Shown here: piece by piece, positions 1 to 64,000 of the stretch
How positions within the stretch are numbered: position 1 is the stretch's first letter
How the letters are laid out: each line of letters begins with the position of its first letter
Translations under genes and position numbers: made by a program
DNA from: Alphaproteobacteria bacterium
Lineage (GTDB): Bacteria > Pseudomonadota > Alphaproteobacteria > Reyranellales > Reyranellaceae
Assembly (NCBI GenBank): GCA_016870115.1
Contig: VGCH01000010.1
Span: 1-64,000, forward strand
Length of the DNA stretch: 64,000 nucleotides
Reading direction: 5' to 3'
The notes under the pieces: generated by a model
What the model saw: the letters and a program-made list of their open reading frames with translations, nothing else
The model's database searches: none
What the model was told of the DNA's origin: nothing

Positions 1-187
<187 letters not shown>

Positions 188-200
188 TGCTATGGAGACC

Positions 201-224
201 CGCCGTCGGCTCTGGCCGACGGCG
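201..224 (+). other. Perfect 10-bp hairpin between tuf and tRNA-Trp
   Basis: Bases 201-210 are the exact reverse complement of 215-224, with a TCTG loop. No T run follows, so a classical intrinsic terminator is unlikely. The hairpin sits six bases before the mature 5' end of the tRNA. It could be a processing signal or a 3'-end stabiliser for the tuf mRNA. Confidence 0.6.
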
Positions 225-230
225 GTCGAT

Positions 231-306
231 AGGAGTGTAGCTCAGTTGGTAGAGCATCGGTCTCCAAAACCGAGGGTCGGGGGTTCGAGTCCCTCCACTC
301 CTGCCA
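231..306 (+). tRNA. trnW: tRNA-Trp (anticodon CCA)
   Basis: The 76-nt cloverleaf has a 7-bp acceptor stem (231-237 with 296-302), a G discriminator and an encoded CCA at 304-306. The D arm carries AGCTCAGTTGGTAGAGC. The anticodon loop CTCCAAA presents anticodon CCA, which reads UGG (Trp). The T arm has the usual GTTCGAGTC. The gene lies between tuf and secE, a typical place for tRNA-Trp in proteobacteria, and is probably cut from a longer tuf-secE-nusG transcript. Confidence 0.97.
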
Positions 307-343
307 TTACCGGAAAGGCGCGGGCCCCGGCCCGCTGACGAGA

Positions 344-535
344 ATGCCGAAGAATCCCTTGGAGTTCGTGCGTGAGGTGCGTCAGGAGGTGGCCAAGGTC
401 ACCTGGCCGACGCGCCGCGAGACGATGGTCACGACGGCCATGGTCTTCATTTTCGTCGTCGTGGCGGCGCTTTTCTTTCTGTTGGCCGACAAGCTCATCA
501 GCTTCGTGGTGAAGCTGCTGCTCGGGGTTTCGTGA
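344..535 (+). CDS. secE: Preprotein translocase subunit SecE
   Basis: This 63-residue protein has the short single-span SecE form usual outside the enterobacteria. An amphipathic N-terminal part (residues 1-27, with the conserved EVAKVTWPTR motif) lies along the membrane. One hydrophobic segment follows at about residues 31-57. SecE clamps the two halves of SecY in the SecYEG channel; secY is encoded at 26505. The stop codon is separated from nusG by a single base, so the two genes are co-transcribed and probably translationally coupled. Confidence 0.97.
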   Translation: MPKNPLEFVREVRQEVAKVTWPTRRETMVTTAMVFIFVVVAALFFLLADKLISFVVKLLLGVS

Positions 536-536
536 A

Positions 537-1073
537 ATGCCGCATCGTTGGTACGTGATCCACGCCTACTCGGGTTTCGAGAACAAGGTCGCCAAGTCGA
601 TCCGCGAACAGGCGGAAAAGAAGGGCATGGCCGAAGACATCTCCGAGGTCATCGTCCCGACCGAGGAGGTCGTCGAGGTCCGCCGCGGCGCCAAGGTCCA
701 GACGGAGCGCAAGTTCTTCCCGGGCTACGTGCTGGTGAAGATGGATCTCACGGACGACACTTGGCACTTGGTCAAGAACACCGCGAAGGTCACGGGCTTC
801 TTGGGCGGCGGTGGCCACGGCAAGCCGGTTCCGATCTCGGAAGCGGAGGCTGGCCGCATCCTGCGCCAGGTCCAGGACGGCGTCGAACGGCCCAAGCCCG
901 CCGTCAGCTTCGAGATTGGCGAGCAGGTCAAAGTGGCCGACGGTCCCTTTGCCTCGTTCAACGGTACTGTCGAGGACGTGGACGAGGATCGCGCGCGGCT
1001 CAAGGTTGCGGTCTCGATCTTCGGGCGATCCACCCCGGTCGAGCTCGACTACGCCCAGGTGGAGAAGCTGTAA
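537..1073 (+). CDS. nusG: Transcription termination/antitermination factor NusG
   Basis: The product has 178 residues, close to the family norm. The NGN domain (about 1-120) starts with HRWYVIHAYSGFE and includes the FFPGYVLVKM strand that contacts RNA polymerase. The KOW domain follows at about 125-178, with the motif GPFASFNGTVEDV, which binds Rho or ribosomal protein S10. NusG couples transcription with translation and supports Rho termination. A strong intrinsic terminator lies about 75 bases after the stop codon and closes the secE-nusG unit. Confidence 0.98.
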   Translation: MPHRWYVIHAYSGFENKVAKSIREQAEKKGMAEDISEVIVPTEEVVEVRRGAKVQTERKFFPGYVLVKMDLTDDTWHLVKNTAKVTGFLGGGGHGKPVPISEAEAGRILRQVQDGVERPKPAVSFEIGEQVKVADGPFASFNGTVEDVDEDRARLKVAVSIFGRSTPVELDYAQVEKL

Positions 1074-1148
1074 GTCGCTGATTGCGCTGGCGATTCTTGG
1101 CAGTTGTCCCGGCAGCCGGGACCTGCTAAACGCCCGCGCTCCGGAGAG

Positions 1149-1173
1149 GGCTGGCCGCAGGCCAGCCTTTTCT
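1149..1173 (+). terminator. Intrinsic terminator after nusG
   Basis: An 8-bp GC-rich perfect stem (1149-1156 with 1160-1167) closes a GCA loop and is followed at once by TTTTCT. It separates secE-nusG from rplK-rplA, so it may end the first unit or attenuate readthrough into the ribosomal genes. No convincing promoter was found in the remaining bases before rplK. Confidence 0.8.
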
Positions 1174-1283
1174 GTTGCGTCGCGACAAGCTTGAAAATCC
1201 TTTCGGATCAAGGGTTTGGCGGGACGTTGGTGCGGGAGGCCAGCCATGGCCGGACCGCGCCGCCCATTCAATAGAGGGCATCC

Positions 1284-1712
1284 ATGGCAAAGAAGATCCA
1301 AGCCTACGTCAAACTCCAGGTGCCGGCCGGCAAGGCCAATCCGTCACCGCCGATCGGGCCCGCGCTCGGTCAGCAGGGCGTGAACATCATGGAGTTCTGC
1401 AAGCAGTTCAACGCGCGCACCCAGAAGATGGAAGCCGGGATGCCGATCCCGGTGGTGATCACGGTCTTCCAGGACCGTACCTTCACCTTCATCACCAAGA
1501 CGCCGCCGGTCACCTACTTCCTGAAGAAGGCCGCGGGCGTCGAGTCGGGCGCCAAGACGGTCGGCACCCAGATCGTCGGCAAGGTGACCAAGAAGCAGGT
1601 CGAGGAGATCGCCAAGCAGAAGATGCCCGATCTCAACTGCGACAGCGTCGAGTCGGCGATGGCCCAGGTGGTGGGCTCCGCCCGCTCGATGGGCCTCCAG
1701 GTGGTGGAGTAA
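1284..1712 (+). CDS. rplK: 50S ribosomal protein L11
   Basis: The protein is 142 residues, the standard L11 length. The N-terminal domain has the proline-rich [18 protein letters not shown] segment, which forms the thiostrepton-site hinge. The C-terminal domain binds the GTPase-associated region of 23S rRNA. L11 also senses uncharged tRNA for RelA activation in other bacteria. The stop codon is three bases from rplA, the usual L11 operon arrangement, in which L1 represses translation of both genes. Confidence 0.98.
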
Positions 1713-1715
1713 GCC

Positions 1716-2408
1716 ATGGCCCACGGCAAGCGTTACGCCAAGGCGATCGAGGGCGTCGATCGCGAGAAGACCTATCCGCTCGAAGAGGCCGTCAAGCTCG
1801 TGAAGGCCAACGCCAAGGCGAAGTTCGACGAGACCATCGAGATCGCGATGAATCTCGGCATCGATCCGCGCCACGCCGACCAGGCGGTTCGCGGCATGAT
1901 CGCGCTGCCCAACGGCACCGGCAAGTCGGTGCGCGTCGCGGTGTTCGCGCGTGGCCCCAAGGCCGAGGAAGCCAAGGCGGCCGGCGCTGAGCTGGTCGGC
2001 GCCGAGGACCTCGCCGAGAAGATCAATGCCGGCGAGATGGGCTTCGAGCGCTGCGTGGCGACCCCCGACATGATGGGTGTTGTCGGCCGACTGGGTAAGG
2101 TTCTGGGCCCGCGCGGCCTGATGCCGAACCCCAAGCTCGGCACCGTGACCATGGACGTCGCCGGCGCGGTTAAGGCCGCCAAGGCTGGCCAGGTTGAGTT
2201 CCGCGCCGAGAAGGCGGGCATCGTTCACTGCGGCGTCGGCAAGGCGTCTTTCTCCGAGGCCGCGATCACCGAGAACGTGCGGGCCTTCATCGCCGCGATC
2301 ACGCGGGCCAAGCCGGCCGGCGCCAAGGGCACCTTCATCAAGAAGGTGTCGATCAGTTCGACCATGGGGCCGGGCGTCAAGCTCGACCCCGCGACCGTGC
2401 AGGCCTGA
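1716..2408 (+). CDS. rplA: 50S ribosomal protein L1
   Basis: The 230-residue protein is full length for L1 and carries the family signature [13 protein letters not shown] near residue 130. L1 forms the mobile stalk beside the E site and helps release deacylated tRNA. In studied bacteria it also represses its own operon by binding the rplK leader. The gene ends just before the long untranslated leader of rplJ. Confidence 0.98.
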
Positions 2409-2761
2409 GGCCGCACGAGCGCAGCACGAGTTTTCGCCGGACCGGGCTTGCCCGGCACGGCGGAGAGGGAAGGCGGGATCGCTCCCGTCCTCCCACCTGT
2501 CCGAGACCGCCGGTGCGGCGCTTCCTTCGGGAAGAACCGCCTAAAGGGGAAACCCGCCAGCGCAGACGGGGGCAAGGGAATCGACGCCGGGCACCACGCC
2601 CGTGCGTACGCGCCCGAACTTCCGGGGCAGGCGAACCGGACCGGTGGTCCTCGTTCGCGGCAACCCGCGAGCGTTGAACGTCGGTCCCGACGGGAATCCT
2701 CCCGTCGTTCCGCAGCCGGCCCGACCCGGGCGACCGGGAAGGGCCATCGTTGGAGAGAGCC
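2409..2761 (+). promoter_or_regulatory. Long structured leader of rplJL (probable L10 leader)
   Basis: This 353-base stretch between rplA and rplJ holds no gene. It is rich in hairpins. One has a CTTCC/GGAAG stem capped by a C(UUCG)G tetraloop (2521-2534), extended by GCGG/CCGC at 2515-2540. A 7-bp stem lies at 2688-2707, and shorter stems occur around 2442-2455 and 2653-2668. In many bacteria the L10-L12 complex binds such a leader to shut off rplJL translation. The position and structure fit that role; assignment to the known RNA family is inferred. Confidence 0.65.
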
Positions 2762-3286
2762 GTGAATCGTTCGGAAAAGGCCGAAGCGATCGCCGAGCTG
2801 ACCCAGACCCTCAAGGGCGCGAACCTGGTGGTGATTACCCGCCAATCCGGTTTGACTGTCGCTGAGGTGACGGACCTGCGTCGCAAGATGCGGGCGGCTG
2901 GCGCGAGCTACAAGGTCGCGAAGAACAGGCTCACGCTCCGTGCCCTCGAGGGCACGGACTACAAGGGCATCGCCTCCCTATTCAAGGGACCGACTGCCAT
3001 CGCCTACTCCAAGGATCCGGTCGCCGCGGCGAAAGTCGTGTCGGCCTTCGCCAAGACGAACGAGAAGCTCCAGATCGTCGGCGGATCGCTCGGTGCCAAC
3101 GTCCTCGATGTCGAGGGTGTGAAGGCTCTGGCCGAACTGCCGTCGCTTGACGCGCTGCGTGCCAAGCTGCTGGGCCTCCTGCAGGCGCCCGCCACCAAGG
3201 TGGCCGGTGTTCTCCAGGCGCCCGCCGGTCAGCTGGCTCGCGTCTTCTCGGCGTACGGATCCAAGGACGAAGCAAAGGCCGCGTGA
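2762..3286 (+). CDS. rplJ: 50S ribosomal protein L10
   Basis: L10 anchors the L7/L12 dimers at the base of the ribosomal stalk. I place the start at GTG 2762, giving 174 residues beginning MNRSEKAEA. The purine-rich GGAGAG at 2752-2757 is well spaced for it, and a TTG at 2750 would add only four unconserved residues. The RNA-binding N-terminal domain shows LVVITRQSGLTV and the YKVAKNRL motif. The Ala-rich C-terminal helix binds L7/L12, encoded next. Confidence 0.95.
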   Translation: MNRSEKAEAIAELTQTLKGANLVVITRQSGLTVAEVTDLRRKMRAAGASYKVAKNRLTLRALEGTDYKGIASLFKGPTAIAYSKDPVAAAKVVSAFAKTNEKLQIVGGSLGANVLDVEGVKALAELPSLDALRAKLLGLLQAPATKVAGVLQAPAGQLARVFSAYGSKDEAKAA

Positions 3287-3349
3287 GCCGTCGCTACGGA
3301 TCGATAGTCGTCAACGTTCAATCGAAGTTCGGGAAACAGGAGACTTGAA

Positions 3350-3727
3350 ATGGCCAATCTCGAGAAGCTGGTCGAAGAGCTCTCGGCACTGACGGTGCTG
3401 GAAGCCGCGCAGCTCAGCAAGTTGCTGGAAGACAAGTGGGGCGTGAGCGCCGCCGCGCCGGTGGCGGTGGCGGCGGTGGCCGGCGGCGGTGCCGCGGCCG
3501 CGCCGGCCGAGGTGAAGGACGAGTTCACCGTCGTTCTTGCCGCCGCGGGCGACAAGAAGATCAACGTGATCAAGGTCGTGCGCGAGATCACGGGCCTCGG
3601 CCTCAAGGAAGCCAAGGACCTGGTCGAGGGCGCGCCGAAGCCGGTGAAGGACGGCGTGCCGAAGGCCGACGCCGAGAGGCTGAAGGCGAAGCTCGAGGCC
3701 GAAGGCGCCAAGGTCGAGCTGAAGTAA
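3350..3727 (+). CDS. rplL: 50S ribosomal protein L7/L12
   Basis: This 125-residue acidic protein has the three usual parts. A helical dimerisation domain covers residues 1-33, an Ala/Val/Gly-rich hinge about 36-58, and a globular C-terminal domain follows with [20 protein letters not shown]. It forms the flexible stalk that recruits EF-Tu and EF-G. An AGGAGA ribosome-binding site lies a few bases upstream. The 3' flank carries two strong hairpins before rpoB. Confidence 0.98.
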
Positions 3728-3734
3728 TCGCGAA

Positions 3735-3799
3735 CCGCGGGACCGGCTCGAACGCCGGTCCCGCGGGCCTCTTCTCCGAACCGGCGTGCGCGCCGGTTC
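3735..3799 (+). promoter_or_regulatory. Two tandem hairpins in the rplL-rpoB spacer
   Basis: The first hairpin has a perfect 12-bp stem (3735-3746 with 3755-3766) around an 8-base loop and is followed by CTTCT. The second has a perfect 9-bp stem (3778-3786 with 3791-3799) with a TGCG loop. In Escherichia coli this spacer holds an attenuator and an RNase III cleavage site, which set the ratio of L12 to RNA polymerase. The pair here is well placed for the same job, but no function has been shown. Confidence 0.65.
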
Positions 3800-3902
3800 T
3801 GACAAGTGGCCCTCTGCGACGGATGGGATGGACGGCTGGCGGGCCGGGCGTCCCGAGAAAGCAGCGGGTTTGTCGCCGCCCTTGAACTTTCGGGGACGCA
3901 GG

Positions 3903-12316
<8,414 letters not shown>

Positions 12317-12330
12317 GGCGGAACGCCCTG

Positions 12331-12374
12331 AAAACGAACCGGACCGCCGTCTCACGACGGCGGTCTTTTCGTTT
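12331..12374 (+). terminator. Intrinsic terminator after rpoC
   Basis: A perfect 10-bp stem (12342-12351 with 12356-12365) with a TCAC loop is followed by TTTTCGTTT. An A-rich stretch on the upstream side (AAAACGAA) can pair with the T tract, so it could work in both directions. It ends the rplJL-rpoBC unit. Confidence 0.9.
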
Positions 12375-12737
12375 GTGGGTGGTGCCCGCGTGACATACCA
12401 AATGTGGTGCTGGGAATCTTGCGCGGCTGGTCCGCTGCGACGCAACTTCGCTGCGTCTAGAGCGCGTTGCGCGCAGCGTTTGCGCTCACGGAGGCAATGC
12501 TTGACGCCCTCCGGAGGCCCCCCTATAACCCCCGCTCTCCGTCGGGGGGCTGGTCGTAGGTGACGAACCTAAACGCAGCCTGACGCCGGGGACCGTTACA
12601 AGCTAGGCCACTTGGCCACGAAGCCGACGAACATGCGCTGGGCCGCGCGATTTGCGCCGTGCCCGCGTTTTTTGCGCTTTGTGCCAGCCGCCTCGCGGGG
12701 GCGGCGCACGGACGGGCGAGAGGGAAGAAGAGAGTCG
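12375..12737 (+). promoter_or_regulatory. rpoC-rpsL intergenic region with str operon leader
   Basis: This 363-base stretch has no gene. It contains the str promoter described separately and about 200 bases of untranslated leader before rpsL. The leader ends in a purine-rich run, AGGGAAGAAGAGAG, that serves as the ribosome-binding site. I saw no further convincing element in it. Confidence 0.6.
12501..12529 (+). promoter_or_regulatory. Sigma-70-like promoter of the str operon
   Basis: TTGACG at 12501-12506 and TATAAC at 12524-12529 are separated by exactly 17 bases, which is close to the housekeeping consensus. A C-rich tract follows the -10 box where transcription should begin, near 12536. 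No comparably good promoter was found between rpsL and secY, so this one may drive most of the str-S10-spc block. Confidence 0.8.
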
Positions 12738-13109
12738 ATGCCGACCATCAACCAGCTGATCCGCAAGTCGCGCGAGACGCTCGCGTCGCGCAACAAGGTG
12801 CCTGCGCTGCAGGCCTGCCCGCAGAAGCGCGGCGTCTGCACCCGCGTCTACACCACGACGCCGAAGAAGCCGAACTCGGCGCTGCGCAAGGTCGCCAAGG
12901 TGCGCCTGACCAACGGCTACGAGGTCGTGAGCTACATCCCGGGCGAGGGCCACAATCTGCAGGAGCACTCGGTGGTGATGATCCGCGGCGGCCGCGTGAA
13001 GGACCTTCCCGGTGTCCGCTACCACATCATCCGCGGCACGCTCGATACCCAGGGCGTCAAGGACCGCAAGCAGCGCCGGTCGAAGTACGGCGCCAAGCGT
13101 CCGAAGTAA
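12738..13109 (+). CDS. rpsL: 30S ribosomal protein S12
   Basis: The product is 123 residues from ATG 12738 ([13 protein letters not shown]), the standard length. The frame is open upstream, but the extension is not conserved. S12 sits at the decoding centre and affects accuracy. The [13 protein letters not shown] loop has the two lysines of streptomycin-sensitive strains, and the second sensitive-type motif lies in KDLPGVRYH. It is the first gene of the str operon; rpsG follows after 15 bases. Confidence 0.98.
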
Positions 13110-13124
13110 GGCGGGGAGGAAAGC

Positions 13125-13595
13125 ATGTCGCGCCGTCGCGCCGCCGATAAACGCGAAGTCCTGCCGGATGCCAAGTTCGGCGACATCGTTCTCAGCAAGT
13201 TCATGAACACGCTCATGTCGCGCGGCAAGAAGTCGGTCGCCGAGCGCGTCGTGTACGGTGCCCTGGACGAGATCCAGGGCAAGACCAAGGCCGATCCGCT
13301 GCCGACGTTCCATGAAGCGCTGGAGAACGTGAAGCCGGCCGTCGAGGTACGCTCGCGTCGTGTCGGCGGTGCCACCTATCAGGTTCCGGTCGAAGTCCGC
13401 CCCGAGCGCCGTCAGGCGCTGGCGATCCGCTGGATCATCCAGGCCGCGCGCGATCGCTCGGGCCGCAGCATGACCGAGAAGCTCTCGGCCGAGTTGCTCG
13501 ATGCCATGAACCGCCGCGGCAATGCGGTGAAGAAGCGCGAAGACACCCACAAGATGGCCGACGCCAACAAGGCGTTCGCCCATTACCGCTGGTAA
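13125..13595 (+). CDS. rpsG: 30S ribosomal protein S7
   Basis: The 156-residue protein is full length. S7 nucleates assembly of the 30S head by binding the 3' major domain of 16S rRNA and contacts the E-site tRNA. The conserved [19 protein letters not shown] start and the RWIIQAAR segment are visible. A GGGGAGGA ribosome-binding site lies a few bases upstream. In other bacteria S7 represses the str operon; no specific repressor site was identified here. Confidence 0.98.
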
Positions 13596-13634
13596 ACGGC
13601 GCCCCAACCCCCTCCCGGCAGAAGAAACGCCCCC

Positions 13635-15740
<2,106 letters not shown>

Positions 15741-15771
15741 GAAACAACGAACCGATCAACGGGGACTTGAA

Positions 15772-16962
<1,191 letters not shown>

Positions 16963-17017
16963 CCGGACAGGAGCGAGGGACGGCGGCCCCACGAGGGTCG
17001 CTCTCCCGGAGAAGCCC

Positions 17018-17332
17018 ATGGACAGCACCAATATCCGCATCCGCCTGAAGGCGTTCGACCATCGCGTGCTCGACCAGTCGACCACCGAGATCGTGAGCAC
17101 CGCCAAGCGGACCGGCGCGCAGGTGCGCGGGCCGATCCCGCTGCCCTCGCGCATCGAGCGTTTCACGGTCAACCGTTCGCCGCACATCGACAAGAAGTCG
17201 CGCGAGCAGTTCGAGGTGCGCACGCACAAGCGCGTGCTGGATATCGTCGACCCGACCCCGCAGACCGTGGACGCGCTGATGAAGCTCGACCTCGCCTCGG
17301 GTGTCGACGTCGAAATCAAGCTGGGCGCCTGA
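17018..17332 (+). CDS. rpsJ: 30S ribosomal protein S10
   Basis: This 104-residue protein lies in the head of the 30S subunit and, as NusE, also takes part in antitermination with NusB and NusG. The conserved start [14 protein letters not shown] and the [19 protein letters not shown] loop are present. It opens the S10 operon. The 55-base gap from tuf shows no good promoter, so transcription probably continues from the str operon. Confidence 0.98.
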
Positions 17333-17363
17333 GCGCTCGCGACAGGGAAGAAGGAACGGGAAC

Positions 17364-18065
17364 ATGCGTTGCGGTCTCGTCGCCCAGAAGGTCGGCATGA
17401 CCCGCGTCTTCAACGACGCGGGAGAGCATGTGCCGGTGACCGTGCTGAAGGTCGACCAGGTTCAGGTCGTGGCCGTGCGTGCCGCCGACAAGGATGGCTA
17501 CACCGCCGTCCAGCTCGGCTACGGCAAGGCCAAGGTGAAGAACGTCACCAAGCCGATGCGCGGCCACTTCGCCAAGGCCAAGGTCGAGCCCAAGAAGAAG
17601 CTGGTCGAGTTCCGCGTCGCCAAGGACGCGCTGCTCGATGTCGGCGCCGAGCTGCTGCCTAGTCACTTCGTGGTCGGTCAGTTCGTGGATGTGACCGGCA
17701 CCACGATCGGCCGCGGCTTTACGGGCTCGATGGTGCGCTGGAACTTCGGCGGCCTGGAAGCCAGCCACGGCGTGTCGGTCTCGCACCGCAGCCACGGCTC
17801 GACCGGCAACCGTCAGGATCCGGGCCGTACCTTCCCGGGCAAGAAGATGGCCGGCCATTACGGCGACGAGCGCGTGACCACGCAGAACCTCAGGGTCGTC
17901 GCGAGCGACGATGCGCGCGGGCTGCTGCTGGTCCAGGGCGCGGTGCCGGGTGCCAAGAACGGCTACGTGCTGGTGCGCGATGCGTCGAAGAAGGCCCGCC
18001 CGAAGGACGCGCCCTATCCGGGCGCGGTCCGCAAGCCGGCCGAGCCGGCGCAGCCGGCGGCGTGA
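17364..18065 (+). CDS. rplC: 50S ribosomal protein L3
   Basis: The protein is 233 residues from ATG 17364 ([16 protein letters not shown]). L3 binds near the peptidyl-transferase centre and starts 50S assembly. The long loop with [20 protein letters not shown] is intact and contains the glutamine that is methylated in many bacteria. The C-terminus ends in a proline- and alanine-rich tail that is probably lineage-specific. A GGGAAGAAGGA stretch upstream is the ribosome-binding site. Confidence 0.98.
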
Positions 18066-18081
18066 GCGACAGGGGATTGAG

Positions 18082-18702
18082 ATGAAAGTCGCGGTCAAGA
18101 CCATTGAGGGCGGCAGCGCCGGCGAGATCGAACTCGCCGATGCGGTGTTCGGCGCCCCGGTCCGCAAGGACATCCTGCAGCGTTGCGTGGTGTGGCAGCT
18201 GTCGCGCCGCCAGGCGGGCACGCACAAGACCAAGGGTCGCTCCGAGGTCACGGCGACGGCCAAGAAGATGTACGCCCAGAAGGGCACCGGTCGCGCCCGC
18301 CACGGCAACGAGGCGGCGCCGCAGTTCCGCGGCGGCGGCAAGGCCTTCGGTCCGGTGGTGCGCAGCCATGCGCTCGACCTGCCCAAGAAGGTCCGCCAGC
18401 TCGCGCTGCGCTCGGCGCTCTCGTCCAAGGCGGCCGACGGCAAGCTGGTGGTACTCGACAGCGCCCAGATGTCCGAGCCGAAGACCGCCAAGCTGGTGGC
18501 CGGCCTCGGCAAGCTCGGCCTGTCGGACGCGCTGGTGATCGCCGGCGCGGCGGTCGACACCAATTTCGCGCGCGCCGCGGCCAACATCGCCCATCTCGAT
18601 GTGCTGCCGCAGCAGGGCGCCAACGTTTACGACATCCTGCGCCGCGACACGCTCGTGCTGACGCGCGATGCCGTCAAGCATCTCGAGGAGCGCCTGCAAT
18701 GA
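18082..18702 (+). CDS. rplD: 50S ribosomal protein L4
   Basis: The 206-residue protein is a normal L4. Its globular domain carries a long loop (about residues 45-100, rich in Lys, Arg and Gly, with [10 protein letters not shown]) that reaches into the exit tunnel. In enterobacteria L4 represses the S10 operon by attenuation; no comparable leader was seen here. The stop codon overlaps the start of rplW by four bases (ATGA). Confidence 0.98.
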
Positions 18703-19022
18703 GCGACGCGAAGGCTGGCGCGCCGACCGTTTCCCGGTCGCGCATGTACGAGGTGATCCGCTCGCCGCTGATCACCGAGAAGACCACCAACGGCTCCGAG
18801 CACGGGCAGGTCACGTTCCGCGTGCCGCTCGACGCCACCAAGCCCGAGATCAAACAGGCCGTGGAAGGCCTGTTCAAGGTCAAGGTGAAGGCGGTGAACA
18901 CGGTCACCGTGAAGGGCAAGAGCAAGCTGTTCCGCGGCCGTCCCGGCCGGCGCAGCGACTGGAAGAAGGCGATCGTTTCGCTCGCCGACGGCCAGAAGAT
19001 CGACGTGACGACGGGCCTGTGA
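18699..19022 (+). CDS. rplW: 50S ribosomal protein L23
   Basis: The product is 107 residues. L23 lies at the exit of the peptide tunnel and is the docking site for trigger factor and SRP. The conserved core begins [14 protein letters not shown], and the basic loop [20 protein letters not shown] is present. A short N-terminal extension of about ten residues precedes the core. The start codon overlaps the rplD stop, which indicates translational coupling. Confidence 0.97.
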
Positions 19023-19038
19023 GGCGCGGAGCAGTATC

Positions 19039-19869
19039 ATGGCATTGAAAACCTACAAGCCGGTTACCCCGTCGCTCCGCCAGCTCGTGATCGTCGATCG
19101 CGAGGGTCTGTGGAAGGGCAAGCCCGTCAAGTCGCTGACCAGCGGCAAGACCAACACCGGCGGCCGCAACAACCACGGTCACATCACCAGCCATCACCGC
19201 GGCGGTGGCCACAAGCGGCGCCTGCGCCTGGTCGATTTCCGCCGTCGCAAGTTCGACGTGCCGGCGACCGTGGAGCGGCTGGAGTACGATCCCAACCGGT
19301 CGGCCTTCATCGCGCTCATCAAGTACACCGACGGCGAGCTCGCCTACATCCTCGCGCCGCAGCGGCTCAAGGCCGGCGACCAGGTCGTGTCGGGCGAGCG
19401 TGTCGACATCAAGCCCGGCAATGCCATGCCGCTCGCCAACATGCCGGTCGGCACGATCGTGCATAACGTCGAGCTGAAGAAGGGCCGCGGCGGACAGCTC
19501 GCGCGCTCGGCCGGCGCCTACGTGCAGCTGGTCGGCAAGGACGCGGGCTACGCCCAGATCAAGCTCGGCTCCGGTGAGCTGCGCATGGTGCCCGGCGAGT
19601 GCCTGGCGACCGTCGGCGCGGTTTCCAACCCGGACAACCAGAACGTGGTGATCGGCAAGGCGGGCCGCTCGCGTTGGCTCGGCCGTCGCCCGCATGTGCG
19701 CGGCGTGGCCATGAACCCGGTCGATCATCCGCACGGCGGCGGCGAAGGCCGCACCTCCGGTGGTCGCCATCCGGTGACCCCGTGGGGCAAGCCCACCAAG
19801 GGCAAGAAGACCCGCAAGAACAAGGCGACGGACAAGTACATCATCCGCCGCCGTCACGCGAACCGCTGA
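19039..19869 (+). CDS. rplB: 50S ribosomal protein L2
   Basis: The 276-residue protein is the standard L2, needed for subunit association and peptidyl-transferase activity. The C-terminal part has the conserved [17 protein letters not shown] motif, with the histidine implicated in catalysis. The N-terminal part has [12 protein letters not shown], which binds rRNA. It sits between rplW and rpsS in the usual order. Confidence 0.99.
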
Positions 19870-19889
19870 CGGCAGCGCAGGAGGACATC

Positions 19890-20168
19890 GTGGCACGTTC
19901 CGTTTGGAAGGGACCGTTCGTTGACGGTCACCTGCTGAAGAAGGTGGAGAAGGCACGGCAGACCGTGCGCAGCGAGGTCGTGAAGACCTGGTCGCGGCGC
20001 TCGACGATCCTGCCGCAGTTCGTCGGTCTGACCTTCGGCGTCTACAACGGCCGCAAGTTCATCCCGGTGAACGTCACCGAGGAGATGGTCGGGCACAAGC
20101 TGGGCGAGTTCGCGCCCACCCGCACCTTCAGCGCCCACGCGGGCGACAAGAAGGTGTCGAAGGAGTAA
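19890..20168 (+). CDS. rpsS: 30S ribosomal protein S19
   Basis: The product is 92 residues and uses a GTG start at 19890, supported by AGGAGG seven bases upstream and by the conserved beginning [16 protein letters not shown]19 forms a complex with S13 in the 30S head and contacts A-site tRNA. The motif [12 protein letters not shown] is intact. The gene is separated from rplV by six bases. Confidence 0.98.
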
Positions 20169-20174
20169 CGCGCG

Positions 20175-20561
20175 ATGAGCAAGCAACCCACGCGCCGCCG
20201 CGAGGCGGACAACGAGGCCAAGTCGGTGCTGCGCGTCCTGCGCGTCAGCCCGCGCAAGCTCGACCTGGTCGCGGCCACCATCCGCGGCAAGAAGGCGGCC
20301 TCGGCCGTCAACGAGCTCGCGTTCTCGCGCAAGCGGATCGCCATCGACGTGCGCAAGGCGCTGTCGTCGGCGATCGCCAACGCCGAGAACAATCACAATC
20401 TCGACGTCGACCGCCTGATCGTGGCCGAAGCCTCGGTGGGCAAGGGTCTCGTCATGAAGCGGTTCCACACCCGCGGTCGCGGCCGGTCGGCCGGGATCGT
20501 CAAGCCGTTCAGCCAGCTCACCATCGTGGTGCGCGAGCGGGCCCAGGCGGAGGACAAGTAA
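20175..20561 (+). CDS. rplV: 50S ribosomal protein L22
   Basis: This 128-residue protein has the L22 core starting near [15 protein letters not shown]. The long beta-hairpin ([15 protein letters not shown]) lines the narrowest part of the exit tunnel, where macrolide resistance changes occur in other species. The N-terminus has about 15 extra polar residues. Its stop codon overlaps the start of rpsC by one base. Confidence 0.98.
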
Positions 20562-21280
20562 TGGGTCAGAAGGTCAATCCCGTCGGCCTGCGGCTCGGCA
20601 TCAACCGGACCTGGGACTCGCGCTGGTACGCCGAGGGTGCCGAGTACTCGACGATGCTGCACGAGGACATCCGCATCCGGAAGGTCCTGCGCGAGAAACT
20701 GGCCCAGGCCGGAGTCGCCAAGATCGTGATCGAGCGGCCGGCCAAGCGCGCCCGCGTCACCATTCATACCGCCCGTCCGGGCGTGGTGATCGGCAAGAAG
20801 GGCGCCGACATCGAGAAGCTGCGCTCCGACCTTGGCAAGATGACTAAGGGCGAAGTGGCGCTGAACATCGTCGAGATCCGCAAGCCCGAGATCGACGCCA
20901 CGCTGATCGCCGAGAACATCGCCCAACAGCTGGAGCGCCGCGTCGCGTTCCGCCGCGCCATGAAGCGCGCCGTCCAGTCGGCGATGCGTCTCGGTGCCCA
21001 GGGCATCCGCATCAACTGCTCGGGTCGCCTTGGCGGCGCGGAAATCGCGCGCATGGAGTGGTACCGCGAGGGTCGCGTGCCGCTGCATACGCTGCGCGCC
21101 GATATCGACTACGGGACCGCCACCGCCTTCACCACCTTCGGCACCTGCGGCGTCAAGGTCTGGGTGTTCAAGGGCGAGATTCTCGCGCATGACCCGATGG
21201 CGCACGACCGCCGTGCCGAGGAGTCGGCGCCGCAGCGCACGCCGTCGCGTGTCGAGCGCACCGAGCAGAGGGACGCGTAA
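20561..21280 (+). CDS. rpsC: 30S ribosomal protein S3
   Basis: The product is 239 residues. S3 forms part of the mRNA entry site and has helicase-related lysines and arginines. The KH domain carries [15 protein letters not shown] near residue 75. The C-terminal domain has [15 protein letters not shown], and the tail is short and charged. The start codon overlaps the rplV stop, and rplP follows after six bases. Confidence 0.98.
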
Positions 21281-21286
21281 GCCGCC

Positions 21287-21700
21287 ATGCTGCAACCCAA
21301 GCGCACCAAGTACCGCAAGGCCTTCAAGGGCCGGATCAGCGGCGCCGCCAAGGGCGGGTACAACCTCGACTTCGGCTCGTTCGGGCTGAAGGCGATGGAG
21401 CCCGACCGCCTGACCGCGCGCCAGATCGAGGCCGCCCGTCGTGCCATCACGCGCCACATGAAGCGTGCCGGCCGCGTGTGGATCCGCGTGTTCCCCGACG
21501 TGCCGGTCTCGAAGAAGCCGGCCGAAGTCCGCATGGGCTCCGGCAAGGGCGCGCCGGAGTTCTGGGCGGCCCGCGTGCATCCCGGCCGCGTGCTGTTCGA
21601 GCTGGACGGCGTGCCGGTGACGGTCGCCAAGGAGGCGCTGGCGCTCGCCGCCGCGAAGCTCCCGATCCGCACCCGCTTCGTCGCGCGCGTCGGCGCCTAG
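21287..21700 (+). CDS. rplP: 50S ribosomal protein L16
   Basis: The 137-residue protein matches the standard L16 length and begins [17 protein letters not shown]16 binds near the A site and the central protuberance and helps position aminoacyl-tRNA. The motif [20 protein letters not shown] and the conserved arginine in it, a hydroxylation site in some bacteria, are present. Confidence 0.98.
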
Positions 21701-21717
21701 GCCCGGGGAACAGAGCC

Positions 21718-21909
21718 ATGAAAGCCACCGACATCCGTCCCAAGACCCGCGACGAGCTCAAGACCGAGCTCGGCAACCTTCGCAAGGAAGCGTTCAACCT
21801 GCGTTTCCAGAAGGCCAGCGGCCAGTTGCAGAAGACCGCCCGCGCGCGCCAGGTGCGCCGCGACATCGCCCGCATCAAGACGGTGCTGGGCGAGAAGGAC
21901 GCAGGCTGA
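21718..21909 (+). CDS. rpmC: 50S ribosomal protein L29
   Basis: This 63-residue, mostly helical protein is the usual L29. It sits beside L23 at the tunnel exit and adds to the SRP and trigger factor docking surface. The core [17 protein letters not shown] is conserved. The start ATG 21718 is preceded by GGGGAA. Confidence 0.97.
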
Positions 21910-21919
21910 GGAGCAGAAG

Positions 21920-22168
21920 ATGCCGAAGCGAATTCTCGAAGGCACGATCGTGAGCGACAAGATGGACAAGACCATCGTCGTCAAGGTCGAGCGCCGCGTG
22001 CAGCACCCGATCTACAAGAAGTTCATCCGCAAGTCGAAGAAGTACCACGCGCACGACGAGGCGAACGCCTTCAAGGGCAAGGTGGGCGAGATCGTGCGGA
22101 TCCGCGAGTGCCGGCCGCTCTCGCGCACCAAGTCCTGGGAAGTCCTGGGCGCGGACGCCAAGGCCTGA
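21920..22168 (+). CDS. rpsQ: 30S ribosomal protein S17
   Basis: The product is 82 residues with an OB fold that binds the 5' domain of 16S rRNA early in assembly. The conserved [21 protein letters not shown] start and the [16 protein letters not shown] end are present. It begins 11 bases after rpmC. A spacer of 58 bases before rplN is the longest gap in this part of the operon. Confidence 0.97.
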
Positions 22169-22226
22169 GCGGCAACGAACACGGAATTGAGGAGGTCGCG
22201 GCGCCCAGCGCCGCGGATAGGGCAAA

Positions 22227-22595
22227 ATGATCCAGATGCGGACCAACCTCGAGGTCGCCGACAATAGCGGCGCCCGTCGGGTACAGTGCATCAAGGTGCT
22301 GGGCGGCTCGCGCCGCAAGTACGCCAGCGTCGGCGACGTGATCGTCGTCTCGATCAAGGAGGCGATCCCGCGCGGCCGCGTGAAGAAGGGCGAGGTGCAT
22401 CGCGCCGTCGTCGTGCGCACCGCCCGCGAAGTTCGTCGGGCCGACGGCAGCGCCATCCGCTTCGATCGCAACGCCGCCGTGCTGCTCAGCAAGCAGGACG
22501 AGCCGATCGGCACCCGCATCTTCGGACCGGTGACGCGCGAACTGCGCGCCCGCAAGTTCATGAAGATCATTTCGCTCGCGCCCGAGGTGCTCTAG
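22227..22595 (+). CDS. rplN: 50S ribosomal protein L14
   Basis: The 122-residue protein is exactly the usual length and begins [18 protein letters not shown]14 forms an intersubunit bridge and is the target of the silencing factor RsfS. The start of L14 marks the boundary between the S10 and spc operons, but no promoter is evident in the 58-base gap before it. Transcription therefore probably runs through. Confidence 0.98.
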
Positions 22596-22597
22596 CC

Positions 22598-22924
22598 ATG
22601 GCCGTCAAGCTCAAGATCCGCAAGGGCGACCGCGTCAAGGTCATCGCCGGCCGCTCCAAGGGCCGTATCGGCGACGTGCTGCGCGTGCTGCCGGCCGAGA
22701 GCCGCGTCGTCGTCTCCGGCGTGAACGTGATCAAGCGCCATACCAAACCGAACCGCGGCGAGACCGGCGGGATCGTGGAGCGCGAAGCCCCGATCCACGT
22801 CTCGAACGTGGCCGTGATCGACCCCGCCGGGACCGACAAGCCGACCAAGGTCGGCTTCAAGATCCTTGAAGACGGCCGCAAGGTGCGCTTCGCGCGCGCC
22901 TCCGGCGAGACCATCGACCGCTAG
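22598..22924 (+). CDS. rplX: 50S ribosomal protein L24
   Basis: This 108-residue protein has a KOW motif near the N-terminus ([19 protein letters not shown]). L24 is one of the two assembly initiators of the 50S subunit. The gene begins two bases after the rplN stop, so the two are coupled. Confidence 0.97.
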
Positions 22925-22935
22925 GAGATCGGGCC

Positions 22936-23478
22936 ATGCCCGCGCGACTTCAGGAACGCTACCAAAACGACATCCGCGCCACGCTGACGAAGGAGTTCGG
23001 CTACAAGAACCCCCTCGAAGTGCCGCGCCTGGACAAGGTCGTGATCAACATGGGCGTCGGCGAGGCGGTGAACGACCGCAAGGCCGTCGATGGCGCCGTC
23101 GCCGACCTGACCGCGATTACCGGTCAGCGGCCGGTGACCACCAAGTCGCGCAAGTCGATCGCCACCTTCAAGCTGCGCGACGGCATGGCGATCGGCGTCA
23201 AGGTCACGCTGCGCCGGACCCGCATGTACGAATTCGTCGACCGCCTGGTGAACATCGCGCTGCCGCGCGTCCGCGACTTCCGCGGCCTCAACGGCAAGTC
23301 GTTTGACGGCGCCGGCAACTTCGCGATGGGTCTCAAGGAGCAGATCGTGTTCCCCGAGATCGAGTACGACAAGGTCGACCAGGTCCGCGGCATGGACATC
23401 ATCATCTGCACGACCGCCCGCACCGACGACGAGGCTCGCGCGCTGCTGTGCGGCTTCGACTTCCCCTTCGCCACCTGA
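22936..23478 (+). CDS. rplE: 50S ribosomal protein L5
   Basis: The 180-residue product is a standard L5 that binds 5S rRNA and contacts P-site tRNA in the central protuberance. The core motifs [14 protein letters not shown] and [17 protein letters not shown] are present. It lies between rplX and rpsN, as in other spc operons. Confidence 0.98.
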
Positions 23479-23493
23479 CGGCCGGAGACAGCA

Positions 23494-23799
23494 ATGGCCA
23501 AGACGAGTTCGGTCGAGAAGAACAAGCGCCGCGAGCGGATGGCGAAGAAATTCGCGCCCAAGCGCGCCAAGCTGAAGGCGATGGCGGTGGACGACCGGCT
23601 GTCGCCCGAGGAGCGTTTCGAGGCGCGCCTCAAGCTCGCGAAGCTGCCGCGCAATTCCTCGCCCACGCGCATCCGCAACCGGTGTGAGCTCACCGGCCGG
23701 CCGCGCGCGGTTTATCGCAAGTTCAAGCTCTCGCGCCTCGCGCTACGACAGCTCGCCTCCCAGGGCGGTCTGCCGGGCGTCGTGAAGTCGAGCTGGTAA
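23494..23799 (+). CDS. rpsN: 30S ribosomal protein S14 (zinc-independent type)
   Basis: This 101-residue S14 is the long form without the CxxC zinc ribbon, as in most proteobacteria. The conserved C-terminal segment [20 protein letters not shown] binds the 30S head rRNA. Because it lacks zinc ligands it does not need a zinc-dependent paralogue. It begins 15 bases after rplE. Confidence 0.97.
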
Positions 23800-23815
23800 A
23801 GGGGGTCCCCGGACC

Positions 23816-24214
23816 ATGGCGATGACAGATCCCGTCGGCGATATGCTGACCCGCATCCGCAACGGCCAGTCGGCGCGCCTCGACAGCGTGACCGTGCCGG
23901 CTTCGCAGATGCGTTCCAACGTTCTCGATGTGCTGAAGCGCGAAGGCTATATCCGCGGCTGGTTCGAGGAGGAGCTGCGCCCCGGCGTGCGCGAGCTGCG
24001 CGTCGAGCTCAAGTACGACAACGGCCGTCCTGTGATCCGCGACATTCGGCGCGTCTCGAAGCCCGGCCGCCGCGTCTACTCCAAGATCCGCGAGCTGCCG
24101 CGCCACTTCAACGGCCTCGGCATCTCGATCCTCTCCACCCCGCGCGGCATCATGTCGGATGCCGAGGCGCGCGCTGCCAATGTCGGCGGCGAAGTCCTCT
24201 GCAAGGTGTTCTGA
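23816..24214 (+). CDS. rpsH: 30S ribosomal protein S8
   Basis: The 132-residue protein binds the central domain of 16S rRNA. In enterobacteria it also represses the spc operon by binding near rplE. A start at 23816 gives MAMTDPVGDMLTRIRNGQ; a second ATG two codons later is possible. The C-terminal signature STPRGIMSDAEARAANVGGE is intact. rplF begins two bases after its stop. Confidence 0.97.
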   Translation: MAMTDPVGDMLTRIRNGQSARLDSVTVPASQMRSNVLDVLKREGYIRGWFEEELRPGVRELRVELKYDNGRPVIRDIRRVSKPGRRVYSKIRELPRHFNGLGISILSTPRGIMSDAEARAANVGGEVLCKVF

Positions 24215-24216
24215 TC

Positions 24217-24750
24217 ATGTCGCGCGTCGGCAAGAATCCCGTTCCGATCCCGCAGGGCGTCACCGTCGACCTGCAGGGCCAGTCCCTCAAGGTCAAGGGC
24301 AAGCGCGGCGAGCTCGCCTTCGTCGTTCACGACGACGTGGCTGTCACTCGCGAGGGCAGCGGACTGACCTTCAAGCCGCGCGTCGAGAGCCGGCGCGCCC
24401 GCATGCAGTGGGGCACCGCCCGCAACCTCGTGCGCAACATGGTGCGCGGCGTTTCGGACGGCTTCACCGTGACGCTGGAGATCAACGGCGTGGGCTATCG
24501 TGCCCAGGCCGACGCCAAGAACCTGAAGCTCCAGCTCGGCTATAGCCACGACATCGAGTATCCGATCCCGGCTGGCGTGCAGATCAAGGCCACGAAGCCG
24601 ACCGAGATCGAGATCAGCGGCGCTGACCGCCAGAAGGTCGGCCAGATCGCCGCCGAGATCCGCTCGATGCGTCCGCCGGAGCCCTACAAGGGCAAGGGCA
24701 TCAAGTATTCGACCGAGACCATCCGCCGCAAGGAAGGCAAGAAGAAGTAG
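24217..24750 (+). CDS. rplF: 50S ribosomal protein L6
   Basis: The product is 177 residues with the two related L6 domains. It binds near the sarcin-ricin loop and the factor-binding site. The conserved C-terminal motif [16 protein letters not shown] is present. The start [15 protein letters not shown] is typical of the family. Confidence 0.98.
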
Positions 24751-24760
24751 GGCTCGACAG

Positions 24761-25123
24761 ATGACCGACACCAAACGTCTCTTCGAACGCCGGCAGCGCC
24801 GCACGCGGCACGCCGTGCGCAAGGCGGCCGGCAGCCGCCCCCGGCTGAGCGTCTTCCGCTCGGGCAAGCACATCTACGCCCAGGTGATCGACGACCGGAA
24901 GGGCGCCACGCTCGCGGCCGCCTCGACGCTCGAGAAGTCGCTCAAGGGCACGCTGAAGACCGGCGCCAGCCGCGACGCCGCGACCGCTGTCGGCAAGTTG
25001 TTGGCCGAGCGGGCGCTTGCCGCCGGCGTCAAGGAAGTCGTGTTCGACCGCGGTGGCTACATTTTCCACGGCCGCGTCGCTGCGCTGGCCAATGGCGCCC
25101 GCGAGGGCGGCCTGTCGTTCTGA
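24761..25123 (+). CDS. rplR: 50S ribosomal protein L18
   Basis: This 120-residue protein binds 5S rRNA together with L5. The segment [20 protein letters not shown] and the C-terminal [18 protein letters not shown] motif are conserved. It is followed by rpsE after 15 bases that hold a GGGAG ribosome-binding site. Confidence 0.97.
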
Positions 25124-25138
25124 TCGGGAGTTGAATTC

Positions 25139-25723
25139 ATGGCTCGTTCACCCGGCGGTTCCGGACGTTCCCCGCGCGATCGCGATCGCGGCCGCGAGCG
25201 GGAGCGCGACGAGGACAACGAACTGACTGACAAGCTGGTCGCGATCAACCGCGTCGCCAAGGTCGTCAAGGGCGGCCGGCGCTTCGGCTTCGCCGCCATC
25301 GTCGTCGTCGGCGACCAGTGCGGCCGCGTCGGCCACGGTTCGGGCAAGGCCCGTGAGGTGCCGGAGGCAATCCGCAAGGCCACGGAGTCGGCCAAGCGGA
25401 ACCTGATCCGCGTGCCGCTCCGCGACGGCCGCACCCTGCACCACGATGTCCGCGGCCGATTCGGTGCGGGCAAGGTGACGCTGCGCTCGGCTCCGGCCGG
25501 CACCGGCATCATCGCCGGCGGCCCGATGCGCGCCGTCTTCGAGACGCTCGGGGTGAAGGACGTGGTGGCCAAGTCGGTCGGCACATCCAATCCGCACAAC
25601 ATGATCAAGGCCACCTTCGAGGCGCTTCAGGCACTGAACTCGCCGCGCATGGTGGCGACCCGCCGCGGCAAGAAGGTCGGCGACCTGCTGGGCCGCCGCG
25701 ACGACGCCGCCGAGGCGGCATAG
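25139..25723 (+). CDS. rpsE: 30S ribosomal protein S5
   Basis: The 194-residue protein helps maintain decoding accuracy and lines the mRNA entry tunnel with S3 and S4. It has a charged N-terminal extension with alternating Arg, Asp and Glu (about residues 8-27). The double-stranded-RNA-binding-like fold follows, with [22 protein letters not shown]. The C-terminus extends past the core by about 15 residues. Confidence 0.98.
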
Positions 25724-25733
25724 GGAGCCCGCC

Positions 25734-25925
25734 ATGGCCGACAAGAAGACGCTCACCGTCACCCAGACCGGCAGCCCGATCGGCCGCACGCAGGACCAGC
25801 GCGCGACGCTGGCGGGTCTCGGACTGAACAAGCGCCACCGCAGCCGTGTCCTCGAGGACACCCCGGCGGTGCGCGGCATGATCAACAAGGTGCGCCATCT
25901 GGTGCGCGTCGAGGAGGCGCGCTGA
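25734..25925 (+). CDS. rpmD: 50S ribosomal protein L30
   Basis: The product has 63 residues, the normal size of bacterial L30. The motif [21 protein letters not shown] is family-specific. It lies between rpsE and rplO, as in other spc operons. Confidence 0.96.
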
Positions 25926-25962
25926 GCGGCCGCCTGCGGCGCCAGCGCGAAAGGATCGAACC

Positions 25963-26442
25963 ATGAAGCTCAACGTCCTCTCGGACAACGAAGGCGCCCG
26001 CAAGGCCCGCATGCGCGTCGGCCGTGGCATCGGCTCGGGCAAGGGCAAGACCGCCGGTCGCGGCGTGAAGGGCCAGAAGTCCCGCACCGGCGTTGCCATC
26101 AAGGGTTTCGAGGGCGGCCAGATGCCGCTCTATCGCCGCATGCCCAAGCGCGGCTTCACGCCGCCCAACGCCAAGACCTGGCAGGTGGTGAATGTCGGTG
26201 CGCTGCAGACGGCGATCGACGCCGGCCGTCTCGACGCCACCAAGCCGGTCGACGCCACCGCGATGGCCGCGGCTGGCCTGTTCAAGAACCCGCGCGATGG
26301 CGTGCGGCTGTTGGGCAAGGGCGAGCTGAAGGCGGGTCTCACGATCAAGGTCGCGGGCGCTTCGGCGTCGGCGATCGCCGCCGTCGAGAAGGCGGGCGGC
26401 AAGGTCGAACTGCCGCCGGCGCCGGCCGCCGAGGCGGCCTGA
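25963..26442 (+). CDS. rplO: 50S ribosomal protein L15
   Basis: This 159-residue protein has the basic glycine-rich N-terminal extension that threads through 23S rRNA ([22 protein letters not shown], split here only for description). The globular C-terminal domain includes the GAS-rich segment near residue 130. The gene ends 62 bases before secY, in a spacer that carries a strong hairpin. Confidence 0.97.
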
Positions 26443-26457
26443 GGCTTCGTCGCGACG

Positions 26458-26478
26458 CCGGCGTCCTGGGGACGCCGG
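26458..26478 (+). other. Perfect 9-bp hairpin between rplO and secY
   Basis: Bases 26458-26466 are the reverse complement of 26470-26478, with a TGG loop. No T tract follows, so it is more likely a processing or stability element, or a translation modulator for secY, than a terminator. Confidence 0.6.
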
Positions 26479-26504
26479 TGATTTCCGGTAAGGCGTGAGG
26501 TTCC

Positions 26505-27851
26505 ATGGCGTCCGCAGCCGAACAACTGGCATCCAACCTGAACTGGGGCGCGATCGGCAAGGCCACCGAGCTGAAGCAGCGCCTGTGGTTCACGCTGGGC
26601 GCGCTGGTGGTGTTCCGCATCGGCGCCTACATCCCGGTTCCCGGCGTGGATCCCACGGCGCTGGCCGAGATTTTCCAGCAGAACGCCGGTGGGATCGCCG
26701 GCCTGCTCGACGTGTTCTCCGGCGGCTCGATCGGCCGAATGTCGATCCTGGCGCTCAGCATCATGCCGTACATCTCGGCCTCCATCATCATGCAGATCCT
26801 GACGACGGTCGTGCCGTCGCTGGAGCAGCTGAAGAAGGAGGGCGAGGCGGGCCGAAAGAAGATCAACCAGTACACCCGCTACGGCACCGTCGTGCTCGCG
26901 GCCTTCCAAGCCTGGGGCATCGCGGTCGGCCTTGAGGGGCAGGTCGCGAGCGCCGGTCCGGTCGTGCCCGATCCCGGCCTGTTCTTCCGTTTCGTCGCGG
27001 TGATCACCCTGGTCGGCGGCACACTTTTCCTGATGTGGCTTGGCGAGCAGATCACGGCGCGCGGTGTCGGCAACGGCATTTCGCTGATCATCTTCGCCGG
27101 CATCGTCGCCGCCCTGCCTGACGCGCTGGTCCAGACGCTTGAGCTTGGCCGCACCGGCGCGCTGTCGGCGCTGTTCATCATCGCGCTGCTGATCGGCGTC
27201 GTGGTGGTCGTGGCGGTGGTGGTGTTCGTCGAAACCGCTCAAAGACGCATCGTCGTCCAATATCCAAAACGCCAGGTCGGCAACCGCATGTATGGCGGCG
27301 AGGCCTCGCACCTGCCGCTCAAGGTCAACACGGCCGGCGTCATCCCGCCGATCTTCGCGAGCTCGCTGCTGCTGTTCCCTGCGACCATCGCGTCGTTCCA
27401 GGGCAACACGGCGGAGGCCGGCTGGATGCAGTTCATCGCCGGCTACCTCAGCCACGGCCAGCCGCTCTACCTGCTGCTCTATGTCGGCCTGATCGTGTTT
27501 TTCTGCTTCTTCTACACGACGGTCGTCTTCAACCCGGTCGATACCGCCGACAACCTCAAGAAGAACGGCGGCTTCGTGCCGGGTATCCGGCCGGGCAAGA
27601 ACACGGCTGAGTATCTGGAGTACATCCTCACGCGCCTCACCGCGTTGGGCGCGATCTATCTGTCGCTGGTCTGCATCCTTCCGGAACTCCTGATCTCGCG
27701 CGGCGGCGTTCCGTTCTACTTCGGCGGTACCAGCCTCCTGATCGTGGTTTCGGTGACGCTCGACACCGTGACCCAGGTCCAGTCGCATCTGCTGGCGCAC
27801 CAGTATGAGGGACTGATCAAGAAGGCGCGGCTGCGCGGCAAGCGGCGATGA
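26505..27851 (+). CDS. secY: Preprotein translocase subunit SecY
   Basis: The 448-residue membrane protein has the ten hydrophobic segments expected of SecY and forms the protein-conducting channel with SecE. The first span begins at about residue 26. The plug region FSGGSIGRMSILALSIMPY follows, and the cytosolic loop with ETAQRRIVVQYPKR precedes the C-terminal half. The gene keeps its usual place after rplO. Its stop codon overlaps the start of adk by four bases. Confidence 0.98.
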   Translation: MASAAEQLASNLNWGAIGKATELKQRLWFTLGALVVFRIGAYIPVPGVDPTALAEIFQQNAGGIAGLLDVFSGGSIGRMSILALSIMPYISASIIMQILTTVVPSLEQLKKEGEAGRKKINQYTRYGTVVLAAFQAWGIAVGLEGQVASAGPVVPDPGLFFRFVAVITLVGGTLFLMWLGEQITARGVGNGISLIIFAGIVAALPDALVQTLELGRTGALSALFIIALLIGVVVVVAVVVFVETAQRRIVVQYPKRQVGNRMYGGEASHLPLKVNTAGVIPPIFASSLLLFPATIASFQGNTAEAGWMQFIAGYLSHGQPLYLLLYVGLIVFFCFFYTTVVFNPVDTADNLKKNGGFVPGIRPGKNTAEYLEYILTRLTALGAIYLSLVCILPELLISRGGVPFYFGGTSLLIVVSVTLDTVTQVQSHLLAHQYEGLIKKARLRGKRR

Positions 27852-28498
27852 AGATCATCCTTCTCGGGCCGCCCGGCGCGGGCAAGGGCACCCAGGCGCA
27901 GCGTCTCCAGCAGGAGCGCGGCATGGTCCAGCTTTCGACCGGCGACATGCTGCGGGCGGCGGTGGCGTCGGGGTCGGACCTCGGCGTCAAGGCCAAGGCG
28001 ATCATGGAGCGCGGCGATCTGGTGCCGGACGCGCTGATGGTCGGCCTGATCGAACAGCGGATCGCCCAGCCCGATTGCGCCAAGGGCTTCATCCTGGACG
28101 GCTTCCCGCGGACCACGGCTCAGGCCGAGGCGCTGGACCGCATGCTGGCCGCCATGGGCGTGAAGCTCGACCGGGTGATCGAGATGGAGGTCGACGAGGC
28201 GGCCCTGACTGAGCGTATCGTCGGCCGTTTCTCCTGCGCCAAGTGCGGCGCGGGCTACCACGACAAGTTCAAGCAGCCGGCCAAGCGGGGCGTCTGCGAC
28301 AGCTGCGGCCATACCGAGTTCAGCCGCCGCAAGGACGACAACGCGGAGACGGTAAAGACGCGGATGGCCGCCTACCGGGCCCAGACGGAGCCCCTGCTGC
28401 CCTACTATCGGGCCAAGGGGGTTCTGCGGGGGGTCGATGGGATGGCCGAAATGGGTGAGGTGTACCGCCAGATCGTGCGGATTCTGGACGGGACTTGA
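27848..28498 (+). CDS. adk: Adenylate kinase with cysteine-type LID
   Basis: The enzyme converts ATP and AMP to two ADP. The P-loop GPPGAGKGTQA starts at residue 7, and the AMP-binding region has DGFPRTTAQAEAL. The 216-residue length means a long LID. The LID has two CxxC pairs (CAKC and CDSC, near residues 130-155), a structural zinc site found in many alphaproteobacterial and Gram-positive enzymes. The ATGA overlap with secY indicates translational coupling. Confidence 0.98.
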   Translation: MKIILLGPPGAGKGTQAQRLQQERGMVQLSTGDMLRAAVASGSDLGVKAKAIMERGDLVPDALMVGLIEQRIAQPDCAKGFILDGFPRTTAQAEALDRMLAAMGVKLDRVIEMEVDEAALTERIVGRFSCAKCGAGYHDKFKQPAKRGVCDSCGHTEFSRRKDDNAETVKTRMAAYRAQTEPLLPYYRAKGVLRGVDGMAEMGEVYRQIVRILDGT

Positions 28499-28513
28499 CA
28501 AGAATGGGTTCCG

Positions 28514-28541
28514 TTGACTCGGGGGCCGCGATTTATATAAT
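28514..28541 (+). promoter_or_regulatory. Promoter of the alpha operon (rpsM-rpsK-rpoA-rplQ)
   Basis: TTGACT at 28514-28519 and a perfect TATAAT at 28536-28541 are 16 bases apart. The A/T-rich -10 region stands out in otherwise GC-rich sequence. A start of transcription near 28548 would leave a leader of about 70 bases before rpsM. That leader contains a GCGCGC/GCGCGC hairpin at 28577-28592. Confidence 0.85.
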
Positions 28542-28576
28542 CGCGCGCTTTTCCGGGACCAGCGGGCAGAGACGGA

Positions 28577-28592
28577 GCGCGCATTTGCGCGC
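28577..28592 (+). other. Small hairpin in the rpsM leader
   Basis: A 6-bp GCGCGC stem with an ATTT loop ends 12 bases before the Shine-Dalgarno sequence of rpsM. In E. coli, S4 represses this operon through a pseudoknot in the rpsM leader. S4 is not encoded in the alpha operon here, so any regulator would differ. Confidence 0.4.
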
Positions 28593-28617
28593 CCTAAGCC
28601 TTTGAAGGAGTTGGACT

Positions 28618-28995
28618 TTGGCGCGTATAGCCGGCGTTAACATCCCGACCGCCAAGCGGGTGGTGATCGGGCTCCAGTACATCCACGGGATCGGCGAGGC
28701 GAAGGCCCGCGAGATCTGTGGAAAAGTCGGAATCGAGGAGTCGCGGCGCGTTAACACGCTCAGCGACGACGAGGTGATCCGGATCCGCGAGACCATCGAC
28801 CGCGACTACACGGTCGAGGGCGATCTGCGGCGCGAGACGGCGATGAACATCAAGCGCTTGATGGACCTCGCCTGCTATCGCGGCCTGCGGCATCGCCGCG
28901 GGCTGCCGGTCCGCGGCCAGCGCACGCATACCAATGCGCGCACCCGCAAGGGCCCGGCCAAGCCGATCGCCGGCAAGAAGAAAGTCACGAAGTAA
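28618..28995 (+). CDS. rpsM: 30S ribosomal protein S13 (TTG start)
   Basis: The product has 125 residues and begins [19 protein letters not shown] after the initiator. The only start codon that fits the conserved N-terminus is TTG at 28618, with AAGGAG at 28605-28610, seven bases before it. S13 bridges the two subunits in the 30S head and contacts P-site tRNA through its basic tail ([17 protein letters not shown]). It opens the alpha operon. Confidence 0.97.
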
Positions 28996-29010
28996 ACGGG
29001 GGATCGGACT

Positions 29011-29430
29011 ATGGCCAAGCCTGCAGCCGCCGCGAGCGGCGCCGCCCCTGTTGCCGCGCGTCCGCGTCGCAAGGAGCGAAAGAACATCATCTCCGGCGTG
29101 GTGCATGTGAACGCCTCGTTCAACAACACCATCGTCACCATCACCGACGCCCAGGGCAATGCGATCGCTTGGTCGTCGTCGGGTCAGCAGGGCTTCAAGG
29201 GCTCGCGCAAGAGCACGCCGTTCGCCGCCCAGATGGCCGCCGAGAATGCCGGCCGCAAGGCGATGGAACACGGCATGCGAACCGTCGAGATCGAGGTGCG
29301 CGGTCCGGGTTCGGGCCGCGAGTCGGCGCTGCGCGCGCTGCAGGCGGTCGGGCTCGCCGTTACGGCGATCCGCGACGTGACGCCGATCCCGCACAACGGC
29401 TGCCGGCCGCCCAAGCGCCGGCGCGTCTGA
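29011..29430 (+). CDS. rpsK: 30S ribosomal protein S11
   Basis: This 139-residue protein lines the 30S platform near the mRNA exit. An Ala/Pro-rich N-terminal extension of about 20 residues precedes the conserved core ([18 protein letters not shown]). The C-terminal signature [17 protein letters not shown] is intact. The spacer before rpoA contains a stable hairpin. Confidence 0.98.
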
Positions 29431-29443
29431 TCGCGGGAGTGTG

Positions 29444-29463
29444 CCGGCGCGTACGCGCGCCGG
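29444..29463 (+). other. 8-bp hairpin with UACG loop between rpsK and rpoA
   Basis: Bases 29444-29451 pair perfectly with 29456-29463 around a TACG loop, which is a UNCG-type tetraloop in RNA. No T run follows. The hairpin may define an mRNA processing end or tune the rpsK to rpoA ratio. Confidence 0.55.
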
Positions 29464-29556
29464 TGGAGTAGGGCGGAAGGCGCACTGGCGCCGCCGCGAC
29501 GTTCAATGCGGGTCGCAATGGCCCGCCAAACAATTCGGTCGAGAGAGGTAGCCCCC

Positions 29557-30573
29557 GTGCTTCAGAAGAACTGGCAAGACCTGATCAAGCCGGAGAAGCT
29601 CGTCACCGAGGCCGGGACGGATCCTGGCCGCACCGCCACTATCGTGGCCGAGCCGCTGGAGCGGGGCTTCGGCCTCACGCTCGGCAACGCGTTGCGCCGC
29701 GTGCTGCTGTCGTCGCTGCAGGGCGCGGCTGTGACGTCGATCAAGATCGACAACGTGCTGCACGAGTTCTCCTCGATTCCCGGCGTCCGCGAGGACGTGG
29801 TCGACATCGTGCTGAACGTGAAGGCGATGGCGGTGAAGATGCAGGGCGACCGCGTGCAGCGGCTCTATCTGCGCGCCGTCGGCCCCGGCGAAGTGACCGC
29901 CGGCATGATCGAGCTGCCGGGCGACGTTCAGATCATGGACCCCAAGCATCTGATCTGCACGCTCGACGATGGCGCCTCGATCGCCATGGAGCTGATGGTC
30001 GCGACCGGCAAGGGCTACGTGCCCGCCACGGCCAACCGGCCCGAGGACGCGCCGATCGGCCTGATCCCGGTCGATTCGGTGTTCAGCCCGGTGAAGCGCG
30101 TTTCCTACAAGATCGAGAACAGCCGCGTCGGCCAGGTGACCGACTACGACAAGCTCTCGATGACGGTCGAGACCAACGGGACCACCCGGCCCGAGGACGC
30201 CGTGGCGCTGGCCGCGCGCATCCTGCAGGACCAGCTGCAGCTCTTCATCAACTTCGACGAGCCGCGCGAGGTCCGCAAGGAAGAGCAGGCCGACGATTTC
30301 CCGTTCAACCGCAACCTGCTGCGCAAGGTCGACGAGCTCGAGCTCTCGGTGCGCTCGGCCAACTGCCTGAAGAACGACAACATCATCTACATCGGCGATC
30401 TGGTTCAGAAGACCGAGGCGGAGATGCTGCGCACGCCGAACTTCGGGCGCAAGTCGCTGAACGAGATCAAGGAAGTGCTCGCCGGCATGGGGCTGCACCT
30501 GGGTATGGAAATCCCGGGCTGGCCGCCGGAGAACATCGAGGAAATGGCCAAGCGGCTGGAAGAGCCGTACTGA
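29557..30573 (+). CDS. rpoA: DNA-directed RNA polymerase subunit alpha
   Basis: The frame is open from 29506, but I place the start at GTG 29557. This gives the alphaproteobacterial beginning (V/M)[14 protein letters not shown] and a 338-residue protein. GAGAGAGG at 29541-29548 is the ribosome-binding site. The N-terminal domain (about 1-235) dimerises and nucleates the polymerase. The C-terminal domain (about 255-338) binds UP elements and activators and ends in the family tail [11 protein letters not shown]. Confidence 0.97.
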
Positions 30574-30594
30574 GCCGCTGGAAGGACAAGGATC

Positions 30595-31017
30595 ATGCGT
30601 CACGCCAACCGCGGCCGGAAGTTCCACCGCACCGCCGAACATCGCAAGGCGATGTTCGCCAATCTCGCCTCGGCGCTCATCAAGCACGAGCAGATCGAGA
30701 CCACGCTGCACAAGGCGAAGGACCTGCGTCCGATCGTGGAAAAGCTGGTCACGCTCGGCAAGCGCGGTGGCCTGCACGCCCGCCGCCAGGCGATCGGCTT
30801 CCTGCGCGATGCCTACATCGCCGACAAGCTGTTCACGACGCTCGGCCCCCGTTACGCCAAGCGGCCGGGCGGCTATCTGCGCGTGTTGCGCAGCGGCTTC
30901 CGCTACGGCGACAGCGCGCCGATGGCGGTGATCGAGTTCGTCGACCGCGACGTCTCGGCCAAGGGCAAGGACTCCGGCCCGTCGGCCGAGCCCGCCGAGG
31001 AGAAGGCGGCGGCCTAA
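30595..31017 (+). CDS. rplQ: 50S ribosomal protein L17
   Basis: The product has 140 residues. The conserved core [24 protein letters not shown] lies at the tunnel exit face of the 50S subunit; the C-terminal 25 residues are Ala/Glu-rich and variable. It is the last gene of the alpha operon. A weak hairpin follows, then a convergent acyl-CoA dehydrogenase. Confidence 0.98.
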
Positions 31018-31026
31018 CGTCCGTCG

Positions 31027-31050
31027 GATCCGGCTGGAACTAGCCGGGTC
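31027..31050 (+). terminator. Possible terminator after rplQ
   Basis: A 9-bp stem (31027-31035 with 31042-31050, one G-T pair) closes a GGAACT loop. The T content after it is low (TGTAGCT), so it is a weak intrinsic terminator at best. Its place between convergent genes supports the call. Confidence 0.45.
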
Positions 31051-31112
31051 TGTAGCTCGGCGAACCGGAAATCGCGACCGATTCGGCCGCGACCTCTGAT
31101 TGATCGCTCCCG

Positions 31113-32903
31113 TCAGAACGCTTCATCGGGTAGCGCGAAGACCGTGCGGCCCGCCGCGCGCAGCGGTCCAAGTTGCGCCAGCGCCGGCGGCAGGATCACC
31201 TCCGCGTAGAACCGCGCCGTCACCAGCTTGGCCTCGTTGAATGCCGCGTCGCCCTCGCGCGACGCCAGTCGGGCGAGCGCCGCCGCCGCACCGCGCGCCG
31301 ACACCCAGGCACCGAGCGCCGTGCCGCAGAGCCGCAGGTACGCGGCCGACCCTGCCATCGCGGCCCGCCCGTCACCCCGCACGTCGCCGGCCACCCAGCC
31401 CGTGGCCTCATCGAGGGCGTTCGCCGCAGCTTCGAGACCGGTCGCGACGGCCGCGATGTCGTCGCCCGCCAGCGTCGCGAGCCTCGAGTGTTCGGCACGC
31501 ATCTCGGCGACGAGCGCGCGCATCGCCTCGCCGCCGTCGCGCGAGATCTTGCGACCCACCAGATCGCGCGCTTGGATGCCGTTGGTGCCCTCGTAGATCG
31601 GCAGGATTCGGGCATCGCGCAGATGCTGGGCGGCGCCGGTCTCCTCAACGAACCCCATGCCACCGTGGATCTGCACGCCGAGCGAGGCGATCTCGTTGCC
31701 GAGGTCCGTGAACCACGCCTTCACGATCGGGATCAGAAGGTCGACCCGCGTCTGGGTTTCCTTGCGTGTCGCGGCATCGGGATGACGCAGCGCCGTGTCG
31801 ATCTGCGCGGCCGCGTAGTAGCCGAGGCCACGCATCGCCTCGATCTGGGCGCGCATGGTCATCAGCATGCGCCGCACATCGGCGTGCCGGACGATCGCGA
31901 CCGGGTGGGGGGCCGCACTCGCGTCGTCTTTCGATTGCACGCGCTGGCGGGCGAAGGCGGCGGCCTGCTGGTAGGCCCGCTCGGCGATGGCGAGGCCCTG
32001 CACGCCCACGGCGAGGCGGGCGTTGTTCATCATGGTGAACATGTACGAGAGGCCTCGGCCTTCCTCGCCCACGAGATAGCCGACCGCTCCCCCGTCGTCG
32101 CCGTAGCTCATCACGCAAGTCGGGCTCGCATGGATGCCGAGCTTGTGCTCCAGCGACACGCAGCGAAGGTCGTTGCGCTTGCCCGGCTTGCCGTCCGCGC
32201 CGACCAGGAGCTTGGGCACGATGAACAGCGAAATGCCGCGCACGCCGGCCGGCGCGTCGGGTGTGCGGGCCAGCACCAGATGCACGATGTTCTCGGCCAT
32301 GTCGTGCTCGCCGTAGGTGATGAAGATCTTCTGCCCGGAGATCAGGTAGTGGTCGCCCTGCCGCACCGCCTTCGACTTCAGTTGGCCGAGGTCCGAACCG
32401 GCCTGCGGCTCGGTGAGGTTCATGGTGCCGGTCCAGTCGCCAGCGATCATGCGTGGCAGATAAGTCGCCTTCTGTTCCGGTGAGCCGTGATGCTGGATAG
32501 CGTCGATCGCGCCCTGATTCAGAAGCAGGACCAGCCCGAAGCCCATGTTCGCCGACTGCCACATCTCCTGTACGCCGGTCGCGAGGAGCCATGGCATGCC
32601 CTGGCCGCCGAACTCGGGGTCGAAGGGAAGCGAGTTCCAGCCGCCCGTCACGAATTCCTTGTAGATGGCGGCGAAGCCGGGCGCCGTGCGCACCACCCCG
32701 TTCTCCAGCCTCGCGCCCACCTTGTCGCCGTCGCGGTTGAGCGGCGCCAGTCCATTGCCGGCGAGCTTGGCGGCCTCTTCCAGGACCGCGTCGATCATGT
32801 CCTCGCCGGCATGCTCGTAACCGGGCAGGGCGGCGACACCCGCCAGCCCCGCGATCTCTCGGAGCGCGAAGCGCATGTCGGCAAGCGGGGCGGCGTAGGT
32901 CAT
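31113..32903 (-). CDS. Acyl-CoA dehydrogenase, long DmdC-like family
   Basis: This 596-residue flavoenzyme is longer than the usual 380-residue acyl-CoA dehydrogenase. It fits the family with an extra C-terminal domain, which includes 3-methylmercaptopropionyl-CoA dehydrogenase DmdC. Visible motifs are MNLTEPQAGSDL (FAD and substrate contact), FTMMNNARLAVG, and ILPIYEGTNGIQ with the glutamate expected to act as catalytic base. The ATG has a GGAGGAA ribosome-binding site. It is divergent from a crotonase-fold gene. The real substrate cannot be told from sequence; a medium- or long-chain acyl-CoA is equally possible. Confidence 0.88.
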   Translation of the reverse strand: MTYAAPLADMRFALREIAGLAGVAALPGYEHAGEDMIDAVLEEAAKLAGNGLAPLNRDGDKVGARLENGVVRTAPGFAAIYKEFVTGGWNSLPFDPEFGGQGMPWLLATGVQEMWQSANMGFGLVLLLNQGAIDAIQHHGSPEQKATYLPRMIAGDWTGTMNLTEPQAGSDLGQLKSKAVRQGDHYLISGQKIFITYGEHDMAENIVHLVLARTPDAPAGVRGISLFIVPKLLVGADGKPGKRNDLRCVSLEHKLGIHASPTCVMSYGDDGGAVGYLVGEEGRGLSYMFTMMNNARLAVGVQGLAIAERAYQQAAAFARQRVQSKDDASAAPHPVAIVRHADVRRMLMTMRAQIEAMRGLGYYAAAQIDTALRHPDAATRKETQTRVDLLIPIVKAWFTDLGNEIASLGVQIHGGMGFVEETGAAQHLRDARILPIYEGTNGIQARDLVGRKISRDGGEAMRALVAEMRAEHSRLATLAGDDIAAVATGLEAAANALDEATGWVAGDVRGDGRAAMAGSAAYLRLCGTALGAWVSARGAAAALARLASREGDAAFNEAKLVTARFYAEVILPPALAQLGPLRAAGRTVFALPDEAF

Positions 32904-32995
32904 GGCATTCCTCCACGGCCACTATGCGAGGCGCGGCTTCGCGGTGCAATGCGCGCGCGGTCGCCAGTGCGGCCGGCCTGCGGTATTCTCCCGCC

Positions 32996-33772
32996 ATGGC
33001 CGATTCCATCCTTCTCGCGATAGCGGGGCCCCGCGCGACCATCACGCTGAACGATCCCGACAAGCACAATCGGCTGGATCCCGCCGGACTCGCGGACCTG
33101 CGTCGCGCGGTTGAGGCGGTGGACGCCAACCCGGAGGTTCGCGTCACGGTCATCACCGGGGCGGGCGAGAAGACCTTCTGTTCCGGATACGACCTGGGTG
33201 CCATCTCCTCGGACAGCAAGGCGGCCGACCGGCCGGCCTCTGACGATGGCTTTGAGCAGGTGATGGATCGCATCGAGGCGATGCGCATGCCGACGATCGC
33301 CGCGTTGAATGGCGGGGTCTATGGCGGGGCGACGGATCTGGCGCTGGCGTGCGATTTCAGGTTGGGGGTGCGCGGCATGCGCTTCTTCATGCCGGCCGCG
33401 CGGTTCGGGCTGCACTACTATCCGGGCGGTCTGCGTCGCTACACCCAGAAGGTTGGCCCCAGCTTCGCCAAGCGCGCGTTCCTCTTGTCGGAGGATTTCG
33501 ACGACGAGGCGCTGCTGCGGATCGGCTACATCGACTGGCTGGTCGACCGCGCCGAGTTCGCCGCGCGGATCGACGCTTTGGCCACGCGCCTCGCGGGCCT
33601 TGCCCCGCTCTCCATGGTCAACATGAAGCGGGCGATTGAGCAGTACGCCCAGGCTGATCCCGACGTCGCTTCCATCCGGGCCAATATCCGCGCCTGCGCC
33701 GGTTCGGACGATTTGCGAGAGGGTCTCGCGGCGCTGCGCGAGCGCCGTCCCCCGAGGTTCCGGGGCGCATGA
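32996..33772 (+). CDS. Enoyl-CoA hydratase/isomerase (crotonase-fold) family protein
   Basis: The 258-residue product has a crotonase fold: the oxyanion-hole segment FCSGYDLGAIS near residue 62, and GGVYGGATDLALACDF near residue 105. In classical hydratases two glutamates add water across the double bond. Here the first aligned position is Asp (ATDLA) and the second is Ala (MPAARFG). A standard hydratase activity is therefore doubtful, and isomerase, hydrolase or decarboxylase chemistry is possible. The start is ATG 32996. Its stop overlaps the next start in ATGA, so it is coupled to the signalling genes that follow. Confidence 0.85.
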   Translation: MADSILLAIAGPRATITLNDPDKHNRLDPAGLADLRRAVEAVDANPEVRVTVITGAGEKTFCSGYDLGAISSDSKAADRPASDDGFEQVMDRIEAMRMPTIAALNGGVYGGATDLALACDFRLGVRGMRFFMPAARFGLHYYPGGLRRYTQKVGPSFAKRAFLLSEDFDDEALLRIGYIDWLVDRAEFAARIDALATRLAGLAPLSMVNMKRAIEQYAQADPDVASIRANIRACAGSDDLREGLAALRERRPPRFRGA

Positions 33773-34704
33773 GGGCGCGCACGGTCGTTCTTGCGGCGCT
33801 GGGTCTTGCGCTCGCGCTGCCGGCGTCGGCCCAACAACTCGACTTCAAGCGGTCGAGCCGCAGTGGCGACGATCTCCTGTCCTACAAGTGGCGCGACCAC
33901 GAGCGCCGCGAACACAGCCTCGCCTTCACCATCACGAAGGAGGAGATCCGGAAAGCCGAGAGCTCCTTTATGGAATTCAGCCTCGACGGAATGTGGCGTT
34001 TGGTCGAGGCGGGAATTCGCGACGAGGTCGCGAAGTTCGGCCAAAGCGCCGAAGTGAAGTTCACGCGCACGGCCGACGGCATCAGCTGGAACATCGGCGC
34101 GCGCGATCGGGCGAGCGTCGATACTCTGATGGCCCGGGCGCAAGCCCGCCACGAGCGGACCCAGAGCGAGTATCTGAAGCGACACCAGCGGCGCGTCTAT
34201 GCTGGTCGGTTGATCGCGGTGGACTACGCGGCCGCGACCACGGCCTTGCGCGATCCGTTGCGCGCGGTGCCGCGCGCCCTGGGCGATGTCCGCGGGATCG
34301 TCGGCAACGACCGTGCCCGCGCGGCGCTTGCGCTGTCGTTCTTCCAGTCGATCCCCTACGCTCTGCTTGAGGACAAGGTCCGCAAGGGTGGGGACTTCCT
34401 TCCGGGGCCCGCTTTGCTTGCCCAGAATCGCGGCGATTGCGATAGCAAGGCCGTGGCGTTGGCCGCCGTGCTCCGCGCCTTCACGCCGTCGCGCAAGCTC
34501 GCGATGATCGTGATGCCGGGCCACGCCGTATTGGGAATCGATCTCGACGCGCAACAGGGCGATCAGGTGGTGCGCGGTGCCAACCGGAACTGGGTAGCGC
34601 TCGAGGCGGCGGGGCCGGGGCTCTTGTCTCCAGGCCGCGTGGGAACCGATACCGCGAAGCTTCTGGCCGCTGGTCGCGGCGTCGAAGTCTGGCCGCTCAA
34701 CTGA
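33769..34704 (+). CDS. Exported transglutaminase-like (papain-fold) protein
   Basis: The 311-residue product begins with a clear signal peptide ending ALPASA, with cleavage near residue 21, so it should act in the periplasm. The C-terminal half has RGDCDSKAVALAAVLRA with Cys224 and PGHAVLGI with His252. This spacing fits the catalytic Cys-His of bacterial transglutaminase-like peptidases. The middle is charged and has no recognised domain. The gene overlaps both neighbours (ATGA on each side, or nearly so), which places it firmly in the crotonase-cyclase-kinase operon. A cell-wall or protein-processing role is a guess. Confidence 0.7.
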   Translation: MRARTVVLAALGLALALPASAQQLDFKRSSRSGDDLLSYKWRDHERREHSLAFTITKEEIRKAESSFMEFSLDGMWRLVEAGIRDEVAKFGQSAEVKFTRTADGISWNIGARDRASVDTLMARAQARHERTQSEYLKRHQRRVYAGRLIAVDYAAATTALRDPLRAVPRALGDVRGIVGNDRARAALALSFFQSIPYALLEDKVRKGGDFLPGPALLAQNRGDCDSKAVALAAVLRAFTPSRKLAMIVMPGHAVLGIDLDAQQGDQVVRGANRNWVALEAAGPGLLSPGRVGTDTAKLLAAGRGVEVWPLN

Positions 34705-35606
34705 TGGTCACGCAGCCGACCACACGGCGGCTCGCCGCCATGCTTCATGCCGATGTCGCAGGATTCACGCGCATGATGGAAGGCGCCCAGACCATGACGT
34801 TCCGCCATCTGAAGGCGGCGCAAATCAATGTCTGGCGGCCGGCGATCGAAACGGGGGGCGGTCGGCTGGTCGGCACGGCGGGCGATGCGATGCTGGCGGA
34901 GTTTTCGTCGGCGCTCGCGGCGGTGCGGACCGCGATCGACATCCAGGATCGCATGGGCCAGTTCAACGCCGCCCTCGATGCGGGCCAGCGCATGCTGTTT
35001 CGGGTCGGCGTTCATCTCGGCGAGGTGATCGTCGATCCCGAGGACGACAATATTTTCGGCGAGAGCGTCAATCTGTGCGCTCGTATCCAGGCGCTCGCCG
35101 AGCCGGGCGGCGTCGCGGTTTCGCGGACGGTGCGCGATATGGTCGAACTGGGGCCAGGTCATGCCTTCGCCGAAGGGGGAACGCACCAGGTCAAGAACGT
35201 GAGCCGGCCGGTCGAGCTGTTTCATGTGCGTTCCGTGGCAGTGGCGCCGCCGGTGGCGACCCGGGCTGCGCATCCGGTCCGGGGCGGCTGGCGCCTGGAG
35301 GGCGCGGACTCGTCTGGGAATCAGTTCCGGCTTGAGATCGCGGCCGCGGCGCTGACGGCCGCGTCGGGCGGGCTGGTGCTGGGGCGGGCCGCCGACCAGT
35401 GCGATCTCTGTCTGTCCCATCCGACGGTGTCGCGTCGCCACGCCTGCTTGGGTCTGCGGGGTGAGACCTTGTCGGTCGCCGATCTCGGCTCGACCAACGG
35501 AATCTCGGTCGATGGCCGACTGCTGCCAGACGACCAGCCCGTTGACTTGGCCGATGGCAGTCGTCTGCGCGTCGGAGACGTCGAGTTCGTGGTCCGTCGA
35601 ACCTAG
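34704..35606 (+). CDS. Class III nucleotide cyclase domain fused to an FHA domain
   Basis: This 300-residue soluble protein has a cyclase homology domain at about 8-175 with both metal-binding aspartates (Asp17 in DVAGFT, Asp61 in GDAMLAEF) and the Asn123/Arg127 pair in ESVNLCARIQ. The base-selecting lysine usually found before the second aspartate is Gly57, so substrate choice or activity may be altered. An FHA domain occupies about 222-297 with Gly227-Arg228, SRRH at 243-246 and Asn265-Gly266, the residues that bind phosphothreonine. The next gene encodes a Ser/Thr kinase, a natural source of such a mark. The start overlaps the previous stop by one base. Confidence 0.85.
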   Translation: MVTQPTTRRLAAMLHADVAGFTRMMEGAQTMTFRHLKAAQINVWRPAIETGGGRLVGTAGDAMLAEFSSALAAVRTAIDIQDRMGQFNAALDAGQRMLFRVGVHLGEVIVDPEDDNIFGESVNLCARIQALAEPGGVAVSRTVRDMVELGPGHAFAEGGTHQVKNVSRPVELFHVRSVAVAPPVATRAAHPVRGGWRLEGADSSGNQFRLEIAAAALTAASGGLVLGRAADQCDLCLSHPTVSRRHACLGLRGETLSVADLGSTNGISVDGRLLPDDQPVDLADGSRLRVGDVEFVVRRT

Positions 35607-35648
35607 ATTCGTTGCGATGGCCCGAGCGGGATGGGATGATCCCGCGCC

Positions 35649-37928
35649 ATGGCCGACTCCTCCGAAACTCCCTCGCGCGCGCCCGCCACGGGGTCGGTCA
35701 ACCTGATCGCGCTGCGAACCGGGCACCGGATCGGCCGCTACGAGGTCGTGTCGGTCCTGGGACAGGGCGGTTTCGGCATTACCTATCTGGCGCGCGATAC
35801 CCAGCTCGGCCGCGATGTCGCGATCAAGGAATACCTGCCGATGGGGCTGGCGATCCGGCATGGCGCCACCGAGGTGCTGCCGGGCTCGACCGAGGCGGCG
35901 CGGGACTTCCTCTGGGGGCGGGAACGGTTCGTCGCCGAGGGCCAGACGCTTGCCAGTCTCAGCGACGCGCCGGCGATCGTGCGGGTGTTCGACTTCCTCG
36001 AGGTGAACGGGACGGCCTACCTCGTGATGGCGCTGGTGGCAGGCGAGACGCTGGACCAGCGCATCCGGGCCGGCGGGCCGATCGACGCGGGCACGATGGC
36101 GCGCGTTCTATTCCCGCTCTTGGACGGGCTGGAGCGCGTCCACGCCGCGGGCTTCCTGCATCGCGACATCAAGCCCGCGAACATCATCCTGGGCGACGAC
36201 GACCGGCCGACGCTGATCGATTTCGGCGCCTCGCGCGCGGCGATGGCCGGACGAACGACCGCGCTCACCGCAGTGTTCACGCCGGGCTACGCCGCCCCTG
36301 AGCAGATGAACACGGCCAAGCAAGGCCCATGGTCGGACATCTACGGCGTCGCGGCGACGTTCTATCACGCGCTCACCGGCGGTCCGCCGCTCAACGCCTT
36401 CGATCGCGCGCTCGACGATGAATACGTATCGGCGTTGGAGTACGCCGGGTCCGGCTGGCCACAGGCGGTGTTGGCCGGGCTGGATGCGGGTCTTGCTGTC
36501 CGCGCCAACGAGCGGCCGCAGTCGATTGCGGCCTGGCGCACGATGTTGCGCGCCGCGCCCCCGGCACCGGCGGCCGCGACGGTCGTGGTCCGACCTCCCA
36601 TCGCCCCCGCGCCAGCACCCACACGACCCTCCGTGGGCCGCGCGCCGCCGCCCGCCCGACCCGCACCGCTGCCCGCGCCTCCGCCGCAGGCAGCGCCAGC
36701 GGGTGGTCGTGCGGGCCTGTGGATCGCTGTCGCCGCGGTCGTCGCGGTCTTGGGCGGTGGCGGCGCCTACCTCGCGACACAGGGCGAGCGCGCGCCGTCG
36801 CCAGTCGCGGCAGTGCCGGCACCTGACAATCGCGCCGCCGAAGAGGCGCGTAGAGCCGAGGAGGCACGCCGGGCGGCCGACGCCCAGCGTGCGGACGAGG
36901 CGAGGCGCGCCGAAGCGAACCGCGCGGCAGCCGAGGCGGCGCGTCGGCAAGAGGAGGAACGCAAGGCCGACGAAGTCCGCCGCGCCGAGGAGACCCGCAA
37001 AGCGCAAGAAGCACGCCGGGCTGAAGAGACACGAAAGGCGGAGGAAGCCCGTCGGGCCGAGGAGACACGGAAGGCTGAGGAAGCTCGCCTGGCCGAGGAG
37101 GCCCGCCGCTCCGAGGAAGCGCGCCAGGCGGAGGCCACGCGCCGAGCCGAGCAGGAGGCCGCCGCTCGCCAGCGCGCGGAGGAAGAGGGCCGCCGCCGCG
37201 CGGCCGAGCAGGCCGAGGCCGGGCTGCGCGTCAGCCAACCGGATCGGCAGCGCCTTCAGGTGGCGCTGAGTTCGCTCGGCCACAATACCGGCAGCACGGA
37301 CGGGGCCTTTGGAGGCCGCACGCGAGAGATGATCGCCGCGTGGCAGCGCGCCAACGGCGCGCCGCCGACGGGCTTTCTCTCCGGTGAGCAGGTCGCGCTG
37401 GCGCTGCGTCAGGGAGCCGCCGCCGTCACCCGCTTCGATGACGAGCAGAAGAAGCGCGAGGCCGAGGAGAAGGCCAAGGCCGAGGAGAGAGCAAAGGCCG
37501 AGGAACGCGCCCGAGCGGCGGCCGCGGCGCCCCGCCCCGCGCCGACGCCACCCGCCGCGCCCGCGCCACCCGAACCCGCGGCCGCCGGCCCGCCGGCGGC
37601 GGGGGTCGATGGGCGCTGGTCCGGTTCGTACAGCTGCACCTCTGGGGGACCGGGCGGCGCGCTGCTGGTCGCGTTCGATGTCTCTCTGAACGGCGGGCAG
37701 GGCGCATGGTCGAGCCTCGGTGCCACCCGGGCTTCAGGCGGAACCAGCACGCTACGACTGCGAGTGACCGGCACGCGCGTCGAGTTCACACGCACGATCG
37801 TGGAGGGCGGGCAAAGCCGCACAGCGACCCTCGTCGGTCGGGTGCAGGGCACGAGCATCTCGGCGCAGGGCGACGAAACGAACGGCGCTCGTGGCTGCGT
37901 GGTGTCCTTGCAGAAAGCGGCGCGCTGA
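35649..37928 (+). CDS. Transmembrane Ser/Thr protein kinase with coiled coil and peptidoglycan-binding domain
   Basis: This 759-residue protein starts with an intact Hanks-type kinase domain (about 30-300): glycine loop GQGGFG, Lys60, HRDIKPAN with Asp173, DFG at 191-193, APE at 216-218. A Pro/Ala-rich linker leads to one membrane span near 354-378. The outside part has a very long Ala/Arg/Glu coiled coil (about 397-527), a peptidoglycan_binding_1-like domain (about 531-588), a second charged Pro-rich stretch, and a beta-rich C-terminal domain of about 105 residues. The layout suggests a receptor that senses the cell wall and signals by phosphorylation. The FHA-cyclase just upstream is a likely partner. 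Confidence 0.88.
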   Translation: MADSSETPSRAPATGSVNLIALRTGHRIGRYEVVSVLGQGGFGITYLARDTQLGRDVAIKEYLPMGLAIRHGATEVLPGSTEAARDFLWGRERFVAEGQTLASLSDAPAIVRVFDFLEVNGTAYLVMALVAGETLDQRIRAGGPIDAGTMARVLFPLLDGLERVHAAGFLHRDIKPANIILGDDDRPTLIDFGASRAAMAGRTTALTAVFTPGYAAPEQMNTAKQGPWSDIYGVAATFYHALTGGPPLNAFDRALDDEYVSALEYAGSGWPQAVLAGLDAGLAVRANERPQSIAAWRTMLRAAPPAPAAATVVVRPPIAPAPAPTRPSVGRAPPPARPAPLPAPPPQAAPAGGRAGLWIAVAAVVAVLGGGGAYLATQGERAPSPVAAVPAPDNRAAEEARRAEEARRAADAQRADEARRAEANRAAAEAARRQEEERKADEVRRAEETRKAQEARRAEETRKAEEARRAEETRKAEEARLAEEARRSEEARQAEATRRAEQEAAARQRAEEEGRRRAAEQAEAGLRVSQPDRQRLQVALSSLGHNTGSTDGAFGGRTREMIAAWQRANGAPPTGFLSGEQVALALRQGAAAVTRFDDEQKKREAEEKAKAEERAKAEERARAAAAAPRPAPTPPAAPAPPEPAAAGPPAAGVDGRWSGSYSCTSGGPGGALLVAFDVSLNGGQGAWSSLGATRASGGTSTLRLRVTGTRVEFTRTIVEGGQSRTATLVGRVQGTSISAQGDETNGARGCVVSLQKAAR
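36838..37230 (+). repeat. Low-complexity repeat coding for an Ala/Arg/Glu coiled coil
   Basis: Within the kinase gene this segment repeats variants of a short unit coding for (K/R)AEEARRAEET. Units are imperfect and vary in period. Such repeats commonly expand and contract by slippage. The protein segment is predicted to be a long charged coiled coil or single alpha helix outside the membrane. Confidence 0.8.
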
Positions 37929-37931
37929 GCC

Positions 37932-38714
37932 TCAAACCCGCCGGTGGAGGCGCCGGTCGATCGCCAGCATCAGCGCATTGAGCGTGACCGCGAGGACGGA
38001 CACGATCAGCACCACCGCCATGATGCGCCGGACATCGTGGACCTCGATTGAGGTCATCAGCAGGTGTCCGATCCCGCGCTGAGAGGCGAAGAGTTCGCCA
38101 ATCATGACGCCGAGCAGGGTGAGGGAGAGCCCGATACGCAGCCCGGAGAAAATCTCGGGGATGGTGGCGGGAACAAGGATGTGCCGGGCCGTCTGCAGGG
38201 GTCCGAGATTCATGGTGGCCGCGGTCCGGAGCCAGGTCGGATTGACGTTGCGCACCGCGTTCATCGCGAAGATCGCGACGGGGATCACGCCGTGCAACGC
38301 GCCGAATGCGATCTTGGCGTTAAGGCCGATACCGAAGAACAGCAGGACGACGGGGTAGAGCGTCACCTTGGGGATCGAATAGAGCGCCACCAGCACGGGC
38401 TCGGCGACCTCGCCCGACAGGCGATGCCCGCCCAGCGCCACGCCGATGCCGACACCCCCGGTCACGGCGATCAGCAAAGCCCACAGGAACGCCGACATGG
38501 TCTCGCGGAAATGGGGCCAGTAGCGCGGCCCCGACAGCAGGTGCCAGGTCTCGCGAAGCGTCGCCGGCAGTGACGCGATGGCGCTGTCGCCGGCCAGATA
38601 GTGCAATCCTTGCCACAGCGCCGCGAGTGAGAGCACCGTGAGTGCGACGCCGCCCCAAGCCTCCAGACGGTCCTGCCGCTCCGCGGCGGCGAGCGCGGAT
38701 GCGCCGTCGGCCAT
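37932..38714 (-). CDS. NitT/TauT-type ABC transporter permease (second permease)
   Basis: The 260-residue protein has about six hydrophobic segments and the BPD_transp_1 fold with the EAA-like loop (GPLQTARHILVPATIPEIFSGL). The start is ATG 38714, one base after the stop of the other permease gene. The two permeases differ clearly, so the channel is probably a heterodimer. The family imports nitrate, sulfonates, pyrimidine precursors and similar small molecules. The stop codon lies just beyond the convergent kinase gene. Confidence 0.88.
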   Translation of the reverse strand: MADGASALAAAERQDRLEAWGGVALTVLSLAALWQGLHYLAGDSAIASLPATLRETWHLLSGPRYWPHFRETMSAFLWALLIAVTGGVGIGVALGGHRLSGEVAEPVLVALYSIPKVTLYPVVLLFFGIGLNAKIAFGALHGVIPVAIFAMNAVRNVNPTWLRTAATMNLGPLQTARHILVPATIPEIFSGLRIGLSLTLLGVMIGELFASQRGIGHLLMTSIEVHDVRRIMAVVLIVSVLAVTLNALMLAIDRRLHRRV

Positions 38715-38715
38715 C

Positions 38716-39465
38716 TCAGCGGCTCCGCCGTTGGATCAGGCGCTGTTCAACCGTGTGCAGCGTCAGGTTCACACTGGCCACCAGCAGAAGCACGAACAGG
38801 ATCAGCCCATACATCGAGCGTGCGTCGAAATTGTCGTAGGCGAAAGCGATGGCGTGGCCGATGCCCTTTGTGCTGAGGATGAATTCGCCGGCGATCACGC
38901 CGATGAACGAATAGGCGATGGCGAGCTTCACGCCGGCAAACAGGTGCGGAAGCGCCGCCGGCAGGCGGACGCGCCAGAGCTCGTCGGTGCCCGTCAGGCG
39001 CATCACTTGTGCTGTCTTACCCAGAACGCGCGGCACGCGATCGAGCCCGTTCATCGTGGCGACGATCATGGCCACGACTCCGAACATGACCGCGAGCGCG
39101 ATCAGCGGACCCGGCCCCAGTCCGAACAGCACGATCAGCAGGGGGTAGAACGCGAAATGTGGGATGGCGTAGTAGGCGCCGAGGAACGGATCGAGGGCGC
39201 GGCGCAGGCGCGGCCGACCATGGATCGCGAATCCCACCAGGAAACCGCCGGCCAAGCTTACCATGATGGCGATGGCGACGACGCTGAAGGTTTGCGCCAT
39301 GTCCTCGTTCAGCTCCCCCGACGCCACCGCGCGCCAGCCGCCCGCCGCCATCTCGGTTGGTGGGATGATGGCGGTGCGTGGGAGCCATCCTGCGCGGCAC
39401 GCCCCCTCCAGTCCGCCGATGGCCGCGGCGAGCAGCGCCAGACGGATCCAGGCTGCCTTCGTCAT
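38716..39465 (-). CDS. NitT/TauT-type ABC transporter permease (first permease)
   Basis: I place the start at ATG 39465 (MTKAAWIRLALLA), giving 249 residues. The frame is open upstream, but that part overlaps the ATPase gene and is not membrane-like. The protein has about six hydrophobic spans and the EAA-loop region with LTGTDELWRVRLPAALPHLFAG. The start overlaps the ATPase stop in ATGA. It should form the inner-membrane channel with the other permease. Confidence 0.88.
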   Translation of the reverse strand: MTKAAWIRLALLAAAIGGLEGACRAGWLPRTAIIPPTEMAAGGWRAVASGELNEDMAQTFSVVAIAIMVSLAGGFLVGFAIHGRPRLRRALDPFLGAYYAIPHFAFYPLLIVLFGLGPGPLIALAVMFGVVAMIVATMNGLDRVPRVLGKTAQVMRLTGTDELWRVRLPAALPHLFAGVKLAIAYSFIGVIAGEFILSTKGIGHAIAFAYDNFDARSMYGLILFVLLLVASVNLTLHTVEQRLIQRRSR

Positions 39466-40271
39466 CGGCCCGCGCCCTCCCGTGCCTGGCCCAGCGCCTT
39501 GATGGATTCGCCGCGGATGGAAGCCCAGAGCCGGGCGCTCACGGCGCCGAAATTCGGTCGGGCGGCGAGCGTCGAGTCGCGGTCGCGCGGCCAGCCGGTC
39601 TGCACCGTCTCGATCCAGACTCCGGGTCGCGCGGACATCACGCCGATTCGGTCGGACAGGAGGTTGGCTTCGTCCAGCGCGTGGGTAATGAGCATGACCG
39701 TAGCGCCGGTTTCTCGCCACAGCCGGAGAAGCTCATCGCCCATCAGCAGGCGCGTCTGTTGGTCCAGCGCCCCGAAAGGCTCATCCAACAGAATCAGGCG
39801 CGGGCGCAGCACCAGCGTTCGCGCGATGCAGACGCGCTGGCGCATGCCCCCGGAGAGCTGCGCGGGGTACGCGCGGGCAAAATCGGCGAGGCCCATGAAG
39901 CCCAGCGCATAGTCGACCCGGCGGCGCACTTCGGCGGGATCGGTGCCGGCCCGGCGCAACCCGAAAGCCACGTTGTCCTCAACGGTCAGCCAGGGAAACG
40001 ACGCGTCTTCCTGGAACACGACACCGATGCCCTCGGGGACGCGACCGAGCACAGGCTGGCCCTCGAAGGTGACCGTCCCGGCGCTCGGCAGCGCGAGGCC
40101 CGCCACGACGTCGAGTAGGGTGCTCTTGCCGCACCCCGACGGCCCCACCACGCTCAGGAACTCGCCGCGCCTCAGATCAAGGTCGAGTGGCCCCAGAGCG
40201 TGCAGCGGCGGGCGGCCGGCGCGCGCGGGATAGATGCGCGTGACGCCGCGAAGCGAGGCGTGAACGTCCAC
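39462..40271 (-). CDS. NitT/TauT-type ABC transporter ATP-binding protein
   Basis: The 269-residue ATPase has Walker A GPSGCGKST near residue 44, the signature LSGGMRQR near 143, Walker B LILLDEPFG, and the H-loop LITHALDEA. It powers uptake by the two permeases encoded downstream. The gene starts three bases after the stop of the substrate-binding protein. An extra C-terminal stretch of about 35 residues follows the catalytic core. Confidence 0.93.
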   Translation of the reverse strand: MDVHASLRGVTRIYPARAGRPPLHALGPLDLDLRRGEFLSVVGPSGCGKSTLLDVVAGLALPSAGTVTFEGQPVLGRVPEGIGVVFQEDASFPWLTVEDNVAFGLRRAGTDPAEVRRRVDYALGFMGLADFARAYPAQLSGGMRQRVCIARTLVLRPRLILLDEPFGALDQQTRLLMGDELLRLWRETGATVMLITHALDEANLLSDRIGVMSARPGVWIETVQTGWPRDRDSTLAARPNFGAVSARLWASIRGESIKALGQAREGAGR

Positions 40272-40274
40272 CGC

Positions 40275-41264
40275 TCAGAGCTGCGGGCGCTTGGCCGCCG
40301 GCATGAAGCGCAGATCCATGGACGCCTTCCAGTCGATCGGCAGCTTCAGGATACCAATCGAGTCCAGTGCCTGCGCCATATTGTTCATCGCCTTCATGTC
40401 GAACGTGTCGGCGTTCCACCATTTGGGATTGATGGAGTTGACGCCTTTCAGGGCCATCGCCATCACGTCGGCGGGCTGGTCGTAGACCTTGGCGGTGATG
40501 CGCGCGGCTTCCGCCTGGTTGGCGTACATGAACTCCACGCCGCGCTTGCGGATGTCGATCACCTTCTGGAGCTTGCCGCCCTGCTTCTCGATGTTGTCTA
40601 CCGTCGCGATGCCCACTGTCTGAGTGAAGGTCGGCAGCTTCTTCGAGGCCCAGTCGACGATCTGGTACTTCTTGCCGTCCTTGATGCGGCGGGCATAGAC
40701 CGGCTCCGAGATCTGCACTATGTCGACCTGGTTGTTCTCGAGCGCCACGACGCCGCCCGCGATGTCGCCGGTCGCGACCATTTTCACGTCCTCGGGCTTC
40801 AGCCCGCATTCCCGCAGCAACGTGAGGTTCATGCTCTCGGTGACCGAGCGGGGGCGGGTGAAGCCCAGGCGCTTGCCCTTGAGGTCGGGACAGTCGGTCA
40901 TCTTCTCGCCAGTGCGGGAGATGTAGTAGCCGCCTTCGCCCTCGGTCCCCACGTTGATGATGCGGATCGGGATGCCCTCCTTGAGGGCGGCGAGGGCAGC
41001 GGGCAACGCCACCTCCCCGTAGATCGTGTTGCCCGCCATCATGTTGCGCACGCTGGTCGAGCCGCCCTTGGACGAAATCGGCTGTTCGATCGCCAGCCCG
41101 GCTTTCTTGAACCAGCCCTTGTCGATCGCGACGGCGTAGGGGACGCCGTAGAGCAAGGCGCCATAGTGCGTGACAACGAGTTCGTCGGTCGCGCTGGCCG
41201 GCATCGCCGCCGTCGCCAGCGTCGCGGCCACACCCAGGGCGGCCAGTTTCCGCATCGCGTTCAT
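40275..41264 (-). CDS. NitT/TauT-type ABC transporter periplasmic substrate-binding protein
   Basis: The start is ATG 41264 (MNAMRKLAALG), giving 329 residues. A signal peptide of about 25 residues ends PASA. The mature part has the NMT1/SsuA-type periplasmic fold, with DIVQISEPVYARRI and FTQTVGIATVD. The ligand cannot be named from sequence. The gene is first in a four-gene unit and is divergent from an isocitrate-lyase-family gene. That neighbour hints at a small organic acid or phosphonate-like ligand, but this is only inference. Confidence 0.85.
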   Translation of the reverse strand: MNAMRKLAALGVAATLATAAMPASATDELVVTHYGALLYGVPYAVAIDKGWFKKAGLAIEQPISSKGGSTSVRNMMAGNTIYGEVALPAALAALKEGIPIRIINVGTEGEGGYYISRTGEKMTDCPDLKGKRLGFTRPRSVTESMNLTLLRECGLKPEDVKMVATGDIAGGVVALENNQVDIVQISEPVYARRIKDGKKYQIVDWASKKLPTFTQTVGIATVDNIEKQGGKLQKVIDIRKRGVEFMYANQAEAARITAKVYDQPADVMAMALKGVNSINPKWWNADTFDMKAMNNMAQALDSIGILKLPIDWKASMDLRFMPAAKRPQL

Positions 41265-41276
41265 CCGTTCCTCCCG

Positions 41277-41295
41277 CGCGTTGCCGGGCAACGCG
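41277..41295. promoter_or_regulatory. Perfect 19-bp palindrome in a divergent intergenic region
   Basis: Nine bases, CGCGTTGCC, are followed by a single G and their exact reverse complement, GGCAACGCG. It lies 12 bases upstream of the substrate-binding protein gene and 56 bases before the lyase gene. A symmetric site in the 87-base divergent region is the expected form of an operator for a dimeric regulator. No regulator gene lies beside it. Confidence 0.6.
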
Positions 41296-41351
41296 TCCTG
41301 TTGTTTGATGGGATACTGCCCCAGACGGCAGCGAAAATCGAGGAGTGCGAG

Positions 41352-42236
41352 ATGGCGGGAAACGGCAAGGCAGCGTCGCTGCGCAGAAAACTGGCCGCCG
41401 GGGAGTTTATTCTGGCTCCGGGCGTGTTTGACGGCATCTCGGCCCGGGTCGCCGACCGGATGGGGTTCCCGGCGCTCTATATGACCGGCTATGGCGCCAC
41501 TGCTTCGGCTCTCGGACTGCCCGATGCCGGGCTCGCGACCTACGCTGACATGGTGGGCCGCGCCGAGATGATCTGCTCGGTCACCGAGACACCGCTGATC
41601 GCAGATGCCGATACGGGCTATGGCGGCCTGCTCAATGTGCGGCGCACGGTGCAGGGCTACGAGGCCGCGGGCGTCGCGGCGATCCAGATCGAGGATCAGG
41701 AGATGCCCAAGAAGTGCGGCCATACGCCGGGCCGTCGCGTCGTGGCGGCAGAGGAGATGGTCACCAAACTCAAGGTCGCGGTCGAGGCGCGTCGGCACGA
41801 GGAGACGCTGATCGTGGCGCGCACCGACGCCCGCACGGGGCTCGGCCTCGACGAGGCGCTGCGCCGTGCGCGCCTCTACGAGGAGGCGGGGGCCGACGTG
41901 ATCTTCGTGGAGTCGCCCGAGAGCGAGGCGGAGCTTGAGCGGATCGGGCGCGAGGTCAACAAGCCTCTGCTCGCTAACATGGTGGAGTTCGGCAAGACGC
42001 CGCGCGTGGCGGCGCCGACCTTGCAGAAATGGGGCTTCGACATCGCGATCTATCCCAGTCTCGGCTTCTCTGTGGCGGCCGAAGCGATGCGCCAGGCCTG
42101 GGTTCATCTGAAGGAGGCCGGCACCAGCATCGGAATGAACGTGCCGCAATATGCCGGTGGCGACGGGGTGCGTTCGATGCACGAGCTGATGGGCTTTCCC
42201 GAGGTGTGGGACTTCGAGAAGCGTTGGGGCCTGTGA
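41352..42236 (+). CDS. Isocitrate lyase/PEP mutase superfamily enzyme
   Basis: This 294-residue protein is the size of 2-methylisocitrate lyase, oxaloacetate decarboxylase or carboxyphosphonoenolpyruvate mutase. The metal site has ADADTGYG near residue 84 and the lyase motif KKCGH at 120-124, whose cysteine is the usual general acid of C-C lyases. A lyase acting on a 2-alkylmalate-type acid is therefore more likely than a phosphonate mutase. The gene is divergent from the ABC importer. A GTG start inside its stop codon couples it to a small membrane protein. Confidence 0.85.
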   Translation: MAGNGKAASLRRKLAAGEFILAPGVFDGISARVADRMGFPALYMTGYGATASALGLPDAGLATYADMVGRAEMICSVTETPLIADADTGYGGLLNVRRTVQGYEAAGVAAIQIEDQEMPKKCGHTPGRRVVAAEEMVTKLKVAVEARRHEETLIVARTDARTGLGLDEALRRARLYEEAGADVIFVESPESEAELERIGREVNKPLLANMVEFGKTPRVAAPTLQKWGFDIAIYPSLGFSVAAEAMRQAWVHLKEAGTSIGMNVPQYAGGDGVRSMHELMGFPEVWDFEKRWGL

Positions 42237-42535
42237 AGCCGCTGCTGGAGATTCTGGCGCGCTTGCCCGCCCGCGCCTGGCTACAGGGCGTGGGCGCCCT
42301 GCTCGCGGTCGTGGTGCTGGCGGTTGTTGGCTTCGCGGCGCTGGCTGGCGTCGCGCTCGTCGGACTGGTGTTGGTGCTTGGCATCAAGGCTCGGCGCTGG
42401 CTGGCCAGCTTGTTCGGCGTGGCGCCGCCGCCACCCCCGTCCGCCGCCGAGCCGGCGCGGCCGCGGGTGGGGCGGGGACCGGTCTCCGACGTCGAGTTCG
42501 AGATGGTCGACAAGAAGGACAGCCCGCCGCGATGA
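42233..42535 (+). CDS. Small membrane protein of unknown function
   Basis: This 100-residue protein starts at GTG 42233, which overlaps the stop of the lyase gene in GTGA, and ends in ATGA overlap with the next hydrolase gene. It has a hydrophobic region of about 35 residues (20-53), long enough for one or two spans. A Pro-rich linker and an acidic tail ending VEFEMVDKKDSPPR follow. I do not recognise a family. The tight overlaps on both sides argue that it is a real gene. Confidence 0.7.
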   Translation: MKPLLEILARLPARAWLQGVGALLAVVVLAVVGFAALAGVALVGLVLVLGIKARRWLASLFGVAPPPPPSAAEPARPRVGRGPVSDVEFEMVDKKDSPPR

Positions 42536-43230
42536 GCCGGCATCTGGTGCTGTTGCCGGGCTTCATGTGCGACGACGATCTCTGGTCCGACATGAAGCCC
42601 AACCTGGAGGCGATGGGCAGCCTGCAGTTTGGCAATGTCTTCGAGGACGATTCGCTGGACGGCATGGCCACGCGTGTGTTGGGACAGGCGCCACGACGTT
42701 TCGTGCTGGTCGGCTTCTCGATGGGCGGCTTCGTCGCGCGGCGGATCGCACTCCTGGCACCGGAGCGCGTGGCCGGCGTGGCCTTCATCTGTTCGTCGGC
42801 CCGAGGCCACAGCGAGGCCGAGCGCGCCGGCCGCGACGCCCGGATCGCGGCGGTGCGGGGCGCCACCTCGAGCGGGGTATCCCGCCGCGCGTACGCCGAC
42901 GCCTTGCATCCCGATCGCGACCGCGAGCCCGCGCTGCTCGACCGGTTGCGCGGCATGTCGCGGCGGCTCGGCCGCGAGGTGATGATCCGCCAGCTCTCGG
43001 TCGCGCGCGAGGACGGCTACCTCGAGCTGGAACGCATCCTCTGTCCGGCGCTCGTCGTCGCGGCGCGTCAGGATCGGCTGCGCGGCTTCGCCGAGACCGA
43101 ACGCATGGCGCGCCATCTGCCGGATGCGCGCTTCGAGGTGATCGAGGCCTGCGGTCACATGGCGCCCCTCGAACGGCCGCGCGAACTCGCCCATCTCCTC
43201 GCCGACTGGATCGCCAAAGAGGCGCTGTAG
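42532..43230 (+). CDS. Alpha/beta hydrolase
   Basis: The 232-residue product has the fold nucleophile in GFSMGG (Ser63), an aspartate in ARQDRLRG and a histidine in CGHMAPLERP, so the triad appears complete. LLPGFMCDD near residue 7 forms the oxyanion-hole strand. The substrate is unknown. It is the third gene of a coupled unit with the lyase-family enzyme and a small membrane protein, which suggests ester or thioester hydrolysis in the same pathway. Confidence 0.83.
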   Translation: MSRHLVLLPGFMCDDDLWSDMKPNLEAMGSLQFGNVFEDDSLDGMATRVLGQAPRRFVLVGFSMGGFVARRIALLAPERVAGVAFICSSARGHSEAERAGRDARIAAVRGATSSGVSRRAYADALHPDRDREPALLDRLRGMSRRLGREVMIRQLSVAREDGYLELERILCPALVVAARQDRLRGFAETERMARHLPDARFEVIEACGHMAPLERPRELAHLLADWIAKEAL

Positions 43231-43245
43231 AGCCCTTCCGACGAC

Positions 43246-44682
43246 CTAGACCCGCACTACCTTGCCGGGGTTCATGCGGTTGGCCGGGTCGAGCGCCCGC
43301 TTGATCGCCCGCATCACGTCGAGCTCGGTCCTCGACCGGTAGTGCGCGAGCTCGTCGATCTTGAGGCGTCCGATGCCGTGCTCGGCCGAGATCGAGCCGC
43401 CGGCGTCGACCACAAGATCGTAGATCGCGCCGGAGATGCGCTCGGCGTGGGCCATGAAGCGCGGCTTGTCCCAACCCTCGGGCGACTGGCAATTGAAGTG
43501 CAGGTTGCCGTCGCCGACATGGCCGAACGGCACGGGCCGGCAGCCCGGGAGCGTCTCGTGCATCGCCGCCAACCCGCGCTCGATGAAGGCCGGCAGGCGC
43601 GACACAGCGACCGAGATGTCGTGCTTGATCGAGGGACCCTCACGCTTCTGGGCCTCGGAGTGGTTCTCGCGCAGCGCCCACAGCGCCTTGGCCTGGCCGT
43701 CGCTGCTCGCGATCGCGGCGTCGAGCACCAGTCCCGTCTCCATCGCCGCACCGAGATGCGCCTCCATCGCCGGGGCAAGTCCGCTGCCGTTGGCGCCGGG
43801 ACGCGGCGCGCGCGACGACGACCACTCCATCAGCACATACCAATCATGCCGCCCGGCCAACGGATCGGCGGCGCCAGGGATGTGGCGCAACACAAGGTCG
43901 ATGCCCTGGCGGCCCATCAGCTCGCAGGAGGTGACGTTGTCTTCGCTGGCGGCGTGGGCGTCACTCAGGAGTTCGACGGCGGCGGCGGGCGAGGCCACGG
44001 CGATCCAGGCGACCGCGCGATCCCGCGGCGCGGGCCACAGCCGAAGGACCGCGCGGGTCACGATGCCGAGCGTTCCCTCCGCGCCGACATAGAGGTCGCG
44101 CAGGTCGTAGCCGGTATTGTCCTTCTTGAGCGCGCGCAGGCCGTTCCAGATCTCGCCCGAGGGCAGCACGACCTCGAGGCCCAGCACGAGCGCCCGGGCG
44201 TTGCCATAGTGCAGCACCTGCACGCCGCCGGCGTTGGTCGACAGGTTGCCGCCGATGGTGCAGCTGCCCTCTGCCGCGAGACTGAGCGGGAACAACCGGT
44301 CGTGGGCCGCCGCGGTCTCCTGGATCGTGCGCAGCACGCAGCCCGCCTCGACGGTCATGGAGTAGCCCAGCGGGTCGACTTCCAGCACGCGGTTCATGCG
44401 CTGCAGCGACAGCACGATCTCCCGACCGGTTTCGTGTGGCATGCCTCCGCCCACGAGGCCCGTATTGCCACCCTGCGGCACGATCGCGACACCGGCATCG
44501 GCGCAGGCGCGGACCACGGCCGCGACTTCCTCGGTCGAACCGGGACGCACCACGGCGAGCGCCGTGCCGAGATAGTTGTCGCGCCAGTCGGTGACGTAGC
44601 CGCGCTGATCGGCCGGATCGCTGACCAGCCCGCGCGCGCCTACGATGGCGGCGAGCCGATCGAGGAAGGCCGCGTCAGACAC
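43246..44682 (-). CDS. FAD-linked 2-hydroxyacid dehydrogenase (GlcD/D2HGDH type), second copy
   Basis: This 478-residue flavoprotein has an FAD-binding PCMH domain (about 35-215) with PQGGNTGLVGG and GGNLSTNAGG, and a C-terminal oxidase domain with the metal ligand motif GHVGDGNLHFN and ISAEHGIG. Enzymes of this family oxidise D-lactate, glycolate or D-2-hydroxyglutarate. It is closely related along its length to the gene just upstream (44675-46141), with a 8-base overlap between them, so the pair is a tandem duplication. Confidence 0.9.
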   Translation of the reverse strand: MSDAAFLDRLAAIVGARGLVSDPADQRGYVTDWRDNYLGTALAVVRPGSTEEVAAVVRACADAGVAIVPQGGNTGLVGGGMPHETGREIVLSLQRMNRVLEVDPLGYSMTVEAGCVLRTIQETAAAHDRLFPLSLAAEGSCTIGGNLSTNAGGVQVLHYGNARALVLGLEVVLPSGEIWNGLRALKKDNTGYDLRDLYVGAEGTLGIVTRAVLRLWPAPRDRAVAWIAVASPAAAVELLSDAHAASEDNVTSCELMGRQGIDLVLRHIPGAADPLAGRHDWYVLMEWSSSRAPRPGANGSGLAPAMEAHLGAAMETGLVLDAAIASSDGQAKALWALRENHSEAQKREGPSIKHDISVAVSRLPAFIERGLAAMHETLPGCRPVPFGHVGDGNLHFNCQSPEGWDKPRFMAHAERISGAIYDLVVDAGGSISAEHGIGRLKIDELAHYRSRTELDVMRAIKRALDPANRMNPGKVVRV

Positions 44683-46141
44683 GCAGCACTTTCCCCGGAT
44701 TCATGATGTTGCGCGGATCGAGCGCCCGCTTGATCGAGCGCATCGTGTCGAGCTCGATGCGGCTACGGTAGTGCTCCAGCTCGCCGACCTTGTCGCTGCC
44801 GATGCCATGCTCGGCAGAGATCGACCCGGAGAAGTCGCGGATCAGGTCGTTGATCGCGCGCGTGATCGCCGGCGAATACTGGTGCAGCGTCTGGCGATCC
44901 ATGCCGACCGGCGCCATGAACGAGAAGTGCAGGTTGCCATCGCCGATATGGCCGAGCGGGTAGGGCCGGATCGAGGGCAGGATCTCCTTGGCGGCGGCGA
45001 TGCCCTTGGTCACGAACTCGGGGATGCGCGAGGTCGCCACCGACATGTCGTAGCTGAGGCCCGGGCCTTCGGCGCGCGAGGCGGGTGCGACGGACTCGCG
45101 GATCGTCCACATGTTCCGCGCTTGCGCGGCGTTCTGCGCGATCGTGGCGTCGAGCACGCGGCCCGCCTCCATCTGGTCGGCGAGGAACTGCTCCATCTTC
45201 TCGGACATGCCCTCGGCACCGTCGGCGCGGGGACGCGACGAGGACCACTCCAGCAGCAGGAACCAATCTGTCTCGGCCTTGAGCGGGTCCTGTGTCCCCG
45301 GAATGTGGCGCAACACCATGTCGGTGCCGGCCCGGCTCATCAGCTCGCAGGAGCCGACATTGTCCTCGCTGGCGGCGTGCGCCTCGGAGAGAATCTCGAC
45401 AGCGGCTTGCGGGTCGCGCACCGCGAGCCAGGCGGTGCACACATCCTTGGGCGCCGGCCAGAGCTTCAGCACGGCCTTGGTGATGATGCCGAGCGTCCCC
45501 TCGGCGCCCATGAAGAGATGCTTCAGGTCGTAGCCGGTATTGTCCTTCTTGAGCGCGCGCAGCCCGTTCCAGATCTCGCCGTTGGGCAGCACCACCTCGA
45601 GCCCCATCACGAGGTTGCGCGCGTTGCCATAGCGCAGCACCTGCACGCCACCGGCATTGGTCGAGAGGTTGCCGCCGATCATGCAGGAGCCCTGGGCGCC
45701 GAGGCTGAGCGGGAAGAACCGATCATGCGCGGCCGCCGTCTCCTGCAGCGTCTGCAGCACGCAGCCCGCCTCGACGGTCATCGAGTAGCCGACCGGATCG
45801 ACCGCCAGCACGCGGTTCATGCGCTGCACCGAGAGCACGATGCCGGTGTGCGTGGCATAGGGAGTGGCGCCGCCCATCAGACCGGTGTTGCCGGCCTGCG
45901 GCACGATCGCGACGCCGGCTTCGTGGCAGAGCCGAACGACGGCGGCCACTTCCTCGGTCGTGCCGGGGCGCACCACGACGGCGGCATGGCCCTTCAGCGA
46001 GCCGCGCCAGTCGGTGACGAACGGGTCCTTCGCCGCGTCATCCAGGATCAGGCCCTTGTCGCCCACCACCTCGCGCAGCTTCGCAAGCAGCGCCGGGGTC
46101 ACGGGCTCGGTCGGGATCGTCGGAATGGCGGTGTCAGGCAT
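44675..46141 (-). CDS. FAD-linked 2-hydroxyacid dehydrogenase (GlcD/D2HGDH type), first copy
   Basis: The 488-residue product has the same two-domain plan as its downstream neighbour: PQAGNTGLMGG and GGNLSTNAGG in the FAD domain, GHIGDGNLHFS and ISAEHGIG in the C-terminal domain. Differences cluster in the stretch before GHIGDG, which shapes the substrate pocket, so the copies may prefer different acids. The gene leads a two-gene unit; 21 bases separate it from the sua5 stop upstream. Confidence 0.9.
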   Translation of the reverse strand: MPDTAIPTIPTEPVTPALLAKLREVVGDKGLILDDAAKDPFVTDWRGSLKGHAAVVVRPGTTEEVAAVVRLCHEAGVAIVPQAGNTGLMGGATPYATHTGIVLSVQRMNRVLAVDPVGYSMTVEAGCVLQTLQETAAAHDRFFPLSLGAQGSCMIGGNLSTNAGGVQVLRYGNARNLVMGLEVVLPNGEIWNGLRALKKDNTGYDLKHLFMGAEGTLGIITKAVLKLWPAPKDVCTAWLAVRDPQAAVEILSEAHAASEDNVGSCELMSRAGTDMVLRHIPGTQDPLKAETDWFLLLEWSSSRPRADGAEGMSEKMEQFLADQMEAGRVLDATIAQNAAQARNMWTIRESVAPASRAEGPGLSYDMSVATSRIPEFVTKGIAAAKEILPSIRPYPLGHIGDGNLHFSFMAPVGMDRQTLHQYSPAITRAINDLIRDFSGSISAEHGIGSDKVGELEHYRSRIELDTMRSIKRALDPRNIMNPGKVLRV

Positions 46142-46162
46142 GGTGTCTCCTCCGGTCCAACG

Positions 46163-47133
46163 TTACCGCCTTAGCCCCGAACCGTCATCCGCCGCGGCGC
46201 GCCGCAGCCGGTCGTTGATCGCGACCCCGAGCCCGGTTTCGGGGATCGGCATAACCGCGATGCGGACGAGGCCCGGTCGATCCAGGGCGCGCAGCATCGC
46301 GAAGAGATTGGCGGCGGCCTCGACCAGATCACCGGCCGGGCTGAGGTTGAGCGTGACGGCGGCGCCGGTGGGCGGGTGCGGACCGAACGCGAGCAGGGCC
46401 TCGTCGGCGGCGACGGACCGCGCGTCGAGCCGCACCGGCAGGCGCGGGGCATAGTGGCTTTCGAGCTGACCCGGCGCATGGAGGGCACCGCCCGCGACCG
46501 GGCCCGCGAGGACGACCGGTCCAATCGCCGCCTCGATCGCCTCCCGGGTCGCGCCGCCCGGCCGCAGCAGGGCAGGGCGCGGCCCGCGCAGGTCGAGGAC
46601 GGTGGACTCCAGGCCGACGGCGCAGGCGCCGCCCTCCAGGATGAGATCGACGCGATCGCCCAGCGAGTCCGCGACGTGCTGTGCGGTCGTGGGGCTCACG
46701 GCGCCGCTGCGGTTGGCCGACGGCGCGGCGATCGGTCGACTCACCGCGTCAAGCAACGCGCGCGCGACCGGATGCGCCGGCACGCGCAGCGCCAGCGATT
46801 CGAGGCCGGCACTGGCGAGCGATGCCACGGGGCAGTCCGCCGCGCGCTCAAGCACGAGGGTGAGCGGACCCGGCCAGAAGCGGGCCGCCAGCGTCTCGGC
46901 AGTCGGCGTCCAGCGCACCAGCGGGCGCGCAGCGGCAAGGTCGGCGACATGCGCGATCAGCGGGTTGAAGGCGGGCCGCTCCTTGGCGGCATAGATGCCG
47001 GCCATGGCGCGCGCGTCGGTCGCGTCGGCGCCCAGCCCATAGACGGTCTCCGTCGGAAAGGCGACGAGCTTGCCCGCACGCAGCAGCGCCGCCGCCTCGG
47101 CAATCGCGGCGGCGGTGGGCGGCGCGATGCGGC

Positions 47134-47137
<4 letters not shown>
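46163..47137 (-). CDS. sua5: L-threonylcarbamoyladenylate synthase, Sua5 type
   Basis: The enzyme makes threonylcarbamoyl-AMP from threonine, bicarbonate and ATP, the first step of the universal t6A37 tRNA modification. I place the start at ATG 47137 (MSRIAPPTAAAI), giving 324 residues. The N-terminal YrdC-like domain has PTETVYGLGADA and KERPAFNPLIAHV; the C-terminal Sua5 domain covers about 230-324. The start overlaps the stop of cysQ in ATGA, so the two are coupled. Confidence 0.93.
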
Positions 47138-47934
<797 letters not shown>

Positions 47935-47948
47935 GCGATTCGCCGCCA

Positions 47949-47975
47949 TTGCCGGCGACGCGGCGACCTTATAAC
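47949..47975 (+). promoter_or_regulatory. Possible promoter for the nucleosidase gene
   Basis: TTGCCG at 47949-47954 and TATAAC at 47970-47975 are separated by 15 bases, shorter than ideal. The site lies in the 51-base divergent gap between cysQ and the nucleosidase gene. Confidence 0.35.
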
Positions 47976-47985
47976 CCATTCCTCC

Positions 47986-48744
47986 ATGAGCTCCACCACA
48001 CTGGGCGTGCTTTCCGCGCTGCCCGAAGAACTGGCCCATCTCGCCGACGAGAGCGGGGGCCGCACCGAAATCGCCGGCATCGCCTTCCGGCAGGGCGTCA
48101 TTGCTGGAAGGCCGGCGGTGTTCGTCGAATGCGGCGTCGGCAAGGTCAATGCCGGCATCGCGACCGCCTATCTGCTGGAACGCTTCGGCTGCGCGGGCCT
48201 GATGTTCTGCGGCGTGGCGGGCGGGCTCGACCCGGCGCTGGGCGTGGGCGACGTCGTGGTCGGCACGTCGAACCTGCAGCACGATTACGGCGCCGAGCAG
48301 GAAGACGGCTTCCTCGCCTTCCAGCCCGGCGTCGCGCCGCTGCCGGGAGTCGAGCGCCGGCCGGGCTATCGCCTGGCGCCGCCGCTGGTCGAGCGGCTGC
48401 GCGCGGCGGCGGGCGGTCTGGCGCTGGAGCCGCTGCCGGAATCTGTGGGCGTCGGCGCGCGGCGGCCGACGCTCCATTTCGGCGGCATCGTGACCGGCGA
48501 TAGCTTCATCAACCGTGACGCCACGCGCGAGCGGCTGCACCGCGAGTTCGGCGCGCAGGCCGTCGAGATGGAGGGCGGCGCGGTGGCGCAGGTCGCCCAT
48601 CGCCTGGGCGATGTGCCGTTCGTCAATGTGCGCTGCCTCAGCGATCTCGCCGGCGCCACCAGCCATCTCGACTTCCGCGCCTTCCTGCCGATCGCCGCCC
48701 GCACCGCCTCGCTGGTCGCGCATCGGCTGGCGCCGCATATCTGA
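47986..48744 (+). CDS. mtnN: 5'-Methylthioadenosine/S-adenosylhomocysteine nucleosidase
   Basis: The 252-residue product belongs to the purine phosphorylase/MTAN family and should split the N-glycosidic bond of MTA or SAH. The motifs GVLSALPEE at the start, CGVGKVNA, VEMEGGAVAQVAH and RCLSDLAG (with the catalytic aspartate) are present. I use ATG 47986. It is slightly longer than the E. coli enzyme. A 24-base gap separates it from the following dehydrogenase gene. Confidence 0.88.
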   Translation: MSSTTLGVLSALPEELAHLADESGGRTEIAGIAFRQGVIAGRPAVFVECGVGKVNAGIATAYLLERFGCAGLMFCGVAGGLDPALGVGDVVVGTSNLQHDYGAEQEDGFLAFQPGVAPLPGVERRPGYRLAPPLVERLRAAAGGLALEPLPESVGVGARRPTLHFGGIVTGDSFINRDATRERLHREFGAQAVEMEGGAVAQVAHRLGDVPFVNVRCLSDLAGATSHLDFRAFLPIAARTASLVAHRLAPHI

Positions 48745-48768
48745 TCCTTCCCTCGCGAGGAGCGTTCC

Positions 48769-49614
48769 ATGGGCAAGCTCGACGGCAAGATCTGCATCGT
48801 CACCGGCGCGACCAGCGGCATCGGCCGCCGCACGGTCGAGATTTTCGTCGAGGAGGGCGCGCGGGTGATCGCGACCGGCCGACGCCAGGCGCTGGGCGAG
48901 ACGCTGGAACGCCAGATCGGCCGCGAGCGCTGCCGCTTCCTCAAGGCCGATGCCGCGGTGGAGGCCGATATGAAGGCCACCATCGACCTCGCGGTCGCGA
49001 GCTGGGGCCGGCTCGATTGCCTGTTCAACAATGCCGGCGGGCCCGCGCCGGTGGGCGGCATCGAGACCGTGCCGGTCGAGGGCTTCGACGCCGCGATGGG
49101 GACGCTGGTGCGCTCCGTCATGCTCGGCATGAAGCACGCCGCACCCGTCATGATGAAGCAGGGCGGTGGCAGCATCATCAATAACGGCTCGGTCGCGGCG
49201 TCGCGCGCCGGCTACTCGACCTCGATGGTGTACGGCGCGGCCAAGGCGGCGGTGGTCCACCTGACTCGTTGCGCGGCCATGCAGCTCGGCGAGAAGAACG
49301 TCCGTTGCAACACGATCTCGCCGGGCGGCATCGCCACCGGCATCTTCGCCAAGGCGCTCGGCCTGCCGCCCGACAAGGCCGACGGCTACGCCGACGCGAT
49401 GAAGGCCGCGATGGCGAAGAACCAGCCGATCCCGCGCGCCGGCCTCACCGACGATATTGCCCGCGCCGCATTGTTCCTCGCCAGCGACGACAGCGGCTTC
49501 ATCAACGGCCACGACCTGGTCGTGGATGGCGGCATGATCGGCGGCCGCCTGTGGGGGCCGCACCAGGAGGGCGTGCAGGCGATGCGCAGGGCTTTCGGGG
49601 TGGCCGAGGGCTGA
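48769..49614 (+). CDS. Short-chain dehydrogenase/reductase
   Basis: The 281-residue NAD(P)-dependent enzyme has TGATSGIGR at residue 12, the NNAGG motif, and the catalytic YxxxK in YGAAKAAV. The C-terminus continues about 30 residues beyond the core. The substrate is unknown. It follows the nucleosidase gene by 24 bases and a GAGGAGCG ribosome-binding site, so the two may be co-transcribed. Confidence 0.9.
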   Translation: MGKLDGKICIVTGATSGIGRRTVEIFVEEGARVIATGRRQALGETLERQIGRERCRFLKADAAVEADMKATIDLAVASWGRLDCLFNNAGGPAPVGGIETVPVEGFDAAMGTLVRSVMLGMKHAAPVMMKQGGGSIINNGSVAASRAGYSTSMVYGAAKAAVVHLTRCAAMQLGEKNVRCNTISPGGIATGIFAKALGLPPDKADGYADAMKAAMAKNQPIPRAGLTDDIARAALFLASDDSGFINGHDLVVDGGMIGGRLWGPHQEGVQAMRRAFGVAEG

Positions 49615-50052
49615 CGCGCGGCCGACGGACCATGTGTTGAGTCTTTCGAGAGTGTCGAGAGTGTCGAGGACACCGTCGGAGCTCGATCCCATCAGGGTTT
49701 TGGCGCCGATCCTGTCCGGCATTCCGTTGAAAATCGGTACCCGCCCTGTGTTGAAAGTGCCGGCCCGCGCGGCGCCTCCGGCGAGGCGCGCGGTAAGGGA
49801 GACAAGATCGGTGAGATAGGAAGACATGGGATTTGTAGGAGTCTTATATAGGATTTCGACTTCCGATCGGCAAGGGCAGCGTTGGTCCTCACTCACGTCG
49901 CTACGGTAGGGACATCACGGGCGTTCACGGCGACACGCTCACGACCCGCGCCATGTGCAGTGACTGCAGCCCCAAGCCTCATACTCAAGCGGGTGGCTCG
50001 CGACGAGCATTTCGCGGGAGTCGCGCCGGTCGCCCATCCGACGAGGCCCCAG
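49615..50052. other. Intergenic region with no convincing gene
   Basis: This 438-base stretch separates the dehydrogenase from the TPR gene remnant. It holds a short direct repeat (CGAGAGTGT twice at 49647-49664) and a minus-strand promoter-like site. A minus-strand frame starts at ATG 49827, but it runs on antisense through the dehydrogenase with no stop, so I do not call it. Confidence 0.5.
49845..49873 (-). promoter_or_regulatory. Promoter-like site on the minus strand
   Basis: On the minus strand TTGCCG (49873-49868) and TATATA (49850-49845) are 17 bases apart, in a rare A/T-rich patch. The transcript would run toward the dehydrogenase gene in antisense. No clear gene follows, so an antisense RNA or a decayed gene is possible. 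Confidence 0.35.
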
Positions 50053-50259
50053 CTACCCGGCGTGCCGTCGCTCCGCGACCAGCTCCTCCACGTTGGCAAG
50101 GTTGCGCGTCACCAGCTCACAGAGCGGCTGGTGCGTTGTTGGCGTCGCGACCGCGAGTGCGCTGCGATAGGCCTCGACGGCCTCGATGAGGCGCACGGTG
50201 CCATTCTCGCGCTCGCCCAGCCCCCAGAGCGCGTTGCCGAGGTTGTTCTGTGTCATGGC
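50053..50259 (-). pseudogene. C-terminal remnant of the TPR protein, beyond a premature TGA
   Basis: The frame of the TPR gene continues past its TGA (50260-50262) for another 68 codons to TAG at 50053-50055. This part codes for the rest of the tenth repeat (AMTQNNLGNALWGLG) and a capping tail ending ERRHAG. The TGA sits where the other nine repeats have TGG for tryptophan, so this is the lost end of the same gene. Confidence 0.75.
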
Positions 50260-51579
50260 TCAGTCGAGCGGCACACGTTCGCGGGTCCATTCGAGTAGGG
50301 CGCAGCGATAGGCCTCGACGGCCTCGATGTGGCGCGCGGTCCCGTTCTCGCGCTCGCCTAGCGCGGAGAGCGCGTTGCCGAGGTTGTTCTGTGTCTGCGC
50401 CCATTGGAGCGGCACACGTTCGCGGGTCAGTTCGGAAAGGGCGTTGCCATAGGCCTCGACGGCCTCGGTCAGGTGCTTGATACCAGTCTCGAGCTGGCCC
50501 AGCGTCAGGAGTGCGTTGCCAAGGTTGTTCTGTGAACTAGCCCATTGGAGCGGCAAGCGCGCGCGGGTTCGAACGAGCATGCCGCTGCGAAAGGCTACGA
50601 CGGCCTCTTCGACGAGCGTGGTATCGTTCTTGAGTGAGCCCAGCGTGTGGAGCGTGTTGCCGAGGTTGTTCTGTGTCGCGGCCCACAAGAGCGGCACGCG
50701 GTCCCGGGTCCGTTCGAGCAGGGCGCTGCGATGGGCCTCGATGGCTTCGGTGAGGTATGCGGTGTCGCCCACGCGCTTGCCCAGCCTGCTGAGTGCGATG
50801 CCGAGGTTGTCCTGTGTCATGGCCCAGTCGAGTGGCACCCGCGCTTGGGTCCGTTCGATCAGGGCGCTGCGGTAAGCCTCGACGGCTTCGGTGAGGTGTC
50901 GTGTGCCGGCCTTGAATCTGTCCAGCGTTTGGAGCGCATTGCCGAGGTTGTTCTGTGTCGCAGCCCACTCGAGCGGGACGCGGCCCGGGGTCCGTTCGCG
51001 CAGTGCGCTGCGATATGCGTCGATGGCTTCCGTGACGAGCGCTGCGTCGCCCGCCCGCTCACCCCGTATCCAGAGCGCATAGCCGAGGTTGTTCTGCGTC
51101 ATGGCCCACGCAAGCGGCGCGCGTTCGCGGGTCCATTCGAGCAATGCGCTCCGATAGGCCTCGACGGCCTCGGTGAGGCGCGTGGTGCCGCTCTCGCGCT
51201 CGCCCAGTTTCGTGAGCGCGGCGCCGAGGTTGTTCTGCGTCGCGGCCCAGTCGAGCGGAACGCGGTCACGGGTCCGTTCAAGCAGGGCGCTGCGATAGGC
51301 CTCGACAGCTTCGGTGAGGCGCGCGGCCCCGCTCGCGCGCTCGCCCAGCGTCGAGAGCGCGGCGCCGAGTATGTTCTGTGCCGTGGCCCAGTTGAGCGGC
51401 ACGCGGTCGCGGGTCCATTCAAGCAGGGCGTCGCGAAAAGCCTCGACAGCTTCGGTGAGGCGCGTGGTGTCGCTTTCGCGCGAGCCCAACCTCCAGAGCG
51501 CGGTGCCGAGGGAGACTTGTGATTCGGCCCAGTCGCGCGGTGCGACTTCACGGGGGACCAACGGAAGGGCCTGCGATCG
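50170..51579 (-). repeat. Ten tandem 141-bp repeats coding for 47-residue TPR-like units
   Basis: The shared GTTCTG-like core recurs at 50245, 50386, 50527, 50668, 50809, 50950, 51091, 51232 and 51373, exactly 141 bases apart, with a diverged tenth core at 51514. Each unit codes for about WAxTQNNLGxALxxLGxR followed by LTEAVEAYRSAL. Array limits given are approximate. The constant spacing and high identity suggest recent expansion or continuing homogenisation. Confidence 0.9.
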
Positions 51580-52833
51580 AGCGATATTGATCGCGCTGCG
51601 CAGTGCTTCATTGTCACCAAACTCCTCGCCCTGCCTCGTCAAGACGCCAATGAGGTTGAGCAAATATCCGTGCCGAGCGACGGCATCGAAGACGACTAGC
51701 TCTGCAGCCTCGGTGTAACCCGCAATGGCCTCGCGGTAGCGAATCTGGAGCCGATCGAGCCGAGCGCGATCGGCGAGCATAGCGGCTTCGTCGCGCTGCC
51801 TGTCCTGTCGCGCTTCGCGCAAGCGCGCGAGGCTCCGGTCATAGACGCCCCGCGCGGCATCGAGCTTGCCGTCGTCGATCAGCCGAAGCGCGTCGGTCCG
51901 CGCTTCGTTGACGTCGGGTCCGAGGTTTGGACTCCGCTGGAGTGTGGTTCTCAGCTCCAGGAGTTCGGTGACGAACTTGTCGAGCGCCGCCGGTATGTCC
52001 GCGTCGGGAACATGCGCCTCGCCGAGCCGGGCGAGGTGTTGCCGCAGGGTGGCGAGCGGTACGCCTTTTTCGAGCGCAAGCAGCTCAATCACTTCCGCGT
52101 GGCGCTGCGCCGCCAAGGCGGCCTCGGCCGACTGTGTCACGGCGATGGCGTCGACCTTGGACGAAACCTCTTGTAGTACCGACAACGTCTCTTTCGAAAG
52201 CCTGTGCGCTGCGCCCCGCATGGCGATCTCGAAGGCAGGACCCGCCTCGGGATACTTCGTCGGGCTGGTGAGCAACTCGGTAAAGGCCGCAAAGACCAGC
52301 TCGCCGAAATCGCGCGTTGCACCCCCGCTGTGGTTGGGCAGCCCCGCCTCGGCGGTCTGGCCCAGCAAAGGAGGAATTTCGGCCTTGGGCCATTTGGTCA
52401 CCGTGGCGAGCGTGGCGCGAAAGCTGGCAGCGAGGGGGCGGGTCAGGGTCCGGTCCGACCCCGGCGTGATCACGGCCGGCGTGCCGCTGAGGACCCTCTC
52501 CACATGCTGGTCAATGGCGGTCCAACCCGGGTTCCCGCGACGATCCCAGGCGTCCTGGCGGATTCGGCGCAGGTCCGCGCTCGCCACGTCGATAAACTCT
52601 CCAAGCTTCCCGTTCGCGCTTCCCGGACGATTTCGTGCCGCCTTGAAGATATCGAACGCCGCCTCGATCCAGGCGATCCGGACGGCGCGGGTAAGGTCGT
52701 GGTTGCCCTTGATGATCTCGAACGGATTGAAATCCGCCGCGCGCGCCTTTGCCTGGCGGGCCAGATGATCCGGAACCAGCGCGCCTCCCAATCCCAGCGC
52801 CAGATCGACAACTTTGCTAGAGAAGTCGAGCAT
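50260..52833 (-). CDS. TPR repeat protein with unknown N-terminal domain (truncated)
   Basis: I place the start at ATG 52833 (MLDFSSKVVDL); a TTG seven codons upstream is possible. The 857-residue product has an N-terminal helical domain of about 300 residues with no family I recognise, which includes NHDLTRAVRIAWIEAA. A coiled-coil linker leads to ten tandem 47-residue TPR-like units. It ends at a TGA in the tenth unit in place of a conserved tryptophan. There is no signal peptide. TPR arrays of this kind bind proteins, so a scaffold or sensor role is likely. The gene stands alone between two unrelated genes. Confidence 0.75.
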   Translation of the reverse strand: MLDFSSKVVDLALGLGGALVPDHLARQAKARAADFNPFEIIKGNHDLTRAVRIAWIEAAFDIFKAARNRPGSANGKLGEFIDVASADLRRIRQDAWDRRGNPGWTAIDQHVERVLSGTPAVITPGSDRTLTRPLAASFRATLATVTKWPKAEIPPLLGQTAEAGLPNHSGGATRDFGELVFAAFTELLTSPTKYPEAGPAFEIAMRGAAHRLSKETLSVLQEVSSKVDAIAVTQSAEAALAAQRHAEVIELLALEKGVPLATLRQHLARLGEAHVPDADIPAALDKFVTELLELRTTLQRSPNLGPDVNEARTDALRLIDDGKLDAARGVYDRSLARLREARQDRQRDEAAMLADRARLDRLQIRYREAIAGYTEAAELVVFDAVARHGYLLNLIGVLTRQGEEFGDNEALRSAINIARSQALPLVPREVAPRDWAESQVSLGTALWRLGSRESDTTRLTEAVEAFRDALLEWTRDRVPLNWATAQNILGAALSTLGERASGAARLTEAVEAYRSALLERTRDRVPLDWAATQNNLGAALTKLGERESGTTRLTEAVEAYRSALLEWTRERAPLAWAMTQNNLGYALWIRGERAGDAALVTEAIDAYRSALRERTPGRVPLEWAATQNNLGNALQTLDRFKAGTRHLTEAVEAYRSALIERTQARVPLDWAMTQDNLGIALSRLGKRVGDTAYLTEAIEAHRSALLERTRDRVPLLWAATQNNLGNTLHTLGSLKNDTTLVEEAVVAFRSGMLVRTRARLPLQWASSQNNLGNALLTLGQLETGIKHLTEAVEAYGNALSELTRERVPLQWAQTQNNLGNALSALGERENGTARHIEAVEAYRCALLEWTRERVPLD

Positions 52834-52992
52834 TCCAACCCCAGTTCGGGGCAATGGTAGCGGCGGGTACGGGAAATGCCAGCGTCTCCGGGATAGTCGA
52901 GACTAGGTCGGCTAGTCCCTCCCGTCGCGACAATGAGTCGTTCGCGGCCCTAGGTCTCGGTGCGCGCAGCGGCTGCCGCCGAGCCCCCAGTG

Positions 52993-54219
52993 CTACCCCG
53001 TCTTGCCGAGCTTGGGCAGCGCCGCCGAGGCGGCGGCGAAGCGCGGGGCGGCGGTGACCTTCATCGCCTCGACAGCGTCGGGGTTCTCCATGATCTTGGC
53101 CATGATCGCCTGGCCCGCGCGGTCGAACACCGCGCGGTTCTCGATCAGGAACTTCTGCGAGCGGCGCAGGCCCGCGATGTAGCCGTTGATCTCGGGCACG
53201 ACGTAGCGCGCGACCATGTCCCAGCTGCGGAACGTGTTCTCGGGGTTGGCCCAGTCATGGACGAAGCCCACGATCGTGCCGAAGCCGCCGCTCTTGGCCA
53301 GCACGTCCTTCAGGCGCGCCACCAGATCGTCCGGCGTGCCGATCACCGAGGCGGCGCCGTCGGCGAAGCCCGTCATGTCGACCGCCTCGTCGGGAGTCTT
53401 GAACGGGTCGGTGTCGGGGCGCTGCAGCGTGCCCACCACGTATTCGTTGTGCCAGCGCAGCAGCCCGTCCTTGGCCTGCGCGCGCGCCTTTTCGCGGGTC
53501 TCCGCGATGTGCCAGCTGAGCAGCACGCGCCAGTTCTTGCGATCAACCTTGGTGCCGTGCTTGGCGGCGGCGCTTTCGGCGAAGCCCCACTGGGTGGCGA
53601 GCGAGGTCAGGCCCTGGGCCGACATCGAGCCCAGCGAAATGATGCCGATGCCGTGCTTGCCCGCGAGCGTCATGCCCGAGGGGCTGATCTGTGAGGCGAC
53701 GGCGAAGGGCATCTCCTCCTGCAACGGCAGAAGCTGCAGGGCCGCGTCCTGCATGGTGAACCAGTCGCTGCGCGCGGTGACGCGTTCGCCGGCGAACAGG
53801 CGGCGAATGATGGTGATCGCTTCATCCTGGCGATCGCGCTGGAGCATGGGATCGATGCCGAGCGTGTGGGCGTCGGAGGGCAGGGCGCCGGGGCCCGAGC
53901 CGAAGATCGCGCGGCCGCCGGTCATGTGGTCGAGCTGCACCATGCGCTGCGCGACATTGTAGGGATGGTGGTAGGGCAGCGAGATCACGCCGGTGCCGAG
54001 CCGGATGCGCTGCGAGCGCACGCCCGCGGCGGCGAGGAACATCTCGGGCGAGGCGATGGTCTCCCAGCCGCTGGAATGATGCTCGCCGCACCAGAACTCG
54101 TCGTAGCCCAGCCGGTCGAGATGGGCGACCAGGTCGAGGTCGCGCTGGAACTGGAGCATCGGATGCTCGCCGATCGGATGATGCGGCGCGAGGAATGCGC
54201 CGAAGCCCAGCCGTGCCAT
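52993..54219 (-). CDS. LLM-class flavin-dependent oxidoreductase
   Basis: The 408-residue product is a bacterial-luciferase-like monooxygenase. The start has FGAFLAPHHPIGEHP, and the barrel carries DEFWCGEHHSSGWE and RIRLGTGVISLPYHHPYNVA, which line the FMN pocket. Such enzymes use reduced flavin supplied by a partner reductase; none is adjacent. The start ATG 54219 has a GGGAGG ribosome-binding site. The substrate cannot be told from sequence. Confidence 0.9.
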   Translation of the reverse strand: MARLGFGAFLAPHHPIGEHPMLQFQRDLDLVAHLDRLGYDEFWCGEHHSSGWETIASPEMFLAAAGVRSQRIRLGTGVISLPYHHPYNVAQRMVQLDHMTGGRAIFGSGPGALPSDAHTLGIDPMLQRDRQDEAITIIRRLFAGERVTARSDWFTMQDAALQLLPLQEEMPFAVASQISPSGMTLAGKHGIGIISLGSMSAQGLTSLATQWGFAESAAAKHGTKVDRKNWRVLLSWHIAETREKARAQAKDGLLRWHNEYVVGTLQRPDTDPFKTPDEAVDMTGFADGAASVIGTPDDLVARLKDVLAKSGGFGTIVGFVHDWANPENTFRSWDMVARYVVPEINGYIAGLRRSQKFLIENRAVFDRAGQAIMAKIMENPDAVEAMKVTAAPRFAAASAALPKLGKTG

Positions 54220-54376
54220 GACAACCTCCCGGGTTATGCGAAATCGCTAGCACGGGGATGGGTGCCGGTCGATGCAGGAAAGATCCGTCGCGGTGCCCGG
54301 GGCGACAGGAGGGCTGGGTCCAAGTCGCTGTCGCCCAGAGCGCAGCGGCGGATCCAGGGGCGGCCCGCGGGGACCG

Positions 54377-54871
54377 CTACGGCTTCTCCCGCACGGCGGC
54401 GCCGTCGAGGGCGAGCGCGGCGTCGGCGGCCGGGCGCAGACCGGCGGCGAGGCGCACGCAGCCGGCGCGCAGGCCGTCACCGGGCGGCTTTTCGACTGGC
54501 GCGATCAGCAGCGCCCGCAGCCGGAGGTCGCCCACCTTCAGGTGCGCTTCGGAAAGCCAGCGGGCGGCGCGCAGCGATTGGCCGCCATCGCCGAGCCGGT
54601 ACCAGCCGCAGACCAGCGTGAGCTCGCCCGAGGTGTCGATGCGCACATGAACAGTGTCGCGACCGGAGAAGCGGTTGGAGCCGTCGGTGGTCGCCCACTC
54701 GAAGGGCACGGCGCGATACTGGCGCGCGTCGTCGGGGCCGACCTCGACGGTGCCGATGAAGTCGGCCGACGCGAGATCGGGATCGCGAATCCAGCCCTGG
54801 GAGACCGCGATCCCGAACAGGACGAGCGCGGCGCCGAGGCCGAGCAGGAGCGGGCGCGGCAGGCGACCCAT
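54377..54871 (-). CDS. Hypothetical membrane-anchored protein
   Basis: The 164-residue product has an N-terminal hydrophobic segment (about 6-27) that is a signal anchor or uncleaved signal peptide. The rest is predicted to lie in the periplasm and has a beta-rich region followed by an Ala-rich end. I do not recognise a family. The start is seven bases after the stop of the dehydrogenase gene, so the two form a unit. Confidence 0.65.
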   Translation of the reverse strand: MGRLPRPLLLGLGAALVLFGIAVSQGWIRDPDLASADFIGTVEVGPDDARQYRAVPFEWATTDGSNRFSGRDTVHVRIDTSGELTLVCGWYRLGDGGQSLRAARWLSEAHLKVGDLRLRALLIAPVEKPPGDGLRAGCVRLAAGLRPAADAALALDGAAVREKP

Positions 54872-54878
54872 GGTCCGC

Positions 54879-55643
54879 TCAGTTCAGCGCCGTGGTGAGG
54901 CCGCCATCGACTACCAGCGTATGGCCGGTGATGTAGGCGCCGGCGTCGGAGGCCAGCAGCAGGAGCGCGCCGCGCAGGTCGCGCGGGTGGCCCCAGCGCC
55001 GGGCCGCGGTGCGGCGTTCCAGCATGTCGCTGAAATCCTCGTTCTTCTGCAGGGCCACGTTGATCTCGGTGCGGATGTAGCCGGGCGCGATGGCATTCAC
55101 CGTGACGTCGGGGCCGAACTCGGCGGCCAGCACGCGGGTGAGGCCCACAAGCCCATGCTTGGCGGAGACGTAGCCCGCGACCCCGCCGCGCGCCATCACG
55201 CCCAGCACGGAGGCGATGTTGACGATCCGTCCCCGTTTGCGGGTCAGCATGTGGCGGCCCACTTCGCGGGCGAGCGCGAACTGCGCGATCAGGTCGGTCT
55301 CGACGGTGGCGCGGAAGGTTTCGGTCAGCGTATCGACCGCCGGCTGGCGATAGAGGATGCCGGCATTGTTGATCAGCACGTCGATGCGACGATGGCGACG
55401 GATCAGACCGGCCACGGTCTCGCGCATCGCGGCCTCGTCGGTGATGTCGAGCGGTACTGGCTCGGCGGCGCCGCCGGCGCGACGGATCGCGCGCACCGTG
55501 GCGTCGAGACCCTTCACGGTGCGGCCGGCGCACAGCACGCGCGCGCCGTGGCCGGCCAGCGTCCGCGCCATGTCGCGTCCCAGCCCGCGCGAGGCTCCGG
55601 TGACCAGCGCCACGCGCCCCTTCAACGAAAACGGATCAGCCAT
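54879..55643 (-). CDS. Short-chain dehydrogenase/reductase
   Basis: I place the start at ATG 55643 (MADPFSLKGRVALVTGASRG), giving 254 residues. Motifs are TGASRGLGR, NNAG and YVSAKHG with the catalytic Tyr and Lys. The C-terminal ITGHTLVVDGG is typical of classical SDRs such as gluconate 5-dehydrogenase and 3-oxoacyl reductases. It is divergent from another SDR gene 82 bases away. Confidence 0.9.
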   Translation of the reverse strand: MADPFSLKGRVALVTGASRGLGRDMARTLAGHGARVLCAGRTVKGLDATVRAIRRAGGAAEPVPLDITDEAAMRETVAGLIRRHRRIDVLINNAGILYRQPAVDTLTETFRATVETDLIAQFALAREVGRHMLTRKRGRIVNIASVLGVMARGGVAGYVSAKHGLVGLTRVLAAEFGPDVTVNAIAPGYIRTEINVALQKNEDFSDMLERRTAARRWGHPRDLRGALLLLASDAGAYITGHTLVVDGGLTTALN

Positions 55644-55725
55644 GCTCTCTCCGGCAAGCGCCGCGCTTGGCGCGGGCGCGCGATCCTGCATTATGGCGCG
55701 CGTGAGTTCATCGGGGGAGCGGGAA

Positions 55726-56523
55726 ATGGCGACGGGTAAGGTGGCGATCGTGACCGGGTCGGCGACGGGTGTGGGCGCGGCCTGCGCGCTGGAGCTGGCG
55801 GGGCTCGGCTGGAACGTGGCGATCAACTACACCAAGAGCCGGGCCGAGGCCGAGGCGACCCTGGCGGCGGTCCAGGCCAAGGGCGTCCAGGCGATCCTGG
55901 TCCAGGCCGATGTCGGCCAGGATGCCGATTGCCGGCGGCTGGTCGCCGAGACGCTGAAGGCGTGGGGCCGGGTGGATGGCCTCATCAACAACGCGGGCAC
56001 CACCAAGTTCCAGACCCAGGGCGATCTCGACGCGATCACGCCGGAGGATTTCGAGCGCATCACGCGGGTGAACGTGGCCGGGCCCTACATGATGAGCCGC
56101 GCGGTCTTCCCGGCCATGAAGGAGCGCTGGGAGAAGGACGGCGTGCGCGGGTCGATCGTGAACATCTCCTCGATCGCGGGCGTCATGGGCGTGGGATCCT
56201 CGATCCCCTACATGTGCTCGAAGGGCGCGCTCAACACGCTGACGCTGGCGCTCGCGCGCTGGCTGTCGCCGGCGGTGCGGGTGAACACGATCTGCCCCGG
56301 CTTCATCGACACGCGCTGGCTGCTGGGCGGCATGGGCGAGGAGAACTTCAACAAGATGAAGGCGGCGCAGGAGGCGACGACGCCGCTGCGCCACGCCGGC
56401 ACGCCCGAAGATATGTCGGACGCGGCGGTCTACTTCCTCACGCGCGCGGCCAATGTCACCGGCGAGTTCATGATCGTCGACGCCGGCATGCACCTCGCGT
56501 CGCTGCCGATCAAGGCACGGTAG
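55726..56523 (+). CDS. Short-chain dehydrogenase/reductase
   Basis: The start is ATG 55726 (MATGKVAIVTGSATG), giving 265 residues. Motifs are TGSATGVGA, NNAG and YMCSKGAL with the catalytic Tyr and Lys. The C-terminus ends FMIVDAGMHLA. It is not closely similar to its divergent SDR neighbour, so this is not a recent duplication. A GGGGGAGCGGG stretch lies just upstream. The 263-base region downstream holds an imperfect hairpin with paired CCCC and GGGG arms near 56557-56580. Confidence 0.9.
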   Translation: MATGKVAIVTGSATGVGAACALELAGLGWNVAINYTKSRAEAEATLAAVQAKGVQAILVQADVGQDADCRRLVAETLKAWGRVDGLINNAGTTKFQTQGDLDAITPEDFERITRVNVAGPYMMSRAVFPAMKERWEKDGVRGSIVNISSIAGVMGVGSSIPYMCSKGALNTLTLALARWLSPAVRVNTICPGFIDTRWLLGGMGEENFNKMKAAQEATTPLRHAGTPEDMSDAAVYFLTRAANVTGEFMIVDAGMHLASLPIKAR

Positions 56524-56786
56524 GAGCGAAGCGGCCGCGCGGTAACTCTCGCGCCGTCCCCCGGGGTCATCCGGGGACCGTCGGCTAGTACCTCGGTTCT
56601 GCCATTCATCGTCTGCCGGAGCGCCGGATCGTGCCACCGGCCGGGACCCGCTGGGGCGGCTGGCGAGCGAGACGTGCCGCGTCGCGGGTGAGGGCCCGGA
56701 CGTCATCACCGCCTGAGCGTCCTTGCGTCGCGGGCCGGCGCGAGGAAGGATCGGCCGTCCGCATTGGACCAAACACAGGGGGGCGC

Positions 56787-58906
56787 ATGCCGCCGATTCT
56801 CGTGCGCGCTTTCGGCGTGCTGGCGTTGCTGATCGCGTTCGGCGCGCCCGCGCCCCTATGGGCGCAGAGCGGCAAAGCCGTCGACGACTCCTCGCCGCGC
56901 GTGCGTCTGCTGCTGGATCTGCTGCCGACCCCGAGGTGCGGACGTGGCTGGAGAAGCGCGCCGCCGACAAGCCCGCGCCGCCGCCGCCCGTCGCTGCCGA
57001 CACCAGCTTGGCGAGCGAGTTCACGAGCCAGCTTGGACATGCCCGCGACCACCTCAGGCGCGTGGTGACGGCCGCACCCGGCCTGGTGAGCGAGCTGGGC
57101 AAGGTGGGGCAGACCGTCGGCCGCGAGTTCAAGGAGCACGGGGTCCTGCCGCTGCTGCTGCTGATCGCCGCCGCCATCGCGCTGGGGTACGGCGTGGAGT
57201 GGCTGTTCTGGTGGGGCAGCAAGGGGCTGCGCGCCTGGATCACGGCCCTGCCGCTGGACAGCGTGGGCGCGCGACTGGGCGCGATGCTGGCTCGGCTGGG
57301 ATTCGGGCTGAGCTGGGTGGTGCTGTTCGGCGCCGGCAGCGTCGGCGCCTTCCTTGTCTTCAGCTGGCCGCCACTCTTGCGCCAGATCGTGCTCGGCTAT
57401 CTCATGGCGTTTCTCGTGACGCGCATCGCCGTCGTCGCCGGGCGCTTCCTCCTGTCGGCGGGCGCGGAGCGGTTTCGCATTCTGCCCATGGACACGCCGA
57501 CGGCCGCGTACTGGCATCGCCGGCTCGTCGTGTTCGTCGGTTGGACGGCGTTCATCATTGTCACGATGTCGCTCCTCAACACGCTCGGCCTATCGCCAGA
57601 AGCGCGCCGGTTGATCGGTGCCGCCACCGCTCTGGTTCATGTGGCGATCCTGCTGGAGGCGGTGTGGCGCCGCCCCGGCGGCGATCCGGCGCACACCCGG
57701 CGCCGGGCGCTCGTGACGTGGGGCCTGACCCTCTTCGTGGTGGCGCTGTGGGTTCTGCGGGTGGGCGACGCCATCGCGCTGTTCCGAACTCTGCTTTTGT
57801 TGGTGTGTACGCCGCTGTTCGTGCGCGGCACCAGCCACGCCGTAAAGCACCTGCTGCGCACACCTGGCACGGAGCACGCCACCGGGGAGCCGCCCAGCGT
57901 CGCGACGGTGGTGCTGGAACGCGGCCTGCGCGTGCTGATCGTGATCGGCGCCGTGGTGCTGCTGGCGCGCATCTGGGGCATCGGCGTCGACGATTTCACC
58001 GCCGGCCATTCGGCCTGGACGCGCCTGATGCAGGGCCTCGCCAACGCTCTCGTCATTGCGCTAGTCGCGGATCTGCTGTGGCACGTGCTGCGCGGCATGA
58101 TCGACTGCCGGCTGGCGGAGGCGCGAGGCGTCGGCGACGCGCTCGATGAGGAGGAGCAGCGCCGGCGGGCGCGGCTCAACACGTTGCTGCCGATCTTCCG
58201 CAACATCCTCGGGATCGTTGTCTTCGCGGTGGCGATCATGATGGCGCTGTCGGCGTTGGGCGTGGAGATCGGCCCCTTGATCGCTGGCGCCGGCGTCGTT
58301 GGCGTGGCGCTCGGCTTCGGCGCGCAGACGCTGGTGCGCGACATCATCAGCGGCATGTTCTTCCTGCTCGATGACGCCTTCCGCATCGGCGAGTACATCC
58401 AGGCCGGCTCCTACAAGGGCACCGTCGAGTCCTTCAGCTTGCGCTCGATCAAGCTGCGCCATCACAGGGGCACGCTCTACACCGTGCCCTTCGGCGTGCT
58501 GGGCGCGGTGCAGAACGGCAGCCGTGACTGGGTGATCGACAAGATGACGATCGGCATCACCTACGACAGCGACATCGACGCGGCGAAGAAGATCATCAAG
58601 GGCATCGGCAAGGAACTGGCGGAGATTCCCGAGTTCAAGCCGCACATCCTGCAGCCGCTCAAGATGCAGGGCGTCGAGAACTTCAGCGACTCGGCGATCG
58701 AAGTCCGGCTCAAGATGATGACCAAGCCCGGTGAGCAGTTCACCATCCGCCGCCGCGCCTACGCCATGATCAAGAAGGCCTTCGACGAAGCGGGCATCAA
58801 GTTCGCACGGCCCATGGCGATGCTCGCCGAAGGCGCCGGCATCAATCCGGCCGCTGCGGCGGCCGCGCGCCAGGCCGAGGCGGAGAAGGCCGCTCCGGCG
58901 ACCTAG
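56787..58906 (+). CDS. MscS-family mechanosensitive channel (frameshifted near its 5' end)
   Basis: Two frames make one protein. ATG 56787 opens a clear signal peptide (MPPILVRAFGVLALLIAFG, cleaved after LWAQ) that reads to about 56924. The frame then breaks, and the next frame carries DPEVRTWLEKRA and the rest to 58906. Inserting one base after 56924 would give about 706 residues. Many hydrophobic spans precede the MscS pore and beta domain, with GVALGFGAQTLVRDIISG and YKGTVESFSLRSIKLRHHRG. Such channels release solutes under osmotic shock. The damage may be real or a sequencing error. Confidence 0.82.
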
Positions 58907-58907
58907 A

Positions 58908-58935
58908 GGGGCTCGCCGCGCCCGCGGCAAGCCCC
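58908..58935 (+). terminator. Hairpin after the MscS-like gene
   Basis: GGGGCT (58908-58913) pairs with AGCCCC (58930-58935), and GCCGC pairs with GCGGC inside it, with one mismatch. It starts one base after the stop codon. There is no T tract, so it is a weak intrinsic terminator, but it sits between convergent genes. Confidence 0.45.
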
Positions 58936-59051
58936 GCATCTGCGCCACCGGGCGGTCCTTGCCGGCAGCGACAGAGGTTCAGGTTCAGCGGCCGGTTTGC
59001 GACGCGCGCAGCGCAAGGACCAAGCCGCCTTCAGCGGCCCGGCCCGAAGTC

Positions 59052-59894
59052 TCAGTCCTGCCAGTTCATCGTTTGCCGCATCGCCTTCTCGAACGACTCG
59101 AAGTCCAGCCGCTTGCGCACATCTGCGATCATCTTTGCGTCGTTGCCGACGAGATACCGCAGCTTCGGCTCCGGATCGTGAACCGCGTTGTAGATCGCAA
59201 TCGCCACGTCCTCGGGGTCGCCCCGCTTGCCGCCCGGCACGGTAATGCCGCGCATCGCCGTTTCGAACCGCTCTGCGCGCTCCCAGTACAGCGAGCTCTC
59301 GTTGAATGCGGCGGCGGCCTGGATATTGTTGCGGAACTCCGTCGCGAACCCGCCCGGCTCAACGACAATGATCCGCACGCCGAGCGGCCGCACCTCGTAG
59401 TGCAGCGCCTCGCTGATCGCCTCCAGCGCCTGCTTGCTCGCCGCGTAGAACCCGCCGTAGGGCGGCGCCACGATTCCCGCGATCGAGGACACGTTAATGA
59501 TCGTGCCCGCGCCGCGCTTGCGCATCGCCGGCAGCACCGCGCGGATCACCCGGAGCGCGCCGAGGACGTTCGTGTCGAACTGCCGCTTCACCTCGTCGTC
59601 CGTCGCGTCCTCGATGGGTGATTTCAGCTCCAGGCCGGCGTTGTTCACCAGCACATCGATCGGCGCCGCCTTCGACGCTTCGGTCACGGCTTTCTTCACC
59701 GAGGCGTCATCGAGCACGTCGAGTTGCAGCACCTTGATGTTGTCGAGCTTCTCGGCATCGCGCGCTTTCTCGAGCGCGCCTGCCTTCCTGGTGTCGCGCA
59801 TGGTCGCCAAGACGCTGTCGCCTTTTCGGGCGAACTGCCGCGCCGTCAGCATGCCAAACCCGCTGCTGCACCCTGTGACCAGGACGTTGGCCAT
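59052..59894 (-). CDS. Short-chain dehydrogenase/reductase (SDR oxidoreductase)
   Basis: The start is ATG 59894 (MANVLVTGCSSGFG), giving 280 residues, with AGGAGGAA a few bases upstream. Motifs are TGCSSGFG, NNAG and YAASKQALEA. The glycine motif and longer C-terminus fit SDRs related to retinol or 17-beta-hydroxysteroid dehydrogenases. It is convergent with the MscS-like gene. Confidence 0.9.
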   Translation of the reverse strand: MANVLVTGCSSGFGMLTARQFARKGDSVLATMRDTRKAGALEKARDAEKLDNIKVLQLDVLDDASVKKAVTEASKAAPIDVLVNNAGLELKSPIEDATDDEVKRQFDTNVLGALRVIRAVLPAMRKRGAGTIINVSSIAGIVAPPYGGFYAASKQALEAISEALHYEVRPLGVRIIVVEPGGFATEFRNNIQAAAAFNESSLYWERAERFETAMRGITVPGGKRGDPEDVAIAIYNAVHDPEPKLRYLVGNDAKMIADVRKRLDFESFEKAMRQTMNWQD

Positions 59895-59955
59895 GTGTCG
59901 TTCCTCCTGAAGCTGTTCTTCGGGTGCCTGTATCTGCCCCGCTGTGAAGTCCAGC

Positions 59956-60507
59956 TTAGGGCAATTCGTGGCCGCGGCCGATGTTGCGGATGGTTTCGGC
60001 GAGGTGCGGTTTGGCCGCGAGCAGGGCGTGGCGGTAGGCCTGCAGCCCTTGCAGGAGAGCGCCGCCGCGGCCCAGCAGCCGGTCGGCGAACTCGACCATG
60101 CGGGTGTTGGGCCAGCCATGCTTGCGCAGCTCCAGGAGCCGCAGAAACGCCGCCGTCTCCTGGCCGGGCCGGAACTGGCTCATCAGGATCGCGGTCGCGG
60201 CGGTCGAGCGCGAGATGCCGGCGTGGCAATGGACCAGCAGATGGTCGGTCGGACCGGCGTGGATGCGCTCGCCGAAGGTGAGGATTTCGGCCACCTGCGC
60301 CTCGGTGCAGGCCTCGAAGCCGGGATACTCGGCAACCACGTCGTCGAAGCGCAGCAGCGCGCTCTCCCGCGCGCCGAGGCGCGCGAGCGCAGGCGGCAGG
60401 GGCTCATCGGTGTCGATGATGGAGAGCACGTGACTGACGCCCGCGCCGGCGTGGCTTGCGATCTCGGGAATGCCGCAGATCGTGACCTTGTAGGGAGTGT
60501 CGACCAT
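59956..60507 (-). CDS. Dual-specificity-like protein tyrosine phosphatase
   Basis: The 183-residue product has the signature HCHAGISRS with Cys94 and Arg100 of the CX5R loop. RFDDV near residue 54 may supply the general acid aspartate. It has no signal peptide or membrane span. Its target is unknown, and no tyrosine kinase is nearby. The gene lies just downstream of the TauE/SafE-type permease gene (8-base gap) and is probably co-transcribed with it. Confidence 0.87.
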   Translation of the reverse strand: MVDTPYKVTICGIPEIASHAGAGVSHVLSIIDTDEPLPPALARLGARESALLRFDDVVAEYPGFEACTEAQVAEILTFGERIHAGPTDHLLVHCHAGISRSTAATAILMSQFRPGQETAAFLRLLELRKHGWPNTRMVEFADRLLGRGGALLQGLQAYRHALLAAKPHLAETIRNIGRGHELP

Positions 60508-60514
60508 ACCGCCT

Positions 60515-61252
60515 CTATAGCAGACCGCGTGCCATGTGCAGGCCGATCCCCAGCATGCCGAGGAGGAAGATGCGGCGGAAGGTTTCGGGTGAGACCGCGT
60601 TACGCACGCGCTGGCCGAGCCAGACGCCGATGAAGACGGGGATGTTGGCCAGCAGCCCGCCCACCAGATTGCCGGTGTTGAAGGCGCCCTGGCTCGCGAG
60701 CGCGATGGTGAGCGCCGTCATGATGAAGACGAAGAGGATGCCCAGCGCCTGGACGAGTTCGTCCTTGGTGAGCTCGAGCGACTGCATGTAGGGCAGGAAA
60801 GGGACGGCGCCGATGCCCGTCACGCCGGTCACCGCACCGGTCGCGACGCCGCTCGCGATGTTTGCCCAGGGTTCGGCGACGCGCGGCGTGCGCGGGCGCC
60901 AGGCGACCAGCGCGATGAGGCCGTAGAGCGCCAGCACGACGCCGAGCCAGGCGACGGCGGCGGGGCTGCCGAGCTTGCCGAACCCCCAGGCGGTCGCGAG
61001 CGTGGCCGCCGCGATGGTGAGGCCCATCGGCCAGAAACGCTTCAGCAGCGGACGGAACCGGCCGCCATAGAAGGCCTGCCAGACATTGGTGGCGATGGTG
61101 GGCAGCGTCATGATGGCAAGCGCGTCGCTGAGCGGCAGCGCGAGCGTCATGATCGCCACCGCCGTCGGCGGCAGGCCCATGCCGACGCCGCCCTTCACCA
61201 GACCCGCGATCAGGAACGCCGCGGCCACCACCGCGATCTGCGTTTCGGTCAT
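60515..61252 (-). CDS. TauE/SafE family (TSUP) permease
   Basis: The 245-residue protein has about eight hydrophobic segments and the TSUP start AAFLIAGLVKGGVGMGLP. The second half has the related GVATGAVTGVTGIGAVPFLPY repeat. Members export sulfite, sulfoacetate or other organosulfur anions. The stop is 7 bases from the phosphatase gene, and the start lies 12 bases after the CoA-transferase subunit gene, so the five genes from 63844 to 59956 may form one operon. Confidence 0.87.
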   Translation of the reverse strand: MTETQIAVVAAAFLIAGLVKGGVGMGLPPTAVAIMTLALPLSDALAIMTLPTIATNVWQAFYGGRFRPLLKRFWPMGLTIAAATLATAWGFGKLGSPAAVAWLGVVLALYGLIALVAWRPRTPRVAEPWANIASGVATGAVTGVTGIGAVPFLPYMQSLELTKDELVQALGILFVFIMTALTIALASQGAFNTGNLVGGLLANIPVFIGVWLGQRVRNAVSPETFRRIFLLGMLGIGLHMARGLL

Positions 61253-61264
61253 GGCGGCGACGGT

Positions 61265-62017
61265 TCAGGCCGCGGCGGGAAAGACGCGATCGACGAAACG
61301 CGGATAGGCGTCGCGCAGCTCGGCGGCCACGGGCCCCCGGATGGAAGCGAGCGTGGCCGCGTCGGGCTCGCGCGTGGGGCCGAGATCGGGCGCCACCTCG
61401 AAGGCAAAGCCCGTGTTGTCGCGGACCTCCTCCAGCGTGCGACCGGGATGGAGGCTGCGCAGCACGAAGCGCCGGCGCGGCCGGTCGAAATCGAACCAGC
61501 AGAGATCGGTCAGCAGGCCGATCGGGCCGCCGGGGCGATAGACGCCGTCATCGCGCGGACCGGCGGCCGAGATGAAGTCCACCTTCTCGACCATCACGCG
61601 GCGGGTGTGCTCTTCGCGGAACAGGATCACGCGCGGCACCAGATGGTAGAGGTAGGCCGAGCCGAACGAGCCCGGCCAGCGCACCTTCATGCGCGGATAC
61701 TCGCCGCCCGCGCCCACCAGATTGATGTTGGCGGCGCCGTCGATCTGGCCGCCTCCGAGAAAGAACGCGTCGACGCGACCTTCGGCCGCCATGTCGAACA
61801 GCTCGACGCCGCCCGAGTTCATCGCGTTGTGCCGGCGGCTGCCCAGGATCGTGACATGCAGGCGCCGCGCCGGCGTTTCGGCGGCGGCCCGGCGGCGCGC
61901 GAGCAGGGCACCGGCACCCGGGATCGGCGAGGACGCGCCGACCGCGACGCTGCGGCAACCCGCCAGCAGGCCCGCGATGGTGTGGATCAGCAGTTCCTGC
62001 CGTGAGACCGCGCTCAT
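61265..62017 (-). CDS. CoA-transferase-like subunit beta (IpdB/GctB family)
   Basis: The 250-residue product has the family I CoA-transferase fold, with GGGQIDGAANINLVGAGG and MKVRWPGSFG. In true transferases the beta subunit has a catalytic glutamate in an ENG-type motif; the matching loop here is MNSGGVEL. This resembles IpdB, the subunit of a ring-cleaving CoA hydrolase in steroid breakdown. A hydrolase function is thus possible. The start overlaps the alpha-subunit stop in ATGA. Confidence 0.82.
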   Translation of the reverse strand: MSAVSRQELLIHTIAGLLAGCRSVAVGASSPIPGAGALLARRRAAAETPARRLHVTILGSRRHNAMNSGGVELFDMAAEGRVDAFFLGGGQIDGAANINLVGAGGEYPRMKVRWPGSFGSAYLYHLVPRVILFREEHTRRVMVEKVDFISAAGPRDDGVYRPGGPIGLLTDLCWFDFDRPRRRFVLRSLHPGRTLEEVRDNTGFAFEVAPDLGPTREPDAATLASIRGPVAAELRDAYPRFVDRVFPAAA

Positions 62018-62853
62018 TCGGCGGCCTGGCGTCGCGGCGCGACATGGGTGTCGAGATAGCGCACGAACCCGTCGTCGCTGCGCGCGAGCTCGCCGTAGTG
62101 CGCCATGTGGGCCTCGTCGATGCCGTAACGTTCGTCGAGACCGAGCGGCCAGGCGCCGCGCTCCGCGATCGCCACCGCGCGGGCGTAGATCGCGGGCAGG
62201 GCGGCCGCCGCCGTCGTCTCGTCGGCCATCAGGTCCACATCCTCGCGAACCTCTTCCACGGTGACCAACGCGCCGTGACGGGCGGCCTGTGCCATCAGCG
62301 CGGCATCGCGCCGGCGGCCGATGAAGACATGGCCGTTGCGGTCGGCATAGTCGGCGTGGATCAGCGCGAAATCGGGCCGGATCGCGGGCAGCAGCACGAT
62401 GGGATCGCGCGCGGCCGCGAAGGGATTGTCCTGCACCTTCCAGTCCGGACGGTGCTTTAGCAGGTCGCTGCCGATCAGCCCGCGCAGCGGGATGAAGGGA
62501 ATGTCCTTCCGCCCCGCCTCAAGCGCGGCGTAGATCGCGGGGCAAGTCGCATCGAACAGCCGGAGCGAGCCGCGTGCCACCGCCGCCTGGAAACGGTGCG
62601 GCGTGCCGTACTCGCCGAAGGTGATGGCCGAGGTTTCGAGCGTCGCGACGGCACCGGCACCGATCAGCAGATCGACCGGCAGGCCCGCGATCGGCACGCA
62701 CACGACATGCAGGTCTCGCGTGCCGCGCCGCACCAGGGCGCGGGCGAGCTCCATCGGCGCGCCGGAATTGTCGGTGCCGATTGCCACGCTCGCACCATCG
62801 GGGACGAGGGCGGCCAGCGCGTCGGCCGAGGCGAGGAGCCAGTCTGGGGTCAT
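62014..62853 (-). CDS. CoA-transferase-like subunit alpha (IpdA/GctA family)
   Basis: I place the start at ATG 62853 (MTPDWLLASADAL), giving 279 residues. The fold is indicated by GASVAIGTDNS, TSAITFGEYGTPHRF and DFALIHADYADRNGHV. The enzyme should act together with the beta subunit encoded next, with which it overlaps by four bases. The substrate is not known. The neighbours (permease, phosphatase, lipase-like hydrolase) do not fix a pathway. Confidence 0.82.
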   Translation of the reverse strand: MTPDWLLASADALAALVPDGASVAIGTDNSGAPMELARALVRRGTRDLHVVCVPIAGLPVDLLIGAGAVATLETSAITFGEYGTPHRFQAAVARGSLRLFDATCPAIYAALEAGRKDIPFIPLRGLIGSDLLKHRPDWKVQDNPFAAARDPIVLLPAIRPDFALIHADYADRNGHVFIGRRRDAALMAQAARHGALVTVEEVREDVDLMADETTAAAALPAIYARAVAIAERGAWPLGLDERYGIDEAHMAHYGELARSDDGFVRYLDTHVAPRRQAAE

Positions 62854-62881
62854 GCGAACCTCTTGGGCACGCGCAATCCTG

Positions 62882-63844
62882 TCAGGCGAGCGCGCGATTG
62901 GCCAGCCGGTCCCACGCATGCCAGAAGCGCGCGCGGATCGCGTCGGTCTCCATCATGATCTCGTGCCGCGCGTCGTCGAAGCGTTCCAGCTCGCCGGCGG
63001 ACAGGCGCGCGGCGACCGGCGCGTGGCTCGCGGAGTCGACCAGCCGGTCCTGGCCGGCGCTGAGGAGGGTGAGGGGCGGCACGATCGTCTCAAGCAAGCC
63101 CGGCCGGTTCTGCTTGTCGACCGAGCGGATGGCCTGGCGGACCCAGCCGATGCTGGGACCGCCCAGCAGCAGGCGCGGCTCGGCGCCGTACCAGACGTCG
63201 GTGAAGCGGTAGCGGCGCTCGTCGTGGGTCACGCGGTTGATGGCGAACTCGCGGCCGATCACGCGGAAGGGGCCGGTTCCGTAGAGGTAGCGCTGGTCCA
63301 CGGCGGCGACCGGCGGCATCAGCAACAGGATGGTGCGCAGGATCGCCTCGCGCTTCAGCGCCGTCATGGGCGCGGCGAGCAGCCCACCGGTGAGCCAGGT
63401 CGATCCGCGCTCGGCCAGCGAGCGCAAGAGCACATGCCCGCCCATGGAATGGCAGAGCGCCAGCACCGGACCCCCGGTGGGCAGCGCCGCGCGCCGGACC
63501 GCGTCGAGGTCATTCATATAGGTTTCGAAATCGTCGATGTGGCCGGTTTGGCGATCGGGCAGCGGGCGGGTGGACAGGCCTTGCCCGCGCCAGTCCGTCG
63601 CAACCACCGCGAAGTCCCGGACCAGCAGCTCGCCCACGATCTCGGTGGCGTACTTCTCGATGAATTCGCCGCGGCCGGTCAGCACCAACACGGTGGCGCG
63701 CGGCGTGGCGGGGCCGGTCCAGCTCGCGACCCGGATGCGCCCGTCGCGGACGGCGACGAAGCCGGCGCGATCCGGCGGACGCCATGTCGCGGCATAGGCG
63801 GCCGGTACGGCGGCCGGTAGGGCATCGGGGTCGGCGGCGAACAT
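62882..63844 (-). CDS. Monoacylglycerol-lipase/lysophospholipase-like alpha/beta hydrolase
   Basis: The 320-residue product has the nucleophile elbow LCHSMGGH (Ser133), an aspartate in SAGQDRLVD and a histidine in DARHEIMME, a complete triad. DWRGQGLS near residue 84 is typical of the PldB/Serine aminopeptidase S33 family. There is no signal peptide. The substrate is probably a lysophospholipid or monoacylglycerol. The 156 bases beyond its start, to the window end, show no gene or clear promoter. Confidence 0.85.
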   Translation of the reverse strand: MFAADPDALPAAVPAAYAATWRPPDRAGFVAVRDGRIRVASWTGPATPRATVLVLTGRGEFIEKYATEIVGELLVRDFAVVATDWRGQGLSTRPLPDRQTGHIDDFETYMNDLDAVRRAALPTGGPVLALCHSMGGHVLLRSLAERGSTWLTGGLLAAPMTALKREAILRTILLLMPPVAAVDQRYLYGTGPFRVIGREFAINRVTHDERRYRFTDVWYGAEPRLLLGGPSIGWVRQAIRSVDKQNRPGLLETIVPPLTLLSAGQDRLVDSASHAPVAARLSAGELERFDDARHEIMMETDAIRARFWHAWDRLANRALA

Positions 63845-64000
63845 CGACCGCAGCCTTGTGACGAAACGCGCCGCCTTAGGCCAGCCTTGATTTGGGCATT
63901 TCCGCCCACTTCGCGTCCGCTCCCTTTACCGTCCGCGGGCCCAAGGCTATAGAGCCTGTGCGGAGCGTTCTGGCTGTCATGGTCCGTCTGGCGTCGGTCC

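Follow-up and report, generated by a model that had tools for sequence, protein, structure and literature searches.

The closest described relatives of this locus are gene clusters that encode a Ser/Thr protein kinase (STPK) beside a protein with an FHA domain. FHA genes cluster with STPK genes in M. tuberculosis (PMC1262709), and in the Mycobacterium clusters PknA/PknB with FhaA/FhaB and PknF with Rv1747 the FHA protein is likewise encoded next to a transmembrane STPK. Coupling of an STPK to a class III cyclase, as seen here, also has precedents in Myxococcus Pkn2 (PMC1262709) and the TOMM kinase/cyclase (TIGR03903). The locus that we describe, from an alphaproteobacterium of the Reyranellaceae, is a variant of the known STPK-FHA partner clusters, from whose mycobacterial members it is set apart by an FHA domain that shares one protein with a class III cyclase; an STPK and such an FHA protein are encoded together in 51 genomes. 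Unlike in the Pkn2 and TOMM fusions, kinase and cyclase are separate proteins that would be joined, if at all, through the FHA domain, and TIGR03903, with a cut-off of 706 bits, is matched at just 25 and 71. Whereas PknB has a peptidoglycan-facing PASTA sensor, the kinases here carry a PG_binding_1 domain or a different, K1-type ectodomain; the window kinase has no PASTA match, and its best NCBIfam score, 148 bits, falls short of the PASTA-kinase cut-off of 450.

The cyclase domain is homologous across 160–170 residues to those of LipJ (Rv1900c) and PDB 3mr7, although LipJ has a hydrolase domain where the window protein carries FHA. Pycsar cyclases (PycC) share the class III fold, with the FHA fusion setting the window protein apart; PycC was matched at 22 bits (PADLOC, weak), and the module contains no Pycsar effector gene. 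A defence role was considered and rejected because the PADLOC kinase matches reflect the common kinase domain and the PycC matches are weak. Our literature search found no description of this gene set among the papers searched, in line with an earlier note on this DNA that knew of no described system with this exact set.

The window, meaning the whole stretch of 64,000 nucleotides that was analysed, contains a same-strand quartet encoding a crotonase, a transglutaminase/LapG-fold protein (TGL), a class III cyclase-FHA protein and a transmembrane Ser/Thr kinase, and the operon extends past position 37928:

31113–32903, minus strand: acyl-CoA dehydrogenase, divergent upstream neighbour, conserved in relatives
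32996–33772, plus strand: crotonase-fold protein (Pfam ECH_1, E=1.8e-38)
33769–34704, plus strand: TGL, putative exported transglutaminase/LapG-fold Cys-His protein (alignment, AlphaFold2, Foldseek)
34704–35606, plus strand: soluble cyclase-FHA protein, class III cyclase at residues ~7–175 (Guanylate_cyc, 6.6e-10) and FHA at ~220–298 (3.2e-17)
35649–37928, plus strand: Ser/Thr kinase of K2 type, transmembrane segment near residue 357 (Pkinase, 1e-32; PG_binding_1, 1.4e-10)
~37932–41260, minus strand: ABC transporter cassette that breaks up the operon here, encoding two permeases, an ATPase and an SsuA-type binding protein
~41352–42236, plus strand: PEP mutase/methylisocitrate lyase-like gene, an operon member in relatives
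42233–42535, plus strand: gene for a small membrane protein (100 aa), with which the conserved module ends

The crotonase and TGL genes overlap by 4 nt and the TGL and cyclase-FHA genes by 1 nt, with a 42-nt gap before the kinase, so the coordinates and junctions given in the earlier note (overlaps of a few bases, kinase after 42 bases) agree with the gene calls. Pfam scores lie well over the cut-off for crotonase, cyclase, FHA, kinase and PG_binding_1. Beyond the inverted ABC cassette the PEP-mutase-like and small membrane-protein genes resume, overlapping by 4 nt as in many relatives, where the two genes stand directly 3' of the module without an ABC cassette at that point. A search for sigma-70 promoter and terminator signals gave none above chance. 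Further downstream, 43246–44682 and 44675–46141 are an adjacent pair of one family, the first a GlcD-like FAD oxidase (NCBIfam), and this pair is kept 3' of the module in relatives.

Across the 76 genomes of the order that were compared, the operon proves real, order-wide and conserved, but the exact four-gene set is a local variant, the quartet not being fixed in relatives. Crotonase and a close kinase were each found in 71 genomes, TGL in 28, and cyclase-FHA, counting partial matches, in 72. On the contigs, crotonase is followed by cyclase-FHA in 66 genomes, with the kinase next in 51. The adjacency of families that the earlier note had proposed to look for elsewhere was therefore borne out for crotonase, cyclase-FHA and kinase (51 of the 71 crotonase-positive genomes) and not for TGL, which was not found in 48 of the 76. 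Nor do the four genes hold together as one coupled set: the complete quartet in the order proposed occurs in only 9 genomes, with 1 further genome rearranged. In annotated neighbourhoods the modular order is crotonase, optional TGL, cyclase-FHA, optional K1 with a glycine-zipper gene, optional K2, PEP-mutase-like gene and small membrane protein, with the acyl-CoA dehydrogenase divergent upstream.

Spacings in relatives are short and recurrent (−4 to 15 nt across loci; in many, cyclase and K1 are 13–15 nt apart), which supports an operon. The same spacings argue against an explanation by synteny only, in which the metabolic genes (crotonase, PEP-mutase-like, acyl-CoA dehydrogenase) would be transcribed together with the signalling genes near the ribosomal operon without acting jointly. 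The module region does adjoin that operon and its synteny is broad, with rplQ, the acyl-CoA dehydrogenase, the PEP-mutase-like gene and glcD-like genes syntenic in many of the same genomes; kinase and TGL are present in some loci and absent from others, and the window copy is broken by the ABC cassette, all of which fits a shared location without shared function. However, K1 and the glycine-zipper gene behind it occur together in 30 of 31 loci, with a single exception at a contig edge, and the pairing of kinase and FHA is improbable by chance. In the window genome, which has just 2 STPKs and 2 FHA domains, one kinase and one FHA adjoin here, the second STPK and second FHA lying elsewhere without such partners; by our own estimate, an FHA gene and a kinase gene would fall side by side among ~3,400 genes by chance in ~0.2–0.3% of cases, so that chance pairing is unlikely. 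On balance we regard synteny only as distinctly unlikely.

Membership of the module is nonetheless fluid. Lineages branching far from the main genus (G001 and genus g3) have crotonase-TGL-cyclase-FHA without a kinase, and genus g5 has crotonase-TGL-kinase-TGL-cyclase, with a kinase of a different lineage. In the three g5 loci (L038, L039, L040) the two TGL copies flank this separate-lineage kinase, and the cyclase-FHA that follows has a long Pro/Ala-rich linker. From these kinase-less and rearranged loci, entry, relocation or loss of a kinase appears to have happened more than once; with an unrooted tree, the direction of these changes is something that we infer. Altogether, the cyclase stands without an adjoining kinase in 13 of 49 annotated loci, some of those contigs being short. 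A linkage between TGL presence and kinase absence, suggested by raw counts, was dropped when independent tree pairs gave it no support (sign test median p 1).

The window kinase is catalytically complete as judged from its motifs, with glycine loop, VAIK, HRD, DFG and APE all present in its predicted cytoplasmic part. A single transmembrane segment near residue 357 leads into an Ala/Glu/Arg-rich coil, PG_binding_1 (530–580) and a C-terminal beta-barrel (~650–759), an arrangement that matches the coiled coil and cell-wall-binding domain previously described beyond the membrane. These PG-binding and beta-barrel parts are those of the K2 type, to which the window kinase is 38–47% identical across that region and with which it groups in the kinase-domain tree (support 99/95). 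The structure model of the K2 end region is moderate (pLDDT 74), and its fold matches are to an SltB3-like PG-binding part and an NHBA/TbpB-like beta-barrel (weak E-values). We considered the window kinase as a K1 orthologue and rejected this on its K2-like ectodomain and architecture, although an AU test on the kinase domain alone does not reject a K1 placement (p 0.098).

In relatives, K1 is the usual neighbour of the cyclase, and its periplasmic region differs and has no wall-binding domain. Because K1 usually holds that place and the window kinase is K2-like, a wall-binding sensor adjoining the cyclase is a local arrangement, and the proposal that a wall-binding kinase is the cyclase's partner does not carry over to most relatives. 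In one genome (G070, locus L146), K2 comes immediately after the cyclase. The glycine-zipper gene overlaps or closely trails K1 (L035:12280–12840 and relatives), and the window has neither. K1 ectodomains (for example, L035:10421–12292) have a C-terminal part that resembles, by eye, a degenerate staphylococcal-nuclease-type domain, with no Pfam match.

The FHA domain of the cyclase-FHA protein is, by its residues, phosphothreonine-competent: R228, S243, H246, T264, N265 and G266 are present, forming the GR, SxxH and NG motifs known for such domains (PMC1262709), and the R, S, R, H, T, N and G positions do not vary across the 39 module proteins and 20 paralogues compared (59 in total). The earlier suggestion that this FHA can read phosphothreonine and is joined to a nucleotide cyclase thus finds support in the invariant motif and the Pfam domains. 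Full-length matches to cyclase plus FHA were confined to this order among the matches listed (385 class genomes and 398 phylum genomes), all of which fall within the class, in a best-hit format that may overlook an FHA behind a long linker; ten candidate exceptions had no FHA of this kind. An apparent cyclase-kinase fusion in G020 (L032) was discarded as a joint reading frame created by assembly N runs.

Cyclase catalysis is likely retained, since the metal Asp pair and the Asn/Arg pair (D17, D61, N123 and R127, metal and transition-state residues) are kept in every copy with an aligned residue; Guanylate_cyc scores 39.3 bits against a cut-off of 21.9. The purine-selecting Lys is replaced. The window has Gly57 and Asn116 rather than Lys with Asp (adenylyl) or Glu (guanylyl), and among the 58 module and paralogue proteins in which the residue could be aligned, the Lys position holds G, N or H and in no case K or E, with Asn, Asp or Ser at the second position. 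These selector positions have been reviewed, and changing them alters or often lowers cyclase activity (PMC4215837). Such replacements would fit a domain that makes no cyclic nucleotide and instead binds nucleotide in a regulatory or scaffold role, FHA docking being the output. Against this stand the conserved catalytic pairs and the second-best PDB match, Rv1900c, which aligns Asn at the selector Lys position. Rv1900c is an active cyclase. We give a cyclase without catalysis little credence.

FHA and cyclase residues are intact with or without an adjoining kinase, so the FHA may read some other kinase, and the paralogous cyclase-FHA genes have a kinase neighbour in at most 2 of 20 cases, one of them L111. 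Together with the several kinases of this family encoded by many relatives, the unchanged FHA residues in kinase-less loci and in paralogues distant from kinases would suit a general reader of genome-wide threonine phosphorylation, for which the adjacent kinase is convenient rather than dedicated. With just 2 STPKs and 2 FHA domains in the window genome, and a kinase downstream in 51 genomes, we think this unlikely, although it deserves some weight. The window genome also encodes 1 PP2C phosphatase and 6 cNMP-binding domains, the latter possible candidate receptors. In G000, contig 11 (77180–81836), the sole PP2C_2 match lies a few kb from the genome's best class III cyclase match.

The TGL protein is predicted to have a LapG/BTLCP-like fold. 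LapG is a periplasmic cysteine protease that cleaves an adhesin (PMC3032545), and HvyA controls capsule (PMC4241560). TGL resembles both in its predicted fold, signal peptide and invariant Cys and His; in the AlphaFold2 model (pLDDT 89.9), LapG chains rank 1 and 4–7 of the Foldseek PDB matches (prob 1.00, with E only 4e-3 to 8e-3). It differs in an extra ~140-aa N-terminal region, in the absence of a Pfam match and in its third conserved residue, which is Glu279 rather than the Asp of the BTLCP triad; C224, H252 and Glu279 are all invariant in an alignment of 21 relatives. The module also has no LapD-like partner. Some relatives match Transglut_core weakly, and a sequence search against solved structures returned nothing credible. 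The family occurs in 18 of 277 genera sampled across the wider class, and a weak relative (33% over 120 residues) lies on a Moraxellaceae MAG contig (L031:8001–8360). As a marker of the module elsewhere TGL failed: near its 20 loci in other orders of the class, none of these cyclase, FHA, kinase and crotonase families is encoded. The notion of a periplasmic Cys-His effector therefore loses ground: adjacency is what ties TGL to kinase and cyclase, and it suggests an effector role only weakly.

The crotonase has Asp114 in all aligned relatives and mostly Ala, or else Pro, at position 134 (Ala134 in the window). These correspond to the two catalytic Glu positions of classical enoyl-CoA hydratases such as rat crotonase; with both replaced, the protein probably does not act as a standard hydratase. 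The case for linking it to the signalling genes is weak.

What the sequences show is how the genes are ordered and conserved, which domains they encode and that the key residues of kinase, FHA and cyclase are intact; on this footing, a relay from the kinase through FHA to the cyclase is plausible. The periplasmic region of the membrane STPK would act as sensor, through PG-binding and beta-barrel domains in the window genome, where peptidoglycan could be the signal. The kinase would phosphorylate itself or a partner on a cytoplasmic threonine, and as the FHA's partner it would offer the phosphothreonine on which the cyclase-FHA protein docks. Docking would shift the activity or location of the cyclase, which would make a cyclic nucleotide, and TGL, where present, would belong to the envelope side, perhaps as a protease or amidase with surface material as its target. 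In favour of this circuit we count the tight window junctions, the gene order in 66 and 51 genomes, the intact residues, the small inventory of STPKs and FHA domains, the g5 kinase of another lineage in the same module and the kinase beside the L111 paralogue, as well as the six cNMP-binding domains, the one PP2C and the M. tuberculosis precedent. Counted against it are the 13 of 49 kinase-less loci, the few paralogues with kinase neighbours, K2 in place of K1, the missing purine-selecting Lys and the broad synteny at the ribosomal operon. We therefore hold the chances about evenly balanced that this is an order-specific envelope-signalling operon running from kinase through FHA docking to a change in the cyclase. 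Adjacency is the whole of the support for the full four-gene circuit, for a signal from the cell wall and for an effector in the periplasm, and a phosphothreonine-gated cyclase that takes its input from an envelope-sensing kinase through FHA, makes an unusual or mixed cyclic nucleotide and has the exported LapG-like enzyme as output would be a long shot.

If the FHA-cyclase does read the kinase, the operon would link bacterial Ser/Thr phosphorylation directly to cyclic-nucleotide signalling, in a form conserved throughout one order, and the host genome's mere 2 kinases and 2 FHA domains make the circuit simple to test. A function would then also be at hand for a group of cyclases whose base-selecting residues are non-standard and for a periplasmic transglutaminase-fold family unrecognised by Pfam.
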